Source: Pseudobacteriovorax antillogorgiicola (GTDB lineage Bacteria; Bdellovibrionota_B; Oligoflexia; Oligoflexales; RGVZ01). Taken from it: a DNA stretch of 64,000 bases. Position numbers and translations under genes: made by a program. The notes under the pieces were generated by a model. That model did not search any database. It saw nothing but the letters and a program-made list of their open reading frames with translations, and was not told the origin of the DNA. The stretch lies in assembly GCA_945898195.1 (NCBI GenBank), contig CAMDHM010000011.1, positions 1-64,000 of the forward strand. Direction: 5' to 3'. Below are positions 1-64,000 of the stretch, one piece after another; position 1 is the stretch's first letter, and every line of letters begins with the position of its first letter.

Positions 1-2
1 CC

Positions 3-248
3 CTGAACCACAGCTGCGCCATGGTGCGCGACAACGTGAAATGCCTGTCGCGGCGGACGTGGTGCACGACCAAGCGCGTGGACCGACTGCAGTGCCGCCT
101 AGATCTCTACGTCGGCGCACATAATGTGATGATCGATCTGAAACGGGAAAGCGCGGCGCGGGCGCGATTCAAGGGACAAAGGCAAGGGGCCCAGAAAGTC
201 TGGGCCCTCGGGGTGCTCGCGATTACGGCGCCAGGCGCAGCCATGTAG
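3..248 (+). CDS. C-terminal fragment of a possible IS transposase; frame is open to the left edge
   Basis: Frame reads LNHSCAMVRDNVKCLSRRTWCTTKRVDRLQCRLDLYVGAHN, resembling transposase C-termini (SRRT...L..HL.LY...HN); GC-rich; ends inside a repeat that recurs at 48650-48780. Confidence 0.4.
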   Translation: MNHSCAMVRDNVKCLSRRTWCTTKRVDRLQCRLDLYVGAHNVMIDLKRESAARARFKGQRQGAQKVWALGVLAITAPGAAM

Positions 249-258
249 AGCAGTTTAA
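210..258 (+). repeat. Repeat unit related to the ends of the 48650-48780 element (possible IS right end)
   Basis: GGGGTGCT.GCGATT.CGGCGCCAGGCGCAG.CATGTAGAGCAGTTTAA matches the reverse complement of 48650-48698 with 3 mismatches in 49 nt. Confidence 0.75.
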
Positions 259-263
259 AATTT

Positions 264-2624
264 TCACTTCTTTTCGACTTTAGTGAGCAAATAATCGATG
301 AATGGCATCTGCGGCTGCCCGCCGATGTACCAGCGCTTATAGTAAAAGTAATTGCGCATGATCAACTTCACGTAACTTCTTGTTTCCTGGTATGGAATTC
401 GTTCAACAGCAATAAGCGGGTCATCAAAAGAGATTTGCCGTGACCATTTTTCTGCGGCTGTGGGGCTCGCATTGTACGCTGCGAGCATCAAAATCGGGCT
501 TTTATACGTCGCAAGCAAACGGAAGACATGATGCACACCCAGAGCGACATTCAACTCAGGGTCCGACAAATTTCCCCGCTCATGAATTGCACGACTGAAT
601 TTCACCCGTTTCTCGTTAGAGATGTAACCCTTAGACAGCTTCGACATCTCAATTCGTGCCGTCGCCGGCATTAATTGCATCAGACCAGAAGCCCCAACTG
701 GCGACTGTGCCTTAGGATTAAATACACTCTCCTGACGGATAAGAGCGAAAATGAAATCTGGATCCATCCGCAGGCGTTTCGAATAATCAAAGACAAGGTT
801 ATCGTGCTCACGAGGAAAAAATATCCGTTCAAAGCCAAGGGGTAACGAATTTCTGTAGGAACGAGGAAGCGAATCCATCAGGCGGATGGCATCCAACCAT
901 TCCTTGCCAGCATAAAGAGCCAGAGCCCGCGCCGCAACCTGATCGGCATCAGACGGGTCTTGGTTGACCTCGCGCAACTCACACACCGCATCGGAGGGCA
1001 TCCCAAGACGAAAGAGCGCCGCCACTCGCGCCATGTTGGCTTGATCCTCTCCGGCATAGGGCGCGGTCAGAAAATCCGGCGTAAACCGCGGGACTCGCGA
1101 GGGTTCAAGGACGATCTTCTTACCGGTCGACTTCTCATAGAGAATATGGCCCAAAACGCCGTAATAGGTTGAATAATATTCGGTCGCAAGCCGACGCCAC
1201 GCATGGACTGCCAGATCTTGACGATTCGTGGCTGCATGCACCCGCCCCTGCCAGAATAGGGCGAAGCTGCTTATTGACGAAGATCGTTTTTCTGGTGCTA
1301 GCTTATCCTGATACGCAATGGCAATCGCCAGTGCACCAAGCGCATCACTGAACTCTCGGTCCTCAAACTGGGACAAGACGAGGGTGCTCAGGGCAATTTC
1401 GAAATTTTCATCACCAGGATTCCGCGCAACAAAATCTGCAAATAGCCCTTTGGCTTCCTTGCGTTCCTTGTTGTCGTCCAATATGCGCCCCAGAAGAAAT
1501 TCGCTGCGTAAAACTAAATCATCAGATTTTTCCGCCCTCGCCTCGGCAAGAACCTGGCGCGCGTAGCCTTTCGCTTCTTCCATTTGATCTGCATTCCAAA
1601 GCACCGATGCCATCCGGATTAAAACCGCTGCTTTGCCTGGAAAACCAAAAACCTTTTCAAATTTCGGCATAACTCCGGTCCAAAAGGACAACGACTGACC
1701 AACGCCTTTGCGTCGCAAACAGCGTCCCACTGCATTCCCTGTTTGAATCATGTCATCTAGAAGTGGACCTGTTTTTTTCGCGCCGAAGAGGGAATTTTCA
1801 GCGTTCAGCGCATCGATCAGAAATTTTTCACCCTCTTTGCAACTTCCTGCCTTGCTCTCCTCGCGGGACTTTGCCAGAGGCTTCATCGACTTCGCACCAG
1901 CCACGCCCTCGAGCAGCCCGCTGATCCACGAATGTTTACTGACCATTGCCTCAATTTCAGGAACCACCGCGGTAACTGACGTTTTGAGAAGCGGGCGCCT
2001 TTGGCTAGATAAATTTGAGAAAAAAATGTCGTAAGATTGCTTGCGAAACGGTAACGACCGATAGTCCTTAATTGCACTGAAAGTACGGATAAGTTCATCA
2101 TCCGGCATGGCATCAAGGTGATCTTTTGAGATCGACTTTAAAAAAATCTTGCGCGCTGGACAGCTTCGCGGAGCCACCTTTACGATCGACGCCTCAATAC
2201 CAGATATCGCCGATTCCGGGAGCGTGCTGCGAGTCACAAGGGCCTGCATCACATAGGGCACCAAGGGATGAACCGCGCGCGATTCTTTTTTCGCCAGGCT
2301 CAACTCCTGATCCAAGGCCTCATTCATGTCCTTCAATCTTGTCCCACGCAAGATAGGCTGACCACGAAGAGAATCAACATAGACCTTCGTGAAACGATCC
2401 GATTTTTCCATGAGCTGTTGGTATTTTTGTTCCTCCAAAAGAGGAATGCTCAATTGATCGACATGCCCTGAAAACCAAATTTTCAGATCTGCATCGACTT
2501 GGGGACCAAGCCGTCCATCTGGTTGGGGAGGATAATGCTCAGGGAGAACAGCGGCAGCCGTCCCAAAGGAAACTCCGATACACAACAAGAAGGTCGCCGA
2601 CCAAAAGGCCGTTTTGACATGCAC
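264..2624 (-). CDS. slt: Soluble lytic murein transglycosylase (SLT domain)
   Basis: 786 aa; signal peptide; FALIRQESVFNPKAQSPVGASGLMQLMPATA catalytic motif; C-terminal YVKLIMRNYFYY. Confidence 0.9.
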   Translation of the reverse strand: MHVKTAFWSATFLLCIGVSFGTAAAVLPEHYPPQPDGRLGPQVDADLKIWFSGHVDQLSIPLLEEQKYQQLMEKSDRFTKVYVDSLRGQPILRGTRLKDMNEALDQELSLAKKESRAVHPLVPYVMQALVTRSTLPESAISGIEASIVKVAPRSCPARKIFLKSISKDHLDAMPDDELIRTFSAIKDYRSLPFRKQSYDIFFSNLSSQRRPLLKTSVTAVVPEIEAMVSKHSWISGLLEGVAGAKSMKPLAKSREESKAGSCKEGEKFLIDALNAENSLFGAKKTGPLLDDMIQTGNAVGRCLRRKGVGQSLSFWTGVMPKFEKVFGFPGKAAVLIRMASVLWNADQMEEAKGYARQVLAEARAEKSDDLVLRSEFLLGRILDDNKERKEAKGLFADFVARNPGDENFEIALSTLVLSQFEDREFSDALGALAIAIAYQDKLAPEKRSSSISSFALFWQGRVHAATNRQDLAVHAWRRLATEYYSTYYGVLGHILYEKSTGKKIVLEPSRVPRFTPDFLTAPYAGEDQANMARVAALFRLGMPSDAVCELREVNQDPSDADQVAARALALYAGKEWLDAIRLMDSLPRSYRNSLPLGFERIFFPREHDNLVFDYSKRLRMDPDFIFALIRQESVFNPKAQSPVGASGLMQLMPATARIEMSKLSKGYISNEKRVKFSRAIHERGNLSDPELNVALGVHHVFRLLATYKSPILMLAAYNASPTAAEKWSRQISFDDPLIAVERIPYQETRSYVKLIMRNYFYYKRWYIGGQPQMPFIDYLLTKVEKK

Positions 2625-2638
2625 GAATCGACTCCCGC

Positions 2639-3355
2639 TCAGCGATGTAGATCAGTCCGCCTCAGTGGCGCAACTTCGCCCATCGTAGCACATCCTCCGG
2701 AGGTCGTCGGCAAGGCAAGTTGGGGCTGAAGGGCAAGGACCCGAATCTGTAGCGTCTCAGATTCGGCCAAAAGATCCTTGAGTAGCGGTTCAAAACGATT
2801 CAGCATTATCTTTGCGCAGGCTTTCCAGTCTGACTGGCTACGGGCCAAATTAAATGCGCTCAGGTTTTGCCCCATCAATCGTCCGATTCCAGCCACAGCA
2901 GCGGAATCAACTAATTTCGCAGCGGTTACATCCAGCAAAAGATCGTGAACGTGCCCGATCAGATCGACGACCAACGTCACATCATCGTTCAGCGCCGACA
3001 ATTCCGAAAGTTTCTCGCCAGGCTTCGATTGCCAGGCATGCACTGCCATGCCTTTGAGCGACCCAAGAATAGCCGAACACAGCGAATGAACTGTATCCAG
3101 TGTCTGGGTCGCCAGGGTTGTGGGAGAATCCATCTGGATTTCCAGGCGGGACTTATCGGTAAATTCCAGCAATTCTTTTTTGCGCGGAAGAACACCGCCT
3201 TCATATTCGATCACATCCCGATCAAGCGTGACCCTCGTGATAAAGCTACCTGTCGGCACCAGGGTCGATTCAACCCAGGCCAATGCCTGGGCCAAGGTCA
3301 ACACCGGGACGGGGACCGGAACATGCCGATTGTTGAGCAAGATCTTCTTAAGCAT
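2639..3355 (-). CDS. Hypothetical protein
   Basis: 238 aa ORF in line with the downstream co-directional genes; no family recognised. Confidence 0.6.
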   Translation of the reverse strand: MLKKILLNNRHVPVPVPVLTLAQALAWVESTLVPTGSFITRVTLDRDVIEYEGGVLPRKKELLEFTDKSRLEIQMDSPTTLATQTLDTVHSLCSAILGSLKGMAVHAWQSKPGEKLSELSALNDDVTLVVDLIGHVHDLLLDVTAAKLVDSAAVAGIGRLMGQNLSAFNLARSQSDWKACAKIMLNRFEPLLKDLLAESETLQIRVLALQPQLALPTTSGGCATMGEVAPLRRTDLHR

Positions 3356-3364
3356 CCAGGCAAC

Positions 3365-5311
3365 CTACTTGCGCATAAAATTGACCGCACGAGAATTTTG
3401 ACTATTAACCTGACCGATGCCTCCCTGATTTTCAGAATGATGGCTGGCGATTTCAGATGCCAGAGCCAGCGCACGCTCATCCTGGGGATTGACCTGCAAA
3501 ATCTTTTGAACAGCGGCCCTCGCCTCGGTAAATTTCCCGCCCTTAAAGTAAGCACCTGAAAGAGCATAGAGCATGTTGAAATCGAGTGGGTGCAATTCCA
3601 GATACCGATTTAGTGCATTCTCGATCGCCGTGAATTCGTTTCGCTCGTATGAAAGTTTGATCAGCGAAAATATCGCAGCCGTGTTGTTTGGATTCAGCTC
3701 AAGGGACTTCGTGATCCATTTAGTAGCCTCTAACAACTCACCCATGCCGTGAAAAGCAAGGCCAAGGCCTAGATTTGGCATTTCATCATCAGGCGATAGG
3801 CTGACCGCCTTCTGAAAGTTGATCACCGCTAAATCATAACTATTTTTGAGCAGTGCAACCGTACCAAGACCAATGAACCCCTTGGCGCAGAATGGGTCCA
3901 ACATAGTTGCCTTAATGTATGCCGCCTTACCTGACTCGCCGTCGCCAAGTTTAGTAAAGGAATCTCCGATCAGACGATGCAGGGTCGCCTCATGGTGAGC
4001 TGGAACTCCCTGTTTCCGCAGCATTTCTTCGATCAAACTAATCGCCACCAGATACTGCTTTGATTGAACTTTCGTTTCGATGTCGTCGATCTGAGCATCA
4101 ATTGTACCCACACGCACAGCCTGCGAGATGTTGGTGATGTCCCGGAAGACCTGCCCCATCTCTTCGCCGACCTTTTCCTTGCTGTGAATCTTGCTTGCGA
4201 CGTCCTGATTCTTCTTTACGATATCGTTCGTAATTGCGCGGGCGGAAGATGCCTTCTGGATTCCCTCTGCAAGACTGAAAGGAGACCCAGAGCAAAAATC
4301 GATCCGATGCTTACCAATGTACTCTTCAACCATGGGTGAACGACTCGCAATCACTGGAATCCCAAGGGTCATCGCGGTCATCAACCGATACGGGTCGCCC
4401 TCAAGTCGGTCACGGTTTGAAATGCATGAAATGAACAATGCGTCGGTTGCCTGAAGGACTGTGTTGATACCGTCCCGCTCCGGGGCCACGTAGATAGCAC
4501 GTTGATCAATTCCGAGCTGCACCAGCCGGTGGCGCAACTCTGTGGCAAAGCTACCAATCCCACAAAATACCAGGCGCAACCGGCGAGCCAGGCTGGCATC
4601 TGCGTCAATTGCGATGCGCACAGCATGGGCTAAATCATAGAGCCCCTCTTCCCACTCAACTTGCCCCATGTGGGTGATTACATATTCGCTTTCGGCGAGG
4701 CCCAAACGGGACAAGGCTTCTGCACGAGTTTTCGCAGACCGCTCCACCCGCGACTCAACCCAAGGGCGCATCGTGAAGATACGAGAATCGTCAATGCCCT
4801 CGAGAAGAAGGGCCTGTCTAGCCGCTGAAGTTTGAACGATGAATGCGTCGGCGACATTGGCAACTTCGTTGCGAATCGCCCGAATCTGATGAACATCAGC
4901 GCCTGGGAATGGGACGAGATTATCCACCCACGCTACAAGATGGAAGTGCCTGCGCCACTTAGCTTTTACGGCTTGATAGGCGTAAAGGCCTAAGCGCTCC
5001 TTGATCACCACAACATCAAAATTGACCAAAACATTTTCCAGGCCCGGAAGATATCCTGGATTGTCGTCGTAATCCTTTAGGGCAATGCACTCTAGATCCT
5101 GAAACCAACTCGTTTGGGTCAAATAACCGCAGATGGATTCCGATGCCACGACCTTTATTTCGTATTGATCACGGAGAAGCATAAATTGGTCGATTTCCTC
5201 GACCGTTGGAAGATTTCCGTACACCAAGGCTAACTTTGGCCGACTGGTTTGCTGGGAATTCATTACTTTATCTCCTTCAAATGACCAAAAACAAATCGCT
5301 ATTGGACTCAA
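3365..5311 (-). CDS. Glycosyltransferase (GT4-like) with C-terminal TPR repeats
   Basis: 648 aa; glycosyltransferase-like core (GIPVIASRSPMVEEYIG) followed by TPR motifs (A...LGLGLAFHGMGELLEATKWITKSLELNPNN). Confidence 0.75.
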   Translation of the reverse strand: MSPIAICFWSFEGDKVMNSQQTSRPKLALVYGNLPTVEEIDQFMLLRDQYEIKVVASESICGYLTQTSWFQDLECIALKDYDDNPGYLPGLENVLVNFDVVVIKERLGLYAYQAVKAKWRRHFHLVAWVDNLVPFPGADVHQIRAIRNEVANVADAFIVQTSAARQALLLEGIDDSRIFTMRPWVESRVERSAKTRAEALSRLGLAESEYVITHMGQVEWEEGLYDLAHAVRIAIDADASLARRLRLVFCGIGSFATELRHRLVQLGIDQRAIYVAPERDGINTVLQATDALFISCISNRDRLEGDPYRLMTAMTLGIPVIASRSPMVEEYIGKHRIDFCSGSPFSLAEGIQKASSARAITNDIVKKNQDVASKIHSKEKVGEEMGQVFRDITNISQAVRVGTIDAQIDDIETKVQSKQYLVAISLIEEMLRKQGVPAHHEATLHRLIGDSFTKLGDGESGKAAYIKATMLDPFCAKGFIGLGTVALLKNSYDLAVINFQKAVSLSPDDEMPNLGLGLAFHGMGELLEATKWITKSLELNPNNTAAIFSLIKLSYERNEFTAIENALNRYLELHPLDFNMLYALSGAYFKGGKFTEARAAVQKILQVNPQDERALALASEIASHHSENQGGIGQVNSQNSRAVNFMRK

Positions 5312-5322
5312 AAAACCAACGC

Positions 5323-5724
5323 TTAAATGCCTTGCTCAACGACAGAACGAGCCGGATGCCCGGACCTGTATTTTCCAATATTTTTACGGCTTACTATGTC
5401 TCCCATCTGTTCGCAGAGGTTGGCATGCTCTTTCAGCAGGGCATCTTGAACCGCCAAATCGATGGCAATTGCTGCCAAGCCAAGACGCCCCACGTGGTCG
5501 GAAACCTCTTTCGAATAGCCATTCTGCAATGCCCGGGCATCGATAACACGAAAGTTATGTAGCACGGCCTTTCGACGGTCCAAGGCTGCGGCCGCCTCTT
5601 CAAAAAGGCCCTTTCCGAGCATCTCTATGCCCTTATCGCCAAGGCTTACGTAAACCGACAACGCATGAACGGCAGCATTGCCGAGCGAATTGGCCGACTC
5701 ATCTATGGGATATTTTGAGTTCAT
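5323..5724 (-). CDS. Small helical protein, possibly FliT/FlgN-like
   Basis: 133 aa helical ORF upstream of the glycosyltransferase; FliT/FlgN resemblance is weak. Confidence 0.5.
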   Translation of the reverse strand: MNSKYPIDESANSLGNAAVHALSVYVSLGDKGIEMLGKGLFEEAAAALDRRKAVLHNFRVIDARALQNGYSKEVSDHVGRLGLAAIAIDLAVQDALLKEHANLCEQMGDIVSRKNIGKYRSGHPARSVVEQGI

Positions 5725-5797
5725 CTACTTAGATTTTACGCACCAGAGGGGCGCTGTGTCAAAATTCTTAGGCAGGCGTGTCATCTAAAATCTGGGA

Positions 5798-6760
5798 TTA
5801 AATGGGGTGTGTCGCTGGCTGAGAAATCGGCCCTTTGACCTGAAGGCGAAGCTCACCATTTTTGGCAGCTCCCCCAGAAAATGCGTCCAACAAAAACCCA
5901 AACTTCTCGCCAAGTGATTTTTGCAGCTTTACCAAAAGTTCAAGCTGTAATTGGCTGGTCGGAAAAGGCGACTTAACGGCAATGGACCCACCCGCGGATA
6001 ACGTTAACTCGTCGGATTCGAACCCAGAGCCTTTTTCCAGATTAAGCAGGCCATTCGTCAAGGAACCCTGAAACCCCGCCTTCGTGAATTTCTGATCTGG
6101 TAACCCAAGAGATGGATCACTCAATTTCAACGTGGCATCTATGAATTTCAACTTAATGCTGCCCGAAGAATCCTGCGGCGACGATGAATCAACAGCAAGG
6201 TCCATCGACCCGTCAAGTTTGCCTGAAAAACCAACCCCCTGAAGCACTGGCCCCACCAGCGGGTTCACATCAGCACCGGTAGCCAGCGCCGAAAAAATAA
6301 AGGCCGTAAGTTCATCCACGCGAAATTTCTGTGAGTCCAGTTCGATTTGACTAGGAATTGGATCCTTGCCGCTCACAATTCCACTCAACGGAAATGCCAG
6401 AAAAATAGACATCGACGATAGATCTGGATTTTCAATATAAACATTCGCCGCCAATTTACCGGCCAGGAGGTACAAAGGGTTCATCCGCACTGATAGCCGA
6501 TTGAACTTCAGGGTTTTCGCCTTCGCCCCCCGCCCCGTCACCGACAAGCCAGTGGCCTGCATCCCCGCGGGAAGCTTGGCCCCAAAATCATCCATACTTA
6601 TCGCCAGCCCGGTTACCCGTGAGAGTCCATTTGAAATCGACTCCTTAAGAATCTCATAGGGAAACGTGATCAGCAGGAAGAAAACAAAGCTAACACTGAA
6701 GATGGCGATAATCCCGGTTCTGCCGCTCACCCTATTAAGCAAATTTGTCATCTCACCCAC
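5798..6760 (-). CDS. gspN: Type II secretion system protein GspN
   Basis: 320 aa; N-terminal TM; LPAGMQATGLSVTG...; last gene of the gsp operon. Confidence 0.75.
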   Translation of the reverse strand: MGEMTNLLNRVSGRTGIIAIFSVSFVFFLLITFPYEILKESISNGLSRVTGLAISMDDFGAKLPAGMQATGLSVTGRGAKAKTLKFNRLSVRMNPLYLLAGKLAANVYIENPDLSSMSIFLAFPLSGIVSGKDPIPSQIELDSQKFRVDELTAFIFSALATGADVNPLVGPVLQGVGFSGKLDGSMDLAVDSSSPQDSSGSIKLKFIDATLKLSDPSLGLPDQKFTKAGFQGSLTNGLLNLEKGSGFESDELTLSAGGSIAVKSPFPTSQLQLELLVKLQKSLGEKFGFLLDAFSGGAAKNGELRLQVKGPISQPATHPI

Positions 6761-7412
6761 CGACCTGGTAGCCGCGAGCCGTTAATTTTGTATCGAAGTA
6801 AAGCCGATTGCCGAATCGTCCGCGAATCTCAAGGTCCTGGACGCGGATATAATTACCGGCCTTCTCGATTTCGATCAAAAAATTAAGAACTTTTGGAATC
6901 GATGAATTATTGATTCTAATATCTTTGACCTTTACTTCCTGCATCTTCGATCCCAATGGGTTGTCGGCTTCCAAAGGATTTTTCTGAACATTTAGCCCCT
7001 CAATCTGGACTAAAGTATCCCGAGCGACCTTTTCAAAAAAGGGTTTGACCTGAAGCTCTCCCGTCTTCTTCTGAACCTGTTCCACAACCCTCTGAAATCT
7101 GGCGTCCTCAATTGAATATTCAGCCTTAAGTTCTTGAAGCTCGTGCAGCGCAGCAAAAGCCTCGTTCAACTCCGCCTTCAAGCGATTAACCTGTGAAAAA
7201 TAAATCGCAAAGGCCACAATAATCACAAAACCAATCCCACCTGCAACCCCAGCAAGAACCCCGACCCGCTCCTTTGGTTGCAGCTTATAAAAGCTGTCCA
7301 TCAAGAAATCGAGGCGTTCGTTGTTCGGACCGAAAGCCCGGATCCGAAACTGGTCAATAACCTGATTCAACCGGTCGCGAAGGATTTCAATGTACTTTTG
7401 AATTTCATTCAT
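6753..7412 (-). CDS. gspM: Type II secretion system protein GspM
   Basis: 219 aa; single TM, coiled coil; overlaps gspL and gspN. Confidence 0.75.
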   Translation of the reverse strand: MNEIQKYIEILRDRLNQVIDQFRIRAFGPNNERLDFLMDSFYKLQPKERVGVLAGVAGGIGFVIIVAFAIYFSQVNRLKAELNEAFAALHELQELKAEYSIEDARFQRVVEQVQKKTGELQVKPFFEKVARDTLVQIEGLNVQKNPLEADNPLGSKMQEVKVKDIRINNSSIPKVLNFLIEIEKAGNYIRVQDLEIRGRFGNRLYFDTKLTARGYQVGG

Positions 7413-9151
7413 AGCGGTTTGCCCTGACCGCCCGGACTAGTCGGCGATGTTGGAGAACTTTGTGGTTTGACCGACTTGCTCGCAGTCTGGGTCGACACAC
7501 CCTCCCCGGAGTAATTAAGAGCAATAGTGAATTCGATTATCTTCCCGTCCGTACCTGGCTTTGGTCCACTTTGTTTTTCTTCTATCTCATGAAACGCCGT
7601 CACGGTCTTTAGGGACTCAATGACCGCTGCGACTGAAGCATAGCCATCGGTCTCACCCTTGACTTTGACCTTGCCACCGCCGTCTGAACTCAAAACAAAA
7701 TCAAAGGTGGTGACATCGACTTTTACCGTCTTAGGAATCCGTTCGCTCACAAGCCTCAGCGCCATCAAGGCCGGCGTTGTTGAGTTCTCCCGAACAAAGC
7801 TGTCGACCGCATTACGACGTGCGGCTGTCTCTTTTTTTGCAAGTGTCTTGAAATCAGTCCGAACCTTGGACAAACTTACGTTTTCCGTCTTCATTTTGCG
7901 CTTTAGATCAGGAAACTGCGCGGCAATTTCTTTGATGTAGAGTTGCTGCAATTGGCTGATCTGCCGATTATAAAAAATCGACTTTATCGCAAAGCTTCCA
8001 AGTAAAAGCAGCACGGCAAACGCGACCGCCTTGCTGGCAAGCCCAGCGGCCTTTAAAAGGGACTCGTAATTTTGGACATAGGCAAACTCGCCACGACGCA
8101 GGTTGATTGTACTTAACTTCTTGGAAGTCCCCACGGACCGCATGCCGATGGCAACAGCCTGAGGTATAATCGCCGAATGACTCTGCAACGCTGGATTCAT
8201 TCGCAATTCAGTCACACCAAGATCCAGGCGCGTAACTTCCATCTCAAGTCTATTGGCCAGGTATTGATCCAGATTAGCGATTTTCGAGGTCCCGCCGGAA
8301 ATCATGAGACGTGCGACAGGAGATTTTTCGTAGGTCTTAAAGGCATAAAGAGTGCGGCCAAGCTCCTTGACCAACGAGTTAATCCCAAGGGTCATTCGCT
8401 CTGCGGCGCGGCGCTCAATCCCGGTCAAACCCGATGCTGGATCGGCTTCAAAATCAAGCCGTGACGTGGCATGTTTGATTTCCTGAGCCTGCAAATAAGG
8501 AACTTCCAAATCACGGGCGAGAAACTCCGTTAAAAATTTTCCGCCCATGTTAATCGACCGGAACATCCGTAAAACATCGCCTTGAATCAGGCATAAACTG
8601 GTTTTTTCATGACCGATGTCGACGAGCCCAACAACTTCATTCGGATTCAACTTAAGATGTGGGCCTAAATTGTAGAATGAAAGGCTGTCGACATCAACTA
8701 ATTTTGGATCAATTTTGATTTTCTGAAGGTGTTCCAAAAAGGTTTTCAGGAAAATCTTTTTAGTAAGAACAATCAGCGCTAAAGTCTTCGAATCTGCAGT
8801 GCCCAAGATTTGATGATCAATGATCATCTCATCCAGATTAAAGGGAACGACATCCTCAACTTCCGAAAAAACAGCCGCTTGGATTTTCCGTGGATCTGAG
8901 AAGTTAAATGACAAAATGCGGCTTGATATGTACTGACCTGGCATCGCTGTAATGATGCGGTCGGCATCGAGGGCATTCTCGCGAAACATCTGTTCCATAC
9001 AAGAGGGAATAACAATGTCGGGATCGACATCCTCTCGCACTGGTATAATGGTCTCGTAAAAGTTGGCAATCTCGTACGACTTAAAGGTGTTGATGATCTC
9101 AACGGCCTTTATCGAATAGCTGCCAATGTCGAGCCCAATGATCTTTTGCAT
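7409..9151 (-). CDS. gspL: GspL / PilM-like actin-fold protein
   Basis: 580 aa; MQKIIGLDIGSYSIKAVEI PilM-type start; central TM; C-terminal GspL-like region. Confidence 0.8.
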   Translation of the reverse strand: MQKIIGLDIGSYSIKAVEIINTFKSYEIANFYETIIPVREDVDPDIVIPSCMEQMFRENALDADRIITAMPGQYISSRILSFNFSDPRKIQAAVFSEVEDVVPFNLDEMIIDHQILGTADSKTLALIVLTKKIFLKTFLEHLQKIKIDPKLVDVDSLSFYNLGPHLKLNPNEVVGLVDIGHEKTSLCLIQGDVLRMFRSINMGGKFLTEFLARDLEVPYLQAQEIKHATSRLDFEADPASGLTGIERRAAERMTLGINSLVKELGRTLYAFKTYEKSPVARLMISGGTSKIANLDQYLANRLEMEVTRLDLGVTELRMNPALQSHSAIIPQAVAIGMRSVGTSKKLSTINLRRGEFAYVQNYESLLKAAGLASKAVAFAVLLLLGSFAIKSIFYNRQISQLQQLYIKEIAAQFPDLKRKMKTENVSLSKVRTDFKTLAKKETAARRNAVDSFVRENSTTPALMALRLVSERIPKTVKVDVTTFDFVLSSDGGGKVKVKGETDGYASVAAVIESLKTVTAFHEIEEKQSGPKPGTDGKIIEFTIALNYSGEGVSTQTASKSVKPQSSPTSPTSPGGQGKPL

Positions 9152-9232
9152 GAACGATTATCCCGAATGGCTATCCCGGCGAAATTGCAGTCAGATTCTA
9201 TTGTCGCCCGGGGCCTTTTGATGTGTCAATGA

Positions 9233-10528
9233 TCACAAGAAGCGCCAGTAGAGAATCCGGTAGGCAGCGCGGCTCGCAAGGTTCGCTCCGATGGCCGTTC
9301 CGTCCGGAACCGTCCGTTCCACAACCGCCTCAAGGGTTCTTGCGGTATCGCCCGAAGACGCCTTGATGGAAATTCTGTAGGTTTGCGACATTTTGCCAAA
9401 CCACGATGATTTGTTCTCTGGATCCGCCTTGTTGGCGCCCCCACTATCGTTCTTGGTGTAACCAAAAAGGTCCGCAATGACCTGGTCCATCGGCTTGTCT
9501 TTACCGGCGAGGTCCTTGAAATCAGTTTCCCGAAGCTTAAGCATTTGGGCCAGCTTCTTAAAGCGGTCTGGCCCAGCATCCTGGAAAAGGCATTGCAAAA
9601 GTTCGCGCGGCGCAGTGTTTAAATTAATTCGAGCCCGGTCTTCGCGTTTTTTCCAAATCGGGTAAGCGGTCAGATAGGGAGCAAAAACCGCATGAATCTC
9701 CTCATCCCACCCCTCGATCATCTTCAACTCATCCAGGGAATCAAGGGGCCCATTCTTGGCTTTGAACGGTTTTTTTCGTTTTTGATAAGGATCAGATTCG
9801 TCAGAAAACCCCGATTCGGACTCCGTCCTGGAGTCGGGATCAACCCAATCTTGAATTCTGGCTGATAGTTCCATCGGAGTTAGGTGCTTTTTTGCTAAAA
9901 AAGCCTTCTCCGCCGGACAACTAAATAACGCAGTCAGCATGGCACGAACTGCGGCACACGGTTCACGAGCTCCGCTCGAGCAGTAATTTACGTCAATCCT
10001 CTGCTGCTCATCCGCTATCTTGATGGAAAATGATCCTTCAATCGCTTTGAGCTGATCCATAACAGACGAATCTAAAACTGCACTTAATCCGAAGGCTTTA
10101 GCGAAGCCCTGAAGCATATCTGCATCCTCGCCTCCGATGGGCGGCAATTGATTCAGCAGCTCCCAAAGGCGGATGTTTCCACCACCAAGACCAAGTTTAT
10201 CCAAGCCGGGCGTAGAACTAATTGCCAGATCCTTCGCCAAGTCCGCTGAAAGCAGGAAGGTCGCCAGATTGAAGCCCGACTTGGCCGCATATTCCGCACG
10301 GATACGGTCCCGATGCGTGACGGCAAGTTGCAAGTCGACCTGTGATGTGACAATGGAATCCGCGGCAAAAAGCATCATCAAGGCGATCAACATGACTGCG
10401 ATGAGGAGCGCCACGCCGCGCGACTTATCCGTCTCTTTTATGGATGCACCGGCAACGGGAAATCCCCATTCGACGATGGGCCGTTTGATTGGAATTTTTA
10501 TTTTTTTCCAACGCACTCTTAATACCAC
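9233..10528 (-). CDS. gspK: Type II secretion minor pseudopilin GspK
   Basis: 431 aa; SRGVALLIAVMLIALMM prepilin signal lacking Glu5; helix-hairpin-helix-like RINLNTAPRELLQCL. Confidence 0.88.
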   Translation of the reverse strand: MVLRVRWKKIKIPIKRPIVEWGFPVAGASIKETDKSRGVALLIAVMLIALMMLFAADSIVTSQVDLQLAVTHRDRIRAEYAAKSGFNLATFLLSADLAKDLAISSTPGLDKLGLGGGNIRLWELLNQLPPIGGEDADMLQGFAKAFGLSAVLDSSVMDQLKAIEGSFSIKIADEQQRIDVNYCSSGAREPCAAVRAMLTALFSCPAEKAFLAKKHLTPMELSARIQDWVDPDSRTESESGFSDESDPYQKRKKPFKAKNGPLDSLDELKMIEGWDEEIHAVFAPYLTAYPIWKKREDRARINLNTAPRELLQCLFQDAGPDRFKKLAQMLKLRETDFKDLAGKDKPMDQVIADLFGYTKNDSGGANKADPENKSSWFGKMSQTYRISIKASSGDTARTLEAVVERTVPDGTAIGANLASRAAYRILYWRFL

Positions 10529-11307
10529 CTGACGCTACTCATGGGTTGCTTGAGTTCAGGCATGCCTGACGACAATTGAGGCACCACAATGGTTTTCACT
10601 TCAAAAATTGCGGCCTTCTGGGCAGACTCATTTCCACCGCTGCTTGCAAGCTGATCCGCAGGTATTCCAAATGGAGTTCCCGCCGTGTCGACGTAGGCAG
10701 ATAGCTCAATGCGGACCATCCTGGGCAACTTGTTGCGCGTGTCGCTGCGAGTCGAGTCCCACCGGTCGCGAAACCAATCATCACCACGCCAGGCGATCAC
10801 CTTGAAAGACTTGACGTTGCGCAAAATCATGTTGGAGGGGGGATCTTCGCGGAAATTTGCCACACCTATGTTGGTGATACCACGATAAAGATCTTTTTCA
10901 CCGGGTCGACCTTCCGCGTCCTTCAAGTCATAGACAACGTATCCTTGGTCGCCTTCCATCGCATTAGCAACCACGGGTTGATTTGCCATCGTCGTGAGCG
11001 ACAGCTTATCGCTCTCGCCAGAGGGCTCCACCCGGAAAATGGTTTTAAAAGTACGCTCGATCGGCATCCGAATCTGATCGGTGCTGGACAGCACGATGGC
11101 ATGCTCAATATCTCGAGAAAGAATTTCCAAAGCGAAATTTAATTGGCGGACGGTGCGAGATTGCGTGGATAACCCCTGACGAACGTCAATGCTTGAACGC
11201 ATCATCACGACCACTGCCACAGTCAGGCTCATCAGAATGCTCATCGAGATCATAATCTCAATGATGGTAAAACCAGATTTGCGATTGGATCGGCGAAAAA
11301 GCCCCAT
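10519..11307 (-). CDS. gspJ: Type II secretion minor pseudopilin GspJ
   Basis: 262 aa; KSGFTIIEIMISMSIL prepilin signal; operon position. Confidence 0.85.
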   Translation of the reverse strand: MGLFRRSNRKSGFTIIEIMISMSILMSLTVAVVVMMRSSIDVRQGLSTQSRTVRQLNFALEILSRDIEHAIVLSSTDQIRMPIERTFKTIFRVEPSGESDKLSLTTMANQPVVANAMEGDQGYVVYDLKDAEGRPGEKDLYRGITNIGVANFREDPPSNMILRNVKSFKVIAWRGDDWFRDRWDSTRSDTRNKLPRMVRIELSAYVDTAGTPFGIPADQLASSGGNESAQKAAIFEVKTIVVPQLSSGMPELKQPMSSVRWY

Positions 11308-12026
11308 CAGAGACCGCCCCCGGTGGAACCAGGCGCAGACGAACCTCTGTTTGGAACCGATGACGGAGACGCGACTGGGGGCCGTCCTCCTTGAGGTTCC
11401 GGCGGTTTGGGCGCAGAACTTTCAGACTCTTGTTTCTGAAGTGTGTCCCAAGCGCCCTTTAATGTCGCCAGAGAGGTGTCCATCTTTTCCTGATTGGTCA
11501 GGATCAAACCCAGGCTGGTGCTATTTCTTGTTGCGCCTTCGGGCCAAAAAACAGTGACTTTTGCCATCTTAAATGAATCGTCGCCAAGGGCTTGCTCCAG
11601 GGCCATTTTCACAATCTCACCCATCCCGGCAGCTGCGGAAGCCTCGCCATCGGGACCCTTGCGACTCGACAAAACGCCTGCCAAAACCGTTGAAAGGTTC
11701 AATTTCCAATCTTGAATCTCCAGATTAAAAGAATAATCCGGGGAATCCTCGAATTTCTGATCTTTGACCGAGGTTGTCATCTCTTTAAAAGGCCGAAACG
11801 AGGCTTGGTATTCGACCTCAGCCATAATTCTTTTGGCAAGCCAAGACGCCTCTGTGACCCTGCGCCCGTATTCTGCAAACGAGATGGCATTGCCTTGAAC
11901 TCCGCCCATTTCAACAATCAAAAAAGCCATGAGGCTCAACGCGATGACGGTCTCGACAAGGGTGAAACTCCGTTCCCCGGTCCGCTTGGCTCCAACGGCA
12001 TTGCCAACTGAAGTTGAATCAGTCAA
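11307..12026 (-). CDS. gspI: Type II secretion minor pseudopilin GspI
   Basis: 239 aa; RSFTLVETVIALSLMAF prepilin-like signal (Ser at -1); operon position. Confidence 0.82.
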   Translation of the reverse strand: MTDSTSVGNAVGAKRTGERSFTLVETVIALSLMAFLIVEMGGVQGNAISFAEYGRRVTEASWLAKRIMAEVEYQASFRPFKEMTTSVKDQKFEDSPDYSFNLEIQDWKLNLSTVLAGVLSSRKGPDGEASAAAGMGEIVKMALEQALGDDSFKMAKVTVFWPEGATRNSTSLGLILTNQEKMDTSLATLKGAWDTLQKQESESSAPKPPEPQGGRPPVASPSSVPNRGSSAPGSTGGGL

Positions 12027-12771
12027 AGGTCACCGCGCTTTCTTCCCCAGTACCGATCGTATCGAGCGTCCCGGAATATGGACTCGTCTTAAACGTATAG
12101 GGCGTGACGGAATCGTCGGGCTGCCGTTCACCTTTTTTGTAGGCCACAACCATCCAGGATTTTTCAACATAGCCAGCTGGTAAAAAATACAAAAAGGCCC
12201 GGGCATTCTCCGGCATATCTATCACCGCTTGTTTTGTCGCATGATGCTCTGCTTGGAGCTCCTTAAACATTAAGAACGGGCCAATGGTTCGCTCTCGCCA
12301 TTCGAGGTTGATAACGCGCGTCCACTTTGGGCGAAGCAGCTTTGATTTGGCCAATAAAACAGGGGAGACCGGCTTGAATTCGGTCTGGGTATCAGCGTCA
12401 ATGATTGGCTCGCCAGCGAGTGATTCGTATTCCATAAAAGCCGACTCAGAGGCACTATCAAGGTCTCGCTCCTCTTCTTCCGTCGGATCATTTTGAGATT
12501 TTTGATCCCCAAGAAGAAAGTCCGGCCGATTGGTTGTTTCCAACCAATACTTGCCGCTATTTAACTCCAACACGATCCGGTAAGGCTTTCCAGTCAATAC
12601 GGAAAGGTCAAAAGCACTGCGCACGTCCTCGGCAAGGCGGCCAACTTTCGTTGCCGCCTCCGCCCCAGACTTTAAACTAAATTGAGGAATCGCTATGGAA
12701 TAAACAAAACCAACCAACGCGATGACCACCACAACTTCGAAAAGCGTGAAGCCACGGTTTCCCGACGGCAT
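12019..12771 (-). CDS. gspH: Type II secretion minor pseudopilin GspH
   Basis: 250 aa; NRGFTLFEVVVVIALVGF prepilin signal. Confidence 0.85.
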   Translation of the reverse strand: MPSGNRGFTLFEVVVVIALVGFVYSIAIPQFSLKSGAEAATKVGRLAEDVRSAFDLSVLTGKPYRIVLELNSGKYWLETTNRPDFLLGDQKSQNDPTEEEERDLDSASESAFMEYESLAGEPIIDADTQTEFKPVSPVLLAKSKLLRPKWTRVINLEWRERTIGPFLMFKELQAEHHATKQAVIDMPENARAFLYFLPAGYVEKSWMVVAYKKGERQPDDSVTPYTFKTSPYSGTLDTIGTGEESAVTFD

Positions 12772-12785
12772 ACGTCCTCCTCGAA

Positions 12786-13301
12786 TTAAGGAGTCGTGCC
12801 GCCACTCACAGCCTGCTCCGGATAAACAATATCGTCGGCATTGCCCAGCGATCCGTCTGGACCACCGCTAATGATTTTGAAGACCCGACCATCAGATTCG
12901 TATTGGAATTTATTTCCCCACGGATCGTTAAGCTTGTTGGCCTCCGTATAAGGTCCACGCCAGGTCTTTACATCAGACGGCGCCACCATCATGGCATCGA
13001 GACCCTGTTCGGTGCTTGGATAACGATTATTGTGGACCCGGTATAATTGCAGGCACTGCTCAAGGACTCCCATTCCAAGTCTCGTCTGGTCCTTCTTGGC
13101 TTCTTCCTGCTGGCCGACGAGATTGCGGACGAGATAAGCCATAAGAGTCCCCATCAAGGCCACCACAATAATGATCTCGATCAGGGTCATGCCGGACTTT
13201 GCGGCATTCTTGAATGGGCGGTTCAGCACCAAACTAATTCTGCGCAACAACTTCATCTCATTCTCCTTGAAGGGCCCGGGTATTGGTTGAATACCCAACA
13301 T
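12786..13301 (-). CDS. gspG: Type II secretion major pseudopilin GspG
   Basis: SGMTLIEIIIVVALMG plus RYPSTEQGLDAM and DPWGNKFQYESDG signatures; start may be internal at MKLLRR. Confidence 0.95.
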   Translation of the reverse strand: MLGIQPIPGPFKENEMKLLRRISLVLNRPFKNAAKSGMTLIEIIIVVALMGTLMAYLVRNLVGQQEEAKKDQTRLGMGVLEQCLQLYRVHNNRYPSTEQGLDAMMVAPSDVKTWRGPYTEANKLNDPWGNKFQYESDGRVFKIISGGPDGSLGNADDIVYPEQAVSGGTTP

Positions 13302-13333
13302 TGAGAGTATCGTACTTCAAAATATTCGAAAAA

Positions 13334-14554
13334 TCACCGAAGACGGTTCATCACACTGAGCATTGGGATCATCAAGGCGGCCAAAATACCTCCAGCCCCT
13401 CCCGACATGAGTATTACCATGGCAGGCTCAATCAAGGAAATCATTGCGCTGACCTTCCGCTCCACCTCGGCATCATAGGCCGTCGCCACATGCCCAAGCA
13501 TTTCTTCTAACTTGCCGGTCTTTTCACCAGTCATGATCATGTGAACCACGAGCGGCGGAAACTCACCACTTTTTTCGATGGTGCTGCTAAGGGTTTTACC
13601 CTCCTGAACCGCCACCTTTGCCTCATCCAGGACCTTTGCCAGAACTGAGTTTGGGATCACATTCCTGGTGATCTCCAGAGCCTGAATGATTGGCACCCCA
13701 GAATTCAATAGAGTCGAAAGGGTTCGCGTAAACCGGGACACATTGAGCCGCAAAACGATAGGACCAAAAACCGGCATTTTTAAGGCCATCTCATCAAACG
13801 ACCGGCGCCCAGACTCTGTTGAAACCCAATACTTCATGGCAAACCAGGCGAACACGCTGAAAGCCCCGACCAGCCACCAGTAATTTTGCAAAAATTCTGA
13901 AATTTTGATCAGTAACTCTGTGTACCAGGGGAGCTGAACCTTAAGGCTCACGAAGACCTTTTGAAGTTTTGGGACCACGCTAACAAATAGAAAGACAACA
14001 ATGCTTGAACTCGCCAGGATCATAACCGCCGGGTAGGTCATGGCGGTAACGATCTGCCCACGAATTTTCACCTGATACTCGATGAAATCCGAAAGGCGCT
14101 CAAGAACCTGAGCCATATTTCCCGAAGATTCACCGGCGCGAACCATGTTGACATACAACCGGTCGAATACGCCCGGAAATGCCCCCATCGCCTCCGCCAG
14201 GGACTTGCCCTCCGAAATCTGGTCCTTCACCGAAGATAAGGCATTTTTCAAAACTGGATTATCAACCTGTTGGGTCAGCGCACGCAGGGATTCATCTAGT
14301 GGCACAGACGCCGTTTGCAGCGTGGCAAACTGCCTGGTCATAATGGCGACGTCTTGGGGTGATACACGAGAGCCAGTAAAGCGCGACTTAGTCTTAGCTT
14401 GACTTGCAACAGCCTCTTCGCTGATTTCGGAAACCATAATACCGTCGCGCTGGCGCAGCTTCTGACGCGCAGCTTTCACGGATTCGGCCTCTACCTTGCC
14501 CTTTTTTTGGGCCCCGGTTGCAGCATCAAGTCCTTTGTAAGAATACTGGGGCAA
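13334..14554 (-). CDS. gspF: Type II secretion inner membrane protein GspF
   Basis: 406 aa; MPQYSYKGLDAATGAQKKG; duplicated GspF domains; MIMTGEKTGKLEEML. Confidence 0.95.
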   Translation of the reverse strand: MPQYSYKGLDAATGAQKKGKVEAESVKAARQKLRQRDGIMVSEISEEAVASQAKTKSRFTGSRVSPQDVAIMTRQFATLQTASVPLDESLRALTQQVDNPVLKNALSSVKDQISEGKSLAEAMGAFPGVFDRLYVNMVRAGESSGNMAQVLERLSDFIEYQVKIRGQIVTAMTYPAVMILASSSIVVFLFVSVVPKLQKVFVSLKVQLPWYTELLIKISEFLQNYWWLVGAFSVFAWFAMKYWVSTESGRRSFDEMALKMPVFGPIVLRLNVSRFTRTLSTLLNSGVPIIQALEITRNVIPNSVLAKVLDEAKVAVQEGKTLSSTIEKSGEFPPLVVHMIMTGEKTGKLEEMLGHVATAYDAEVERKVSAMISLIEPAMVILMSGGAGGILAALMIPMLSVMNRLR

Positions 14555-14592
14555 ATCAGATCTCCCGCCGCCAAACTATCGGCCGCCATAAG

Positions 14593-16533
14593 TCATAATC
14601 CGAGATCAAGGTCATCCGTCTGAGTTTTTTGTACTGCCTCATCTATTGACGTAAGGCCGTCCAGAACTTTGGACATCGCCGACTCGCGCAAAGTTTTCAT
14701 CCCACGCTCAATGGCGACCCGTTTGATCGCCTTGGAATCCGGCGACTTGATGATAGTCTCACGAATTCGGTCATCAAAAATCATGAGCTCGTAGATTCCC
14801 ACGCGCCCAGAATAGGCTTGGTTCTGGCAGCGATCACAACCCTGTCCAGCCCGGTAGATTTTTTTACCGCCAAGCTTGGGCCGTGTGATTCCCATCACCT
14901 GAAGCTCACGATCCGTCGGATCATAGGCCTCACGACAATTCTGGCATAGCTTCCGCACCAGGCGCACGGCTGCAACCCCAAGGACTGCAGAAGAAATCTG
15001 AAACGCCTGAATATTGAAATCCATAAGGCGCGTGACGGTGGCTGCAGAATCATTGGTATGAAGGGTCGAGAAAACCAAGTGACCCGTCATCGAGGACTGC
15101 ATCGCAATGGTCGCCGTGGTGGCATCTCGGATCTCACCAATCATGATTACATCTGGATCCTGACGGAGGATCGACCGCAAGCCCTCCGCAAAACCCATTC
15201 CGATTTTGTCTTTAACTTCAATCTGCCCAACCCCGGGCAACTGATATTCAACCGGATCCTCAATGGTCAGAATATTGATGTCGGTCGAATTGATGTGCAT
15301 GAGAGATGCATAGAGCATACTCGACTTACCCGATCCCGTTGGACCGGTAACCAAAATCATCCCGTGTTTTTGCTCGATAAGATTCGACCAGACCTTGAAA
15401 AGGTCCTCTTCCATTCCCATCTGATCGAGGCGCTTGGCACCAGATGTTTTGTCCAGAAGGCGCATGACAATACGCTCGCCATGGGCCGTGGGCAATACGG
15501 ACAATCGCACATCGATATCACGCCCAGCAACCTTGATGTTGATACGGCCGTCTTGAGGAATTCGCTTTTCAGCGATGTTTAATTTACCAAGAATTTTGAC
15601 GCGCGAAGCCAAGGAACTTCCATGGCGTTTTGGAATTTGCATTTTGTCGTGGAGCGCGCCATCAATGCGAAAGCGCACGACGATTTCGGCATCATATGGC
15701 TCGATGTGAATGTCCGAGGCTTTTTCCTTAACCGCACGAGTCAAAAGGCCGTTCACCAACCGAATGATCGGTTTTTCATCGTCGGTTGATTCAAGCAAAT
15801 CCCGCGTTTCTTCGAGATCTTCATCCATTCCAATTTCTGGAACGTTCAGCTCATCCATCACCTTCTTTGAATTGTCATTGGACCGTTCAAAAACGCGGTT
15901 GATACTGGCTTCGATGATGGAAGGCGGGCTGACGACGATATTGATATTGGTCGAAAGGATCAGCCGCAGGTCGTCCAACGGAAAAATATTCAGGGGATCT
16001 GCCACGGCGACCGTAACGTTAAAGTCATCGCGCGCGACGGGCAGCAATTTATTGTCCCTGCAAAATGCAATTGGAATATTTTCAACCAACGCAGGATCAA
16101 TATCGTTAATTGGAAGGCGCGTGTAATAAGGCAAGTCAAGCTGTGCGGCTAGTGCGCGCAACATGTCTTCTTCACTAATCAATTTTTTTTCAAGTAAAAT
16201 CTGCCCGAGCTTCTGCCCCTTGCCTGACGCCTGCTGAGCCTTCAAGGCCTCGTCAAGCTGCTCCCGACTGATGACTGCCGTCTCAACCAGAATTTCGCCC
16301 AGCGACTTTTTGCGCTTGCGTGCGCCAGGAATCCCCGCATCTGCCACGGGCAGATTCGCCCATTTGGGCCCCTCGGATCCTAAATCGCCCTCCGAAGGGG
16401 TTGCCTCAGACGACGTCAACGAACGCGAGCCGTCGCCTGCACCATCTTCATAGGCGCCTGGGGCAGGAAAATCGAATTCTTCGATGCGGTTCATCATTCG
16501 TTGCTCCCCAATTGCTCCGTGATCACTGCACAA
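14593..16533 (-). CDS. gspE: Type II secretion ATPase GspE
   Basis: 646 aa; Walker A GPTGSGKSSMLYA; Asp/His boxes; C..C...C..C (CQNCREAY...GCDRCQNQAYSGR). Confidence 0.95.
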   Translation of the reverse strand: MCSDHGAIGEQRMMNRIEEFDFPAPGAYEDGAGDGSRSLTSSEATPSEGDLGSEGPKWANLPVADAGIPGARKRKKSLGEILVETAVISREQLDEALKAQQASGKGQKLGQILLEKKLISEEDMLRALAAQLDLPYYTRLPINDIDPALVENIPIAFCRDNKLLPVARDDFNVTVAVADPLNIFPLDDLRLILSTNINIVVSPPSIIEASINRVFERSNDNSKKVMDELNVPEIGMDEDLEETRDLLESTDDEKPIIRLVNGLLTRAVKEKASDIHIEPYDAEIVVRFRIDGALHDKMQIPKRHGSSLASRVKILGKLNIAEKRIPQDGRINIKVAGRDIDVRLSVLPTAHGERIVMRLLDKTSGAKRLDQMGMEEDLFKVWSNLIEQKHGMILVTGPTGSGKSSMLYASLMHINSTDINILTIEDPVEYQLPGVGQIEVKDKIGMGFAEGLRSILRQDPDVIMIGEIRDATTATIAMQSSMTGHLVFSTLHTNDSAATVTRLMDFNIQAFQISSAVLGVAAVRLVRKLCQNCREAYDPTDRELQVMGITRPKLGGKKIYRAGQGCDRCQNQAYSGRVGIYELMIFDDRIRETIIKSPDSKAIKRVAIERGMKTLRESAMSKVLDGLTSIDEAVQKTQTDDLDLGL

Positions 16534-19299
16534 CTATTCCATGGGTGGCGGAGGTTCGATCGGTGGAGGCGGGGCTTCAAAGGACCCGCCATCACCACCA
16601 AATCCAGCGGGTGGCAGGGGCGGGGGCGGCGGAAAAGGAGACGCACCTGAAGTATCGCCTGCGGCTGCGCCTGAACCACCAAACGGAGCCGGCACTGAAT
16701 CGGAATGCGAGCTTTCATTCCCATCGGCCGCATCGTTGGCATTGTCATTCGCCGATTCAGCCTCATTTTCGGGCTTGGTCTCTCGCATAACCTGATCCCG
16801 TTGGGCTTTTTCAGTTTTATCAAATTCATCCGGCTTAAATTCCCCGTCTCCCTCTTTCCGAAGTAGCGCATAGAAACCATCTTTTTTGAAACGCGAGCCG
16901 TAGACGAGTTCCATAAACTCATCGCGCTCCTTGAGCTTCCGCTGGTAAATGGCCGCAAGATCGTCCGCCCCGTGGATAATGTATGGCGTCAGGAAAATCA
17001 TCAGACTATTTCGAATACTAGAAACCTTGGAATTCCTGAACAACCAACCGATGATCGGAATGTCACCGAGCAGCGGAATTTTTTGGAAAACCTCCGCTTC
17101 GGTGGCTTGCACCAGACCGGACACCACAACGGTCTGCATGTTTTTGACGGTTAAAATCTGAGATGTCTTTCGTTTGGCAATTTTCGGCAGGGCAGTCGTT
17201 GAATCAATCTGAACTGATGCAGATTCAAGGTCAACCTTCAGCGTTACAAAATTGGCGTTGCTAATGTTCGGCTTCACACTGAGGGTCAAGTCAACGTCCT
17301 CTTTTTCAACCTTAGAAACCGAAACACCCGTCGCGCCTACCTCGGCACCGCCCTTAAAAAACACCTTCTCGCCAACCGTGATTTTTGCGTCTTCATTATT
17401 CGCTGTCAGGATATGAGGCGAGGATAAGACACGGGTGTTCGCGTCAGTTTTGATGAGCTTGATCAGGGCGCCGGGGGTAAAATTACCAAGCCCCGGTACG
17501 TTGACCGAATTACCCGCAAGGATACCAATAGTCATATCCTCGGCAAAGGGCGCTGCAGCTGCCGCCGCAGTGGCCGCTGTGGGTGTCGCACCGCCAGCCT
17601 GAGCAGCAACAAGTGGACCCAAGGGAGCCGCCTGCCATGTCGTTAAAATACTGGAATTACCCTGACCGCCACGACCACTAAAAATGTTCGTCCCAAAATT
17701 AAAGCGGTTGTCGACGTTGATGTCCAAAATATCCGCCTCGATAAAGACTTGACTCCGGCGAATGTCCAATTTGCGGACAATCGAATTGATCGCGTTATAG
17801 GCAGCACGGCTACCTGTGATCAAAAGAGAATTGGACTGTTCGTCCGCTGTGATTTTGGTGCCTTCATCGAGTTCCGCAACGACGGCCTCATTTCCCCCGA
17901 TTGAACCACCCACGCCATTCACCGATGGACGCAGCGGAGTCATCCGCCGGGATCCGCCGCTATTTTTACCCTGCGTCAAACTTGAAAGGGTTGCGGACAG
18001 TTTTTTAGCGTCCGCATAGTCAAGGGGACGCACGTGAATCGTTGCTTGCTTGGTCGGGTCATCGAGAGCCGTATCAAATTTTTTCACCAACGCTTTGACA
18101 TCTGAAATAGTGCGTGGTGGTCCGAAAATAATCACGGCATTCGAGCGCTCGTCGGTAAGTAGTTTGTACGCAGGAGTACCGCGACCCGCCCCCGCCTTCA
18201 TGAGCTCGTTAATCTTGTCGACGATTCCCTTTGCATCTGCGTATCGAACCGGGACGATGGAAACCTGGGGTTGCTGACCCTGAACATCAAGCAAGTCAAG
18301 GATATCCAGGATTCGACGGACCTTGTAACCAGTGTCACTGATGATTAAAGTGTTGGTTTTTTCGTAGGCAATCATGGAATTGGACGACACTATGCGAGAC
18401 AGCGTGTTCTGAATTTCCTTGGCCTCAATGTATTTAAGCGGGACGATTTGGGTGATGATTTCGTCGGTCAACAGGGTGTACTTCGATCCAAGAAATGTTT
18501 TGAGATTATCTTTGACGGCTGTCCGGACCGGCATGATCTTGATGACCTTACCGGTTTCCACAGTGGTCATCCCAAGCAGGTTCAAAGCCGACAAAAATGC
18601 CTGATAGGCTTCTTCTTTCGTCACTTTTTTCGGAGAAATTATTTGGACTTTTCCGCTCACGTTGCGATCTAAAATTACGTTTTTATTGGTCCATAAAGCG
18701 ACAGCCCTGATGATGTCCTTGATTTCAGTTGGCTCAGGAAAATCAATGTTGATTAATTCCTGGCCAGAAGGAATGGTGGAAGAACCGCGCTTACCTTCAC
18801 CTTTTGACTCAGATGTCGACTCAGCTTTCGCTTCAGATTTTGAGCTAGGCTTTAAATCCCCGCCTTTTTCTAACTTCGAATCGCCAGCTGGAATAAATGG
18901 TTCCGTCTTATCCCTGTCTTTAAATGCCCTTACATCAGGAGTCTTTTTTCCAGGCCTGGCTCTTCCGGGTTTCGCTATGGCATCCTCGGGTGGCAACGGA
19001 GGAGCCGTAAACTCTGGCTCAACAGCCGCCGGCGCAACAGATGCAGCAGGGGCAAGAGAAGCCACTGGTGGGGAAATAGGTGCTGCGGGCGGCACCGCAG
19101 CAGGATCCGCCATGGGTGTTACGGTTGGGGATGTCCCAGCCTCCACGATGGGTGGCGGGGGCGGCGGCAATGTTGGAGTGCCTTGACCCAACAACCGTCT
19201 ACCACCAATACATGCACCCATGATTGCCACCACTGTCGTGGCATTCGCCAAGATACGCCTGATTTGTTTTGCTTGCACCGTCGTCATATGAGGCTCCAT
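16534..19299 (-). CDS. gspD: Type II secretion secretin GspD
   Basis: 921 aa; N0-N3 repeats and secretin core (VVSGLVQATEAEVFQKIPLLGDIPIIGWLFR); proline-rich N- and C-terminal extensions. Confidence 0.95.
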   Translation of the reverse strand: MEPHMTTVQAKQIRRILANATTVVAIMGACIGGRRLLGQGTPTLPPPPPPIVEAGTSPTVTPMADPAAVPPAAPISPPVASLAPAASVAPAAVEPEFTAPPLPPEDAIAKPGRARPGKKTPDVRAFKDRDKTEPFIPAGDSKLEKGGDLKPSSKSEAKAESTSESKGEGKRGSSTIPSGQELINIDFPEPTEIKDIIRAVALWTNKNVILDRNVSGKVQIISPKKVTKEEAYQAFLSALNLLGMTTVETGKVIKIMPVRTAVKDNLKTFLGSKYTLLTDEIITQIVPLKYIEAKEIQNTLSRIVSSNSMIAYEKTNTLIISDTGYKVRRILDILDLLDVQGQQPQVSIVPVRYADAKGIVDKINELMKAGAGRGTPAYKLLTDERSNAVIIFGPPRTISDVKALVKKFDTALDDPTKQATIHVRPLDYADAKKLSATLSSLTQGKNSGGSRRMTPLRPSVNGVGGSIGGNEAVVAELDEGTKITADEQSNSLLITGSRAAYNAINSIVRKLDIRRSQVFIEADILDINVDNRFNFGTNIFSGRGGQGNSSILTTWQAAPLGPLVAAQAGGATPTAATAAAAAAPFAEDMTIGILAGNSVNVPGLGNFTPGALIKLIKTDANTRVLSSPHILTANNEDAKITVGEKVFFKGGAEVGATGVSVSKVEKEDVDLTLSVKPNISNANFVTLKVDLESASVQIDSTTALPKIAKRKTSQILTVKNMQTVVVSGLVQATEAEVFQKIPLLGDIPIIGWLFRNSKVSSIRNSLMIFLTPYIIHGADDLAAIYQRKLKERDEFMELVYGSRFKKDGFYALLRKEGDGEFKPDEFDKTEKAQRDQVMRETKPENEAESANDNANDAADGNESSHSDSVPAPFGGSGAAAGDTSGASPFPPPPPLPPAGFGGDGGSFEAPPPPIEPPPPME

Positions 19300-19311
19300 C
19301 TTGCCCGGTCT

Positions 19312-20307
19312 TTACTTAATCCGGACCGTGATCATCTGAGGCGTCGTTCCATTACGCAAAACACTAATTCGCACTTCACGTTCGTTACGAAATGATTCAT
19401 ACAATGCAAATCCCTGATCTGGATTCTTCAGGCTTGCGTCATTAACCTGGGTGATCACATCGCCATTTTGCAATCCGACTCTGGCAAATAAACTACTTGG
19501 ATCGATGGCAAAAATCTTGAATCCGTTGATCTGATTATCGACTGCATTTGGAACCAACCTGGCCGCGTTGATTATTTTACCAAATCCCGCACCAAGTTCC
19601 GCCTCTACGTAAGAACCATCGACCAAAACTGGCGGTAATTGATCACCGCCCCCCCCGGAAACAGCGCCCCCAATCAAGTCCCCAGTTGCAAGCTGCTTCT
19701 CCAAATCGGAAACCAGGCTCAGGCATTCCTTGATTCCCTTATTATTCACAATGAACTCATTGCGATCGACGCCGGCAACAACGGCATCCTCGTTACCGAT
19801 AATACCATCCCCAACCCGATAAATATCGGCATCGGGCTGGCCTTTTTCCCGCACTGTAGCAAGAGATTTTTCGCGGCTACCCAGATAGATCGTCCCCACC
19901 AGTTCAAGATTCAGGGTTGACGGTTGGCATGGGGCATTGATGTCAAAAACAGGTCGCCCATCGCCCCCACCACCATGCCGCTCCAGGTCCTCCTTAGGAA
20001 ACTCGCCGGCTGAATTAAACACATTGCGATCCATAATCGCCTTCTTGAAATCACGGTAATTGACCGATGTAATCCCCAGCCCCGGAGCATCACTTGACAT
20101 CTTAGGGCGATTCAGAAGGCCGACGGCCAAATCGACCAGGGGGCCAACGGCAACCATCGTTAAGAGAGAACTAGCGATAATATAGGCGGAAAAAACAGCA
20201 ATTGATGATCGTACCAGCAAGCGCACGGCATCAGGCCACCACTTTTTTTGCGGCAACTGCTGGATTTCCTCCAGAAGGACGTTACGACTTGGCAGATACA
20301 CCCTCAA
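19312..20307 (-). CDS. GspC-like protein with PDZ-like C-terminus (copy 2)
   Basis: 331 aa; TM; MDRNVFNSAGEF; C-terminal GLQNGDVITQVNDASLKNPDQGF. Confidence 0.8.
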   Translation of the reverse strand: MRVYLPSRNVLLEEIQQLPQKKWWPDAVRLLVRSSIAVFSAYIIASSLLTMVAVGPLVDLAVGLLNRPKMSSDAPGLGITSVNYRDFKKAIMDRNVFNSAGEFPKEDLERHGGGGDGRPVFDINAPCQPSTLNLELVGTIYLGSREKSLATVREKGQPDADIYRVGDGIIGNEDAVVAGVDRNEFIVNNKGIKECLSLVSDLEKQLATGDLIGGAVSGGGGDQLPPVLVDGSYVEAELGAGFGKIINAARLVPNAVDNQINGFKIFAIDPSSLFARVGLQNGDVITQVNDASLKNPDQGFALYESFRNEREVRISVLRNGTTPQMITVRIK

Positions 20308-20308
20308 A

Positions 20309-21274
20309 TCATTTCACCTTCATATTCAAGTTCTGCTTAGCGCCGCCTCGGGAATACCTGATCTCGATATCGCCTTCGTTACGTAAAGCCTGCAGGAGTT
20401 TCACCGCCTGCGATGTGTCAGTCAGCGGAATTCCATTGATTTCTTCAATAATGTCTTGGTTTTGCAATCCGGCCTTCTGATAAATTGAATCACTCCGGAT
20501 TCGGTCCAACTTGAAGCCCTTCAACTCGCCGTCAACCACATTGGGAGACGCCTTTGCATCCTGCAGAACCGTCGCAAAATCAGTGGAGAGAAGTTTGTTT
20601 TTGTAATCCAGCGACATCTCAATATTTCCACCCTTGCGATCGAATCCTGGCTCTTTGAAGGTTTCGGCGGGGGCCTCCGTAGCAAAGCCGCGCTCTCCAC
20701 CTGCATCACCCTTCGGGCGCGTTCTGCCCTTTTTCCGAGTTGAACGAATAATGTCCTGACGCTCGAGGACAGCGATTTCTTTTCGACCATCGCCACGCAC
20801 CAAAACAAGGCGGTCGATTTCAATCTTTTCAAGCGAGGCGTCCGCCTCAATTTGATCGCCGACGAGAAAGCTGTTAGAGGTCTTTTTTGCTGTATTCTCA
20901 ATCAGCGCAATTCCGGTGTATGAATCACCACCATAAATTATCCCAAGAACACGAATCGGAAGGTCGGTAATCGACAGTTCTTCACCCGTTTTGACGCGCC
21001 CTTTTTCCTCGTCCAACTGGCCTTCGGAATTAAAAATATTTCGTTTTAAAATTTCATCCATGACAGTCTGATCAAAGGTTACACCAGGCTCAGAAATCGT
21101 CACATTGACGGGCGCTTTGCTGGCTCCAATGATCTTTTCGAAATCCGTCGGCGCAAGGATATAAGCCACGATCGTGGAAACCACAGTTGCACCAAGAAAT
21201 GCAGCGCCCAACGCAAAAGAAATTTTACGCCACGGCAGGGGGCTTAACTTCTTCACGATGGTTTCGATATCCAT
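20309..21274 (-). CDS. gspC: GspC-like protein with PDZ-like C-terminus (copy 1)
   Basis: 321 aa; TM; LKRNIFNSEGQL; C-terminal GLQNQDIIEEINGIPLTDTSQAVKLLQALRNEGDIEIRYSRGG. Confidence 0.85.
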   Translation of the reverse strand: MDIETIVKKLSPLPWRKISFALGAAFLGATVVSTIVAYILAPTDFEKIIGASKAPVNVTISEPGVTFDQTVMDEILKRNIFNSEGQLDEEKGRVKTGEELSITDLPIRVLGIIYGGDSYTGIALIENTAKKTSNSFLVGDQIEADASLEKIEIDRLVLVRGDGRKEIAVLERQDIIRSTRKKGRTRPKGDAGGERGFATEAPAETFKEPGFDRKGGNIEMSLDYKNKLLSTDFATVLQDAKASPNVVDGELKGFKLDRIRSDSIYQKAGLQNQDIIEEINGIPLTDTSQAVKLLQALRNEGDIEIRYSRGGAKQNLNMKVK

Positions 21275-21903
21275 CAGCGCTCCAAACCAGAAAACTGCGC
21301 GGCGATGTTTCGTGCCGTTGTTTCAGGCAATTCAAATTCCGGCTCTACGACGATATCTGCCTGGCGATAACGCTCCACCCGTTGGCCAAGCAAGGCCTTG
21401 AGCCTCTCGGTTAGGCGCTTGCGTTTTTCTTCCATAAACTGATGCAAGGCTGGACCTTTAGCCCCTGGATCGAGCCCTGAAATATCGGCGAGATCATCCA
21501 AATAAGGACGCATGATAAGCCCCTTCAGCGCTTTTGGACTTGGAGCCACGCGCCTCGCGATCTCATCGACAGAAGGGTTCAACCAAATCACGAGCCCATG
21601 TTCCGTTAGCGCACGCCAGGAATCTTCGTTGTCAACGGCACCACCGCCTGTCGCGATAACGTGACGTCGTGCGTTTGCCGCTCGCGCAACAACCTTGCGC
21701 TCCAGCTCACGAAAGCCGGATTCACCCTGTTCCATGAAGATCCGCGCGATTGGCTTTCTGGTCATGCGCTCGATTTCAACATCTGTGTCGATGAAACCAA
21801 ACCCAAGCATATGGGCTAAAAGCCTGCCCACAGCAGATTTTCCGCTGCCCATCACGCCGACGAGGACGATGTTTGCATATGGCTTTAATTGAGGCGATTC
21901 CAA
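21274..21903 (-). CDS. aroK: Shikimate kinase
   Basis: 209 aa; GVMGSGKSAVGRLLA P-loop, DTDVEIE, GFRELE, ATGGGAV. Confidence 0.92.
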   Translation of the reverse strand: MESPQLKPYANIVLVGVMGSGKSAVGRLLAHMLGFGFIDTDVEIERMTRKPIARIFMEQGESGFRELERKVVARAANARRHVIATGGGAVDNEDSWRALTEHGLVIWLNPSVDEIARRVAPSPKALKGLIMRPYLDDLADISGLDPGAKGPALHQFMEEKRKRLTERLKALLGQRVERYRQADIVVEPEFELPETTARNIAAQFSGLER

Positions 21904-22065
21904 GACCTAACCTCTCGATTCATTTGGTCATTTCATTCTAGCTCAGAACGCCGAAAAAGAGCAGGATAGGGACAAGAACGATTTTACTCTGGGGTCCGTT
22001 GAGTTTTTGCTTTTGATAACGAGCTGCGTGATCAGCAATCATCACGGCCGCTTAAGGAGCATCGC

Positions 22066-22866
22066 GTGACATTCGTGCAGGTTTCAGAAACAGGTCGAAT
22101 TGAGACTTGGACGATTAATCGCCCTGAACGTTTCAACGCCCTTGGCACAACTTTGGCCCGCGAGCTCAACGAATGCGTGGACGATCTGCACCGGCGTTTG
22201 GTCGATTGGCAAGCCGCCCCGTCATCCAATGTGCTGCCAATTCGAGCCTTAGTGCTCCACGCGCAGCCTTCCCGGCGGGGACGATCGCCAGTCTGGATCG
22301 CAGGTGGCGACATGAAAGAGTTGGCCATGTTGACCGGCGAGGGGCAGGGGCGAAATTACGCAGCGATGCTAAATCGTTTTTGCCGTTGCCTGGAGGAGCT
22401 TCCAATCCCAGTCATTGCATCCATTCATGGGGCCGCCATCGGCGGTGGGGCCGAACTCGCCCTGGCAGCAGACTTGCGCTTCGGCACCAAGATGACACGG
22501 TTTGAATTTCGGCAACTTCGAGTCGGACTGGCCACGGGCTACGGCGGAACCAAGCGGCTGGTCAATCTAATAGGAAAGGCCAACGCCCAACGCCTGCTCT
22601 ATTTAGGCAGCGATATTCTTGCCGAAGAGTGCCTGAGACTCGGGCTATTGCACAATGTTGTCGCAGACGAAAATCAACTGACAGACCTAATTGCGCAGAC
22701 CACGCGAGATATCATTAATCTAGAACCCCGCGCCATTTCCGCACAAAAAGAAATGTTTCGCATAGCCACGGACGCCCATCCAGGCGCCGCCTACGCGGCA
22801 GAGTTAGAGCTATTCGGAAAAATCTGGATGAATCCGTCGCACAAGAAATTCTTGGCGACGTTTTAG
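22066..22866 (+). CDS. Enoyl-CoA hydratase/isomerase family protein
   Basis: 266 aa; crotonase signatures NRPERFNAL, IHGAAIGGGAELALAADLRFG. Confidence 0.9.
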   Translation: MTFVQVSETGRIETWTINRPERFNALGTTLARELNECVDDLHRRLVDWQAAPSSNVLPIRALVLHAQPSRRGRSPVWIAGGDMKELAMLTGEGQGRNYAAMLNRFCRCLEELPIPVIASIHGAAIGGGAELALAADLRFGTKMTRFEFRQLRVGLATGYGGTKRLVNLIGKANAQRLLYLGSDILAEECLRLGLLHNVVADENQLTDLIAQTTRDIINLEPRAISAQKEMFRIATDAHPGAAYAAELELFGKIWMNPSHKKFLATF

Positions 22867-22891
22867 AACACGAGTCACAACAGACCGCGCT

Positions 22892-24010
22892 TTAGACGTT
22901 AAAGCGGAAGTCCATTACGTCACCATCCTTGACCACGTATTCCTTGCCCTCAATCCGCATGAGTCCCAGCTCTTTTAATTTGGGCCGAGAACCAACCTTG
23001 ACCAAGTCGTCGACGGAATAAACTTCAGCGCAAATGAAGCCCCGCTCAAAATCGGAGTGAATGCATCCCGCAGCACGCGGCGCCTTATCCCCGCGATGGA
23101 TCGTCCACGCATGGACTTCTTTCTCGCCGGCGGTGAAGTATGTTTGCAAACTCAGCGTATCGTAACCAGCACGGATCATGCGATTCAAGCCTGGTTCTTT
23201 CATCCCAAGCGAATCAATAAGCTCTTTGCGCGAGGCCACGTCGAGTTGTCCTAACTCTTCTTCAAGCTTGCCACAGATGATGACAACTTGTGCCCCTTCT
23301 TTCTTGGCATATTCCTTGACCTCAAGGGTAAGACGATTGTCCGTATCACCGGCAGCCATTTCCTCGTCCACATTGCAGACGTAAAGGACAGGTTTCGAAG
23401 TTAAAAGATGCAACTCATTGTACGCATCACGAACTTCCAAAATATCCCCAACAAATGGCTCCACGCTAAACGTACGTGCCGGCTGGAGCAGCTGCAGGTG
23501 AGCGTTGAGCGCCTCAAGCATGGCCAAAATCGCGGTGATCTTTTTTTGACCGCTTTTTGCAAGGCGCCGATAGCGTTCCAACCCGGCCTCAACGGTGCTC
23601 ACATCAGCATAAACGAGCTCCGTCTGGATGGTTTCAACATCACGCGTGGGACCCACGGATCCTTCCACGTGAATGATGTCGGTCGACTCAAAACACCGAA
23701 CGACATGAGCAATGGCATCGGTCGCACGAATGTGACCAAGAAATTGATTGCCGAGGCCCTCACCACGCGACGCGCCGCGCACGAGACCAGCGATATCAAC
23801 AAATTCCATGCTCGTCGGCACGAGAACTTTTGTTTTGACTATATTAGCAACGATCTCAAGCCGTGGATCCGGAACATCCACCCGCCCGACGTTCGGTTCG
23901 ATGGTGCAAAAGGGATAGTTAGCCGACGCTGCCCCGGCCGAAGTGAGCGCGTTGAAGATGGTCGATTTACCGACATTTGGAAGGCCGACAATCCCGCAAT
24001 TGAAACCCAT
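22892..24010 (-). CDS. ychF: Redox-regulated ATPase/GTPase YchF
   Basis: 372 aa; [19 protein letters not shown]-terminal TGS domain ([26 protein letters not shown]). Confidence 0.96.
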
Positions 24011-24039
24011 GTGTTGATACCCGTCTAAAAAAAAGTGGC

Positions 24040-24531
24040 TTAGCTGCGCATATTGATAAATTGAAGGGGGAACTTAAGTTCTTTGCCCCGAAGCATCGCG
24101 ATGGCCCCCTGCAACTCATCGATGCTCTTGGCCGTAACGCGAACCTGCTCACCCTGAATCTCTACTTGAACCTTTAATTTTGAATCTTTTATGGCCTTGG
24201 TGACTTCCTTCGCCTCTTCTTTTTCCATCCCAGCCTTAATATCAAGGGTTTGACGGATGGTATTACCGGTGGCGACCTCTTCCTTGCCATACTTCAAGGC
24301 ACGAAGATCAAGGTCACGCTTAGCCATTTTCGCCGAAATAATCTGATGGATGGACCGCAGCTTGAGTTCATCGTCAGCGATAATTTTGATCTTTTTGCCG
24401 CCCTTGTCCAGCTCGATAGAGCTCTTCCCCCCACGGAAGTCAAACCGTTGGGCAATCTCCTTCTGAGCCTGGTTGATGGCATTTTCGACTTCCATCATGT
24501 CGATTTCGCTGACGATGTCAAAAGAAGGCAT
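24040..24531 (-). CDS. yajQ: YajQ family nucleotide-binding protein
   Basis: MPSFDIVSEIDMMEVENAINQAQKEIAQRFDFRG; track ORF extends to 24624 but the conserved start is the internal Met. Confidence 0.93.
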   Translation of the reverse strand: MPSFDIVSEIDMMEVENAINQAQKEIAQRFDFRGGKSSIELDKGGKKIKIIADDELKLRSIHQIISAKMAKRDLDLRALKYGKEEVATGNTIRQTLDIKAGMEKEEAKEVTKAIKDSKLKVQVEIQGEQVRVTAKSIDELQGAIAMLRGKELKFPLQFINMRS

Positions 24532-24614
24532 GTTTGGTCTCCCCGAATTCCCGCAAAAGCTAGGCCATTGATCCAAAACTTTGAAATTACCTGCGGTTAC
24601 CTTAAATTGGATAC

Positions 24615-25769
24615 ATGAATACATTGCACCAAATCATTGCCCGAGCCGTCCTGACCAGCGCAGCCTTTGCGGCCTGCACTCTCACCCTCAAACCATCGGA
24701 GCTCCTCGGAGCCCCCATCGAGGGTTTGACCCCCGCAGCGGTCAAGCGGATCAAAGCCGCCAATGCCAATTACAAGGAATGTCAGCAGGCGGCAATGACT
24801 GCCTTAACTTCCAAGCTGATCAGCCAAGTAAAATTTTCCGCTGCCGTCGATGCCTGCCGGGAACGGTTCCCTGCCATCAGCCTTTACAGCCAGTGTAAGC
24901 GCCAAGCCATCGACGCCGCAGCCATGACCAAAAAAGAGCCCACTGAGGCCTTGACCGCCTGCAAACGTCTGCTTGTGTCAGCATCCTTCGACAGGGAGCA
25001 GTCCGTACCGTTTTTTATCAACGACAAGCAACTTTTTTTCGGTGGCATTGGCTTGAACAAGGTCCAATCGGCGGCCACCATGGACCCACCAAACTTTGAC
25101 TGCGACCGTTTGAACAAAGCTATTTTGAACCCGCTCGAATCCCAATATATCCTGTTTGGTAACCACCCAAAGGTATTCAAGTCCCTTGGTGCCCTGACCC
25201 CGCAGAACCTCATGATGGCTCTGCAGATGGAAGACCAGAGCAAGGGGGATCGCAAAAAGGGCGTCGGAACAGCCCGATTTGGGCGAATTTTTGGCGGACT
25301 CGATACCCCAAAGGCAACGGTTTTCTTTCCTACGGCACCCTGTGACTTTGACGGGCAGCTGGGCAAGGCCTTTGCCGGCCTAAGCGCCTATTACCTGATC
25401 GACAAAAGCACTGGCGACGTGACCCCCTATTTCGGGATCGCCCACTACCGCCCCACCTTCAAGGATTTGTCGACGAAAGATTTAGTATCCAAACTGATCG
25501 AAGCCATGAACTCCGGCGGTGGCGGCGGGTATCATGCAATTATTAAAAATGACACCACGGCATTTGTCGCAAATACGGACTTCTCAGAATTTGACGATGA
25601 GAAGGACCCGCGTAACGTTTGCAGGGATCCCCGCAGCAATTCCTTGGTGGGAATCGTCCAGGCCACGAAGGAGAATCCAGCCAAGCCGCGCTATTTAGTA
25701 GTGGCGAACGTCAAAAATTTATGCGAATACGGAGATCGCCTTGCTGCCGGGCTGACCGCCGAGAAGTAG
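24615..25769 (+). CDS. Hypothetical secreted protein
   Basis: 384 aa; N-terminal signal peptide; several Cys; no family recognised. Confidence 0.65.
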   Translation: MNTLHQIIARAVLTSAAFAACTLTLKPSELLGAPIEGLTPAAVKRIKAANANYKECQQAAMTALTSKLISQVKFSAAVDACRERFPAISLYSQCKRQAIDAAAMTKKEPTEALTACKRLLVSASFDREQSVPFFINDKQLFFGGIGLNKVQSAATMDPPNFDCDRLNKAILNPLESQYILFGNHPKVFKSLGALTPQNLMMALQMEDQSKGDRKKGVGTARFGRIFGGLDTPKATVFFPTAPCDFDGQLGKAFAGLSAYYLIDKSTGDVTPYFGIAHYRPTFKDLSTKDLVSKLIEAMNSGGGGGYHAIIKNDTTAFVANTDFSEFDDEKDPRNVCRDPRSNSLVGIVQATKENPAKPRYLVVANVKNLCEYGDRLAAGLTAEK

Positions 25770-25806
25770 CCGCAAGACTGAGTTGTTTCTTTTTTAGGGA
25801 GTTGCA

Positions 25807-26001
25807 ATGCCAGGCATTCGCCTCAGAGACGGGGAACCTTTCGAAGGCGCTATGCGCCGATTTAAAAAGCAGTGCGAAAAATCGGGTGTTCTTTCTGATG
25901 TTCGCAAACGCGAACACTATGAAAAGCCTTCGGTTCGCCGCAAGAAGAAAGCCATCGCCGCACGTAAACGTGTGCTGAAGAAGCTCCGCAAAATGGTTTG
26001 A
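25807..26001 (+). CDS. rpsU: 30S ribosomal protein S21
   Basis: 64 aa; [44 protein letters not shown]. Confidence 0.95.
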
Positions 26002-26027
26002 GCCCATCTTTGACTGGGCCCTTAGAC

Positions 26028-27887
26028 ATGAATGCTGGATCTGGTTCTATCGACGATCTAAAGAAGCGAATCCTATCAAGGACATCGCTTGAAAGCCTCG
26101 CAGGCGAATCCATGGCGCTCCAAAAGCGCTCTGGTCGTCATGTGGGGCTTTGTCCTTTTCATGCGGAAAAAACCCCAAGTTTTCATGTTTTTGCCGACCG
26201 TTACTACTGTTTCGGTTGCAAGGCCAAAGGCGATATTATCGACTTTGTCCGCCAAACCAAAGGCATGGCATTCATTGAAGCCCTCAAATACCTAACCACG
26301 AAATATGGGATCGAAGCCCCAGAGCTCGAATCCTCTCGATTGAACTCAGCCGATCGCCAAGAAGAAGCCACCCAGGTTAAATTACTTATGGCGGCTGCAG
26401 AGGAGTTTCGTTCGAATTTGAAATCACCAGCTGGGGAACCAGCCCGCGCCTATCTTGCTGCCCGAGGTTTTACACCTGAGCAAATTGAAGATTTCGGGTT
26501 CGGCCTGACTCCGGCAGAGCCTTGGGGTCTCGTCAGCAAACTCCGCAGCCTCGGCTTTCACGAACGCGATATCAAAGCCTGCTCCCTTGGAACCACTTCC
26601 GAAAAAACAGGGCGACTCTACGACTTCTTTCGCGACAATCGTGTGATGATTCCGATCCGCGACAGCCAGGGGCGCCTCGTGGCTTTTGGCGGCAGAACCT
26701 TAGGAGATCATCCAGCCAAATACATTAACAGCCGGGAAACCCGCCTATTCGATAAGTCATCCTTGCTCTTTGGCTTTGACCGGGCCCGCCAGGCAGCTCG
26801 CCTGAAGCAACGGGTATTTATTGTCGAAGGCTACATGGACGTCCTGCAACTCTGGACCCATGGATTCACGGAAACGGCTGCCTGCATGGGGACGGCATTG
26901 ACCGTTCGCCACCTCAACCTCCTTAAAGCGACATCCACCACGGCCTACCTGCTATTTGACGGAGATTCTGCCGGCCAAAAAGCTTCCCTTGTTGCCCTTG
27001 AAGCGAATCTCCAAGTGCCCGAGATGAAGTTAAAAGTCATCACCCTACCTGACGGCAAGGATCCGGACGATTTCATCCGGGAAAAGGGCTCTGAAGGGCT
27101 TGAGACCCTTGCGTCCCAGGCCAAGGACTTACTTGATTTTGCAATTTCGGCCCGCTTGAAAGGCGCCAGCCAAGCCCAAATTCCCTCGCTGGTTTCACAG
27201 GAGTTTATTCCCTGGCTTGCACGGATCGGGGACCGAATTCAAAAGGGGTTTATCCTGTCGCGCATCGCACAAATCAGCGGTTTGTCCCAGGAAATGATTG
27301 AATCTGAATTACGGAGTCATTTGCGGAGCGCGGCGATCGGGCGGGGCGGCCATACTGTGGTGCCCGCCAAACCCAAATCCGAGAAATCTCTAGCCCCAGC
27401 GCCCCCAAAGGCTCCGGCGGCGCCTCTCGACCGGATTGATTTTGAATTGCTCGGACATCTGTATTTTGCGGCCCCCGGGGAATCGGACTGGCAGGAACTG
27501 CGCCACTACATCTTACAGGAAGCTCAGTGGGACAGCGTCTGGACGGAGCTAGCAGAGAGCATTTTTAAACGCCTTGATGCCGGCGAAAAGCCGTCCGATT
27601 TACCACATGCAACCTTCCTCCACGAGTCAACTGAAGTATCTGTTTTTATTGATAAATACCGAAAAATACCGGCTGCATTTGCCGTTCCAGACCGACGCGT
27701 CGCCGTTGCCAAAATTCTGATCGATATCCGAATCAGAGGGCTTCGTAAAACCATCCAATCGCTGCGAATGCAAATCGCCGCAAAAGCGCGAAGTTCAGAG
27801 TCCGCAACCGAATTTCACGAATTACTGAGCTCGATCACCGACCTCACCACTGAATTAAAGCGCCTGGAAGGCCCATCAATCCCTTGA
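26028..27887 (+). CDS. dnaG: DNA primase
   Basis: Zn-finger CPFHAEKTPSFHVFADRYYCFGC; TOPRIM region (FIVEGYMDVL); track start 25998 is a TTG overlapping the rpsU stop, ATG at 26028 preferred. Confidence 0.95.
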   Translation: MNAGSGSIDDLKKRILSRTSLESLAGESMALQKRSGRHVGLCPFHAEKTPSFHVFADRYYCFGCKAKGDIIDFVRQTKGMAFIEALKYLTTKYGIEAPELESSRLNSADRQEEATQVKLLMAAAEEFRSNLKSPAGEPARAYLAARGFTPEQIEDFGFGLTPAEPWGLVSKLRSLGFHERDIKACSLGTTSEKTGRLYDFFRDNRVMIPIRDSQGRLVAFGGRTLGDHPAKYINSRETRLFDKSSLLFGFDRARQAARLKQRVFIVEGYMDVLQLWTHGFTETAACMGTALTVRHLNLLKATSTTAYLLFDGDSAGQKASLVALEANLQVPEMKLKVITLPDGKDPDDFIREKGSEGLETLASQAKDLLDFAISARLKGASQAQIPSLVSQEFIPWLARIGDRIQKGFILSRIAQISGLSQEMIESELRSHLRSAAIGRGGHTVVPAKPKSEKSLAPAPPKAPAAPLDRIDFELLGHLYFAAPGESDWQELRHYILQEAQWDSVWTELAESIFKRLDAGEKPSDLPHATFLHESTEVSVFIDKYRKIPAAFAVPDRRVAVAKILIDIRIRGLRKTIQSLRMQIAAKARSSESATEFHELLSSITDLTTELKRLEGPSIP

Positions 27888-27959
27888 TCTGTCGGGCTTT
27901 TTCAGATTAGATTTGGCTTCTTTTTTGAAACAGGAATTCCGCATCACGCGGGGAGCTCA

Positions 27960-30296
27960 GTGAGAGGGTCACGGTTCATGGCTAAAGCAAAGAAAACCGT
28001 TCGCGATGTTAGCAAGGCCGTAAAGCCCAAGGCCAGCAAGCCGACATCGCTCGCAACGGATCTTCCGAAAAAAACAGCAGCCCCAGCCGGCAAGACGAGC
28101 AACCTGCGCAACACGGTGGTCGCTCAAAAAATCGTGACCAAAGAGACCAAGCCCGCGGCCAAGAATATTCCAGCTCCGCATAAAACTGTGCCCGAAACGG
28201 CGCTGCAACCTAAAGTTGCGCGTCCCACGAAGCCAGCGGTGACGAAAACACCAAGCAGGACCATTGTAAGTAGGGCGCCCATCAAGCCCATTACGAAGGC
28301 CCCTGCCTCAAAAACTCCTGTGGCTAAGGCTCCAATAAAGCCGGCACCAAAAGGGGGCAAGACCCCAGAAATAAAAATTGCCGCATCAAAGCAAACACCT
28401 GCCAAGATCGCTGATGCAAAAGCTGTAAAGCCGGTCAAAAATGCGAAGGCGGGCAAGCCAGCGAAACCCGACAAGGGTAACGAAACATTTGAAGTCTACC
28501 GGGTTGTCGACGGACTTGTGAAGTTATCCAAGAAGCATGGATCCCTTAGCTACAAAGATATCGACGCCGCGGTGCCAAAAGCCAATGCCAATCCGGAGAC
28601 CATTGATGAAATCATCATGGCGCTCAACGACAAGGGCATCGAGCTGGTGGACGCAAGTCCAGGCCGCGGTCGCGCTGGCAAAGATGGAAAAAACAGCGGT
28701 AGCTCCGATGATGAATTCATGTCGAGCGATGAAGAAGCTGGCAACGACTCCGACGGTGATTCAGCCGACAGCGAATCCGCTGATGGTGATGGTCCAGCCG
28801 AAGGGGTTAAAGAGCAAGCTGACACCAGCGACGCCTCACTTGGAAAATCCAACGATCCAGTCCGCATTTATTTACGCAAGATGGGTAGCGTAGCGCTGCT
28901 GTCGCGCGAAGGCGAAGTGGTCATCGCCAAGAAAATTGAAAACGAAGAGAACCGGATCCTTGAACGCCTCCTGCGGCTTGATATGGGGATGAGCAATATC
29001 ATCACCACTGCGCGTAAGTTCGTTGCGAACGAAATCCGGATGAAAGGCTTCATCAAAGGATTTGATGATGATGAAGCCTCCAACAACGAGCAAGTCCACG
29101 CGGACAAGCTTCGGGATGTCACTGCCAAGTTTCTGCTCGTCTACGATGAATACGCCATTGCACACGAGAAAGCCGGCGCCTCATCTGGCAAGTCGAAGGA
29201 ACGGGAAAAAGCCGACGCACTTTTGGCGAAAATGTTCGGGCAACTTAAAGACCTCAACATCAATCGCAAGCTGCTCGCCAACACGATCAGCGAACTGGCA
29301 AACCATGCCAACGCGACCCGTGAAGCGCGGCAGGACATGGCATATTATGCGCGCCGATTGGGCGCCAACGCGGCGGATCTGGAACAACTACTAAGCCGGA
29401 CCATAACCCAGACGCCATTTCCAAACATGACGGACCGTGAATGGCAGCGCATTTCGCGCAACCTGACCGCGGCACAAGACGTTATTCAGCAAGCCAGCGC
29501 CGCCTGCGGACTAACCCCTGATGTCCTTCTTTCAACGTACGCTGAACTTGCAGAAATGCAGCGTCGTGCTGAGCTTGCGAAACGCGAATTGGTTGAAGCC
29601 AACCTGCGTCTAGTGGTCTCGATTGCGAAAAAGTACACGAACCGCGGCCTACAATTTCTTGACTTGATCCAAGAGGGCAACATTGGCCTGATGAAGGCCG
29701 TTGAGAAGTTTGAATACCGCCGTGGTTACAAATTTTCGACCTATGCCACCTGGTGGATCCGTCAGGCTATCACCCGCGCGATCGCTGACCAGGCGCGCAC
29801 GATCCGTATTCCCGTGCACATGATTGAGACCATCAACAAGCTGATCCGCACGAGCCGCTACTTGGTCCAAGAAATGGGCCGTGAGCCAACTCCGGAAGAA
29901 ATTGCTGCACGAATGGATCTGTCAATTGACAAGGTCCGTAAGGTTTTGAAGATAGCTGTGGAGCCAATCTCCCTTGAAACACCAATTGGTGAAGAGGAAG
30001 ACAACCACATTGGTGACTTCTTGGAAGATAAGTCCCAAATGTCACCTTCGGAATCGGTGACCGCCGGCGCGCTTTCGGAGCAGACCAAAAAAGCTCTCGC
30101 AACGCTGACCCCGCGTGAAGAAAAAGTATTGCGCATGCGTTTTGGTATTGGTGAACGCAGTGACCATACGCTTGAGGAAGTCGGGCAGAATTTTGATGTT
30201 ACCCGTGAGCGTATCCGTCAGATCGAAGCCAAGGCCCTTCGTAAATTGCGGCACCCATCGCGCAGCAAGAAGCTTAGGGCGTTCATTGAATCTTGA
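27960..30296 (+). CDS. rpoD: RNA polymerase primary sigma factor with long basic N-terminal extension
   Basis: [59 protein letters not shown] and region 4 [21 protein letters not shown] at 27978 is an alternative start. Confidence 0.96.
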
Positions 30297-30311
30297 AGCG
30301 GTGAATTCTGT

Positions 30312-30385
30312 GGGGCCATAGCTCAGTTGGTTAGAGCAGCCGGCTCATAACCGGTAGGTCCCTGGTTCAAGTCCAGGTGGCCCCA
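30312..30385 (+). tRNA. tRNA-Met (CAT anticodon; elongator or Ile2)
   Basis: 74-nt cloverleaf GGGGCCA-TA-GCTC...GAGC-A-GCCGG-CTCATAA-CCGGT-...-CCTGG-TTCAAGT-CCAGG-TGGCCCC-A; lacks the initiator GGG/CCC anticodon stem. Confidence 0.93.
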
Positions 30386-30403
30386 CTCCCGCACCATCCT
30401 TTG

Positions 30404-33400
30404 TCATGGCACCCCGGAATATTTTTTGACCCACCAGTCATTATTTCCTGAGGCAGACACAGCTCCGTAGCCCCAGCCAACGGCATAAACATTATCAATA
30501 TCGTTGACACCCGCTGAGATCGAAATCGATTGAATGCGGTCGGCTCCATTACCCGTGCCATTGACCGTTTTATTCCAGTTTACGGTGTCCTCTGTGCAAG
30601 ATGAGGAAAACTTCCTGAGCCACCAATTTTCATTTGATCCGGTTTTATATCCGCCAACATAAATGTTGTCCATGCTGTCCAGGGCCACTGCAAATGCCTC
30701 TGATACTGCAGAGGCATCTGGGTGAATCGCACAAACGCTGGCAAATGAAGTGTTCATGACTTCAACCCATGGATCGGGTGTTGTGCCTGCATATTCAGAC
30801 GTCTTGCCCGCCACCACGAGTTGACCGCTCGAGTCCAATGCAATGCTATAGGCTTCATCGCTTGCGCCCCGACTGACCAGACTATGATTCAGCAAGGCGC
30901 AAGTGTTGAGGTTAAACTCACCAAGTGCCCAACCACGCGAGGTGACGCCAGCATCGGAATAACCTGCCACATAAATCCGGGAGGTCGCATTTCGAATCAC
31001 AAGAGCTCGGATCCGATCATCGGTACGTTGATTTTCAAGATCGGCGGTCTCTGCGCAGGACAGAACACCAGTCGAAGAATATTTAACAATTCGCCAATCG
31101 TCACCGGAACTAGACGTCACCGACCGCTTCGAGTGACCACCGACAACGACAGAGCCGTCAGATGCAATGGCAATAGAATACGCAATATCATCGTCATTTC
31201 GGCTTCCATTATACGTCTTATCCCAATTGGATATGTCTTCCACGCCGGTCGAAGAATATTTTTTGATGAACCAGTCGTTATTTGATCCGTTGTATTTTGA
31301 TCCGACGACAAAAACACTATCTAAAGCCCCAACCGCGACACCATAGGCAACGTAATTATTGGACCCATCCCCAATCGTGATATCAAGGCTGGCATCCTCG
31401 ATCCCATGCCGTGTGTAACGCTTTACCCTACCCCGCGTCACGCCGCTGGTGTCATACCCAACCACAACCAGTCGTCCCTGACCGTCCACTGCACTGGCCA
31501 ACGCTTGAGCGGCATTCGAACCATTGAATGTTACATTTTTGTTCCACATGTCTGTCCCTTCCGGTGCAGACCATGTCAGGCTACCCGTCGCCGCGCTGAC
31601 CTGTTGATTGCCTGCGAGGTCCGTTGCCTTAACGCTGACCGAATAGGTTGCCCCGTTCAGAAACATCGCATCATCCACCGGAAGGCTCCACGTCGTGGAG
31701 GTAGCAGATCCAACCAAATAGTTGGGACAAGCTGAACTAAAATCTGTCTTAGAATTATTCAGACAATTCCCGTTAAAGCCTTCCACCGAAACATTAACCC
31801 CACTGATACCAGCCGATGGAGACGCATCCGAAATCGTGCCCTCTAAATTTGTTGTGGATCCAGGTGTACTGGAAATGGAGAGAGACCCAATTGAAGTTAC
31901 GATTGCTTCGGGACTCGCAGTATCAACGAAGAAGGAGCTTGAAACACCGTATGCCGCAGGATTACCCGCAATATCTGTAACCTTAATGCAAACTTTCCAA
32001 AAACCGTCGCCTGTAATTGCTGCGGCATTAGAAAATGGTTTTACATCCGCACTGTCAAAGACGGCGGTAGCATTGCAGGTGGCTCCCCCCGTAATCACCG
32101 AATAGTACGTGGCGTCAGCACCAATTGAACTCGGATCCCCCACAATGGCCAATGGACTTGCCCGATCCGCAAAAGAAAGAAACCCATCGGCTGCCACACC
32201 CGCCAAAGACACGGAAACAAAACTGGCAGGCGTTGTATCAACAACAAAATTTGCGCTAGAGCCGTAGGCATCATTTCCCGCGGCATCCAAAAGTTTTACA
32301 CAGATCTTGAATGTCCCGTCGGTGGCAAAGGCGCCGTCATTGGCCAGTTGAACGGTCGACGCATAGGTTAGAGAATTGTTGCAAGTCGCCACCGAGGAAA
32401 CCGCGGCGTAGCTTGCCGTGGAACCGACTTCTGCGACAAGCGAGTCCGCAACGTTGGTGATCAGCGTACGCTCCGCCGCATTCAGGAAACCATCCGACGC
32501 GGCATTTGCTAAAGCAAGTGACGTAAACGACGGGCCAGCAGTATCGCGCACCATGCTTGGGCTTGCATGATACGCAACGTTACCAGCGGCATCTACAGCC
32601 CTTACACACACGACATAGGTGCCGTCAGAATTAAACGGCGAAATGCCAAATGCATTGGCCAAAGGAATTGACCCATTCCACCCCGACCCAGAGGAACAGG
32701 AGGCGGAGCTAAGGGCTAAAATGTAGGTTACCGTTGCCGACTCATTCAATGATGGCGTTGACAAAACGGCAGACGAACTCGAAAGATCGCTAACGCCAAG
32801 CCTGCCATCTGCCGCAACACCAGCAAGGGCAAGCGGCGCTGATAACCCTGGAAAAATTGTGTCGACAATAAAATTACCGGAAGCTCCATAGGTTATATTT
32901 CCCGCCGTATCGGATAATTTAACGCACACCTTCCATGTATTATCAGCGGTAATTCCTGCGTCATTTGCCAATGGTGCCGACAACGACCAACCATTGAGGG
33001 ACAGACATTCTGAGACCGCTAGCGCAACTTTATACTCGGTCGAATTCTGCCCAGACGCGGTCAATGTTCCCGTAATTCCACTTGTCGCAGAGCGTTCAGA
33101 TGCATTCACATATCCATCCAAGGCCGTGTTTGCCAAAACCAGTGCCGTAAAAATCGGCAGAGTCGTATCGAGCGTAAACGAACTAGTCGACCCGTACGTC
33201 AAATTGCCCGACGAATCGACCAATCGAACACACACCTTGTAGGACCCATCCCCACTAAAATCGGAACTATCAGACTTAGGCATTCCGCCAAAAGTTAGCG
33301 GTGTGCCACACGTTGTCGCACTGCCAACGAGCTTATAATCTTCCGTTACATAGCCACTCGCTACAAGACTTCCTGCTAGGTTTGTTCCAGAAGAAAACTC

Positions 33401-36400
33401 TGACCCAGAAAGGTAGCCATCCGCCGCGCCATTCACCAAGGCAATTGACGTGAAAATCGGTCCTGAAGTATCGACCGTGATATTGGCCGAACTATCGAAG
33501 GCAATATTTCCCGCACTATCTATCATTTTTACGCAAACCTTCCAGGTTCCATCTCCAGTTATTGCCGATGTAGTTGCCGATGGAATTGATGAGCCGAAGC
33601 CCACCGCTGCAGAGCACAATCCGGTCGAAACTGTGTACTCGATTGAGGCCACCTCAGTCACACTGGCAACGGCTACGACCGCATTGCCAGAGGTCCGATC
33701 AGCGGAATTCAAATAGCCATCGGCGGCGGGTACTTGAAGGGACAGAGCCGACGACAATGCGGGAGCCACCGTATCTCGAATGATTTCGGCTGATGCCCCA
33801 TAGGTCACATTCCCGCCAACATCTGCAAGTTTAACGCAGACCTTCCAGGCCCCATCGCCGCTAAATCCAAGGTCGTTGATCAAAGGAATTGAAATTCCGT
33901 ACCCAGTTGCGGATGAGCATGGGGCGGCATACAACGCAATCGCGTATTGCGTGGTGAAAGCGCCGCTACTGATGACGCTTCCAGCCACTGCCGCACTCGA
34001 AGCCTTCTCTCCGTCGTTGATGTAACCATCAAGCGCGGAATTAGCCAACGAAACTGAAGTGAATACTGGTCCAATCGTATCCAAAATAATTGTTGTGGAA
34101 GACGCATAGGCGACGTTCCCGGAGTTATCTTCAAGTCGAATACAGATAAAGTAGTTCTGGTCCGAGCCAAAATCAGCACTCACAGCCGTCGGAATGCTGC
34201 CCCCGAAGGATAAGGCAACGCCACAGGATGTTGACGAGGGCACAAGCTTATAGGCTGCAGCGAGCAGATCCGGGCTTGCCGACAATGGCCCTGCCATCGG
34301 CAACGCAGACGTCCTTTCGGCGTTGATAATATAGCCATCGGCAGCATCATTGATTAAAGGAAACGTGGTTAGTGCCGGAGCGGTGGTGTCCACGGAGACA
34401 CTGGTAGACGTTGCTCCATAGCCGACATTTCCTGCCAAATCAGTAATCTTGACACAAACTTTCCAGAGCCCGTCAGCGTTAACCGCGCCCGTATTAGCAC
34501 CCGGCAGTGACGCAGATACGAAAGACCCACCACTGCAAGGCGAGTTGGATAGCATCGTTAAATATTGAAAGGTTGAACTCTCACTGGCAACTGCAGCTGT
34601 CACAATGGCCGTACTTAATAGCCGCTCCGAGGAATTCAAATACCCATCTGAGGCAGGTCCGACCCAGGCAAGACCACTCGCTAACATCGGCCCAACGGTA
34701 TCACGCACCATCGATGGAGATGACCCGTAGCCTGTATTTCCAGCGGCGTCCACCATCTTGACGCAAACTTTCCACGATCCATCACCAGTAAATCCTGAAT
34801 CACTTGACCCGGGTCTCGTGGCCGAATATCCACTCTGCGCGGCACATGCAGTGCTAGTCGACGCAACCACATAGGTAATTGTCGCCGATTCGCTGGCCGT
34901 TGCAGAAGACGTCACAACATCCGAACCGACGCTTTCAAGGCTGTTGATGTAGCCATCCGCGGCATCATTTGCGAGAGAAATTGAGCTCAACGTTGGCGGC
35001 GATGTGTCGAGAGTCAAATTAGACGAGCTTGAAAACCCGACATTACCGGCATTATCTATGAGACGCATACAAATCACGTAGGTTCCGTCTGCAGTAAAAT
35101 CAGCACTATCCGCACCGGGAATTCCACCAGCAAAGCTTAAGGCCGATCCGCAAGTTGTGTTTGTTGGAATCAACTTATAGGTCGCCGCGGCAAGGTCGGA
35201 AGATCCAACCGGCACACTCCCCATCGCAGCAGTACTTGACGCGTGTTCGGCAGAGCTAATCACACCATCCGTCGCAGCGGCATTGGCAAAAGCCATGTTT
35301 GCTGACGGTGAAACGGTATCGACGGTTAAGTTGCTTGCGGACGATTCGTAGCCGATGTTTCCTGCGGAATCCGTAATTTCAACACAACCTTTATATGCAC
35401 CATCGCTGTTTAATAGCGCAGAATCCGCCAGCGGAATCGATGTCGACGTATAGGTCGCAGCAGAGCAGGCGCCGGAACTGGCGATGAGAAGGTATTTGTA
35501 CGACGATGACTCGCTACCAATGGCGGCAGTTAAAATTGGAACGGCTGCGAGCCTCTCCAAACCATTCAGGAAATTGTCCCAGGCAGACCCCGTCCAAGCA
35601 AGTCCGCCGGCCAACGTCGGCGCCACTGTATCTCTTGTGATCGTCGCGGATGAGGCATATGACGTGTTCCCGGCACTGTCCATCAGCCTAACACAAACCT
35701 TCCACGACCCATCTGCGGTCATTCCTGCATCGTTTATTTTTGGAATCGAGGAAACGTATCCGGAAGTCGCAGAACAAGTGGCTGATCCTGCCACAACAAC
35801 GTAATCGGTTGCCGTCGCGCCACCCGACGAAACGGAACCAATGAGATCATTCACGGCAGATTTTTCAACATTATTAATGAAGCTGTCTGACGCTTCATTT
35901 GCCAGGGTTATAGCGCCGATAAAAGTCGGACTCGTCGTATCAAAAACAATTGTGGGAGATACCGAAAAGCCAACGTTCCCTGCCGCATCCACAACCCTCA
36001 TGCATACCTTATAAGAACCGTCTAAGGTGAAATCACCACTGTTTGCTGCAGGTATCGATGATCCAAAAGTAATCGATGGGCCACACGACGTGCTAAGCAA
36101 GATTAACTTATAGCTGATGGCGGAGAGGGACTCATTACCGATCGGGGCCGAGACCAAAGCGAGGGCATTTGACGAAAACTCAGCGGCATTTATTAATCCC
36201 CCTGTAGCAGCGTTGATCAGGCTTGTCGTGGCTGTCGGGGGGGCTGTGTCCAGCACAAATGATGCTGACGAAACATAGGATTTATTTCCAGCTAGATCCG
36301 TCATTTCCGAGCAGATTTTATAGCTTCCATCCGCTCCAAAATCTGCGCTAACTCCCGAAGGAATCGTTCCGCCATATCCGCTAGCTATAGAGCATGATTC

Positions 36401-39400
36401 TGCCGCCGAAATCAAAATATACTGATAGGACGATGATTCGTTCGCCACAGGGGCCGTCGCGATTGCTGTGATATTGCTGCGTTCGGCGCTATTTATATAG
36501 CCATCGGTGCCATCGCCGGTCAACGAGAGGCCACTGACTAGAGTCGGGGCAGTCGTATCTCGAATAAAGTTTAGCGACGCGCCGTAGCCACTATTACCAG
36601 CCGGATCGACCATTTTCACACAAACTTTAAATGTCCCATCCGTTGCAAGTGCGCTGTCGGCCGTCGTGGGAATCCCACTGGCATATGGCGTAACGCTGCT
36701 GCAAGTTGCCGAAGATGAGGCGACGATATAGGTGATGGCCGACGTTTCTGAGGCGGTCGCCGCAGAAATCAAATTCCCCGTCTCAGCTTTTTCAGAATCG
36801 TTGATGTAGCCATTCGCCGCCTGATTGTCCAGGGTGGCACTGGTCAGCGAAGGGGCTGCCATATCAAGGGTAACATCTGGCGATGATATGTAACTTACAT
36901 TTTGCGCATGATCGAGCACCCTTGCGCAGATCACGTAAACACCATCCGTAACCATGGCCGCGCTGTTGGCGGCTGGGACCGCATCACCAAACCCGGTTAG
37001 CAATGCGCCACATGTCGTGGCCTTCGGAATTAACTTATAGGTAAACGATTCAATGTCGGCATCGCCGAGCGGTGGATCCGACATACCCAGAGAATTCGAA
37101 ATATGTTCTGCGGCACTAATTAGCCCATTCGCCGCCGCGGCATTCACCAAAGTCATGGTCGCCGCGGGGGCAAGTGTGTCACGCGTTACATTGGCAGATG
37201 ATGTGGCATAGGTCGTATTTCCCGCAGTGTCGGTCATCACCGCGCAGGCCTTATAAGAGCCATCCGCACTAAATGCAGCGTGGCTTGCCGATGGCGGCAA
37301 AGCATTGTAGGTCAAAATGGCATTACAGGTCCCAGCCGCAGCCACGATAGAATAGGCAATGTCCGCTGTCTCGTCTGGCACTCCAGCCGTCACCAGCGCG
37401 GTCGATCCATTTTTCTCGGCGTCGTTGACATATAAATTGGTGGCGTCACCCGTCCAAACCAAACCGGCCGATATTGCAGGAAATCTCGTATCTCGAATAA
37501 AGTTTAGCGACGCGCCGTAGCCAATATTACCAGCCGGATCAACCATTTTCACACAAACTTTAAATGTGCCGTCCGTTGCAAGTGCGCTGTCGGCCGTCGT
37601 GGGAATCCCACTGGCATATGGCGTAACGCTGCTGCAAGTTGCCGAAGATGAGGCGACGACATAGGTGATGGCCGACGTTTCTGAGCCGGTTGCCGCAGAA
37701 ATCAAATTCCCCGTCTCAGCTTTTTCAGAATCGTTGATGTAGCCATTCGCCGCCTGATTGTCCAGGGTGGCACTGGTCAGCGAAGGGGCTGCCATATCAA
37801 GGGTAATATCTGGCGATGATATGTAACTTACATTTTGCGCATGATCGAGCACCCTGGCGCAGATCACGTAAACACCATCCGTAACCATGGCCGCGCTGTT
37901 GGCGGCTGGGACCGCATCACCAAACCCAGTTAGCATTGCGCCACACGTCGTGGCCTTCGGAATTAACTTATAAGTGAACGATTCAATGTCGGCATCGCCG
38001 AGCGGTGGATCCGACATACCCAGAGAATTCGAAATATGTTCTGCGGCACTAATTAGCCCATTCGCCGCCGCGGCATTCACTAAAGTGATGGTCGCGGTCG
38101 GTGGAACGGTATCGACCGTTAAGTTACTTGCCGAGGACCAATAGCCGATGTTTCCAGCGGAATCAGTAATTTCAGCACAACCTTTATAGGAACCATCACT
38201 CGTAATGTTCGCCGTATTTGCGTTCGGAACCGATGTGTTGATGTAGGTTGAAGCAGAACAAACCGCTGCCGACGGGATCAGTAGATAACGAAAGTTTGAA
38301 GCTTCGTTAGCAACAGCAACCGTTAGAATCGAGGCAGAACCAGACCTATCCATAAGGTTCAAATAGCCATCGGCCGCTGAACCAAACCATACGAGGCCAC
38401 TCACGTAATTGGGTTCTACCGTGTCGCGAACAACAACGGCTGACATCGCGTAGCCAACATTCCCTAAGGTGTCCGTCATTTTTGCGCAGACCTTGTAAGA
38501 TCCATCAGTGGCAAGAACAGGATCTGAAATTGCGACCCGATGCCCAACGTAGGACGACACTGAAATGCAGTCTGATGCTGATGTTGCTGCGGCATAGGAC
38601 ACATTAGACGTCGGTTCATTTGGAGCAACGACAGCGCTCAATTCAAGAAGCGAATCTTTATCAGATCTTTTAATGAACCCGCCGACCGCTTCGTTTGCCA
38701 ACGTAAACTGCGGAGCCGTCGGAGCGGTGACATCAACGATAAAATCTGCAGAATAATCAAATGCTATGTTACCAGCTTGATCCATCGCCTTGACGCAGAT
38801 CTTATAGGACCCGTCGGCCGAGAACGAACCTGATTTGACCAGCTCACCGACGGCACCCAAGTAGGTTTCCATCGAACAGTCCGTCACGGAGGGGACTCCT
38901 TTATAGTAGAGTGCGGAAGCACCCGTCACACTCGCTGGGCCATGAACCACGCTATTGGCAGTCCGAAGCGCGATATTTATCCCGCCGCTAGGCCCTCGAA
39001 CCCCTGAAACAATTAATGGAACAGCATTGATCGTCGGAGGAATATTGTCGACGACCCAAAAAAAATCAGTCGGGATTAACTGCTCGTTGGTTGCTGATAT
39101 TTTCCCAAGCACACACAATCTATGTGTGCCATCAGGAAAAGAAGACCCACTTAAGGTTGACGCAATAGAAGTCCACGAAGACGGAAATATTGCGCCGCCA
39201 CAATTCGCGCTCAACGTGATGACATATTTGTACTCGGTAACGCCATCACCACCAACTGTGACAGAAATATTTCTATTTTTTGTGTAGGCTCCGGGCGTAT
39301 TTGCCAGAACTGCCACCGCACGTTTTGGTGTTGTTACCGTGGTCATCGCTCCTGGCCCGGAATATGTCGGCGGAGATTTTGAATCCGCAGCACAAACGCG

Positions 39401-40369
39401 AATCGCATAGGTTTTATTTTCATCAAGCGCACTTAGTTGCGTGGTGTATTCGTAAAGCGTATTTCCAATTGAGTCGGTCGTTGGGGTCGCTGATGTTTCC
39501 GTCGCGGTGGCATCAAATGTCGACCCACAAAGCGGTGTCGTTGGACCGACGCCGTACGCGACCGAGAAGCCGTAGTTGGATATTTTTTGGGCACGCCAGG
39601 TGACCGTCGCCCTATCGGGGTAGACCGCGTCCGCGGCAACCGAATCTGGGTCAACCGGAGGCGGAGTGTAGGTTGCATAGCCTGCCGGATTGCCGTTACT
39701 AGCCAAAGCCATAACGACACCAACATCCCCAGATCGAACCCTGAATGACGCCACAAGATTTCCATCACCATTCGTGCTGGCGCTTGCACCCATCTGACTC
39801 AAACGAAGAAAATGCTTTACCGGAACAGTTGCTCCAGATTCCCTAGCCTCCCCATAGTCCACAAGGAGTATGACCGCCTTGTAGATTGAAGCCAGCTTGG
39901 CACCCGTGACTCTAAATTCAAAATCTCGTGCTGCTGCCGTCCGCTCTAAAATTGCCTTTGTATCCGTAACGCGGAGGCGAATTGGCAGGCTGAGAAGCTT
40001 TAACGACGGCGAGTCAGTGATTTCGCCGGCAAGGTCCGTGAGAAGGGCCTGATAATTTTCTTGAAACGTACCGGAACGAATCGTCACTGATGTCGTTGCA
40101 AGCTCAATGGTGAAGTCTTCGCCTGATTTCCCCTCAGCCAATCTCGACAGTCGTCCCAAAGGAGCTTCCCCGGTTGTTCCGCCCGCCGTTGAGCCTCCAG
40201 TGGCTCCAGTGGCTCCAGGATGACCATAGCTGGACGTGGATGGGGCGCCGTCTCCCGAACTTCCGGATCCGCCACAGGCATTTAAAATTAAAAGAACAAA
40301 AAAAACCAAACCGGCAACGATCGCCTGGTTGGCGTGCAAAAACGCAGGTTTTTGACCATGCCTATTCAT
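30404..40369 (-). CDS. Giant repetitive lipoprotein with Ig-like tandem repeats and a delta-60-like C-terminal domain
   Basis: 3321 aa; lipobox LILNAC-GG; about 23 units starting DT.xP and containing D.AGN; C-terminal GQLVVAGKTSEYAG...SIALDSSGQ-type repeats. Confidence 0.92.
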   Translation of the reverse strand: MNRHGQKPAFLHANQAIVAGLVFFVLLILNACGGSGSSGDGAPSTSSYGHPGATGATGGSTAGGTTGEAPLGRLSRLAEGKSGEDFTIELATTSVTIRSGTFQENYQALLTDLAGEITDSPSLKLLSLPIRLRVTDTKAILERTAAARDFEFRVTGAKLASIYKAVILLVDYGEARESGATVPVKHFLRLSQMGASASTNGDGNLVASFRVRSGDVGVVMALASNGNPAGYATYTPPPVDPDSVAADAVYPDRATVTWRAQKISNYGFSVAYGVGPTTPLCGSTFDATATETSATPTTDSIGNTLYEYTTQLSALDENKTYAIRVCAADSKSPPTYSGPGAMTTVTTPKRAVAVLANTPGAYTKNRNISVTVGGDGVTEYKYVITLSANCGGAIFPSSWTSIASTLSGSSFPDGTHRLCVLGKISATNEQLIPTDFFWVVDNIPPTINAVPLIVSGVRGPSGGINIALRTANSVVHGPASVTGASALYYKGVPSVTDCSMETYLGAVGELVKSGSFSADGSYKICVKAMDQAGNIAFDYSADFIVDVTAPTAPQFTLANEAVGGFIKRSDKDSLLELSAVVAPNEPTSNVSYAAATSASDCISVSSYVGHRVAISDPVLATDGSYKVCAKMTDTLGNVGYAMSAVVVRDTVEPNYVSGLVWFGSAADGYLNLMDRSGSASILTVAVANEASNFRYLLIPSAAVCSASTYINTSVPNANTANITSDGSYKGCAEITDSAGNIGYWSSASNLTVDTVPPTATITLVNAAAANGLISAAEHISNSLGMSDPPLGDADIESFTYKLIPKATTCGAMLTGFGDAVPAANSAAMVTDGVYVICARVLDHAQNVSYISSPDITLDMAAPSLTSATLDNQAANGYINDSEKAETGNLISAATGSETSAITYVVASSSATCSSVTPYASGIPTTADSALATDGTFKVCVKMVDPAGNIGYGASLNFIRDTRFPAISAGLVWTGDATNLYVNDAEKNGSTALVTAGVPDETADIAYSIVAAAGTCNAILTYNALPPSASHAAFSADGSYKACAVMTDTAGNTTYATSSANVTRDTLAPAATMTLVNAAAANGLISAAEHISNSLGMSDPPLGDADIESFTYKLIPKATTCGALLTGFGDAVPAANSAAMVTDGVYVICARVLDHAQNVSYISSPDVTLDMAAPSLTSATLDNQAANGYINDSEKAETGNLISAATASETSAITYIVASSSATCSSVTPYASGIPTTADSALATDGTFKVCVKMVDPAGNSGYGASLNFIRDTTAPTLVSGLSLTGDGTDGYINSAERSNITAIATAPVANESSSYQYILISAAESCSIASGYGGTIPSGVSADFGADGSYKICSEMTDLAGNKSYVSSASFVLDTAPPTATTSLINAATGGLINAAEFSSNALALVSAPIGNESLSAISYKLILLSTSCGPSITFGSSIPAANSGDFTLDGSYKVCMRVVDAAGNVGFSVSPTIVFDTTSPTFIGAITLANEASDSFINNVEKSAVNDLIGSVSSGGATATDYVVVAGSATCSATSGYVSSIPKINDAGMTADGSWKVCVRLMDSAGNTSYASSATITRDTVAPTLAGGLAWTGSAWDNFLNGLERLAAVPILTAAIGSESSSYKYLLIASSGACSAATYTSTSIPLADSALLNSDGAYKGCVEITDSAGNIGYESSASNLTVDTVSPSANMAFANAAATDGVISSAEHASSTAAMGSVPVGSSDLAAATYKLIPTNTTCGSALSFAGGIPGADSADFTADGTYVICMRLIDNAGNVGFSSSSNLTLDTSPPTLSSISLANDAADGYINSLESVGSDVVTSSATASESATITYVVASTSTACAAQSGYSATRPGSSDSGFTGDGSWKVCVKMVDAAGNTGYGSSPSMVRDTVGPMLASGLAWVGPASDGYLNSSERLLSTAIVTAAVASESSTFQYLTMLSNSPCSGGSFVSASLPGANTGAVNADGLWKVCVKITDLAGNVGYGATSTSVSVDTTAPALTTFPLINDAADGYIINAERTSALPMAGPLSASPDLLAAAYKLVPSSTSCGVALSFGGSIPTAVSADFGSDQNYFICIRLEDNSGNVAYASSTTIILDTIGPVFTSVSLANSALDGYINDGEKASSAAVAGSVISSGAFTTQYAIALYAAPCSSATGYGISIPLINDLGFSGDGAWKVCVKLADVGGNVTYGASAEIIRDTVAPALSSALSLQVPAADGYLNSADRTSGNAVVAVASVTEVASIEYTVSTGLCSAAVGFGSSIPSATTSAITGDGTWKVCVKMIDSAGNIAFDSSANITVDTSGPIFTSIALVNGAADGYLSGSEFSSGTNLAGSLVASGYVTEDYKLVGSATTCGTPLTFGGMPKSDSSDFSGDGSYKVCVRLVDSSGNLTYGSTSSFTLDTTLPIFTALVLANTALDGYVNASERSATSGITGTLTASGQNSTEYKVALAVSECLSLNGWSLSAPLANDAGITADNTWKVCVKLSDTAGNITYGASGNFIVDTIFPGLSAPLALAGVAADGRLGVSDLSSSSAVLSTPSLNESATVTYILALSSASCSSGSGWNGSIPLANAFGISPFNSDGTYVVCVRAVDAAGNVAYHASPSMVRDTAGPSFTSLALANAASDGFLNAAERTLITNVADSLVAEVGSTASYAAVSSVATCNNSLTYASTVQLANDGAFATDGTFKICVKLLDAAGNDAYGSSANFVVDTTPASFVSVSLAGVAADGFLSFADRASPLAIVGDPSSIGADATYYSVITGGATCNATAVFDSADVKPFSNAAAITGDGFWKVCIKVTDIAGNPAAYGVSSSFFVDTASPEAIVTSIGSLSISSTPGSTTNLEGTISDASPSAGISGVNVSVEGFNGNCLNNSKTDFSSACPNYLVGSATSTTWSLPVDDAMFLNGATYSVSVKATDLAGNQQVSAATGSLTWSAPEGTDMWNKNVTFNGSNAAQALASAVDGQGRLVVVGYDTSGVTRGRVKRYTRHGIEDASLDITIGDGSNNYVAYGVAVGALDSVFVVGSKYNGSNNDWFIKKYSSTGVEDISNWDKTYNGSRNDDDIAYSIAIASDGSVVVGGHSKRSVTSSSGDDWRIVKYSSTGVLSCAETADLENQRTDDRIRALVIRNATSRIYVAGYSDAGVTSRGWALGEFNLNTCALLNHSLVSRGASDEAYSIALDSSGQLVVAGKTSEYAGTTPDPWVEVMNTSFASVCAIHPDASAVSEAFAVALDSMDNIYVGGYKTGSNENWWLRKFSSSCTEDTVNWNKTVNGTGNGADRIQSISISAGVNDIDNVYAVGWGYGAVSASGNNDWWVKKYSGVP
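36554..37165 (-). repeat. Recently duplicated segment, copy 1 (partner 37487-38098)
   Basis: About 16 differences over ~612 bp by eye; offset exactly 933 bp = 311 codons. Confidence 0.9.
37487..38098 (-). repeat. Recently duplicated segment, copy 2 (partner 36554-37165)
   Basis: See copy 1. Confidence 0.9.
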
Positions 40370-40496
40370 ACCTTAAGGGGATCGGTCAAACGTTGGATTT
40401 ATTTACCAATAAAGTGAAATGGAGAATCACCGATAAACTTTTTGAGGGGTAGCCAAGGGTAAGTTTTAAAAAAGACCTTTGAGAGCAGGATGAATA

Positions 40497-41090
40497 ATGA
40501 CTAACAACTCGACAATTCTCCACAACACCCCAAAACAATTGCTATTTTTGTTCTTACTGGCCCCATGCATTGGCTTTTTAAGCACAAGCTGCAGTACGTC
40601 TCTGACAACAGACACAAAATTGCGAATCAGAATTCTTGGATCTCTGAGCCAACCCACCGGCGCCACCGGAACACAATCCCCAATGGCCCAAGTTTACTTA
40701 TTCAACAATATTTCCCTCCACCCCGCTGACGGTACCGATGCGATAGATATGTACACGGGAGATCCCTTGGAAATGCGGATCGTTTCCCGCCCACAAGAAG
40801 TTTGGTCCACCACCGACCTCTCTGCCCACGAAGGTGTAGCCTTCAGTGCCGCCACCGTTAAATTCGATCCGACCGTCGTGGTTGTGGACCAAGGCGGCGA
40901 TAATCATGACATCACCCTCGACACGGGAGATCTTGCCATGAGCCAACCATTTACCCTTACCGCTGGCGAGGAAACCGTGATCACCGTCCGCGCCAGTTGG
41001 GGTAGGACGATCACCCCAGTGACCGACACAAATCTGGAGACGACTGTTTCTGCCCCTTCATTTACGCTATTCTTGGGCGACACGAATTAG
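40497..41090 (+). CDS. Small hypothetical lipoprotein
   Basis: 197 aa; lipobox-like FLSTSC; divergent from the giant lipoprotein gene. Confidence 0.7.
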   Translation: MTNNSTILHNTPKQLLFLFLLAPCIGFLSTSCSTSLTTDTKLRIRILGSLSQPTGATGTQSPMAQVYLFNNISLHPADGTDAIDMYTGDPLEMRIVSRPQEVWSTTDLSAHEGVAFSAATVKFDPTVVVVDQGGDNHDITLDTGDLAMSQPFTLTAGEETVITVRASWGRTITPVTDTNLETTVSAPSFTLFLGDTN

Positions 41091-41116
41091 ACTCGCACCC
41101 CTTTAGGCGTCGGAAA

Positions 41117-42211
41117 ATGTTGCAAGCAAAAATAAACGTCCACCAGCTACCAGTTCACACACCGTTTGCCATTGCCACGGGGACCATGCAGGCCGCGGAC
41201 TGCGCGATTCTCGCGTTAGACGACGGTTGTGGAAATATTGGCCTTGGCGAAGCCGCACCATTTTCTGCTGTAACCGGGGAAAACCTGCAGGCAACTGCAG
41301 ATGCGATAGCGAACCTTTGCACAACGATTCAAAAATTTTCTCCGGAACAGGCCCTCAAAATCCTGGCCCTCGAAAGTGAAAACAAAAATATTCCCTCGAG
41401 CGCCTTGTGTGCCGTGGAATCTGCCGTTTTGGACCTCATTGCTAGGCGGCTGGGACTACCATTATGGCGCCTATTTGGCTCACCAAAACTTCCCTCTGGA
41501 ACGTTCTGCCCAACGCCGATCGACACCGACATCACCGTAACCGTCATGCCGCCAGAAAAGGTTCCAGCATTTTTGGATAAGTTTTCGGGCCACGGATTCC
41601 ACACTTTTAAGGTTAAGGTTTCGGGAAGGGTCGATGCAGATACGGAATCGGTTCGACAAGTGATCAGTTGGGCAAAAAAGAAAAATCGGCTAGCTCACAT
41701 AATTCTTGATGGCAATCAGGGTTTTGATTTCGAACGTGCCAAACGACTTCTTTTGAATTTGGCGAATCTCGATATTATTCCGCTTTGTTTTGAGCAGCCG
41801 TTAATTAAAAACGATCTCCGTGGCCTGGCGAAACTCTCTCAGTCAACATCCGTACCAATTTTACTTGATGAATCCGTTACCTCGGTGGACGAAGTCTTGC
41901 GCGCCCACAGTGCCGGGGCTGGCTCCATGATTAACATCAAGATCACCAAGTCCGGCGTCATCGAGTCCCTTCGCATGATTACCGCCGCCAAGGCACTTGG
42001 CATGGGATTAATGATTGGAGGGATGCTTGAAACGGAGATCGCTATGGGATTTTCTCTTCACATGGCGGCCGGCCTGGGGGGCTTCGACTTGATCGACCTT
42101 GACACCCCATTTTTTATTGATCGACGCCTGACCCTATCCAGTCCATGGCATAGCCCATCAGCTTCACTGACTATTTCGGGTGTTCGGGGCTCTGGACTAA
42201 CTATTTCCTAA
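41117..42211 (+). CDS. Enolase-superfamily dipeptide (L-Ala-D/L-Glu-type) epimerase
   Basis: 364 aa; FKVKVSG, DGNQGF, CFEQPL, LLDESV, NIKITKSGVIESL, GGMLETEIAMG. Confidence 0.82.
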   Translation: MLQAKINVHQLPVHTPFAIATGTMQAADCAILALDDGCGNIGLGEAAPFSAVTGENLQATADAIANLCTTIQKFSPEQALKILALESENKNIPSSALCAVESAVLDLIARRLGLPLWRLFGSPKLPSGTFCPTPIDTDITVTVMPPEKVPAFLDKFSGHGFHTFKVKVSGRVDADTESVRQVISWAKKKNRLAHIILDGNQGFDFERAKRLLLNLANLDIIPLCFEQPLIKNDLRGLAKLSQSTSVPILLDESVTSVDEVLRAHSAGAGSMINIKITKSGVIESLRMITAAKALGMGLMIGGMLETEIAMGFSLHMAAGLGGFDLIDLDTPFFIDRRLTLSSPWHSPSASLTISGVRGSGLTIS

Positions 42212-42270
42212 AGTTTGACTCCAAAAAAGCCGTTAAACCCGAACGATTCGGTTATGGGGAGGACGGGAAC

Positions 42271-43842
42271 GTGAGCGAGAATTCCACATTGAGAGCTGCC
42301 ATTTCCCTCGTTGCTCTCTCTGGACTCCTTGGCTGCTTAAAGACCAAAGATGCCGGCGTAAAAACCCTCGATAACATTGAAACACTTGGCCCATTAGAGT
42401 TCACAGAGTGCGCCGGAACCTACAATTTGCACCCCATGGCCACGCAACTTGCGCTACCCCGCCACCTGCTGCAGGCCGTTCAGTCCGTGCCAGAAAAACT
42501 GCAACAGTCCTTCTTCGAGGACCTCCATGGACGCATCGAGGTTTCGTCAAATTTAGCCGGGATCTGCTGGCCTGACGAATCGCACCGCCCAGCTCGCGAA
42601 GATGAAGTCCTCGGCTGCGTGCGCCAGTATGGAAACACCGATCGTCCCCTGGTGATTCACCTTCTCGCGACAACACCGGCCAAGGAGGCATATTGGCTTC
42701 TCCTTCGCTTCGGTTTTATCATGTCCAATCAGGTCCAAAATCGAAATATTCCACTCACCGGTGAAGTCACTTTTTGGGGAGCCACTGGCAGCGCCGCAGG
42801 TCAGACCAACGAGCGAATCGCGATCGCTTTTCTTGCTGATGCTGGCAGTCGCGGCACACCGGCAGGCACGGCACTCGAGAAATTTGGAATACCATTAAAT
42901 GCGACCCTAGCCGCCACAGATGAAGCACGAGAAATTGCGTGGCGCAGCATCGCCACAGACATTCGCGCGGACTTTGCAACGCGAATCATCGCCGAGGCAT
43001 TTCACTCCCGTTACTGCACAGCTGAAACCCGCAAATCCATGTCAGCGCGTTACCCACAAACCAGTCAATTATTTGAGATGGTCGCCGCCGATCTAGAAGG
43101 CCGCGCCTTTGCTCTTGCCAGCAATTCAGACGTCGGCAAAGCATCCTCCACTTGGAATGGCTGGTATAAAACCTACGACGGAGCTACCCAATCACGGCGC
43201 GCTCGCGGAGACGATATGGGATCGATGGCACGGACCAAGCTAGCCCAATCGATTGAGGCCCGGCTTAGGGGATCAGATGCTGAGCAGTCCTACCGCCTGA
43301 TGGCGACGAACAAAATGGATATCGACATGATGCAATTACTTAAATTCCTCTTTCAAGCCTTGAGCGGACTCTCGTCCGGAAACTCGGGGATGCCGCAAGG
43401 AATGCTCGGGGGGCTTGGTGGTGGAAATTTGCTACCTGGATTTCTTCCACCCGGAAATCTGCCCATTGGACCGATGCCCATGGGACCGCAACCTGGTGGA
43501 ATTCTCCCCATGTCCGGGAGTGCCGACGCAGAAGCCAAATCCGCCTTCGACAGTGGTAACCGGTATCGCCAACAAAATGGACTGCAGCCACTACAATGGA
43601 GCGATACCATCAGCACAGAGTGTAATGCTCAGGCTCAAGCCCAGATCGCTGGGGGAATGAACCATTGGTTGGTGCCACACCCGAATTCAAATGCCGAAAA
43701 TATTGCGTCAGGACAGACCACCGGGTCCGAGGTTGCCACCGCTTGGTACAACTCCCCTGGCCACCGGGCGAACTTACTCGGCAGTTACACCCAATCAGCA
43801 GTTGGTCACAGCAATAATGAATGGTGTCAGAGGTTCAAATAA
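42271..43842 (+). CDS. CAP/SCP-domain lipoprotein
   Basis: 523 aa, GTG start; lipobox LLGC; C-terminal AENIASG...VATAWYNSPGHRANLLG CAP signature; Gly/Pro/Met-rich linker. Confidence 0.88.
   Translation: MSENSTLRAAISLVALSGLLGCLKTKDAGVKTLDNIETLGPLEFTECAGTYNLHPMATQLALPRHLLQAVQSVPEKLQQSFFEDLHGRIEVSSNLAGICWPDESHRPAREDEVLGCVRQYGNTDRPLVIHLLATTPAKEAYWLLLRFGFIMSNQVQNRNIPLTGEVTFWGATGSAAGQTNERIAIAFLADAGSRGTPAGTALEKFGIPLNATLAATDEAREIAWRSIATDIRADFATRIIAEAFHSRYCTAETRKSMSARYPQTSQLFEMVAADLEGRAFALASNSDVGKASSTWNGWYKTYDGATQSRRARGDDMGSMARTKLAQSIEARLRGSDAEQSYRLMATNKMDIDMMQLLKFLFQALSGLSSGNSGMPQGMLGGLGGGNLLPGFLPPGNLPIGPMPMGPQPGGILPMSGSADAEAKSAFDSGNRYRQQNGLQPLQWSDTISTECNAQAQAQIAGGMNHWLVPHPNSNAENIASGQTTGSEVATAWYNSPGHRANLLGSYTQSAVGHSNNEWCQRFK
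43743..43838 (+). repeat. Direct repeat copy 1: 3' end of the CAP-domain gene
   Basis: 96 bp identical to 44730-44825 except one substitution (GAA vs CAA codon). Confidence 0.95.
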
Positions 43843-43946
43843 AAGTTCCTAAAGGCTCAGTGACGCACTGCCGGACGCTTTTGAATCCGAGGTTGGTCTA
43901 ATTCAAAGTCCGACATCCATTCAGCATGGGATTGCCTCTAAACCAA

Positions 43947-43974
43947 CCTCGGTATATACTGGTATATACCGAGG
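43947..43974. promoter_or_regulatory. Perfect palindrome, candidate autoregulatory operator
   Basis: CCTCGGTATATAC-TG-GTATATACCGAGG; 13-bp arms, 2-nt spacer, ending 6 nt before the ATG at 43981. Confidence 0.7.
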
Positions 43975-43980
43975 TGCCCC

Positions 43981-44448
43981 ATGTTGTTTCTGGATCGTCT
44001 TGTAAAAGCCTTTGATGACTATAAAGTTCCTTATGCATTGGTCGGGGGTGTGGCCGTCGCGCTTCATGGTGCTCCACGTGGTACCGTTGATATCGATATC
44101 GTAATCAGACACTCAGAAAAATTTTTTAAAAACTTAGAGAGCTGCATGAAGGAGCTTGGGTTCATACCTAGATTACCGGTCAAGGCCGCAGAGGTTTTTA
44201 AGTTTAAAGATGAATATATTAAAAAAAGAAATTTAATCGCCTGGAGTTTCTATAACGCAATGAATCCTATCGAAGTCGTGGATGTTATTCTGACTCATGA
44301 TTTGAGGGATATGAAATCGGTTTCGAAAAAATTTGGTTTGACTACCTTGAAGGTGATCGCGATTGAGGACCTTATCGCCATGAAAAAAGCGTCAGATCGA
44401 CCACAGGATCGGGAAGACGTAAAAGTCTTAAAAGGACTTTTGAAATGA
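43981..44448 (+). CDS. Minimal nucleotidyltransferase (MNT/AbiEii-like), probable toxin-type component
   Basis: 155 aa; ALVGGVAVALHGAPRGTVDIDIVI active-site-like motif; 4-bp ATGA overlap with next ORF. Confidence 0.75.
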   Translation: MLFLDRLVKAFDDYKVPYALVGGVAVALHGAPRGTVDIDIVIRHSEKFFKNLESCMKELGFIPRLPVKAAEVFKFKDEYIKKRNLIAWSFYNAMNPIEVVDVILTHDLRDMKSVSKKFGLTTLKVIAIEDLIAMKKASDRPQDREDVKVLKGLLK

Positions 44449-44720
44449 ACGCAAAACGTGGTTCGAAAAAAAACCGACCGGTTCAACTTGCCTCGAAATC
44501 ACAGATTGTCGCGATTGAGGTAGAGGACGTTACTCCGATTGTGGAGTTTCTGGAGCAATTCCGCATTTTAGCAGATCCGCGGGCTCAACATAAAAGCAAA
44601 CTTATCAGCATTAAAATACCTGAGCCACTTCTGGCCGCTTTTCGTTATAAGGCTGACCACGATGGGGTTCCATACCAAACAATGATTAAACGCCTGATGC
44701 TTGAGTGGCTTTCGAAATAA
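44445..44720 (+). CDS. CopG/RHH-like putative antitoxin
   Basis: 91 aa; C-terminal LISIKIPEPLLAAFRYKADHDGVPYQTMIKRLMLEWL RHH-like pattern. Confidence 0.7.
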   Translation: MNAKRGSKKNRPVQLASKSQIVAIEVEDVTPIVEFLEQFRILADPRAQHKSKLISIKIPEPLLAAFRYKADHDGVPYQTMIKRLMLEWLSK

Positions 44721-44729
44721 GTCGAAAGT

Positions 44730-44825
44730 TTGGTACAACTCCCCTGGCCACCGGGCGAACTTACTCGGCAGTTACACCCAATCAGCAGTTGGTCACAGCA
44801 ATAATCAATGGTGTCAGAGGTTCAA
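44730..44825 (+). repeat. Direct repeat copy 2: orphan 3' end of the CAP-domain gene
   Basis: WYNSPGHRANLLGSYTQSAVGHSNNQWCQRFK* without its upstream gene. Confidence 0.95.
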
Positions 44826-44842
44826 GTAAGAGCCCCTCCGAA

Positions 44843-45247
44843 TCACCTTCGCAGGCAGGGTATATTGGCGAAGGCATATGGCTGCCAAATATCCTGCCGT
44901 GTTGCATACAAGGTGCTCCAGGCATTTGCAAAAAATTGTGCCGCAAGAATTTCAGGCCGCCCATTGAACCTGTTGGCCTCTATACAGTCAAATTCAGCAC
45001 CGTCACTGCCAGGAACACAACGCATTGGAATCACTTCCACGGCTGGCAAATCACCGAACCGATAATTCCGATTTATACGGACATTAGCGATTGCGCTGCC
45101 ATTCATGCTCGGAAGCAGCGAAATTTGGTAGCTGCCATTCCAAATCTCGCTCTCCAGAAAGCTCAATGAGGCCTGGCACTGAAACTGGACGGCCTGAGCC
45201 ACACCAGCGAACATCAAACTGAATAACACAACGGTATACTTGAACAT
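44843..45247 (-). CDS. Hypothetical secreted protein
   Basis: 134 aa; signal peptide MFKYTVVLFSLMFAGVAQA; four Cys in mature part. Confidence 0.65.
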   Translation of the reverse strand: MFKYTVVLFSLMFAGVAQAVQFQCQASLSFLESEIWNGSYQISLLPSMNGSAIANVRINRNYRFGDLPAVEVIPMRCVPGSDGAEFDCIEANRFNGRPEILAAQFFANAWSTLYATRQDIWQPYAFANIPCLRR

Positions 45248-45297
45248 AAAACCTCCAAAAATAAACAGTGCGTCGAATCGTTATTAAATCCGTTTTT

Positions 45298-46407
45298 TTA
45301 AATAATTCGCTCTTTTAGGGGATGGTCAAATCGGTCACGGTAGTCTTCGATCAACTCACGTAAATGGCCGATCGATTTCGCTTTTTTAGTCACCGCCCAA
45401 AAAGCATGGCCAAACATAAACCATCGAGAACCAGTCGCTGCAAAGAAACTGAACTTTTTCAGAGCGTCTTCCGGACGGTCGTTGAAATGATGGTCCAACT
45501 CGTCAATCAAGAACAAACACGCCCGAAAAAACTCCGCGCTCTCCTCGGCGCGGCTTCGCGGTGCACGTTCGCCCTCCCGCCCCATCGGCGACTCCTGCCA
45601 ACCCAAGTCCTCGGCAATCTGCCACAAGATCCAAGGCCTTACTGTTGCCGCGCGGGCCACCATGACTCCATCCACCCCAAAATCCCGCAAAATTGAGACC
45701 GCGTCAGCCGAGGTCTGGATGTCCCCATTGGCAACCACCGCCACCTTGCGGCGCTTTGCAATTTCACTGACAAGTTGCCAGTCTGCTCGCCCTTCGTGCC
45801 CCTGCTCTCTGGTCCGCGCATGGATCGTCAGCCAATCCGCCCCACCCTCTTCCAGGGCCTGGGTGAATTCGTCCAGATAATTTAAATCACAAATCTTGTC
45901 GCTACCTCCGCGCATCTTGACGCTGACGGGTCGGTCCGTACAGGCGCGAACCAAACGCACGACGTCGGCCGCATATTTTGGCTCGCCCATAAGGCGAACC
46001 CCCCAATTATGTTTAAGAACATGGGTTGCCGGGCAGCCCATGTTGATGTCATAGCCCCAGGGACGAAGGGCACTCAATTTGGCGATGCTGGGCGTGATAA
46101 AGCGCTCTTCGTTACCCAAAAGCTGTGGGACAAACAACTCCGCACCGGACTTTTCGCCCTCAGTGCAGCGAAGTTCGGCCGTGGTTTCCAGGCGCTCGCT
46201 GGGCAATCGTCTGGTCGACAGCATCTCTGTAAATATAATGGGATCCAGCCCCTTAGGGGCATAACGCCGCAGCATGGCTCGAAAAGCGACATGGCTGATC
46301 CCAACCATCGGAGCAACCATCACCGGAAACCGGACCCCTAGGGAGGCCATCCGCCCACCAGGCATATCTACGCCTACATTTAAGGTTGATTCAGGGGTGG
46401 GGGTCAT
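45298..46407 (-). CDS. dus: tRNA-dihydrouridine synthase family protein
   Basis: 369 aa; VAPMVGISHVAFRAM, DINMGCPA, KMRGG, TIHARTREQG, VANGDI. Confidence 0.92.
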   Translation of the reverse strand: MTPTPESTLNVGVDMPGGRMASLGVRFPVMVAPMVGISHVAFRAMLRRYAPKGLDPIIFTEMLSTRRLPSERLETTAELRCTEGEKSGAELFVPQLLGNEERFITPSIAKLSALRPWGYDINMGCPATHVLKHNWGVRLMGEPKYAADVVRLVRACTDRPVSVKMRGGSDKICDLNYLDEFTQALEEGGADWLTIHARTREQGHEGRADWQLVSEIAKRRKVAVVANGDIQTSADAVSILRDFGVDGVMVARAATVRPWILWQIAEDLGWQESPMGREGERAPRSRAEESAEFFRACLFLIDELDHHFNDRPEDALKKFSFFAATGSRWFMFGHAFWAVTKKAKSIGHLRELIEDYRDRFDHPLKERII

Positions 46408-46510
46408 ATAAAAACCGCGAGTCCGTCGAATGTGAGGGGCATCGTTAATTCTGTAGGTAACGCATCACTTAATGCTCCGCTTAATGCTCAAGACAGGGGA
46501 AAGCAAGTCT

Positions 46511-47551
46511 ATGAACACCTCGAAAGCCGCAATGTCGGAAAAAAAGCGTGAATTTCTAAAACAACCCATCGTCCATATGGACATGACCCAGCACAATGTC
46601 GTGAGCCTGGTCGATGCCATGGGCCATATGGCATTTCAAGCCCGCAACCTGAACCGCGCCGCCAAAATCTATGAAATGATGCTTCGCGACCAGAATAATT
46701 CCGTAATCCTTTGCCTTGCCGGGTCGCTAATCAGCGCAGGCCTCAAAAAAATCATCCTTCAGATGGTTCGCGACAACATGGTTGATGCCATTGTCTCGAC
46801 GGGCGCGAACATAGTCGACCAAGACTATTTCGAAGGCCTCGGCTTCAATCATTATGTTGGCACTCCATTTGTCGACGACCATCAACTCCGCGAACTCGCA
46901 ATTGACCGTATCTACGATACCTATATCGATGAGGACGACCTGCGAAACTGCGACGATACGATCGCGCAAATCGCCGGAACATTGGAGCACCGACCGTATT
47001 CGTCACGGGAATTCATCTGGCACATGGGCGAATATTTGTCCAAGCATGGCAAGAACAAAGAATCCGTAGTTCTTGCTTGTTATGAAATGGGCGTGCCGAT
47101 TTTTGTTCCGGCATTCTCGGACTGCAGCGCTGGCTTTGGCTTGGTTCATCATCAATGGCACAACCCAAAGAAACACGTCACGATCGATTCGGCAGCGGAT
47201 TTCCGCGAGCTCACTAAAATTAAAATCGAAAGCGGTGATACCGGCCTTCTAATGATCGGTGGCGGTGTCCCGAAAAACTTTGCTCAAGACGTCGTCGTCG
47301 CAGCAGAAGTACTCGGACACGATGTTCCAATGCACAAGTACGCTATCCAATTGACGGTTGCTGACGAGCGCGACGGCGCCCTTTCCGGTTCAACTCTGAA
47401 GGAAGCCTGCAGCTGGGGCAAAGTCGACACCGCTTACGAGCAGATGGTCTTTGGCGAAGCCACGGTTAACTTTCCGCTGGTTGCTGCCTACGCCTGGCAC
47501 AAAGGTGCCCATAAGGATCGGAAGCCAAAACGCTTTGCCGACAAGGTTTAG
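46511..47551 (+). CDS. Deoxyhypusine synthase-like protein
   Basis: CLAGSLISAGLKKII, MIGGGVPKNFAQD, EACSWGKV with conserved Lys context; RBS-like AGGGGA upstream of ATG 46511. Confidence 0.88.
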   Translation: MNTSKAAMSEKKREFLKQPIVHMDMTQHNVVSLVDAMGHMAFQARNLNRAAKIYEMMLRDQNNSVILCLAGSLISAGLKKIILQMVRDNMVDAIVSTGANIVDQDYFEGLGFNHYVGTPFVDDHQLRELAIDRIYDTYIDEDDLRNCDDTIAQIAGTLEHRPYSSREFIWHMGEYLSKHGKNKESVVLACYEMGVPIFVPAFSDCSAGFGLVHHQWHNPKKHVTIDSAADFRELTKIKIESGDTGLLMIGGGVPKNFAQDVVVAAEVLGHDVPMHKYAIQLTVADERDGALSGSTLKEACSWGKVDTAYEQMVFGEATVNFPLVAAYAWHKGAHKDRKPKRFADKV

Positions 47552-47566
47552 TAGGAACGACAACTT

Positions 47567-48634
47567 TCAGGCAAATTGACTGCCGCGAGCCTCGGCGAGG
47601 GAAGAAAATCCTCGCCGTGGTAGCTCCACAGCTAGTTCTTGAAGCAAATTTGCGACGACCCATGGCCCACGATAGGCAAAGGCCGTGTAAATTTGAACCG
47701 CGTTTGCGCCCCGAGTGATTTTCTCCAAAACATCCCGACCAGAAAAAATACCGCCGACACCTATCATCGGAATTTTCCCGCGATGGACTTCCCAAGCCCA
47801 ATCTAAAAATTGATTGGACCGATCAAAAAGTGGCCGCCCAGAAAGCCCACCAGATTCGGGAGCCTCAACCCGTTGCGAGTTGGTCAAAACCATTCCAGCC
47901 CAACCACCGTTACCAGCCTCTTCAACCAATTTTTGAAATGAGTTCCGATCCATATCTGGATCGAACTTAATCCACATTTTTTTGATCTCTGGACCGAAGC
48001 TGCGCGCAATCTCCGCCATGAATTCCGGCGTCGCCAACTTGCGCAGCCCAGGCGTATTTGGAGAGCTCAAGTTGATCACAAAAAAACGAGCTAGATCCCT
48101 AAATACAGCGTGAACCTGAAGAAAATCATCCAACGCTTTCTCGGCAGGAGTATCCTTGTTTTTGCCAATATTCACACCCAGTGGACAAATATCATTGGAC
48201 CAAAACTGAGCCGCAATGCGGGAACTAATCTTGGCAGCCCCATCATTATTGAATCCCATGCGATTGATGAGTGACCGATCTGAGCGATAACGAAAAAGGC
48301 GAGGCTGAAGATTGCCAGGCTGCGCTCGAGGCGTCACCGCACCAATTTCAATATGAGAAAAACCAAGCCCAGCGAGGCCTTTGATCGCGATTCCGTTCTT
48401 GTCAAAACCTGCAGCCAGGCCAATGGGATGAGGCAAACTCCCAAGACCAGAGACCTGCACGCGTAAGGAAGCATCCAAATGATCAAGGGCACCTGGGCGG
48501 AAAAAACGCGTTGGATTCATCGCCAAAATTTGCATGCCCATATGATGGGCTGCCTCAGGAGGCAGAAGCTGCAGGGCTTTTGTGCTCAATCCTGCGCAAG
48601 ATGCCCAGAAATCAATCATGCTTTCTTCCCTCAC
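47567..48634 (-). CDS. pyrD: Dihydroorotate dehydrogenase (quinone, class 2)
   Basis: PIGLAAGFDKNGIAIKGLAGLGFSHIEIGAVTPRAQPGN; NLSSPNTPGLR; start may be ATG at 48619. Confidence 0.94.
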   Translation of the reverse strand: MREESMIDFWASCAGLSTKALQLLPPEAAHHMGMQILAMNPTRFFRPGALDHLDASLRVQVSGLGSLPHPIGLAAGFDKNGIAIKGLAGLGFSHIEIGAVTPRAQPGNLQPRLFRYRSDRSLINRMGFNNDGAAKISSRIAAQFWSNDICPLGVNIGKNKDTPAEKALDDFLQVHAVFRDLARFFVINLSSPNTPGLRKLATPEFMAEIARSFGPEIKKMWIKFDPDMDRNSFQKLVEEAGNGGWAGMVLTNSQRVEAPESGGLSGRPLFDRSNQFLDWAWEVHRGKIPMIGVGGIFSGRDVLEKITRGANAVQIYTAFAYRGPWVVANLLQELAVELPRRGFSSLAEARGSQFA

Positions 48635-48649
48635 CTTTATAGGACCCTC

Positions 48650-48780
48650 TTAAACTGCTCTACATGACTGCGCCTGGCGCCGCAATCGCCAGCACCCCGT
48701 GGGAGAGCCCCATGTGAATGCTCGGGAGCAGGGCTTGAAGTGGCATCTGATCCCAGGCGCAGCCATGTAGAGCAGTTTAA
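48650..48780. mobile_element. MITE-like 131-bp element with 28-bp terminal inverted repeats
   Basis: Arms TTAAACTGCTCTACATGACTGCGCCTGG (48650-48677) and CCAGGCGCAGCCATGTAGAGCAGTTTAA (48753-48780), 27/28 complementary; same end as at 231-258. Confidence 0.7.
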
Positions 48781-48881
48781 ACCGTCTAATAATGCCAATC
48801 TTTTCGGGTAATTAGGATAGAAACGCAAGAAATCGCCAGAATAGCCGTTGGACTCCATGGGCATGCTAAGAGGCGAGGCAA

Positions 48882-49649
48882 ATGATTATAGACCTGCTGA
48901 AACCAGTGACCGTGCAGATGGCAGAGGAAATCTCTCGCCGAATGCGTCGGATTGAAACCGACCCAGCCAACGGCATTTTACCCATGCCCCCAAATCCAGA
49001 GGCATTCAGAATCCCAGCCAGCCCTGTGCCTCCGATGATCTTAAAACTAAAAGCAAAGCATCCGGCATTTTTGAAGATGCCGCATGAACCGCATCCCATG
49101 CACGCGCGCTGGGATGATCCTCGCACGGCACCAAATGCATCCGCTGGGGCAAATCCATCGACAGTCCGATATTGGAACAATGTGGTCATCATCAACCGCC
49201 ATCGCGAGGAGATTAGGCGCATACTGGCGCGCCAGGGATGGACGGCCCGGGAGGTCGCCTTTATTGATACGCGCCACGCAGAATCGGTCCTAAATTACGC
49301 GATCGCCTACCACCGCAGTCGGATCCTCGATATAAAGGACGACCTCTTTCGACACCGAAGGGATCGCGCTCGCGCTCAACACAAGTTGAACCTCTCGAGG
49401 GATGAGCTGGAGGCATTCATTAGCCTGTTGAACAACGACCGAGCCTGGATATCAAGTATGATGGCCGGTCGAGCTGGGGCGCCGCGCCAAATCGCTGAAC
49501 AACAAGTCCACATACGGGCTCAGGTCAAGGCGAACCTTATTCACCACAGTGAAGTCCGTGCCGTCGGAAAGCAGGTGGAACAGGTAAGCAGGGATTTGGC
49601 TGCCAGCCTTGCAGCCACAGCCTATAATATCCCCAAGAAAGTCAGTTGA
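48882..49649 (+). CDS. Hypothetical protein
   Basis: 255 aa; helical Arg-rich C-terminal half; no family recognised. Confidence 0.65.
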   Translation: MIIDLLKPVTVQMAEEISRRMRRIETDPANGILPMPPNPEAFRIPASPVPPMILKLKAKHPAFLKMPHEPHPMHARWDDPRTAPNASAGANPSTVRYWNNVVIINRHREEIRRILARQGWTAREVAFIDTRHAESVLNYAIAYHRSRILDIKDDLFRHRRDRARAQHKLNLSRDELEAFISLLNNDRAWISSMMAGRAGAPRQIAEQQVHIRAQVKANLIHHSEVRAVGKQVEQVSRDLAASLAATAYNIPKKVS

Positions 49650-49662
49650 ATCGCTGAAAAAA

Positions 49663-50664
49663 TCAGTGCGTCGCAGCCGTCCGGAATGGTTGCCGGCGCG
49701 GCTTTTTCTTCAGCGAGCTGAGTAGTTTGGCTTCCATAAAGGGAACAGGATCAACCGGTTGATCGCGGCGCGTTCTCACTTCAAAGTGTAAATGAGCTCC
49801 GCGAGAATTACCGGAAATTCCAACATGAGCGATGTGAGCACCGACCTTCACCCAAGCGCCTTGCTTGGCGATAATTTTGCCGCAGTGTCCATATAGCGAG
49901 CGATATTGGCCATGGTCGATGATCACCGTCTTACCGTAACCATTCAAACGCCCAACAAAAATCACGCGGCCTTCGGCTGCAGCAACAATTCGCGTTCCAC
50001 GATTGGCCCGAATGTCGATGCCGTTATGAAAGCGACCCCAACGCGGACCATAATTTGAAGAGACCTCGCCAGCCGCCGGCCAACGAATCACAAAATTCTG
50101 CGCAGGCTCACCGATCAGGCTTCCTCTGGATGGCGATCGACCATCGGCACCAGAATGCCCATTATCTTCATCACGATAAGAATCGTTTGCGCCCGGCGTC
50201 TTACGCGGGGCATTGAGATCCTCTTCTTGCCACGAGCGGTCGTCGCCACCTTCCCCGGAATCCGGGGCAGACGTGGCCTCTGCTTCACGATTAACTCCAG
50301 ATTTAACGGCAACACGACCGGGTAAGCGCCCTGAAGACGATGCGGGTTCGTCAATGGCCCCCACTTGTAAGTTTACGGCTTTAGGGCCAGCAGCGATGCG
50401 CAGGACCTGACCGACACGCAATGGATTCTTACCATCGAGCCCATTCATCCGGGCGATCCGCCCCCACTCGGTATCGAATCGATTCGAAAGGCTGGCCAAC
50501 GTGTCACCGTGTTCGACGCGAACTTGATAGGTCACGCCGCTGCGGCTTCCAAACGTCAGACAGCCCGTCGCAAAAAACATCATCAAGGCACAGATGAGGC
50601 CGCGGCCATCACCCAAACGAAGAACAAAACCGTGTAAAACTCCACGGCACTGAAGTCGCAACAT
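49663..50664 (-). CDS. LysM + M23 peptidase (NlpD-like) lipoprotein
   Basis: 333 aa; LysM YQVRVEHGDTLASLSNRF; M23 HNGIDIRANRGTRIVAAAEGRV, YGHCGKI, HLHFEVR. Confidence 0.92.
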   Translation of the reverse strand: MLRLQCRGVLHGFVLRLGDGRGLICALMMFFATGCLTFGSRSGVTYQVRVEHGDTLASLSNRFDTEWGRIARMNGLDGKNPLRVGQVLRIAAGPKAVNLQVGAIDEPASSSGRLPGRVAVKSGVNREAEATSAPDSGEGGDDRSWQEEDLNAPRKTPGANDSYRDEDNGHSGADGRSPSRGSLIGEPAQNFVIRWPAAGEVSSNYGPRWGRFHNGIDIRANRGTRIVAAAEGRVIFVGRLNGYGKTVIIDHGQYRSLYGHCGKIIAKQGAWVKVGAHIAHVGISGNSRGAHLHFEVRTRRDQPVDPVPFMEAKLLSSLKKKPRRQPFRTAATH

Positions 50665-50804
50665 AAACCCTCCTGATTTGCGACAAATGGCCGGGCCCGT
50701 TACAGGCGGCGGGTCGTGAGCACCGGAAAAGGATTTCCAGCGTTACCCGCGTGATGGGAGGCGTCAAGGCTCCCGGCCGATGTTTACTTGCGCGCAAACG
50801 ATAC

Positions 50805-51602
50805 TTAGTTAGCTCCCGGAAATACTCCTGGGAACGCATCGGGTAAAACCCGACGAAGTTGATCGTTCGCACGCTCGTCGAGAAGGCTAGGCTTAAGAAC
50901 CGTTACAGTTGCATAGCCTTGATCCACCAGGTAGCAGTCAGAGTCCGGAATATCCTCGAACATCTCACCGCCGGCGCCGATCCAATAATACGGCCGCCCT
51001 CGTGGGTCGATCCCCTCGACCATCTCGTCTTCATAAATCCGACGACCCAAACCTGCTACCGTAATCCCCTTGAGATCCTCGAACGGCAGGTTCGGAACAT
51101 TGACGTTTATCGTAAAACGGTCGCCCACTGCTAGTAAATCTTGACGTTCCAGCAACAGCCGGACCACCTGACCGGCGGTTTCGTACTTCAAATTACCCCG
51201 CCCGTGACTGGAAACGGCCATGGCCCTGTATCCGTGCAAGGCACCCTCCATAGCAGCATGGACGGTACCCGAATAAAGCGTGTCAATTCCGAGGTTTCCA
51301 CCCCGATTAATGCCGCTAATAATCCAGGAAGGCTTACGGTGAAGCAGGCGCCGGCAGGCGAGCATGATGCAGTCTGCTGGGGTGCCCTCCACCGCGTAAA
51401 TATTCCGTGAAATTTGTTCCACTCGAAGCGGGCTATGGATCGAAATGGCGTGGCTTGAGGCCGATCGTTCGACGTGGGGGGCAACCACGACAACATCCCC
51501 CAAGGGCGCAATGGCTTCCGCCAGAGCGCGAATGCCTGGGGCATGCACCCCGTCGTCATTACAGAGCAAAAACAGCGGTTTTTGAAGATTTCCCTCAGTC
51601 AC
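50805..51602 (-). CDS. surE: 5'/3'-nucleotidase SurE
   Basis: FLLCNDDGVHAPGIRALAEAI, VVVAPHVERSASSHAISIHSPLRV, SGINRGGNLGIDTLYSGTVHAAMEGAL; GTG at 51602 avoids overlap with the upstream gene. Confidence 0.94.
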   Translation of the reverse strand: MTEGNLQKPLFLLCNDDGVHAPGIRALAEAIAPLGDVVVVAPHVERSASSHAISIHSPLRVEQISRNIYAVEGTPADCIMLACRRLLHRKPSWIISGINRGGNLGIDTLYSGTVHAAMEGALHGYRAMAVSSHGRGNLKYETAGQVVRLLLERQDLLAVGDRFTINVNVPNLPFEDLKGITVAGLGRRIYEDEMVEGIDPRGRPYYWIGAGGEMFEDIPDSDCYLVDQGYATVTVLKPSLLDERANDQLRRVLPDAFPGVFPGAN

Positions 51603-51615
51603 GCATGCCGCCAGA

Positions 51616-53802
51616 TCAAATCGGGTTGAAGGTAAATGGGTAGCTGATCTGAACCGGCTGTCCACCACGAGGATCGGGGAACTTCCAGCGCTTGATACTG
51701 CTCGTGACGCAGCCTTTCATCTGAGAATCCGAAATGGAGGACTCTGCGATGCTGACGCTGGACACGTTACCCTGAGCATTGATGGTCCAATTTACCGCGA
51801 GTTTTCCAGAAGCACTCGGAGATCTTTGCAGCAATTGCTCGTAACAATGGCGAATTTGATTCAAGTTTGCACGGACCACCTGAAGGATTTCCTGGGGACT
51901 CAAACCACCAGAAACGACAGGATCACCCGGAGGCACCTCGACATTGGCGCGACCGTGACCGGAACCGCCGCCAAACCCAGCACCCTTACCACCACCGGCT
52001 CCGCCGAGGCCGCCAAGGCCGCCCTGACCACCAAGAAGTCCACCTGAACCAGATCCGAAATTATTTACCGCACCGCCGGACCCGGCAAGGCCCAGTGATT
52101 TGCCGCCGCCAGCGCCTCCCAATCCGTAGGTCTTGGCCCCAGACCCCATGCCGCCACCGGCACCACCCGCCGAACTTTGCATGTTGGTGTAGATCGCGCT
52201 GGCACTCGATTTATTCAGAACCTTGCCCGCACCCAAACCAAGCTTGTCCAGATTGACGCCTGAGGGTTTGTCATTGTTGACGCCCTCGACCCCTTTAACG
52301 CTGGCCGCCTTGTTGCCCTTGATTTCGCCGCCCTTCTGGTTCATTCCACTGCCTTTTGGACCACCAGAAGCACCCATCGGCTTATTGTTTTGAGGACCGG
52401 CATACTTAAAGTCTGGCTTCTTCGAGTCCGCGGAAACCACTCCGGACGTTCCCTTGTCCAGTTTGTCGAGCTTATCTTGCGGCTTTTGCTGAGGTTTTTG
52501 TGGTTGCTGCTGGCTTTCAGACGGCTTTTTAGCCTCGGTCAAAAGCTGTGTTGGCCTTTTTTCGGGAACCGGTTTTTCAACTGGTTTTGGCTGTTCGACC
52601 TTTTCTTTTTCCACGGGCTTAGCCGGCTTAACAGGCATTGGCTTGGGAGGAGGCGGCGCCTTGGGGGTCGGCGGCGGAACCTTAACTTCCTTGATTTCAA
52701 CCTTAGGCTTCTCTACCTTTGGCGTCGGTTCGGGCGGTTTAACGGTCTCTGGTAAATTAACAATCGCCCAGATGTCGTCCTTCTTTTTCTCATCGGCCTT
52801 CGGTTTGATGATGAAGGTCAACGGGATAAAAAGCGCATAGATCAAAAGTCCAAACGACAAAATTGTAGCAAAAAATGGATCTCGCAAACCGCGCTTTGGA
52901 ATTTCAAGGGCGGGTGGGCGAATGTTCATCAAAAAGTAACTAACGGCACCATATTTGATCATCGCGATATCGCGACGGTCGAGATTGATTTTGGCCGGTC
53001 CCTCAACCCTTTCGACTTTGCCTCCGCGGCGCAACCGAGCTCGCATTCCAGGCAAAAGGCGCAGGCGATACCCGCTGCTCGAAATTGAGGCCAAGGCATG
53101 GCTGGTAATGTTATCTGGTCCGGCGGCAATCAGATGAGCGTCCTTGGTTGGGTCGCCAATCAAAACTTGTTCGTTGCCTTTGATGCTCGGATGAAAATAA
53201 TCCACATCAAGAACCGTGCTGCCCCAATAGGCAATCGCCTCCAAGACATCCCCACTAGGACGAGCTTGTTTAGGCGAAAAAAGCACGCCGCTACGAGGCA
53301 TCATGCTATCGGGAGCTTTTTCCGTGCGTGCATCTGGGGCCTGCATCACAGTGGCTCGACCCACCGCAGGGGCTTTGGCAGAAACTTCTCCCAGGCCCGC
53401 AGCAGGCACCACCGGGGGAACTCCAGCCACGGTCGGCGCCGTTGCGGCGGTCGTCGCAAAACGTGGCGGCGGCGGAACAACTGCAGCTTCGCGGTGTTCG
53501 GCTAACTGAAGCTGAACCGATCCGATCGTAATGACGTCACCAATCTTGATGGCGGTCTCTACCTCGATAAAATTGCCGTTTACTTGGATTCCACTTTCGG
53601 AACCAAGATCGGTCACCATCCATTTTTTACTGGTATCCGAGCCCTCTTCATCCAAGGATTCGATGAGCGCGTGAATTGGGTCGACCAATGGGGCGCGCAC
53701 GACAATCTGATTCGACAGCAAAGTCCCAATCACAAGGCGTGATTGATCCAGTGGAACATTCTGTTCCGGCTGTCCTGGTAGTGTGAAACGCAGTTCTAGC
53801 AT
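51616..53802 (-). CDS. FHA-domain, TonB-like AgmX/PglI C-terminal protein (GltG-like)
   Basis: 728 aa; N-terminal FHA-like region, TM, Pro/Lys-rich linker, Gly-rich region, C-terminal VVRANLNQIRHCYEQLLQRSPSASGKLAVNWTINAQGNVSSV. Confidence 0.85.
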   Translation of the reverse strand: MLELRFTLPGQPEQNVPLDQSRLVIGTLLSNQIVVRAPLVDPIHALIESLDEEGSDTSKKWMVTDLGSESGIQVNGNFIEVETAIKIGDVITIGSVQLQLAEHREAAVVPPPPRFATTAATAPTVAGVPPVVPAAGLGEVSAKAPAVGRATVMQAPDARTEKAPDSMMPRSGVLFSPKQARPSGDVLEAIAYWGSTVLDVDYFHPSIKGNEQVLIGDPTKDAHLIAAGPDNITSHALASISSSGYRLRLLPGMRARLRRGGKVERVEGPAKINLDRRDIAMIKYGAVSYFLMNIRPPALEIPKRGLRDPFFATILSFGLLIYALFIPLTFIIKPKADEKKKDDIWAIVNLPETVKPPEPTPKVEKPKVEIKEVKVPPPTPKAPPPPKPMPVKPAKPVEKEKVEQPKPVEKPVPEKRPTQLLTEAKKPSESQQQPQKPQQKPQDKLDKLDKGTSGVVSADSKKPDFKYAGPQNNKPMGASGGPKGSGMNQKGGEIKGNKAASVKGVEGVNNDKPSGVNLDKLGLGAGKVLNKSSASAIYTNMQSSAGGAGGGMGSGAKTYGLGGAGGGKSLGLAGSGGAVNNFGSGSGGLLGGQGGLGGLGGAGGGKGAGFGGGSGHGRANVEVPPGDPVVSGGLSPQEILQVVRANLNQIRHCYEQLLQRSPSASGKLAVNWTINAQGNVSSVSIAESSISDSQMKGCVTSSIKRWKFPDPRGGQPVQISYPFTFNPI

Positions 53803-53885
53803 GGGAACTTCAAACCTCGTGCAAGGTCGATATTTGCCATAACGGGCAACCCTGATCTGCTGGTACCCATAAATATTACCATGAG

Positions 53886-54959
53886 TTACTTCACAGGCGG
53901 ACTACCACCCTCAGTTCCCTTGATGGATGTTTTTTCCGGCGCCCTTTCCGGGGCCTTGGTCGAGGCCGCTTCCGCATCGAGCGCCATCGACAGCCGTTGA
54001 GCCCGATCATTGTACTTTTCCGCCCGGCGGTCGGTTCCAGGAGCCCGAATCATCCGGGACAAGTATTCCTTCGCACGTGGCAGGTCACGCCTGCCCTGCA
54101 GATCATTCAAGGCACAGTTAAACAGTAGTGGCTTAAAATCCGGGTGCTTTAAGGAGGCTGACTTGCAAAGCTCAGCTGCCCGCTCCGGACTGTCTTTGAA
54201 GCGAACGATCGTCACCTCGCCACTAGCCACCAGGGCATTATCTCCGGACTCTGAAAGCAGAGACCTTGCAAGATTAAAATCACCGCCATCAAGCGCCAAC
54301 ATGCCAAGATTGATTTTGGCTGGCCGATAATCATTTGCAGATTTCAAGGACTCTTGAAATGCCACCACGGCCTCCGGAATCCGCTCCTGCTTTACGGCGA
54401 TGACGCCAAGCAAATTAAAGGCGCCAGCCCGGATCCGCCCCTCTTTTGACTTAAATAATGGATCAAGAAAAAACTCTGCAAGGGCAAGCTTGCCTGACTC
54501 CGCGGCTGAAATAGCCAACTCTAGCCGAATTGGAGAAGGCAATTCAAAATCAACATTTTTACGCATGGCCTGATCGGCGATGGCGCGAGCCGTTCCCGCC
54601 TGTTCAGAAAGGTTACGACTACCAAGGCGTTGAGCGCTCAAATAAGCCTCAAGAACACGATGATCCGCCTTCCCCGATTGAATCAAAGGGGTCAACTTGG
54701 CCACCAATTGATCGACCTTTTGGCGATTGATCGGGTGCTGCATTAAAGCATCGCGGCCGAGGGATTGAATGACGAGACGCCGCTCCGCAGAAATCGAACC
54801 GGAACCTGAATCCTGCGGCTCCACATTGCCACGGCCAGGCGTGGTTTCAGAGTCAGGATCTTGTTTTTTCTTCCCAGTGGCGCAGGAAACCATGATGCTG
54901 CCTGCGGCGGTAACGGCGCTGACGGCAAAGAGCAAACGAATTGTTCTGGCAATTTTCAT
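53886..54959 (-). CDS. TPR lipoprotein of the gliding/envelope cluster
   Basis: Lipobox-like SIMVSC-ATGKKK; TPR-like repeats; start at internal Met suggested. Confidence 0.75.
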   Translation of the reverse strand: MKIARTIRLLFAVSAVTAAGSIMVSCATGKKKQDPDSETTPGRGNVEPQDSGSGSISAERRLVIQSLGRDALMQHPINRQKVDQLVAKLTPLIQSGKADHRVLEAYLSAQRLGSRNLSEQAGTARAIADQAMRKNVDFELPSPIRLELAISAAESGKLALAEFFLDPLFKSKEGRIRAGAFNLLGVIAVKQERIPEAVVAFQESLKSANDYRPAKINLGMLALDGGDFNLARSLLSESGDNALVASGEVTIVRFKDSPERAAELCKSASLKHPDFKPLLFNCALNDLQGRRDLPRAKEYLSRMIRAPGTDRRAEKYNDRAQRLSMALDAEAASTKAPERAPEKTSIKGTEGGSPPVK

Positions 54960-54970
54960 ATTCTGCCCCC

Positions 54971-57900
54971 TCACCGAACTTCAGACGCAACAGATTCAGA
55001 AACCTCAGAACCGACCAAATCCGGCACCTCAAGCCAATCTTCCATCACTAATTTCGATCCGCCTGATTTTGCCAATGCCGTCACAACACGCCGGGAATAA
55101 TCGTTGTAAACATGAAACTTGCTCATGGTTTCCATGGCAATCTTATAAAACCCAGCAGCTTCCTGGCGAGCCGCCTGTGCTTGGGGAGCCAATTTTTTCT
55201 TCACGTCGTCGATGCTGGCGCCTTTGATTGCAGGCGGATTATCCATCTCGGCAGCCAAGCCCTCGTAAGCCCTGCCGTTTTCGAATAGTGCTGCAACCCC
55301 CCAAAAAGAATCTTTGGTGCCAATCACAGAATCCATCGATTGTTTAAGCTTGCCCAACCCACCAGCCTTGCGGTCAATCGAGGCCGCCAAGGCATCCACC
55401 GTACCACCAGCCAATTTCAGCGATTCGTACTTAGGAACTTCCGCCAAGGCGCGTTTGAATGCAATCTCGCCAACATAGCGCAGAGCCTCGCCAGAAATTT
55501 TCCCACCAGACTTTTGATAGGCTTGGGTAATTTCAGATACGGCTTTGACTGCCTCAGAGCCCTTGCCTCCAGCTGTCCGATAGATGCTGTAGGCGGCCAA
55601 AATTCTTTCGTCCGGCGTCAATTTAAAATTGGTTGAATAATTTAAAACCAAGCCTTTGAGGCGTTCGAAATTGCGCGCATATGCCGCCGACCGGATCATC
55701 CTTGCAAAAATAGCCTTGGCGCCATCCGAATCAAACTTGGCCAATCCCAAACACTCCTTGATCGCCTTCGGACTTTCATTGGCAGCAAGCAGTTCACAGG
55801 CACGCCCGAGTGCCGACAGCGCATCTTTTTCTTTCGGATAACGCTCGGCATATTCGCCGTAAAACTCCGCCGCAGATTCAAACTCAAGCCTGTGATCTTT
55901 GAGCTTCGCCACCTGAAGCATTGACTCGCGGGCTTGCTGGGATTTCGGATAGTTTTTAAGGATGATGGCATACATCGCAACGGCCTGAGGAATTGCCCCG
56001 CCCTTGGTATAATCCACCGCGGCGTTGTACACCAATTTGTCCGCCTCCGAGTCGCTCGGCTTTTTACGTGCCTGATCTTCATAGGCCTTGGCCCGTTTCA
56101 ACGGGTCATCAATCTTGGCGACTTCTTCAATCTCTGCGGCACGGCGTAGAGATCGTAGTTTTTCCCCGAGCGCACCCTTCTGATAGGCCGGAACCTTAAG
56201 GAGCTTATCTGCCGTTTCAAGCAGACCCTTGCGGTCCGACTTGTAAAGGGGAATCAGGGACTCGACGGCTTGCGGCCCTTCCTTGTCGTTTGGATACTTC
56301 CACGCAATGTTTGTGAGGTACTTGAGCGCCATGGGGCGGTCACCCAATCGGAAGTAAATCTCTGTCACATAAAGATCACAGGTCTTTAAGTTCTTCCGGT
56401 CTTGCGGATACCAACCTTGATAGTAACCGCAACCTTTGATGAAGTTTCCAGCCTTCTCCGAAACCTTACCGGGCTTCGTAAAGTCCGGCTTCAATTTAAT
56501 TAGCTGCTTTAGTTCGGGCTCGAAATCCAAATAATATGAATCGAGCATGTACCGCGACGCTTGACTATGCATGTTGACGGTCTTTTTCCCGCCTGCAGAA
56601 ACAATGACCGCCTTGTCCTTACCCAAAAGTGCCACATCCAAATAAAGCTTTCCTGCCGTCCGGTAATCCTTCAGGAAAAAATCGATATCGGCCATGTTGT
56701 ATTTGATTTCGGTGATTTCGCTGGCCTTGGGATAAAAGCGCAGAAATAAGTTATATCCCTTCATCGCCTCGCGATAAACTCGAACATCGTCGTTCTTTTG
56801 TGCCGACTTATGCGTGACCTTTGCATAGTAAAGGATCTGATCTTTGATCAGCGCCTGAGTCTCCAGGACTTCCTTGCGACTGCCCTGATTCGCTGTTTCC
56901 CACTGGCTGCCAGGCCCGTAGATCTTGGGGAAACTTTCGAGTTCCGACCACAGTGTATTCCAACGCCCCAATTCGTAGGTCAAAGACAGGATGTCCTTTT
57001 GGGCTTCCGGACCATCGAGGCTGGTCGGGGCTACCTGCTGGAATCGCTTCAACGTGCTGATGGCTGCAGCGTATTGGCCCTGATCCGTAAAGACGTTTGA
57101 TAATAGCAACAGGAATTGGCCGATGTACTTTTCACCACCGTTGGCGCGGTAGTAACTGATCGCTGGCTCCACCTGTTTAAGTTCTGCAAAGGAGTAAACC
57201 ATGTCCCTAAGGGCTTCGTCCCGCAATTGTGGTCCGGACTTGGCATCCGCATTACGCCCGTTTGCAACGGTCGTTTTCCAGAATTCAAGGCTTTTCGGGT
57301 AATCCCCGAGGTTATAAGAACACCAGCCTAGTTTGAAAAGAGCCCACGCATATCCTCGGGAACGCTTGTAACGCAGTGTCTGCTTGTAGTTATTCATGGC
57401 TGCACGGAAATTCAGCTTATCGAAATAAAAGTCTCCAAGCTGAAAATATGCATCACCGGCCTTTGAAGAATTAGGATATTTAGTGATGAGCTGCGTGTAG
57501 GTCCGTGCCGCATCTTTTTCGCGCTTCAAAAATTGGTAGGCAACGGCCTGGTTGAACATGGTTTCGTCAGCATTGCGAGCGCGCGGAAATTGCCGCAGAA
57601 GGTTCTCAGCACGAGTGGACACCAATCGCCACTGATTCTGAGATTTAACAGAACTCAACTTCGGTTCTGGTCCCCGGCGGCCACTGCCGTCCCATCGCTC
57701 ATAAGATTCGTTGTAGCGACGAAATTCGTCGTTTGATTCATAAAGTCCGAGTTCCAAATTCAGGTTAAGCAATTGCTCTAATATGCGAAGGCGTTCGGGA
57801 GACTGAGGCGGCGTCCGCGGCTCGATTTTTTGCAAATACTGAATGGTCTTTCCGATTTCGGAACTAAGCTTCTGCTCGGTAGCGACGAAAAAAGCCTCTG

Positions 57901-58087
57901 CCCTGGTCAGACTGGTAGTATTTTTCCGGTCGGCTCCGCCCTTCTCAAGCTTACGTTCAACCACTTCAACGCCAGATTTTTTGTGATCTTTACCGCGGTT
58001 TGCGTCCGGAGCGACATCAACGGCCCCAACCATGATAAAGGTGAACATCGATATGACAGCTAGTCGCAGATTATTCTCTGACATCAC
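54971..58087 (-). CDS. Large TPR periplasmic protein (GltD/AgmU-like)
   Basis: 1038 aa; signal peptide; many TPR motifs (NADETMFNQAVAYQFLKREKDAARTYTQLITKYPNSSKAGDAYFQLGDFYF). Confidence 0.75.
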   Translation of the reverse strand: MMSENNLRLAVISMFTFIMVGAVDVAPDANRGKDHKKSGVEVVERKLEKGGADRKNTTSLTRAEAFFVATEQKLSSEIGKTIQYLQKIEPRTPPQSPERLRILEQLLNLNLELGLYESNDEFRRYNESYERWDGSGRRGPEPKLSSVKSQNQWRLVSTRAENLLRQFPRARNADETMFNQAVAYQFLKREKDAARTYTQLITKYPNSSKAGDAYFQLGDFYFDKLNFRAAMNNYKQTLRYKRSRGYAWALFKLGWCSYNLGDYPKSLEFWKTTVANGRNADAKSGPQLRDEALRDMVYSFAELKQVEPAISYYRANGGEKYIGQFLLLLSNVFTDQGQYAAAISTLKRFQQVAPTSLDGPEAQKDILSLTYELGRWNTLWSELESFPKIYGPGSQWETANQGSRKEVLETQALIKDQILYYAKVTHKSAQKNDDVRVYREAMKGYNLFLRFYPKASEITEIKYNMADIDFFLKDYRTAGKLYLDVALLGKDKAVIVSAGGKKTVNMHSQASRYMLDSYYLDFEPELKQLIKLKPDFTKPGKVSEKAGNFIKGCGYYQGWYPQDRKNLKTCDLYVTEIYFRLGDRPMALKYLTNIAWKYPNDKEGPQAVESLIPLYKSDRKGLLETADKLLKVPAYQKGALGEKLRSLRRAAEIEEVAKIDDPLKRAKAYEDQARKKPSDSEADKLVYNAAVDYTKGGAIPQAVAMYAIILKNYPKSQQARESMLQVAKLKDHRLEFESAAEFYGEYAERYPKEKDALSALGRACELLAANESPKAIKECLGLAKFDSDGAKAIFARMIRSAAYARNFERLKGLVLNYSTNFKLTPDERILAAYSIYRTAGGKGSEAVKAVSEITQAYQKSGGKISGEALRYVGEIAFKRALAEVPKYESLKLAGGTVDALAASIDRKAGGLGKLKQSMDSVIGTKDSFWGVAALFENGRAYEGLAAEMDNPPAIKGASIDDVKKKLAPQAQAARQEAAGFYKIAMETMSKFHVYNDYSRRVVTALAKSGGSKLVMEDWLEVPDLVGSEVSESVASEVR

Positions 58088-58093
58088 ACCCTC

Positions 58094-59644
58094 TCAATTC
58101 TTCTTCGATGCGGAACAACTGCTGTCGATGTTGTAGACATAGTATCCGAGCTCATCCTCCCAATACTCACCCTGAAACGGCCAATATTCCAACTCCTGGC
58201 CAATATTCAGAATCTGAAATCCCCCGATGAAATTTATCCGTTTCTCAGCCGTTGAGACCTGGAGCGATGCGCGTAGAGCATCCACCCGGTTAAGCAACAT
58301 TTCAGCATTGATAAATTCCGTTTGGCGCGAAAGATCTTTCAGATAATCCCGTTGATCTGAGAGTTTTTGGTACAATCTGCGGCCTGCCTCGTCCGACGCA
58401 ACCGCCTTCTTTTTCCCGAGAAAGTTCCGAAGTTCTTCTTGCAAACCAGAACTCGCCCACTTGCCGCCGAAGCGAGACAGACGGGCCAGCTCTGAATCAG
58501 AGTTTCGAACCGAAATGGCTCCCTCACGAAACGCATCCGTCCTTGAAAGGGAATCAAAGATTGGCCAGGCTTCCTTAAAACGAGTCAGCGACCCAGCACG
58601 AAAATCGTAGACAAGTTTATAAAACCCTCGATGATTTTCGCCGTAGTCATTGATTAGCTTTTTTAGCTCGCCAAACAAGGGTTGGTAGCGGTCACGAAAT
58701 CGCTCCAGAGCAGCCTTAGTTTCGTCAAACCGGCACAGCCTCAAAAATGTGATCGACTGCAGAATGTAGCTTTCTGGATAAAAACGATTCTCAAAAAAAG
58801 GCGCCAAAACTGTGTGCAAGCTACCTAACGCGGAGTTGTGCTTTTGGATCATAAAATAGGCCCAGGATCCTTCGAACTGAGCATCGAGCCATAAGTCCGA
58901 GTCGCGGCCAATTCGGCCATATTGTTGAAGGGCCTCCACGAACCTTTTTGTCTCGTACTCAACGCGAGCAATGTTCATGATCGCTGCATCCCGAAGATGC
59001 TCTCCCTCATCGTCACGTCGTGCACCGGAAGCGACACCGCTGAAGTAACTGATCGCCTGACTATGACGCCCCTGCAGATTTGAGATCACGCCCAAGTGAA
59101 ACTGCGCTCGCAAATAATACGGCGACCCCCCAGGGACCGCCCTGAATTCGCGAGTCGCTGCTTCATATTTGCGGTCATCGAAGTTTTCGACGCCTTGGTA
59201 ATAGAAGTAAAAGCCACGTGCAGCACCAGGAATATACTCGGGATTCATCGGCCCACCATTGCGTCCAGAGACAAGCTGAACAATCTGGGCCTGCCCAAGA
59301 CTCACCGTGCTATTGATAATTCCCAATTGTTCAAACGCCTGGCGAAAGAACGGATTATTTACCGGACCTTGCCGGACAATTGCGCCGTAAAAACGCGATG
59401 CCGAGTACGGCAGATCCAGGGCCTGCAGAGCGCGGGCAAGAAAAAATCCCGCATTGAGCTTTTCCTGGGCATTTCGGCTGGAACTGTAAAGCTGAAACGA
59501 CGCAGATGCCGCAGCCGGATAGTCGCCCCGGGAATAGAGCGCCGAAATGTTTTGCAAATTTGCCAAGGCAATCTGCCCGCCAAACATCAAGAAGATGATG
59601 ACGAACTTAATGTACCACCGGATATTGCTGATAAACATCTTCAT
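58094..59644 (-). CDS. TPR protein (GltE-like)
   Basis: 516 aa; signal peptide, TPR region; operon position. Confidence 0.68.
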   Translation of the reverse strand: MKMFISNIRWYIKFVIIFLMFGGQIALANLQNISALYSRGDYPAAASASFQLYSSSRNAQEKLNAGFFLARALQALDLPYSASRFYGAIVRQGPVNNPFFRQAFEQLGIINSTVSLGQAQIVQLVSGRNGGPMNPEYIPGAARGFYFYYQGVENFDDRKYEAATREFRAVPGGSPYYLRAQFHLGVISNLQGRHSQAISYFSGVASGARRDDEGEHLRDAAIMNIARVEYETKRFVEALQQYGRIGRDSDLWLDAQFEGSWAYFMIQKHNSALGSLHTVLAPFFENRFYPESYILQSITFLRLCRFDETKAALERFRDRYQPLFGELKKLINDYGENHRGFYKLVYDFRAGSLTRFKEAWPIFDSLSRTDAFREGAISVRNSDSELARLSRFGGKWASSGLQEELRNFLGKKKAVASDEAGRRLYQKLSDQRDYLKDLSRQTEFINAEMLLNRVDALRASLQVSTAEKRINFIGGFQILNIGQELEYWPFQGEYWEDELGYYVYNIDSSCSASKKN

Positions 59645-59671
59645 GCCCTATTCACCCTGTGATGCCATCGC

Positions 59672-60493
59672 CTAAAGAAAGCGCGAGGCTCCAACCTGCA
59701 TCGTCACATTATTGATCATCTTGCTCGAAGAATTCGTAAAATCTGGATCACAGGATCCATCGCGTTCATCGACAGAGAAAATATTGTCGCGAACCTCGAA
59801 CCGAAGGGACAGGTTTTTATCGATAAAAAACCTTTGGCCAATGCCAATGATCCCGCCGAAATAACTTTTTGTATTGGCCGCAGGAGGAGGAACCGACTGA
59901 CCAGTGGCGGATGCCGAACAGTGATCGTATTGATAATCGACCCCGGTCATGCCGCCGCCGCCAATCAAGAAGGTATCAAAGTAAATGAGCTTCCCGCTGG
60001 CGAGCTGGTACTTGCCATAGAGCGGTGTCCAGACCAAACCGCCGAGGAATTGGTACTGGGTTCGCTGGATTTGAGTGCTAATGTTGAAGCTGCTCTTAAG
60101 AAGGGTTTTGTCTTCTTTGTCCAAGCTAAAGCCATAACTTCCATCGAGCTCAATCCCGAGCGATTCAGTGAAGTGATAATTCAATATTCCGGTCATCAAG
60201 TAGGTGTAGATGAATGTCTGATTCATCACGACACTCATCTGGCCACCAAACTCTGCTCGGCGGGCCTTGGTAAAAAACCGGGGACGAATAACCCGCACAT
60301 CATAGCCGGAAAACTGACCTTTTGGCTGATCATCAGAATCCGTTGCGGCGACGGCGGAGTTACCTGCCAGCGTCATGATTCCAAGTAGCAATGACATGGT
60401 ACAGGCCACAATCCATCGCCTGCGTTTTCCACCACCAATTTGCTTCGGCCAACCCAAATATAACCCCTTCACTGAAGGCGAAAAAACAGCCAA
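59672..60493 (-). CDS. Outer-membrane beta-barrel protein
   Basis: 273 aa; alternating strand pattern; FLVGGVDYQY.. barrel-like; operon position. Confidence 0.65.
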   Translation of the reverse strand: MAVFSPSVKGLYLGWPKQIGGGKRRRWIVACTMSLLLGIMTLAGNSAVAATDSDDQPKGQFSGYDVRVIRPRFFTKARRAEFGGQMSVVMNQTFIYTYLMTGILNYHFTESLGIELDGSYGFSLDKEDKTLLKSSFNISTQIQRTQYQFLGGLVWTPLYGKYQLASGKLIYFDTFLIGGGGMTGVDYQYDHCSASATGQSVPPPAANTKSYFGGIIGIGQRFFIDKNLSLRFEVRDNIFSVDERDGSCDPDFTNSSSKMINNVTMQVGASRFL

Positions 60494-60498
60494 ACGAT

Positions 60499-61011
60499 TT
60501 AGTTCTCAACCCTGGTAACGACGAGTTTGAACGTGACAAACTCAGCCTGTTGAGCTGACAACATGATCCGTTTCATCAATTTAAAAGGATGCCCCTTGTC
60601 CATTTCCATGGTCAAGGCACCTGACTTTCCTAACTGGGCTGGATCGTTAACGGTGGCCGCAACGATACGTTTATTGGCCTCCGAGATTCGTTTCAACTCA
60701 TCGTAAACTGGACGAATCCCACCCTGATAAGATTCACCCAATTGCTCCTTCGGAACCTCGCCGTTCACCACGTCTACAACTTTTTTGTCGTTCACAAAAA
60801 TTTCTGATTTCGTCACGACGATGGCTGGTAATTCGTCAAGGCTGACCATGGTCACCGAGTCTGGTAATTCCAGACCGGAATTGACGTCATGGGAAACTGG
60901 ATCCGTCGAATAACTCATGAGCAGGAAGACGATCAAAATACTGAAAATATCCAGCATCGGATATAAATTCAGTGTCAGGGTTTCTTTACTACCCCCGCCG
61001 ACGGATGCCAT
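60499..61011 (-). CDS. TolR/ExbD-family protein (AglS-like)
   Basis: 170 aa; LNLYPMLDIFSILIVFLLMSYS membrane segment with Asp. Confidence 0.82.
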   Translation of the reverse strand: MASVGGGSKETLTLNLYPMLDIFSILIVFLLMSYSTDPVSHDVNSGLELPDSVTMVSLDELPAIVVTKSEIFVNDKKVVDVVNGEVPKEQLGESYQGGIRPVYDELKRISEANKRIVAATVNDPAQLGKSGALTMEMDKGHPFKLMKRIMLSAQQAEFVTFKLVVTRVEN

Positions 61012-61053
61012 CTGAACGACTCCCTCTTGGAATCAAGGCCACACAAAATGTGG

Positions 61054-61599
61054 CTATAGAATCACGCTACCCATCACGATTTTTGGAAATAAAAATTGCT
61101 GATCCTGTTCCATCGCACCCGTTTTCTCGTTTTTAACGGCTAAAATCGGGTCTGTTTGCTTGCGAAACTTAGCTGAATCGAGGATCGCCGAAATACTATC
61201 CCAGATCACGTCATCCTCAGAGAATAAGGTCAACTTATCTTGGGTGGGATTGGCCTGGCGAATCGCGACTAATCGTTCATGCATCCGAGCCAAACCATCT
61301 TTAGTGTTTGGGAAATCAAACTTCTGCTCGTTTTTAGGGTCTTTTGTAAATTCAGTTATGATCTGAATTTTGTCTTTTGCGGCATCGATTTTCACATCCA
61401 AAGTCCGCTGACTTTCTTCCTTCGGCTGCGGAGCATTCGAAAGAAATGGCACCTGCACCTCAATGATGCCGGTGGCCACAAACACCGCCGAAAACAGCAG
61501 GAATGTATTGAGCATGGAAAAAACATCAATGAACGGAATAATATTCAGTTCAATATCAGTCATGTCCTGGCGTTTGATGCCTTTGCGTTTACGTCGCAT
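61054..61599 (-). CDS. TolR/ExbD-family protein (AglR-like)
   Basis: 181 aa; DIELNIIPFIDVFSMLNTFLLFSAVF. Confidence 0.85.
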   Translation of the reverse strand: MRRKRKGIKRQDMTDIELNIIPFIDVFSMLNTFLLFSAVFVATGIIEVQVPFLSNAPQPKEESQRTLDVKIDAAKDKIQIITEFTKDPKNEQKFDFPNTKDGLARMHERLVAIRQANPTQDKLTLFSEDDVIWDSISAILDSAKFRKQTDPILAVKNEKTGAMEQDQQFLFPKIVMGSVIL

Positions 61600-61617
61600 G
61601 GGTCACCCGTCAATAAA

Positions 61618-62310
61618 TCAGTCGGCACTTGCGGTCGCCATATCCTGGCCACTGCGTATTTTCATTTTGCGTGTGTAAAGCAAATCCATAAGGCGTGCGG
61701 CGTTCTGATTGATATCGTCGATGATGGCCGTCTGCTTATTCATCAAAAGACCATAGACCAACAGACAAAGCAGGGCTGTCGCGAGACCGAAGGTTGTCGC
61801 TGAAAGAGCCTCAGCAATACCTTGCGCCAGGATCACAGCCTTTTGTTGACCGGTGGCATTTGCCGCGGCCGCAAAGGACTTGATCAATCCAAAGAGGGTA
61901 CCCAGTAGCCCGAGCAAGGTGGCAACGTTTGCCGTTGTTGCCAACAGGGGCACCCGTCGGGAGACCCGCGGAATCGCCGCTAGCTGGGCATGGTGCATGG
62001 CATTTTCGATCTCTTCGGTTGAATCATTGGCACGCTTCAGGCCCTCGGCCAGTACATAAGGAAGCAGCTGCCCCTGATTGCGTTTCCCTTTGCACAGGCG
62101 AATCGCGTTCTCAATCGAGTTGTTCATCACCAACTTCTGTACGGCCGACATAAAGGCCGAACTATTGGAAAGATCATACTGATACCAGTATCGAAACACC
62201 CGTTCGACAATGATCGAGACCGACAAGATCAGGGTCAGGGTGATCCCACACATCACAACAAAGTGGGGGCCGTCATTGGGGTTAAACAATTTTACAAGCG
62301 AGTCAATCAT
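61618..62310 (-). CDS. TolQ/ExbB/MotA-family proton channel (AglQ-like)
   Basis: 230 aa; RRVPLLATTANVATLLGLLGTLFGLIKSF; ALSATTFGLATALLCLLVYGLL. Confidence 0.88.
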   Translation of the reverse strand: MIDSLVKLFNPNDGPHFVVMCGITLTLILSVSIIVERVFRYWYQYDLSNSSAFMSAVQKLVMNNSIENAIRLCKGKRNQGQLLPYVLAEGLKRANDSTEEIENAMHHAQLAAIPRVSRRVPLLATTANVATLLGLLGTLFGLIKSFAAAANATGQQKAVILAQGIAEALSATTFGLATALLCLLVYGLLMNKQTAIIDDINQNAARLMDLLYTRKMKIRSGQDMATASAD

Positions 62311-62508
62311 GGTTCGAAGCTCCTCTTGCTCCCGGGCGCATGGCCTGTCAGCGTCGACAGGCTAAACAATTAAGTTCACTGCTATTTTACGGACTCCGGA
62401 ATGAGCAAGTCAACTAACGCACCTAAATCCAGATTTAGAGTGTGCAGGACGACCAAATTATCGTAAGCTCCCGCTTGGATTCGGATTTTTACAAGGGAAG
62501 CCGGGACC

Positions 62509-63009
62509 ATGAAACATCAGCAGAATGACAGCGGAATTCCCATTTTTACCACGAAACACAAAGAGTTTCTGGCATGGGCAAGGAAGAACTCGCTATGGCC
62601 ATATCCATTCGGCACAGCTTGCTGTGGGATCGAATATATGGCAGTGGTCGGCCCGAAGTACGATATCAGCCGATTCGGGGCTGAAGTCGTCCGGTTTTCA
62701 CCACGGCAGTGCGACCTGATGATTGTTGCCGGCACCATTACCGAGAAAATGGCTCCGGTTATTAAAAAGATTTATGACCAGATGGCCGAGCCCAAATGGG
62801 TGATGGCTATGGGTGCCTGCGCATCTAGTGGTGGGTTTTACCGGGCATATCATGTCCTACAAGGTGTTGACCGGATCATCCCGGTTGATATTTATGTCGC
62901 TGGCTGCCCTCCCACCCCAGAGGCGGTGATCGCTGGTTTGATGACACTCCAGGACAAAATTCACCGGGAAGCCCTTGGCGTCGTGGAATCTGACCCAACA
63001 GTCACCTGA
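62509..63009 (+). CDS. nuoB: NADH-quinone oxidoreductase subunit B
   Basis: 166 aa; [69 protein letters not shown]. Confidence 0.95.
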
Positions 63010-63032
63010 CCGGATAACACGGGTTTTCTTTA

Positions 63033-64000
63033 ATGCAGCCGAAATTTCAGCCCACGATTGTCGCTTATAACGAAGCAGGGCGCATTGCGCTTCCTGAAGG
63101 CAATGCTCTGACAAATTTGTGCTCAGGCGCCCGACTGATCATGACGGGCGACCCCGCAGCCCTCCCGGCAGCATTGGCCCAAGGCCCCCTAGCGGTTTTA
63201 ACCAACAGCCTCGATCCGGAACTACTAGCCAAGATTCGCCAGCATTCTAGCTCTGCCAACCCCGATTCCGCTGTTATTCTGCTCGTCGATAAGGTCCACA
63301 TCGAATACACGAAAGCCTTGGGCGGCAAAGAGCACGAGCTGGTAGACCATATTATTGCCGTCCGAACCGCTGCAGACGGCGGGCCATCAGCCTGGAGCAA
63401 TACGGACCTGCGAGCCACCCTCCAAAAACTGATTCGTAGTGATTTTTTTGGCGTTGAAAAATACCTGCGCACCGGCGCCCGGATTTTAAGTTTTCCAATA
63501 ACTTCATCCAAGGACCGCGATCAACTGCACCAGGAAACGACCAGCTTCGCGACCTCCTGCGGTCTGAGCCAATCCATTGCCTTGACGGCAAAACAGATTG
63601 TTCAGGAAATGCTGCTCAACGCCATTTACGATGCGCCAAATGCTGCGGGACATCGCCAGCCCAAGGAGCGCTCCGGTCACCCGGTAGATTTGGCCGTGAA
63701 AGACCAGGGCCGACTCGAACTAGGTTTTGACGGAGAAATCCTGGCTATTTCGGTATGGGACCCCTTCGGCTTGTTCAAGCGGGAGACTTTCTTCAATTAC
63801 GCGCGGAAGGCTCTGTTTCGCGCGAATTCGGAAGATATTATCGATACGAAGGTCGAAGGAGCCGGACTCGGATTAATGACCGTTTATCTAAAAAGTCACG
63901 GCCTTGTCTGTAATGTTGATCCCGGGCACGCGACCGAAGTGATGGCCTTGATCGATACCGGCACAAAAGTACGCGATTTCGAGAAGATTCCTCGTTCCAT
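63033..64000 (+). CDS. HATPase-like (histidine-kinase-type ATPase fold) protein, truncated by window edge
   Basis: Open frame from ATG 63033 to the edge; N-box-like VQEMLLNAIYDAP and G-box-like GAGLGLMTVYLKSHG; not in the supplied ORF track. Confidence 0.65.
   Translation, partial: MQPKFQPTIVAYNEAGRIALPEGNALTNLCSGARLIMTGDPAALPAALAQGPLAVLTNSLDPELLAKIRQHSSSANPDSAVILLVDKVHIEYTKALGGKEHELVDHIIAVRTAADGGPSAWSNTDLRATLQKLIRSDFFGVEKYLRTGARILSFPITSSKDRDQLHQETTSFATSCGLSQSIALTAKQIVQEMLLNAIYDAPNAAGHRQPKERSGHPVDLAVKDQGRLELGFDGEILAISVWDPFGLFKRETFFNYARKALFRANSEDIIDTKVEGAGLGLMTVYLKSHGLVCNVDPGHATEVMALIDTGTKVRDFEKIPRS

Follow-up and report, generated by a model that had tools for sequence, protein, structure and literature searches.

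A toxin-antitoxin cassette enclosed by two copies of a host-gene 3' end, and comparable gene-tail scars around unrelated cargo in related genomes

Genes of restriction-modification (RM) systems have been described as inserting with long target duplications, on the order of 100 bp (Nobusato et al. 2000; PMC3874152; PMC3031569). An insert that restores the tail of a protein-coding gene has a precedent too, e14 in icd of Escherichia coli K-12. Homology-facilitated illegitimate recombination has been described for competent bacteria and for conjugation (PMC3240628), and it has been invoked for the displaced 3' ends of T6SS/Rhs loci (PMC5361080). In four species or groups, variable segments with flanking direct repeats make up 10-18%, and the repeats are mostly shorter than 30 bp (PMC2884548). 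Flanking repeats as such are therefore not new, and the unusual part of the locus presented here is its long gene-tail repeats.

The window analysed is a 64,000-nucleotide stretch of a Pseudobacteriovorax antillogorgiicola genome (G000). In it, a CAP-domain gene is followed by a two-gene toxin-antitoxin (TA) cassette and then by a second copy of the CAP gene's 3' end, within the following arrangement:

41117-42211, plus strand: enolase-superfamily gene, left syntenic anchor (71-72% in the same-genus genomes G001 and G002)
42271-43842, plus strand: intact CAP (SCP/PR1, YkwD-like) domain gene; its 3' end forms the repeat (PF00188, E 1.8e-11)
43743-43850, plus strand: left repeat copy, made up of ~100 bp from the end of the CAP gene and ~8 bp beyond it (from pairwise comparison)
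43946-43975, no strand assigned: 30-bp palindrome ACCTCGGTATATAC-TG-GTATATACCGAGGT, perfect, with 14-bp arms, probable TA operator
43981-44448, plus strand: nucleotidyltransferase (NTase) of 155 aa with a GG...DxD motif, probable MenT-like toxin (PF19502, E 3.2e-7; PF08843, E 9.9e-7)
44445-44720, plus strand: ribbon-helix-helix (RHH) antitoxin of CopG/BrnA type, 91 aa (PF12441, E 1.8e-7)
44730-44837, plus strand: right repeat copy, an orphan CAP tail with its stop codon at 44827-44829 (from pairwise comparison)
44843-45247, minus strand: convergent gene of 134 aa, kept at the locus in G002 (59%) and present as a remnant in G001
45298-46407, minus strand: dihydrouridine synthase (Dus) gene, right syntenic anchor (89% in G001 and G002)

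Pairwise comparison of positions 43743-43838 with 44730-44825 revealed 95 identical bases out of 96 at a spacing of 987 bp, exactly as a first-pass annotation of the window had reported. The match runs on to 43850 and 44837 (103/108 bases, 95%), and its longest exact run, 76 bp, is far beyond chance. By tblastn, the orphan tail (44722-44826) matched CAP residues 489-523 at 89%. The repeat includes the CAP stop codon and similarity fades a few bases past it; the stop of the orphan tail ends at 44829, 13 bp ahead of the convergent gene at 44843. Searching the whole 2.44-Mb genome with the repeat stretch yielded no third copy. The only ORFs between the copies are the two TA genes, with DUF6036/AbiEii and PF12441 matches, so the annotation's description of an enclosed NTase/CopG-like pair with no recombinase was borne out. 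Inspection of the insert ORFs and the junctions found no recombinase, no IS end and no end sequence common to the window junctions. The genome is a metagenome-assembled draft (46 contigs, 89.5% complete), which would be compatible with an assembly artefact; however, 5 of 108 sites distinguish the two copies, and independently assembled genomes, the 8-contig G004 among them, show the same architecture, making an artefact extremely improbable.

Several other origins of the repeat were rejected. For an IS or transposon, there is no transposase ORF between the repeats and no inverted repeat pairing the insert ends. For an integron attC site, neither copy contains a RYYYAAC...GTTRRRY core, the fold z-score is +0.87, and the repeat encodes CAP residues. 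For a tRNA-type attachment site, the sole tRNA lies ~13 kb away. Three further repeats were recorded alongside this work. One is another inverted repeat, of 14 bp at 93% (43887-43900 and 43939-43952), which falls in the interval from the CAP stop to the operator palindrome. Elsewhere in the window, a 3321-aa secreted repeat protein (30404-40369, minus strand) carries within its length a direct repeat of 610 bp at 97% (36553-37162 and 37486-38095), which suggests recent repeat expansion. In a genome of another phylum (G060:C15, L067), a HicA gene array has similar ~100-bp repeats ~500 bp apart and appears integron-like.

The antitoxin and toxin genes of the cassette overlap by 4 bp. The NTase belongs to the DUF6036 and AbiEii Pfam families (E about 1e-6); residues G22, G23, D37 and D39 are invariant, and GG...DxD is found in every aligned homologue. 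Its predicted structure (pLDDT 90) has its best PDB folds in MenT1 of M. tuberculosis (8an5/8an4), and a profile search matched 8an4 (E 4e-6). MenT toxins are described as extending tRNA acceptor ends (PMC10435456); this activity and the MenT1 fold match suggest by analogy that the NTase is likely a tRNA-modifying toxin. The cassette resembles MenAT and AbiE systems in its NTase fold, its GG...DxD motif and its adjacent antitoxin gene. It differs from them in that the toxin is short (155 aa, DUF6036) and the antitoxin is of CopG/BrnA type and encoded downstream. An RHH homologue lies directly 3' of the toxin gene in 57 of ~79 homologous loci. With a GC content of 0.43, against 0.55 for the CAP gene and 0.515 for the window, the cassette is foreign-looking. 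Carriage of the cassette by a phage or plasmid was rejected, as there was no phage match and the only plasmid-borne matches were genes with 29.5% identity on two plasmids of Acidisarcina.

The palindrome upstream of the toxin gene contains a core word, GTATATAC. In 63 of 78 homologous loci from many phyla, this word is found in the 110 bp preceding the toxin gene. Across 562 kb of homologue loci it occurs 102 times, always at most 400 bp upstream of the toxin gene and never elsewhere, and the window has two sites only, both inside the palindrome. This confinement to the region upstream of toxin genes suggests that GTATATAC is very probably an operator or promoter element common to the homologues. 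Its paired form, GTATATAC-nn-GTATATAC (window 43952-43969; L257-L336), sits 20-30 bp before the NTase start and is unusually constant for a TA operator.

The first-pass annotation had suggested that the cassette brought with it, or itself created, a replacement gene tail. However, a clear gene-tail duplication surrounded the toxin gene in 0 of 80 homologous loci from many phyla, and a direct repeat of any kind bracketed it in at most 3, none of them a clear gene tail. The proposed search for cassette homologues at other duplicated gene ends thus came back empty, and tail duplication is absent at the cassette's closest homologues in the order as well. Because these homologues lack clear tail copies, and because the same scar encloses unrelated cargo in relatives, the duplication is not a feature of the cassette as such, and we rejected a cassette-encoded duplication.

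Roughly ten further loci in related genomes carry direct repeats of 50-496 bp, mostly gene 3' ends, with unrelated cargo inside. The source genes of these scars include fabI, GAPDH, aldolase, tpx and SDR genes, among others, and the cargo includes HicAB, AbiE, ATPase, photolyase and lipoprotein genes; several of the scar gene names were read off translations, without a family search. The individual cases, together with a shorter palindromic repeat pair from a scan of G004, are as follows:

G006: a more distant NTase gene flanked by a 126-157-nt repeat formed from two convergent gene tails (NAD-binding and multicopper oxidase)
G005: a HicA/HicB pair between 72 identical bases from the end of a fabI-like gene
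G020: a HicA gene within a 496-bp repeat at 94%, comprising the GAPDH tail and the head of the next gene
G004: an AAA/DUF4143 ATPase gene within a 50-bp repeat of the last part of an SDR gene
G006: an AbiEi/AbiEii block within a repeated aldolase gene tail
G011: a lipoprotein-like gene within a repeated radical-SAM gene tail
G004, scan: lipoprotein-like genes enclosed by a 280-bp tpx tail
G004, scan: a photolyase-like gene enclosed by a 162-bp repeat at GST/MFS
G004, scan: a 162-aa lipoprotein-like gene within a 99-bp intergenic repeat at 97%
G004, scan: a BrnT/BrnA-like pair within a 40-bp palindromic repeat

The scan covered 1.12 Mb of G004 and was unbiased with respect to cargo, taking repeat pairs 500-6000 bp apart and outside single ORFs. 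It returned 6 direct-repeat pairs, including 2 clear gene-tail insertions and 1 intergenic case, and TA cargo was not shown to be over-represented among them. In 0.4 Mb of G049 there was one candidate gene-tail repeat. An enrichment of the scar in this lineage was not upheld: several cases in ~2 Mb of the family stand against 0 clear cases in ~0.55 Mb of diverse TA-centred loci and the one G049 candidate, a difference that is not significant at this sample size. On G000:C3 (L161) of the window genome, 203 bp from the head of a 320-aa gene (684-886 and 4309-4511, 92%) are copied around a 1066-aa gene. This head copy and the varied cargo indicate that the scar is limited neither to TA cargo nor strictly to tails. 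In G003:C22 (L147), a 60-bp repeat at 93% (1122-1181 and 2824-2883) surrounds an AbiEi/AbiEii-like pair. In the order's draft genomes, many AbiEii matches fall no more than ~2.5 kb from a contig end, a pattern that flanking repeats breaking the assemblies would produce.

The same-genus relatives examined, G001 and G002, retain both syntenic anchors. Gene order in G002 is enolase-like gene, 134-aa gene and Dus, with ~17 bp between the first two; in G001 it is enolase-like gene, remnant of the 134-aa gene and Dus. The apparent remnant (G001:C48, L163; 2590-2740), between Dus and the enolase-like gene, has its start joined to its end by an internal deletion. The CAP gene and the cassette are both absent at this locus in both relatives, so the CAP gene, cassette and orphan tail together form an extra block in the window genome, although with two relatives only, two independent CAP losses are possible. 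This gene order lends no support to the annotation's placement of the orphan tail at the expected ancestral end of the CAP gene. Neither relative offers a true empty site carrying one CAP tail, since the CAP gene itself is missing from both, and our searches found no donor locus in which a CAP gene is followed directly by this cassette. The missing CAP gene would fit an arrival of CAP and cassette as one block with the tail already duplicated, or a tail that is the remnant of a second, deleted CAP gene; in G004, the tpx host gene also lacks a close match among near relatives. However, several other scars lie in genes that are normally core (fabI, GAPDH, aldolase) and were presumably resident, and this block-wise origin seems to us decidedly improbable.

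The origin of the two copies was examined by counting synonymous and nonsynonymous differences in 14 tail or head segments, with a neutral null of 0.28 and a conservative null of 0.44, the latter a rough value under which the functional copy is allowed silent changes only. Pooled, the segments had 60 synonymous and 34 nonsynonymous differences (P 5e-13 against 0.28; P 9e-5 against 0.44). The GAPDH copies differed at 10:1 (P 0.002) and the tpx copies at 9:1 (P 0.004); with GAPDH, its neighbour gene and tpx removed, the excess had P 0.07 under the conservative null. As a positive control, the e14/icd tail of E. coli K-12 gave 10:2 over 165 bp. An orphan left by local duplication would decay regardless of codons, so the near-silent GAPDH and tpx differences point to a tail from another lineage, and in at least these two cases one tail probably has such an origin. 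On the basis of this skew, we dropped the view that all sister cases are plain target duplications. Later allelic recombination with an insert-free strain could also have given rise to the synonymous signal. The coding changes between the window copies are 1 synonymous and 1 nonsynonymous, so import and local duplication are not separable at this repeat. The annotation's idea that the insert brought a replacement tail therefore probably holds for some sister cases, GAPDH and tpx, while the window's 1:1 ratio favours neither side.

Of 10 junctions, 7 have a repeat that stops no more than 20 bp from the stop codon (P about 0.012 for random placement over the stop), as is expected if donor and recipient had only the gene in common. 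At three junctions (NADb/MCO, GST/MFS and GAPDH), the repeat continues into the neighbour gene, and for repeats running through both gene ends a plain target duplication is the simpler account. Such an insertion would begin with a staggered break of ~100 bp at a gene end, filled in on both sides, giving copies from the same chromosome that later diverged. It is a process already described for RM systems (PMC3874152; PMC3031569), and it would accommodate repeats that vary (50-496) around the order of 100 bp, varied target genes, the lack of a recombinase and the intact neighbour genes. Both gene tails are copied in two convergent-junction cases, the fabI/HicAB copies are identical, and the 1:1 changes of the window fit neutral decay. 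However, near-silent differences like those of GAPDH and tpx are not expected in an orphan, unless allelic recombination later replaced one copy, and the repeat ends cluster at stop codons. We thus regard target duplication as a serious but unlikely account. The window shares with the RM insertions a small addiction-type cassette, no recombinase and variable flanking repeats of ~100 bp. It has no RM gene, its cargo is a TA pair, the cargo elsewhere is also non-addiction, the repeats are mostly gene 3' ends, and some copies look as if they came from another lineage.

Tail replacement with synonymous differences is also the pattern of e14 in icd, where the protein-coding 3' end is on both sides of the insert and the copies differ almost only synonymously. 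The repeats could by that comparison be attL and attR of a cis-mobilisable or decayed integrative element whose integrase acted in trans or was lost, and some cargo is indeed multi-gene (L146, ~4.8 kb). However, e14 is ~15 kb long and encodes both an integrase and an excisionase, while the window insert has neither gene. The sister inserts that were inspected showed no integrase ORF either; by eye, a transposase-like fragment was recognised in L146. Furthermore, every case involves a different gene and repeat length, and homologous cassettes elsewhere lack such repeats. An integrative element is thus an improbable source of these scars.

The reading that we favour, with a probability of roughly 0.48, is that incoming DNA bearing a homologous gene end and cargo joined the chromosome at the CAP tail and left the orphan tail behind. 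A self-regulated TA pair would have entered on a fragment in which the CAP gene end was followed directly by the cassette, and this fragment would have been anchored by homologous recombination at the common CAP tail. The other end may have been joined inside the resident CAP tail by end-joining (i.e., homology-facilitated illegitimate recombination), or the fragment may have circularised and integrated by a single crossover. Either would leave the CAP gene intact and followed by the cassette, with a surplus CAP tail ahead of the convergent gene. Codon-level differences support tail import in the GAPDH and tpx sister cases, whereas we infer it at the window, as we do the joining step at every locus. 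The T6SS/Rhs displaced ends are alike in having a homologous anchor at one end, an illegitimate joint at the other, and the old 3' end orphaned downstream. In those loci, however, recombination is anchored upstream of the replaced gene or within its constant part, and the new 3' end is a different one, whereas in the window a nearly unchanged tail is supplied again and an independent operon forms the cargo. More generally, it is possible, if doubtful, that the family of the window genome often gains small segments without a recombinase, anchored on a homologous gene 3' end and leaving a tail scar; such gains would be cargo-agnostic, with addiction cargo countering repeat-mediated loss.

Small accessory genes, TA pairs among them, appear in genomes without a visible vehicle. 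Together, these data make a moderate case for a tail-anchored, recombinase-free route of acquisition. Tail scars with synonymous differences are a readable trace of the joining, which makes one-sided homologous acquisition testable by sequence alone. The scars are also ready-made excision repeats, through which the retention or loss of a cassette can be measured, and the 76-bp exact repeat should permit RecA-dependent loss of the window cassette. TA cargo would penalise such repeat-mediated loss, which may explain why the insert has persisted.
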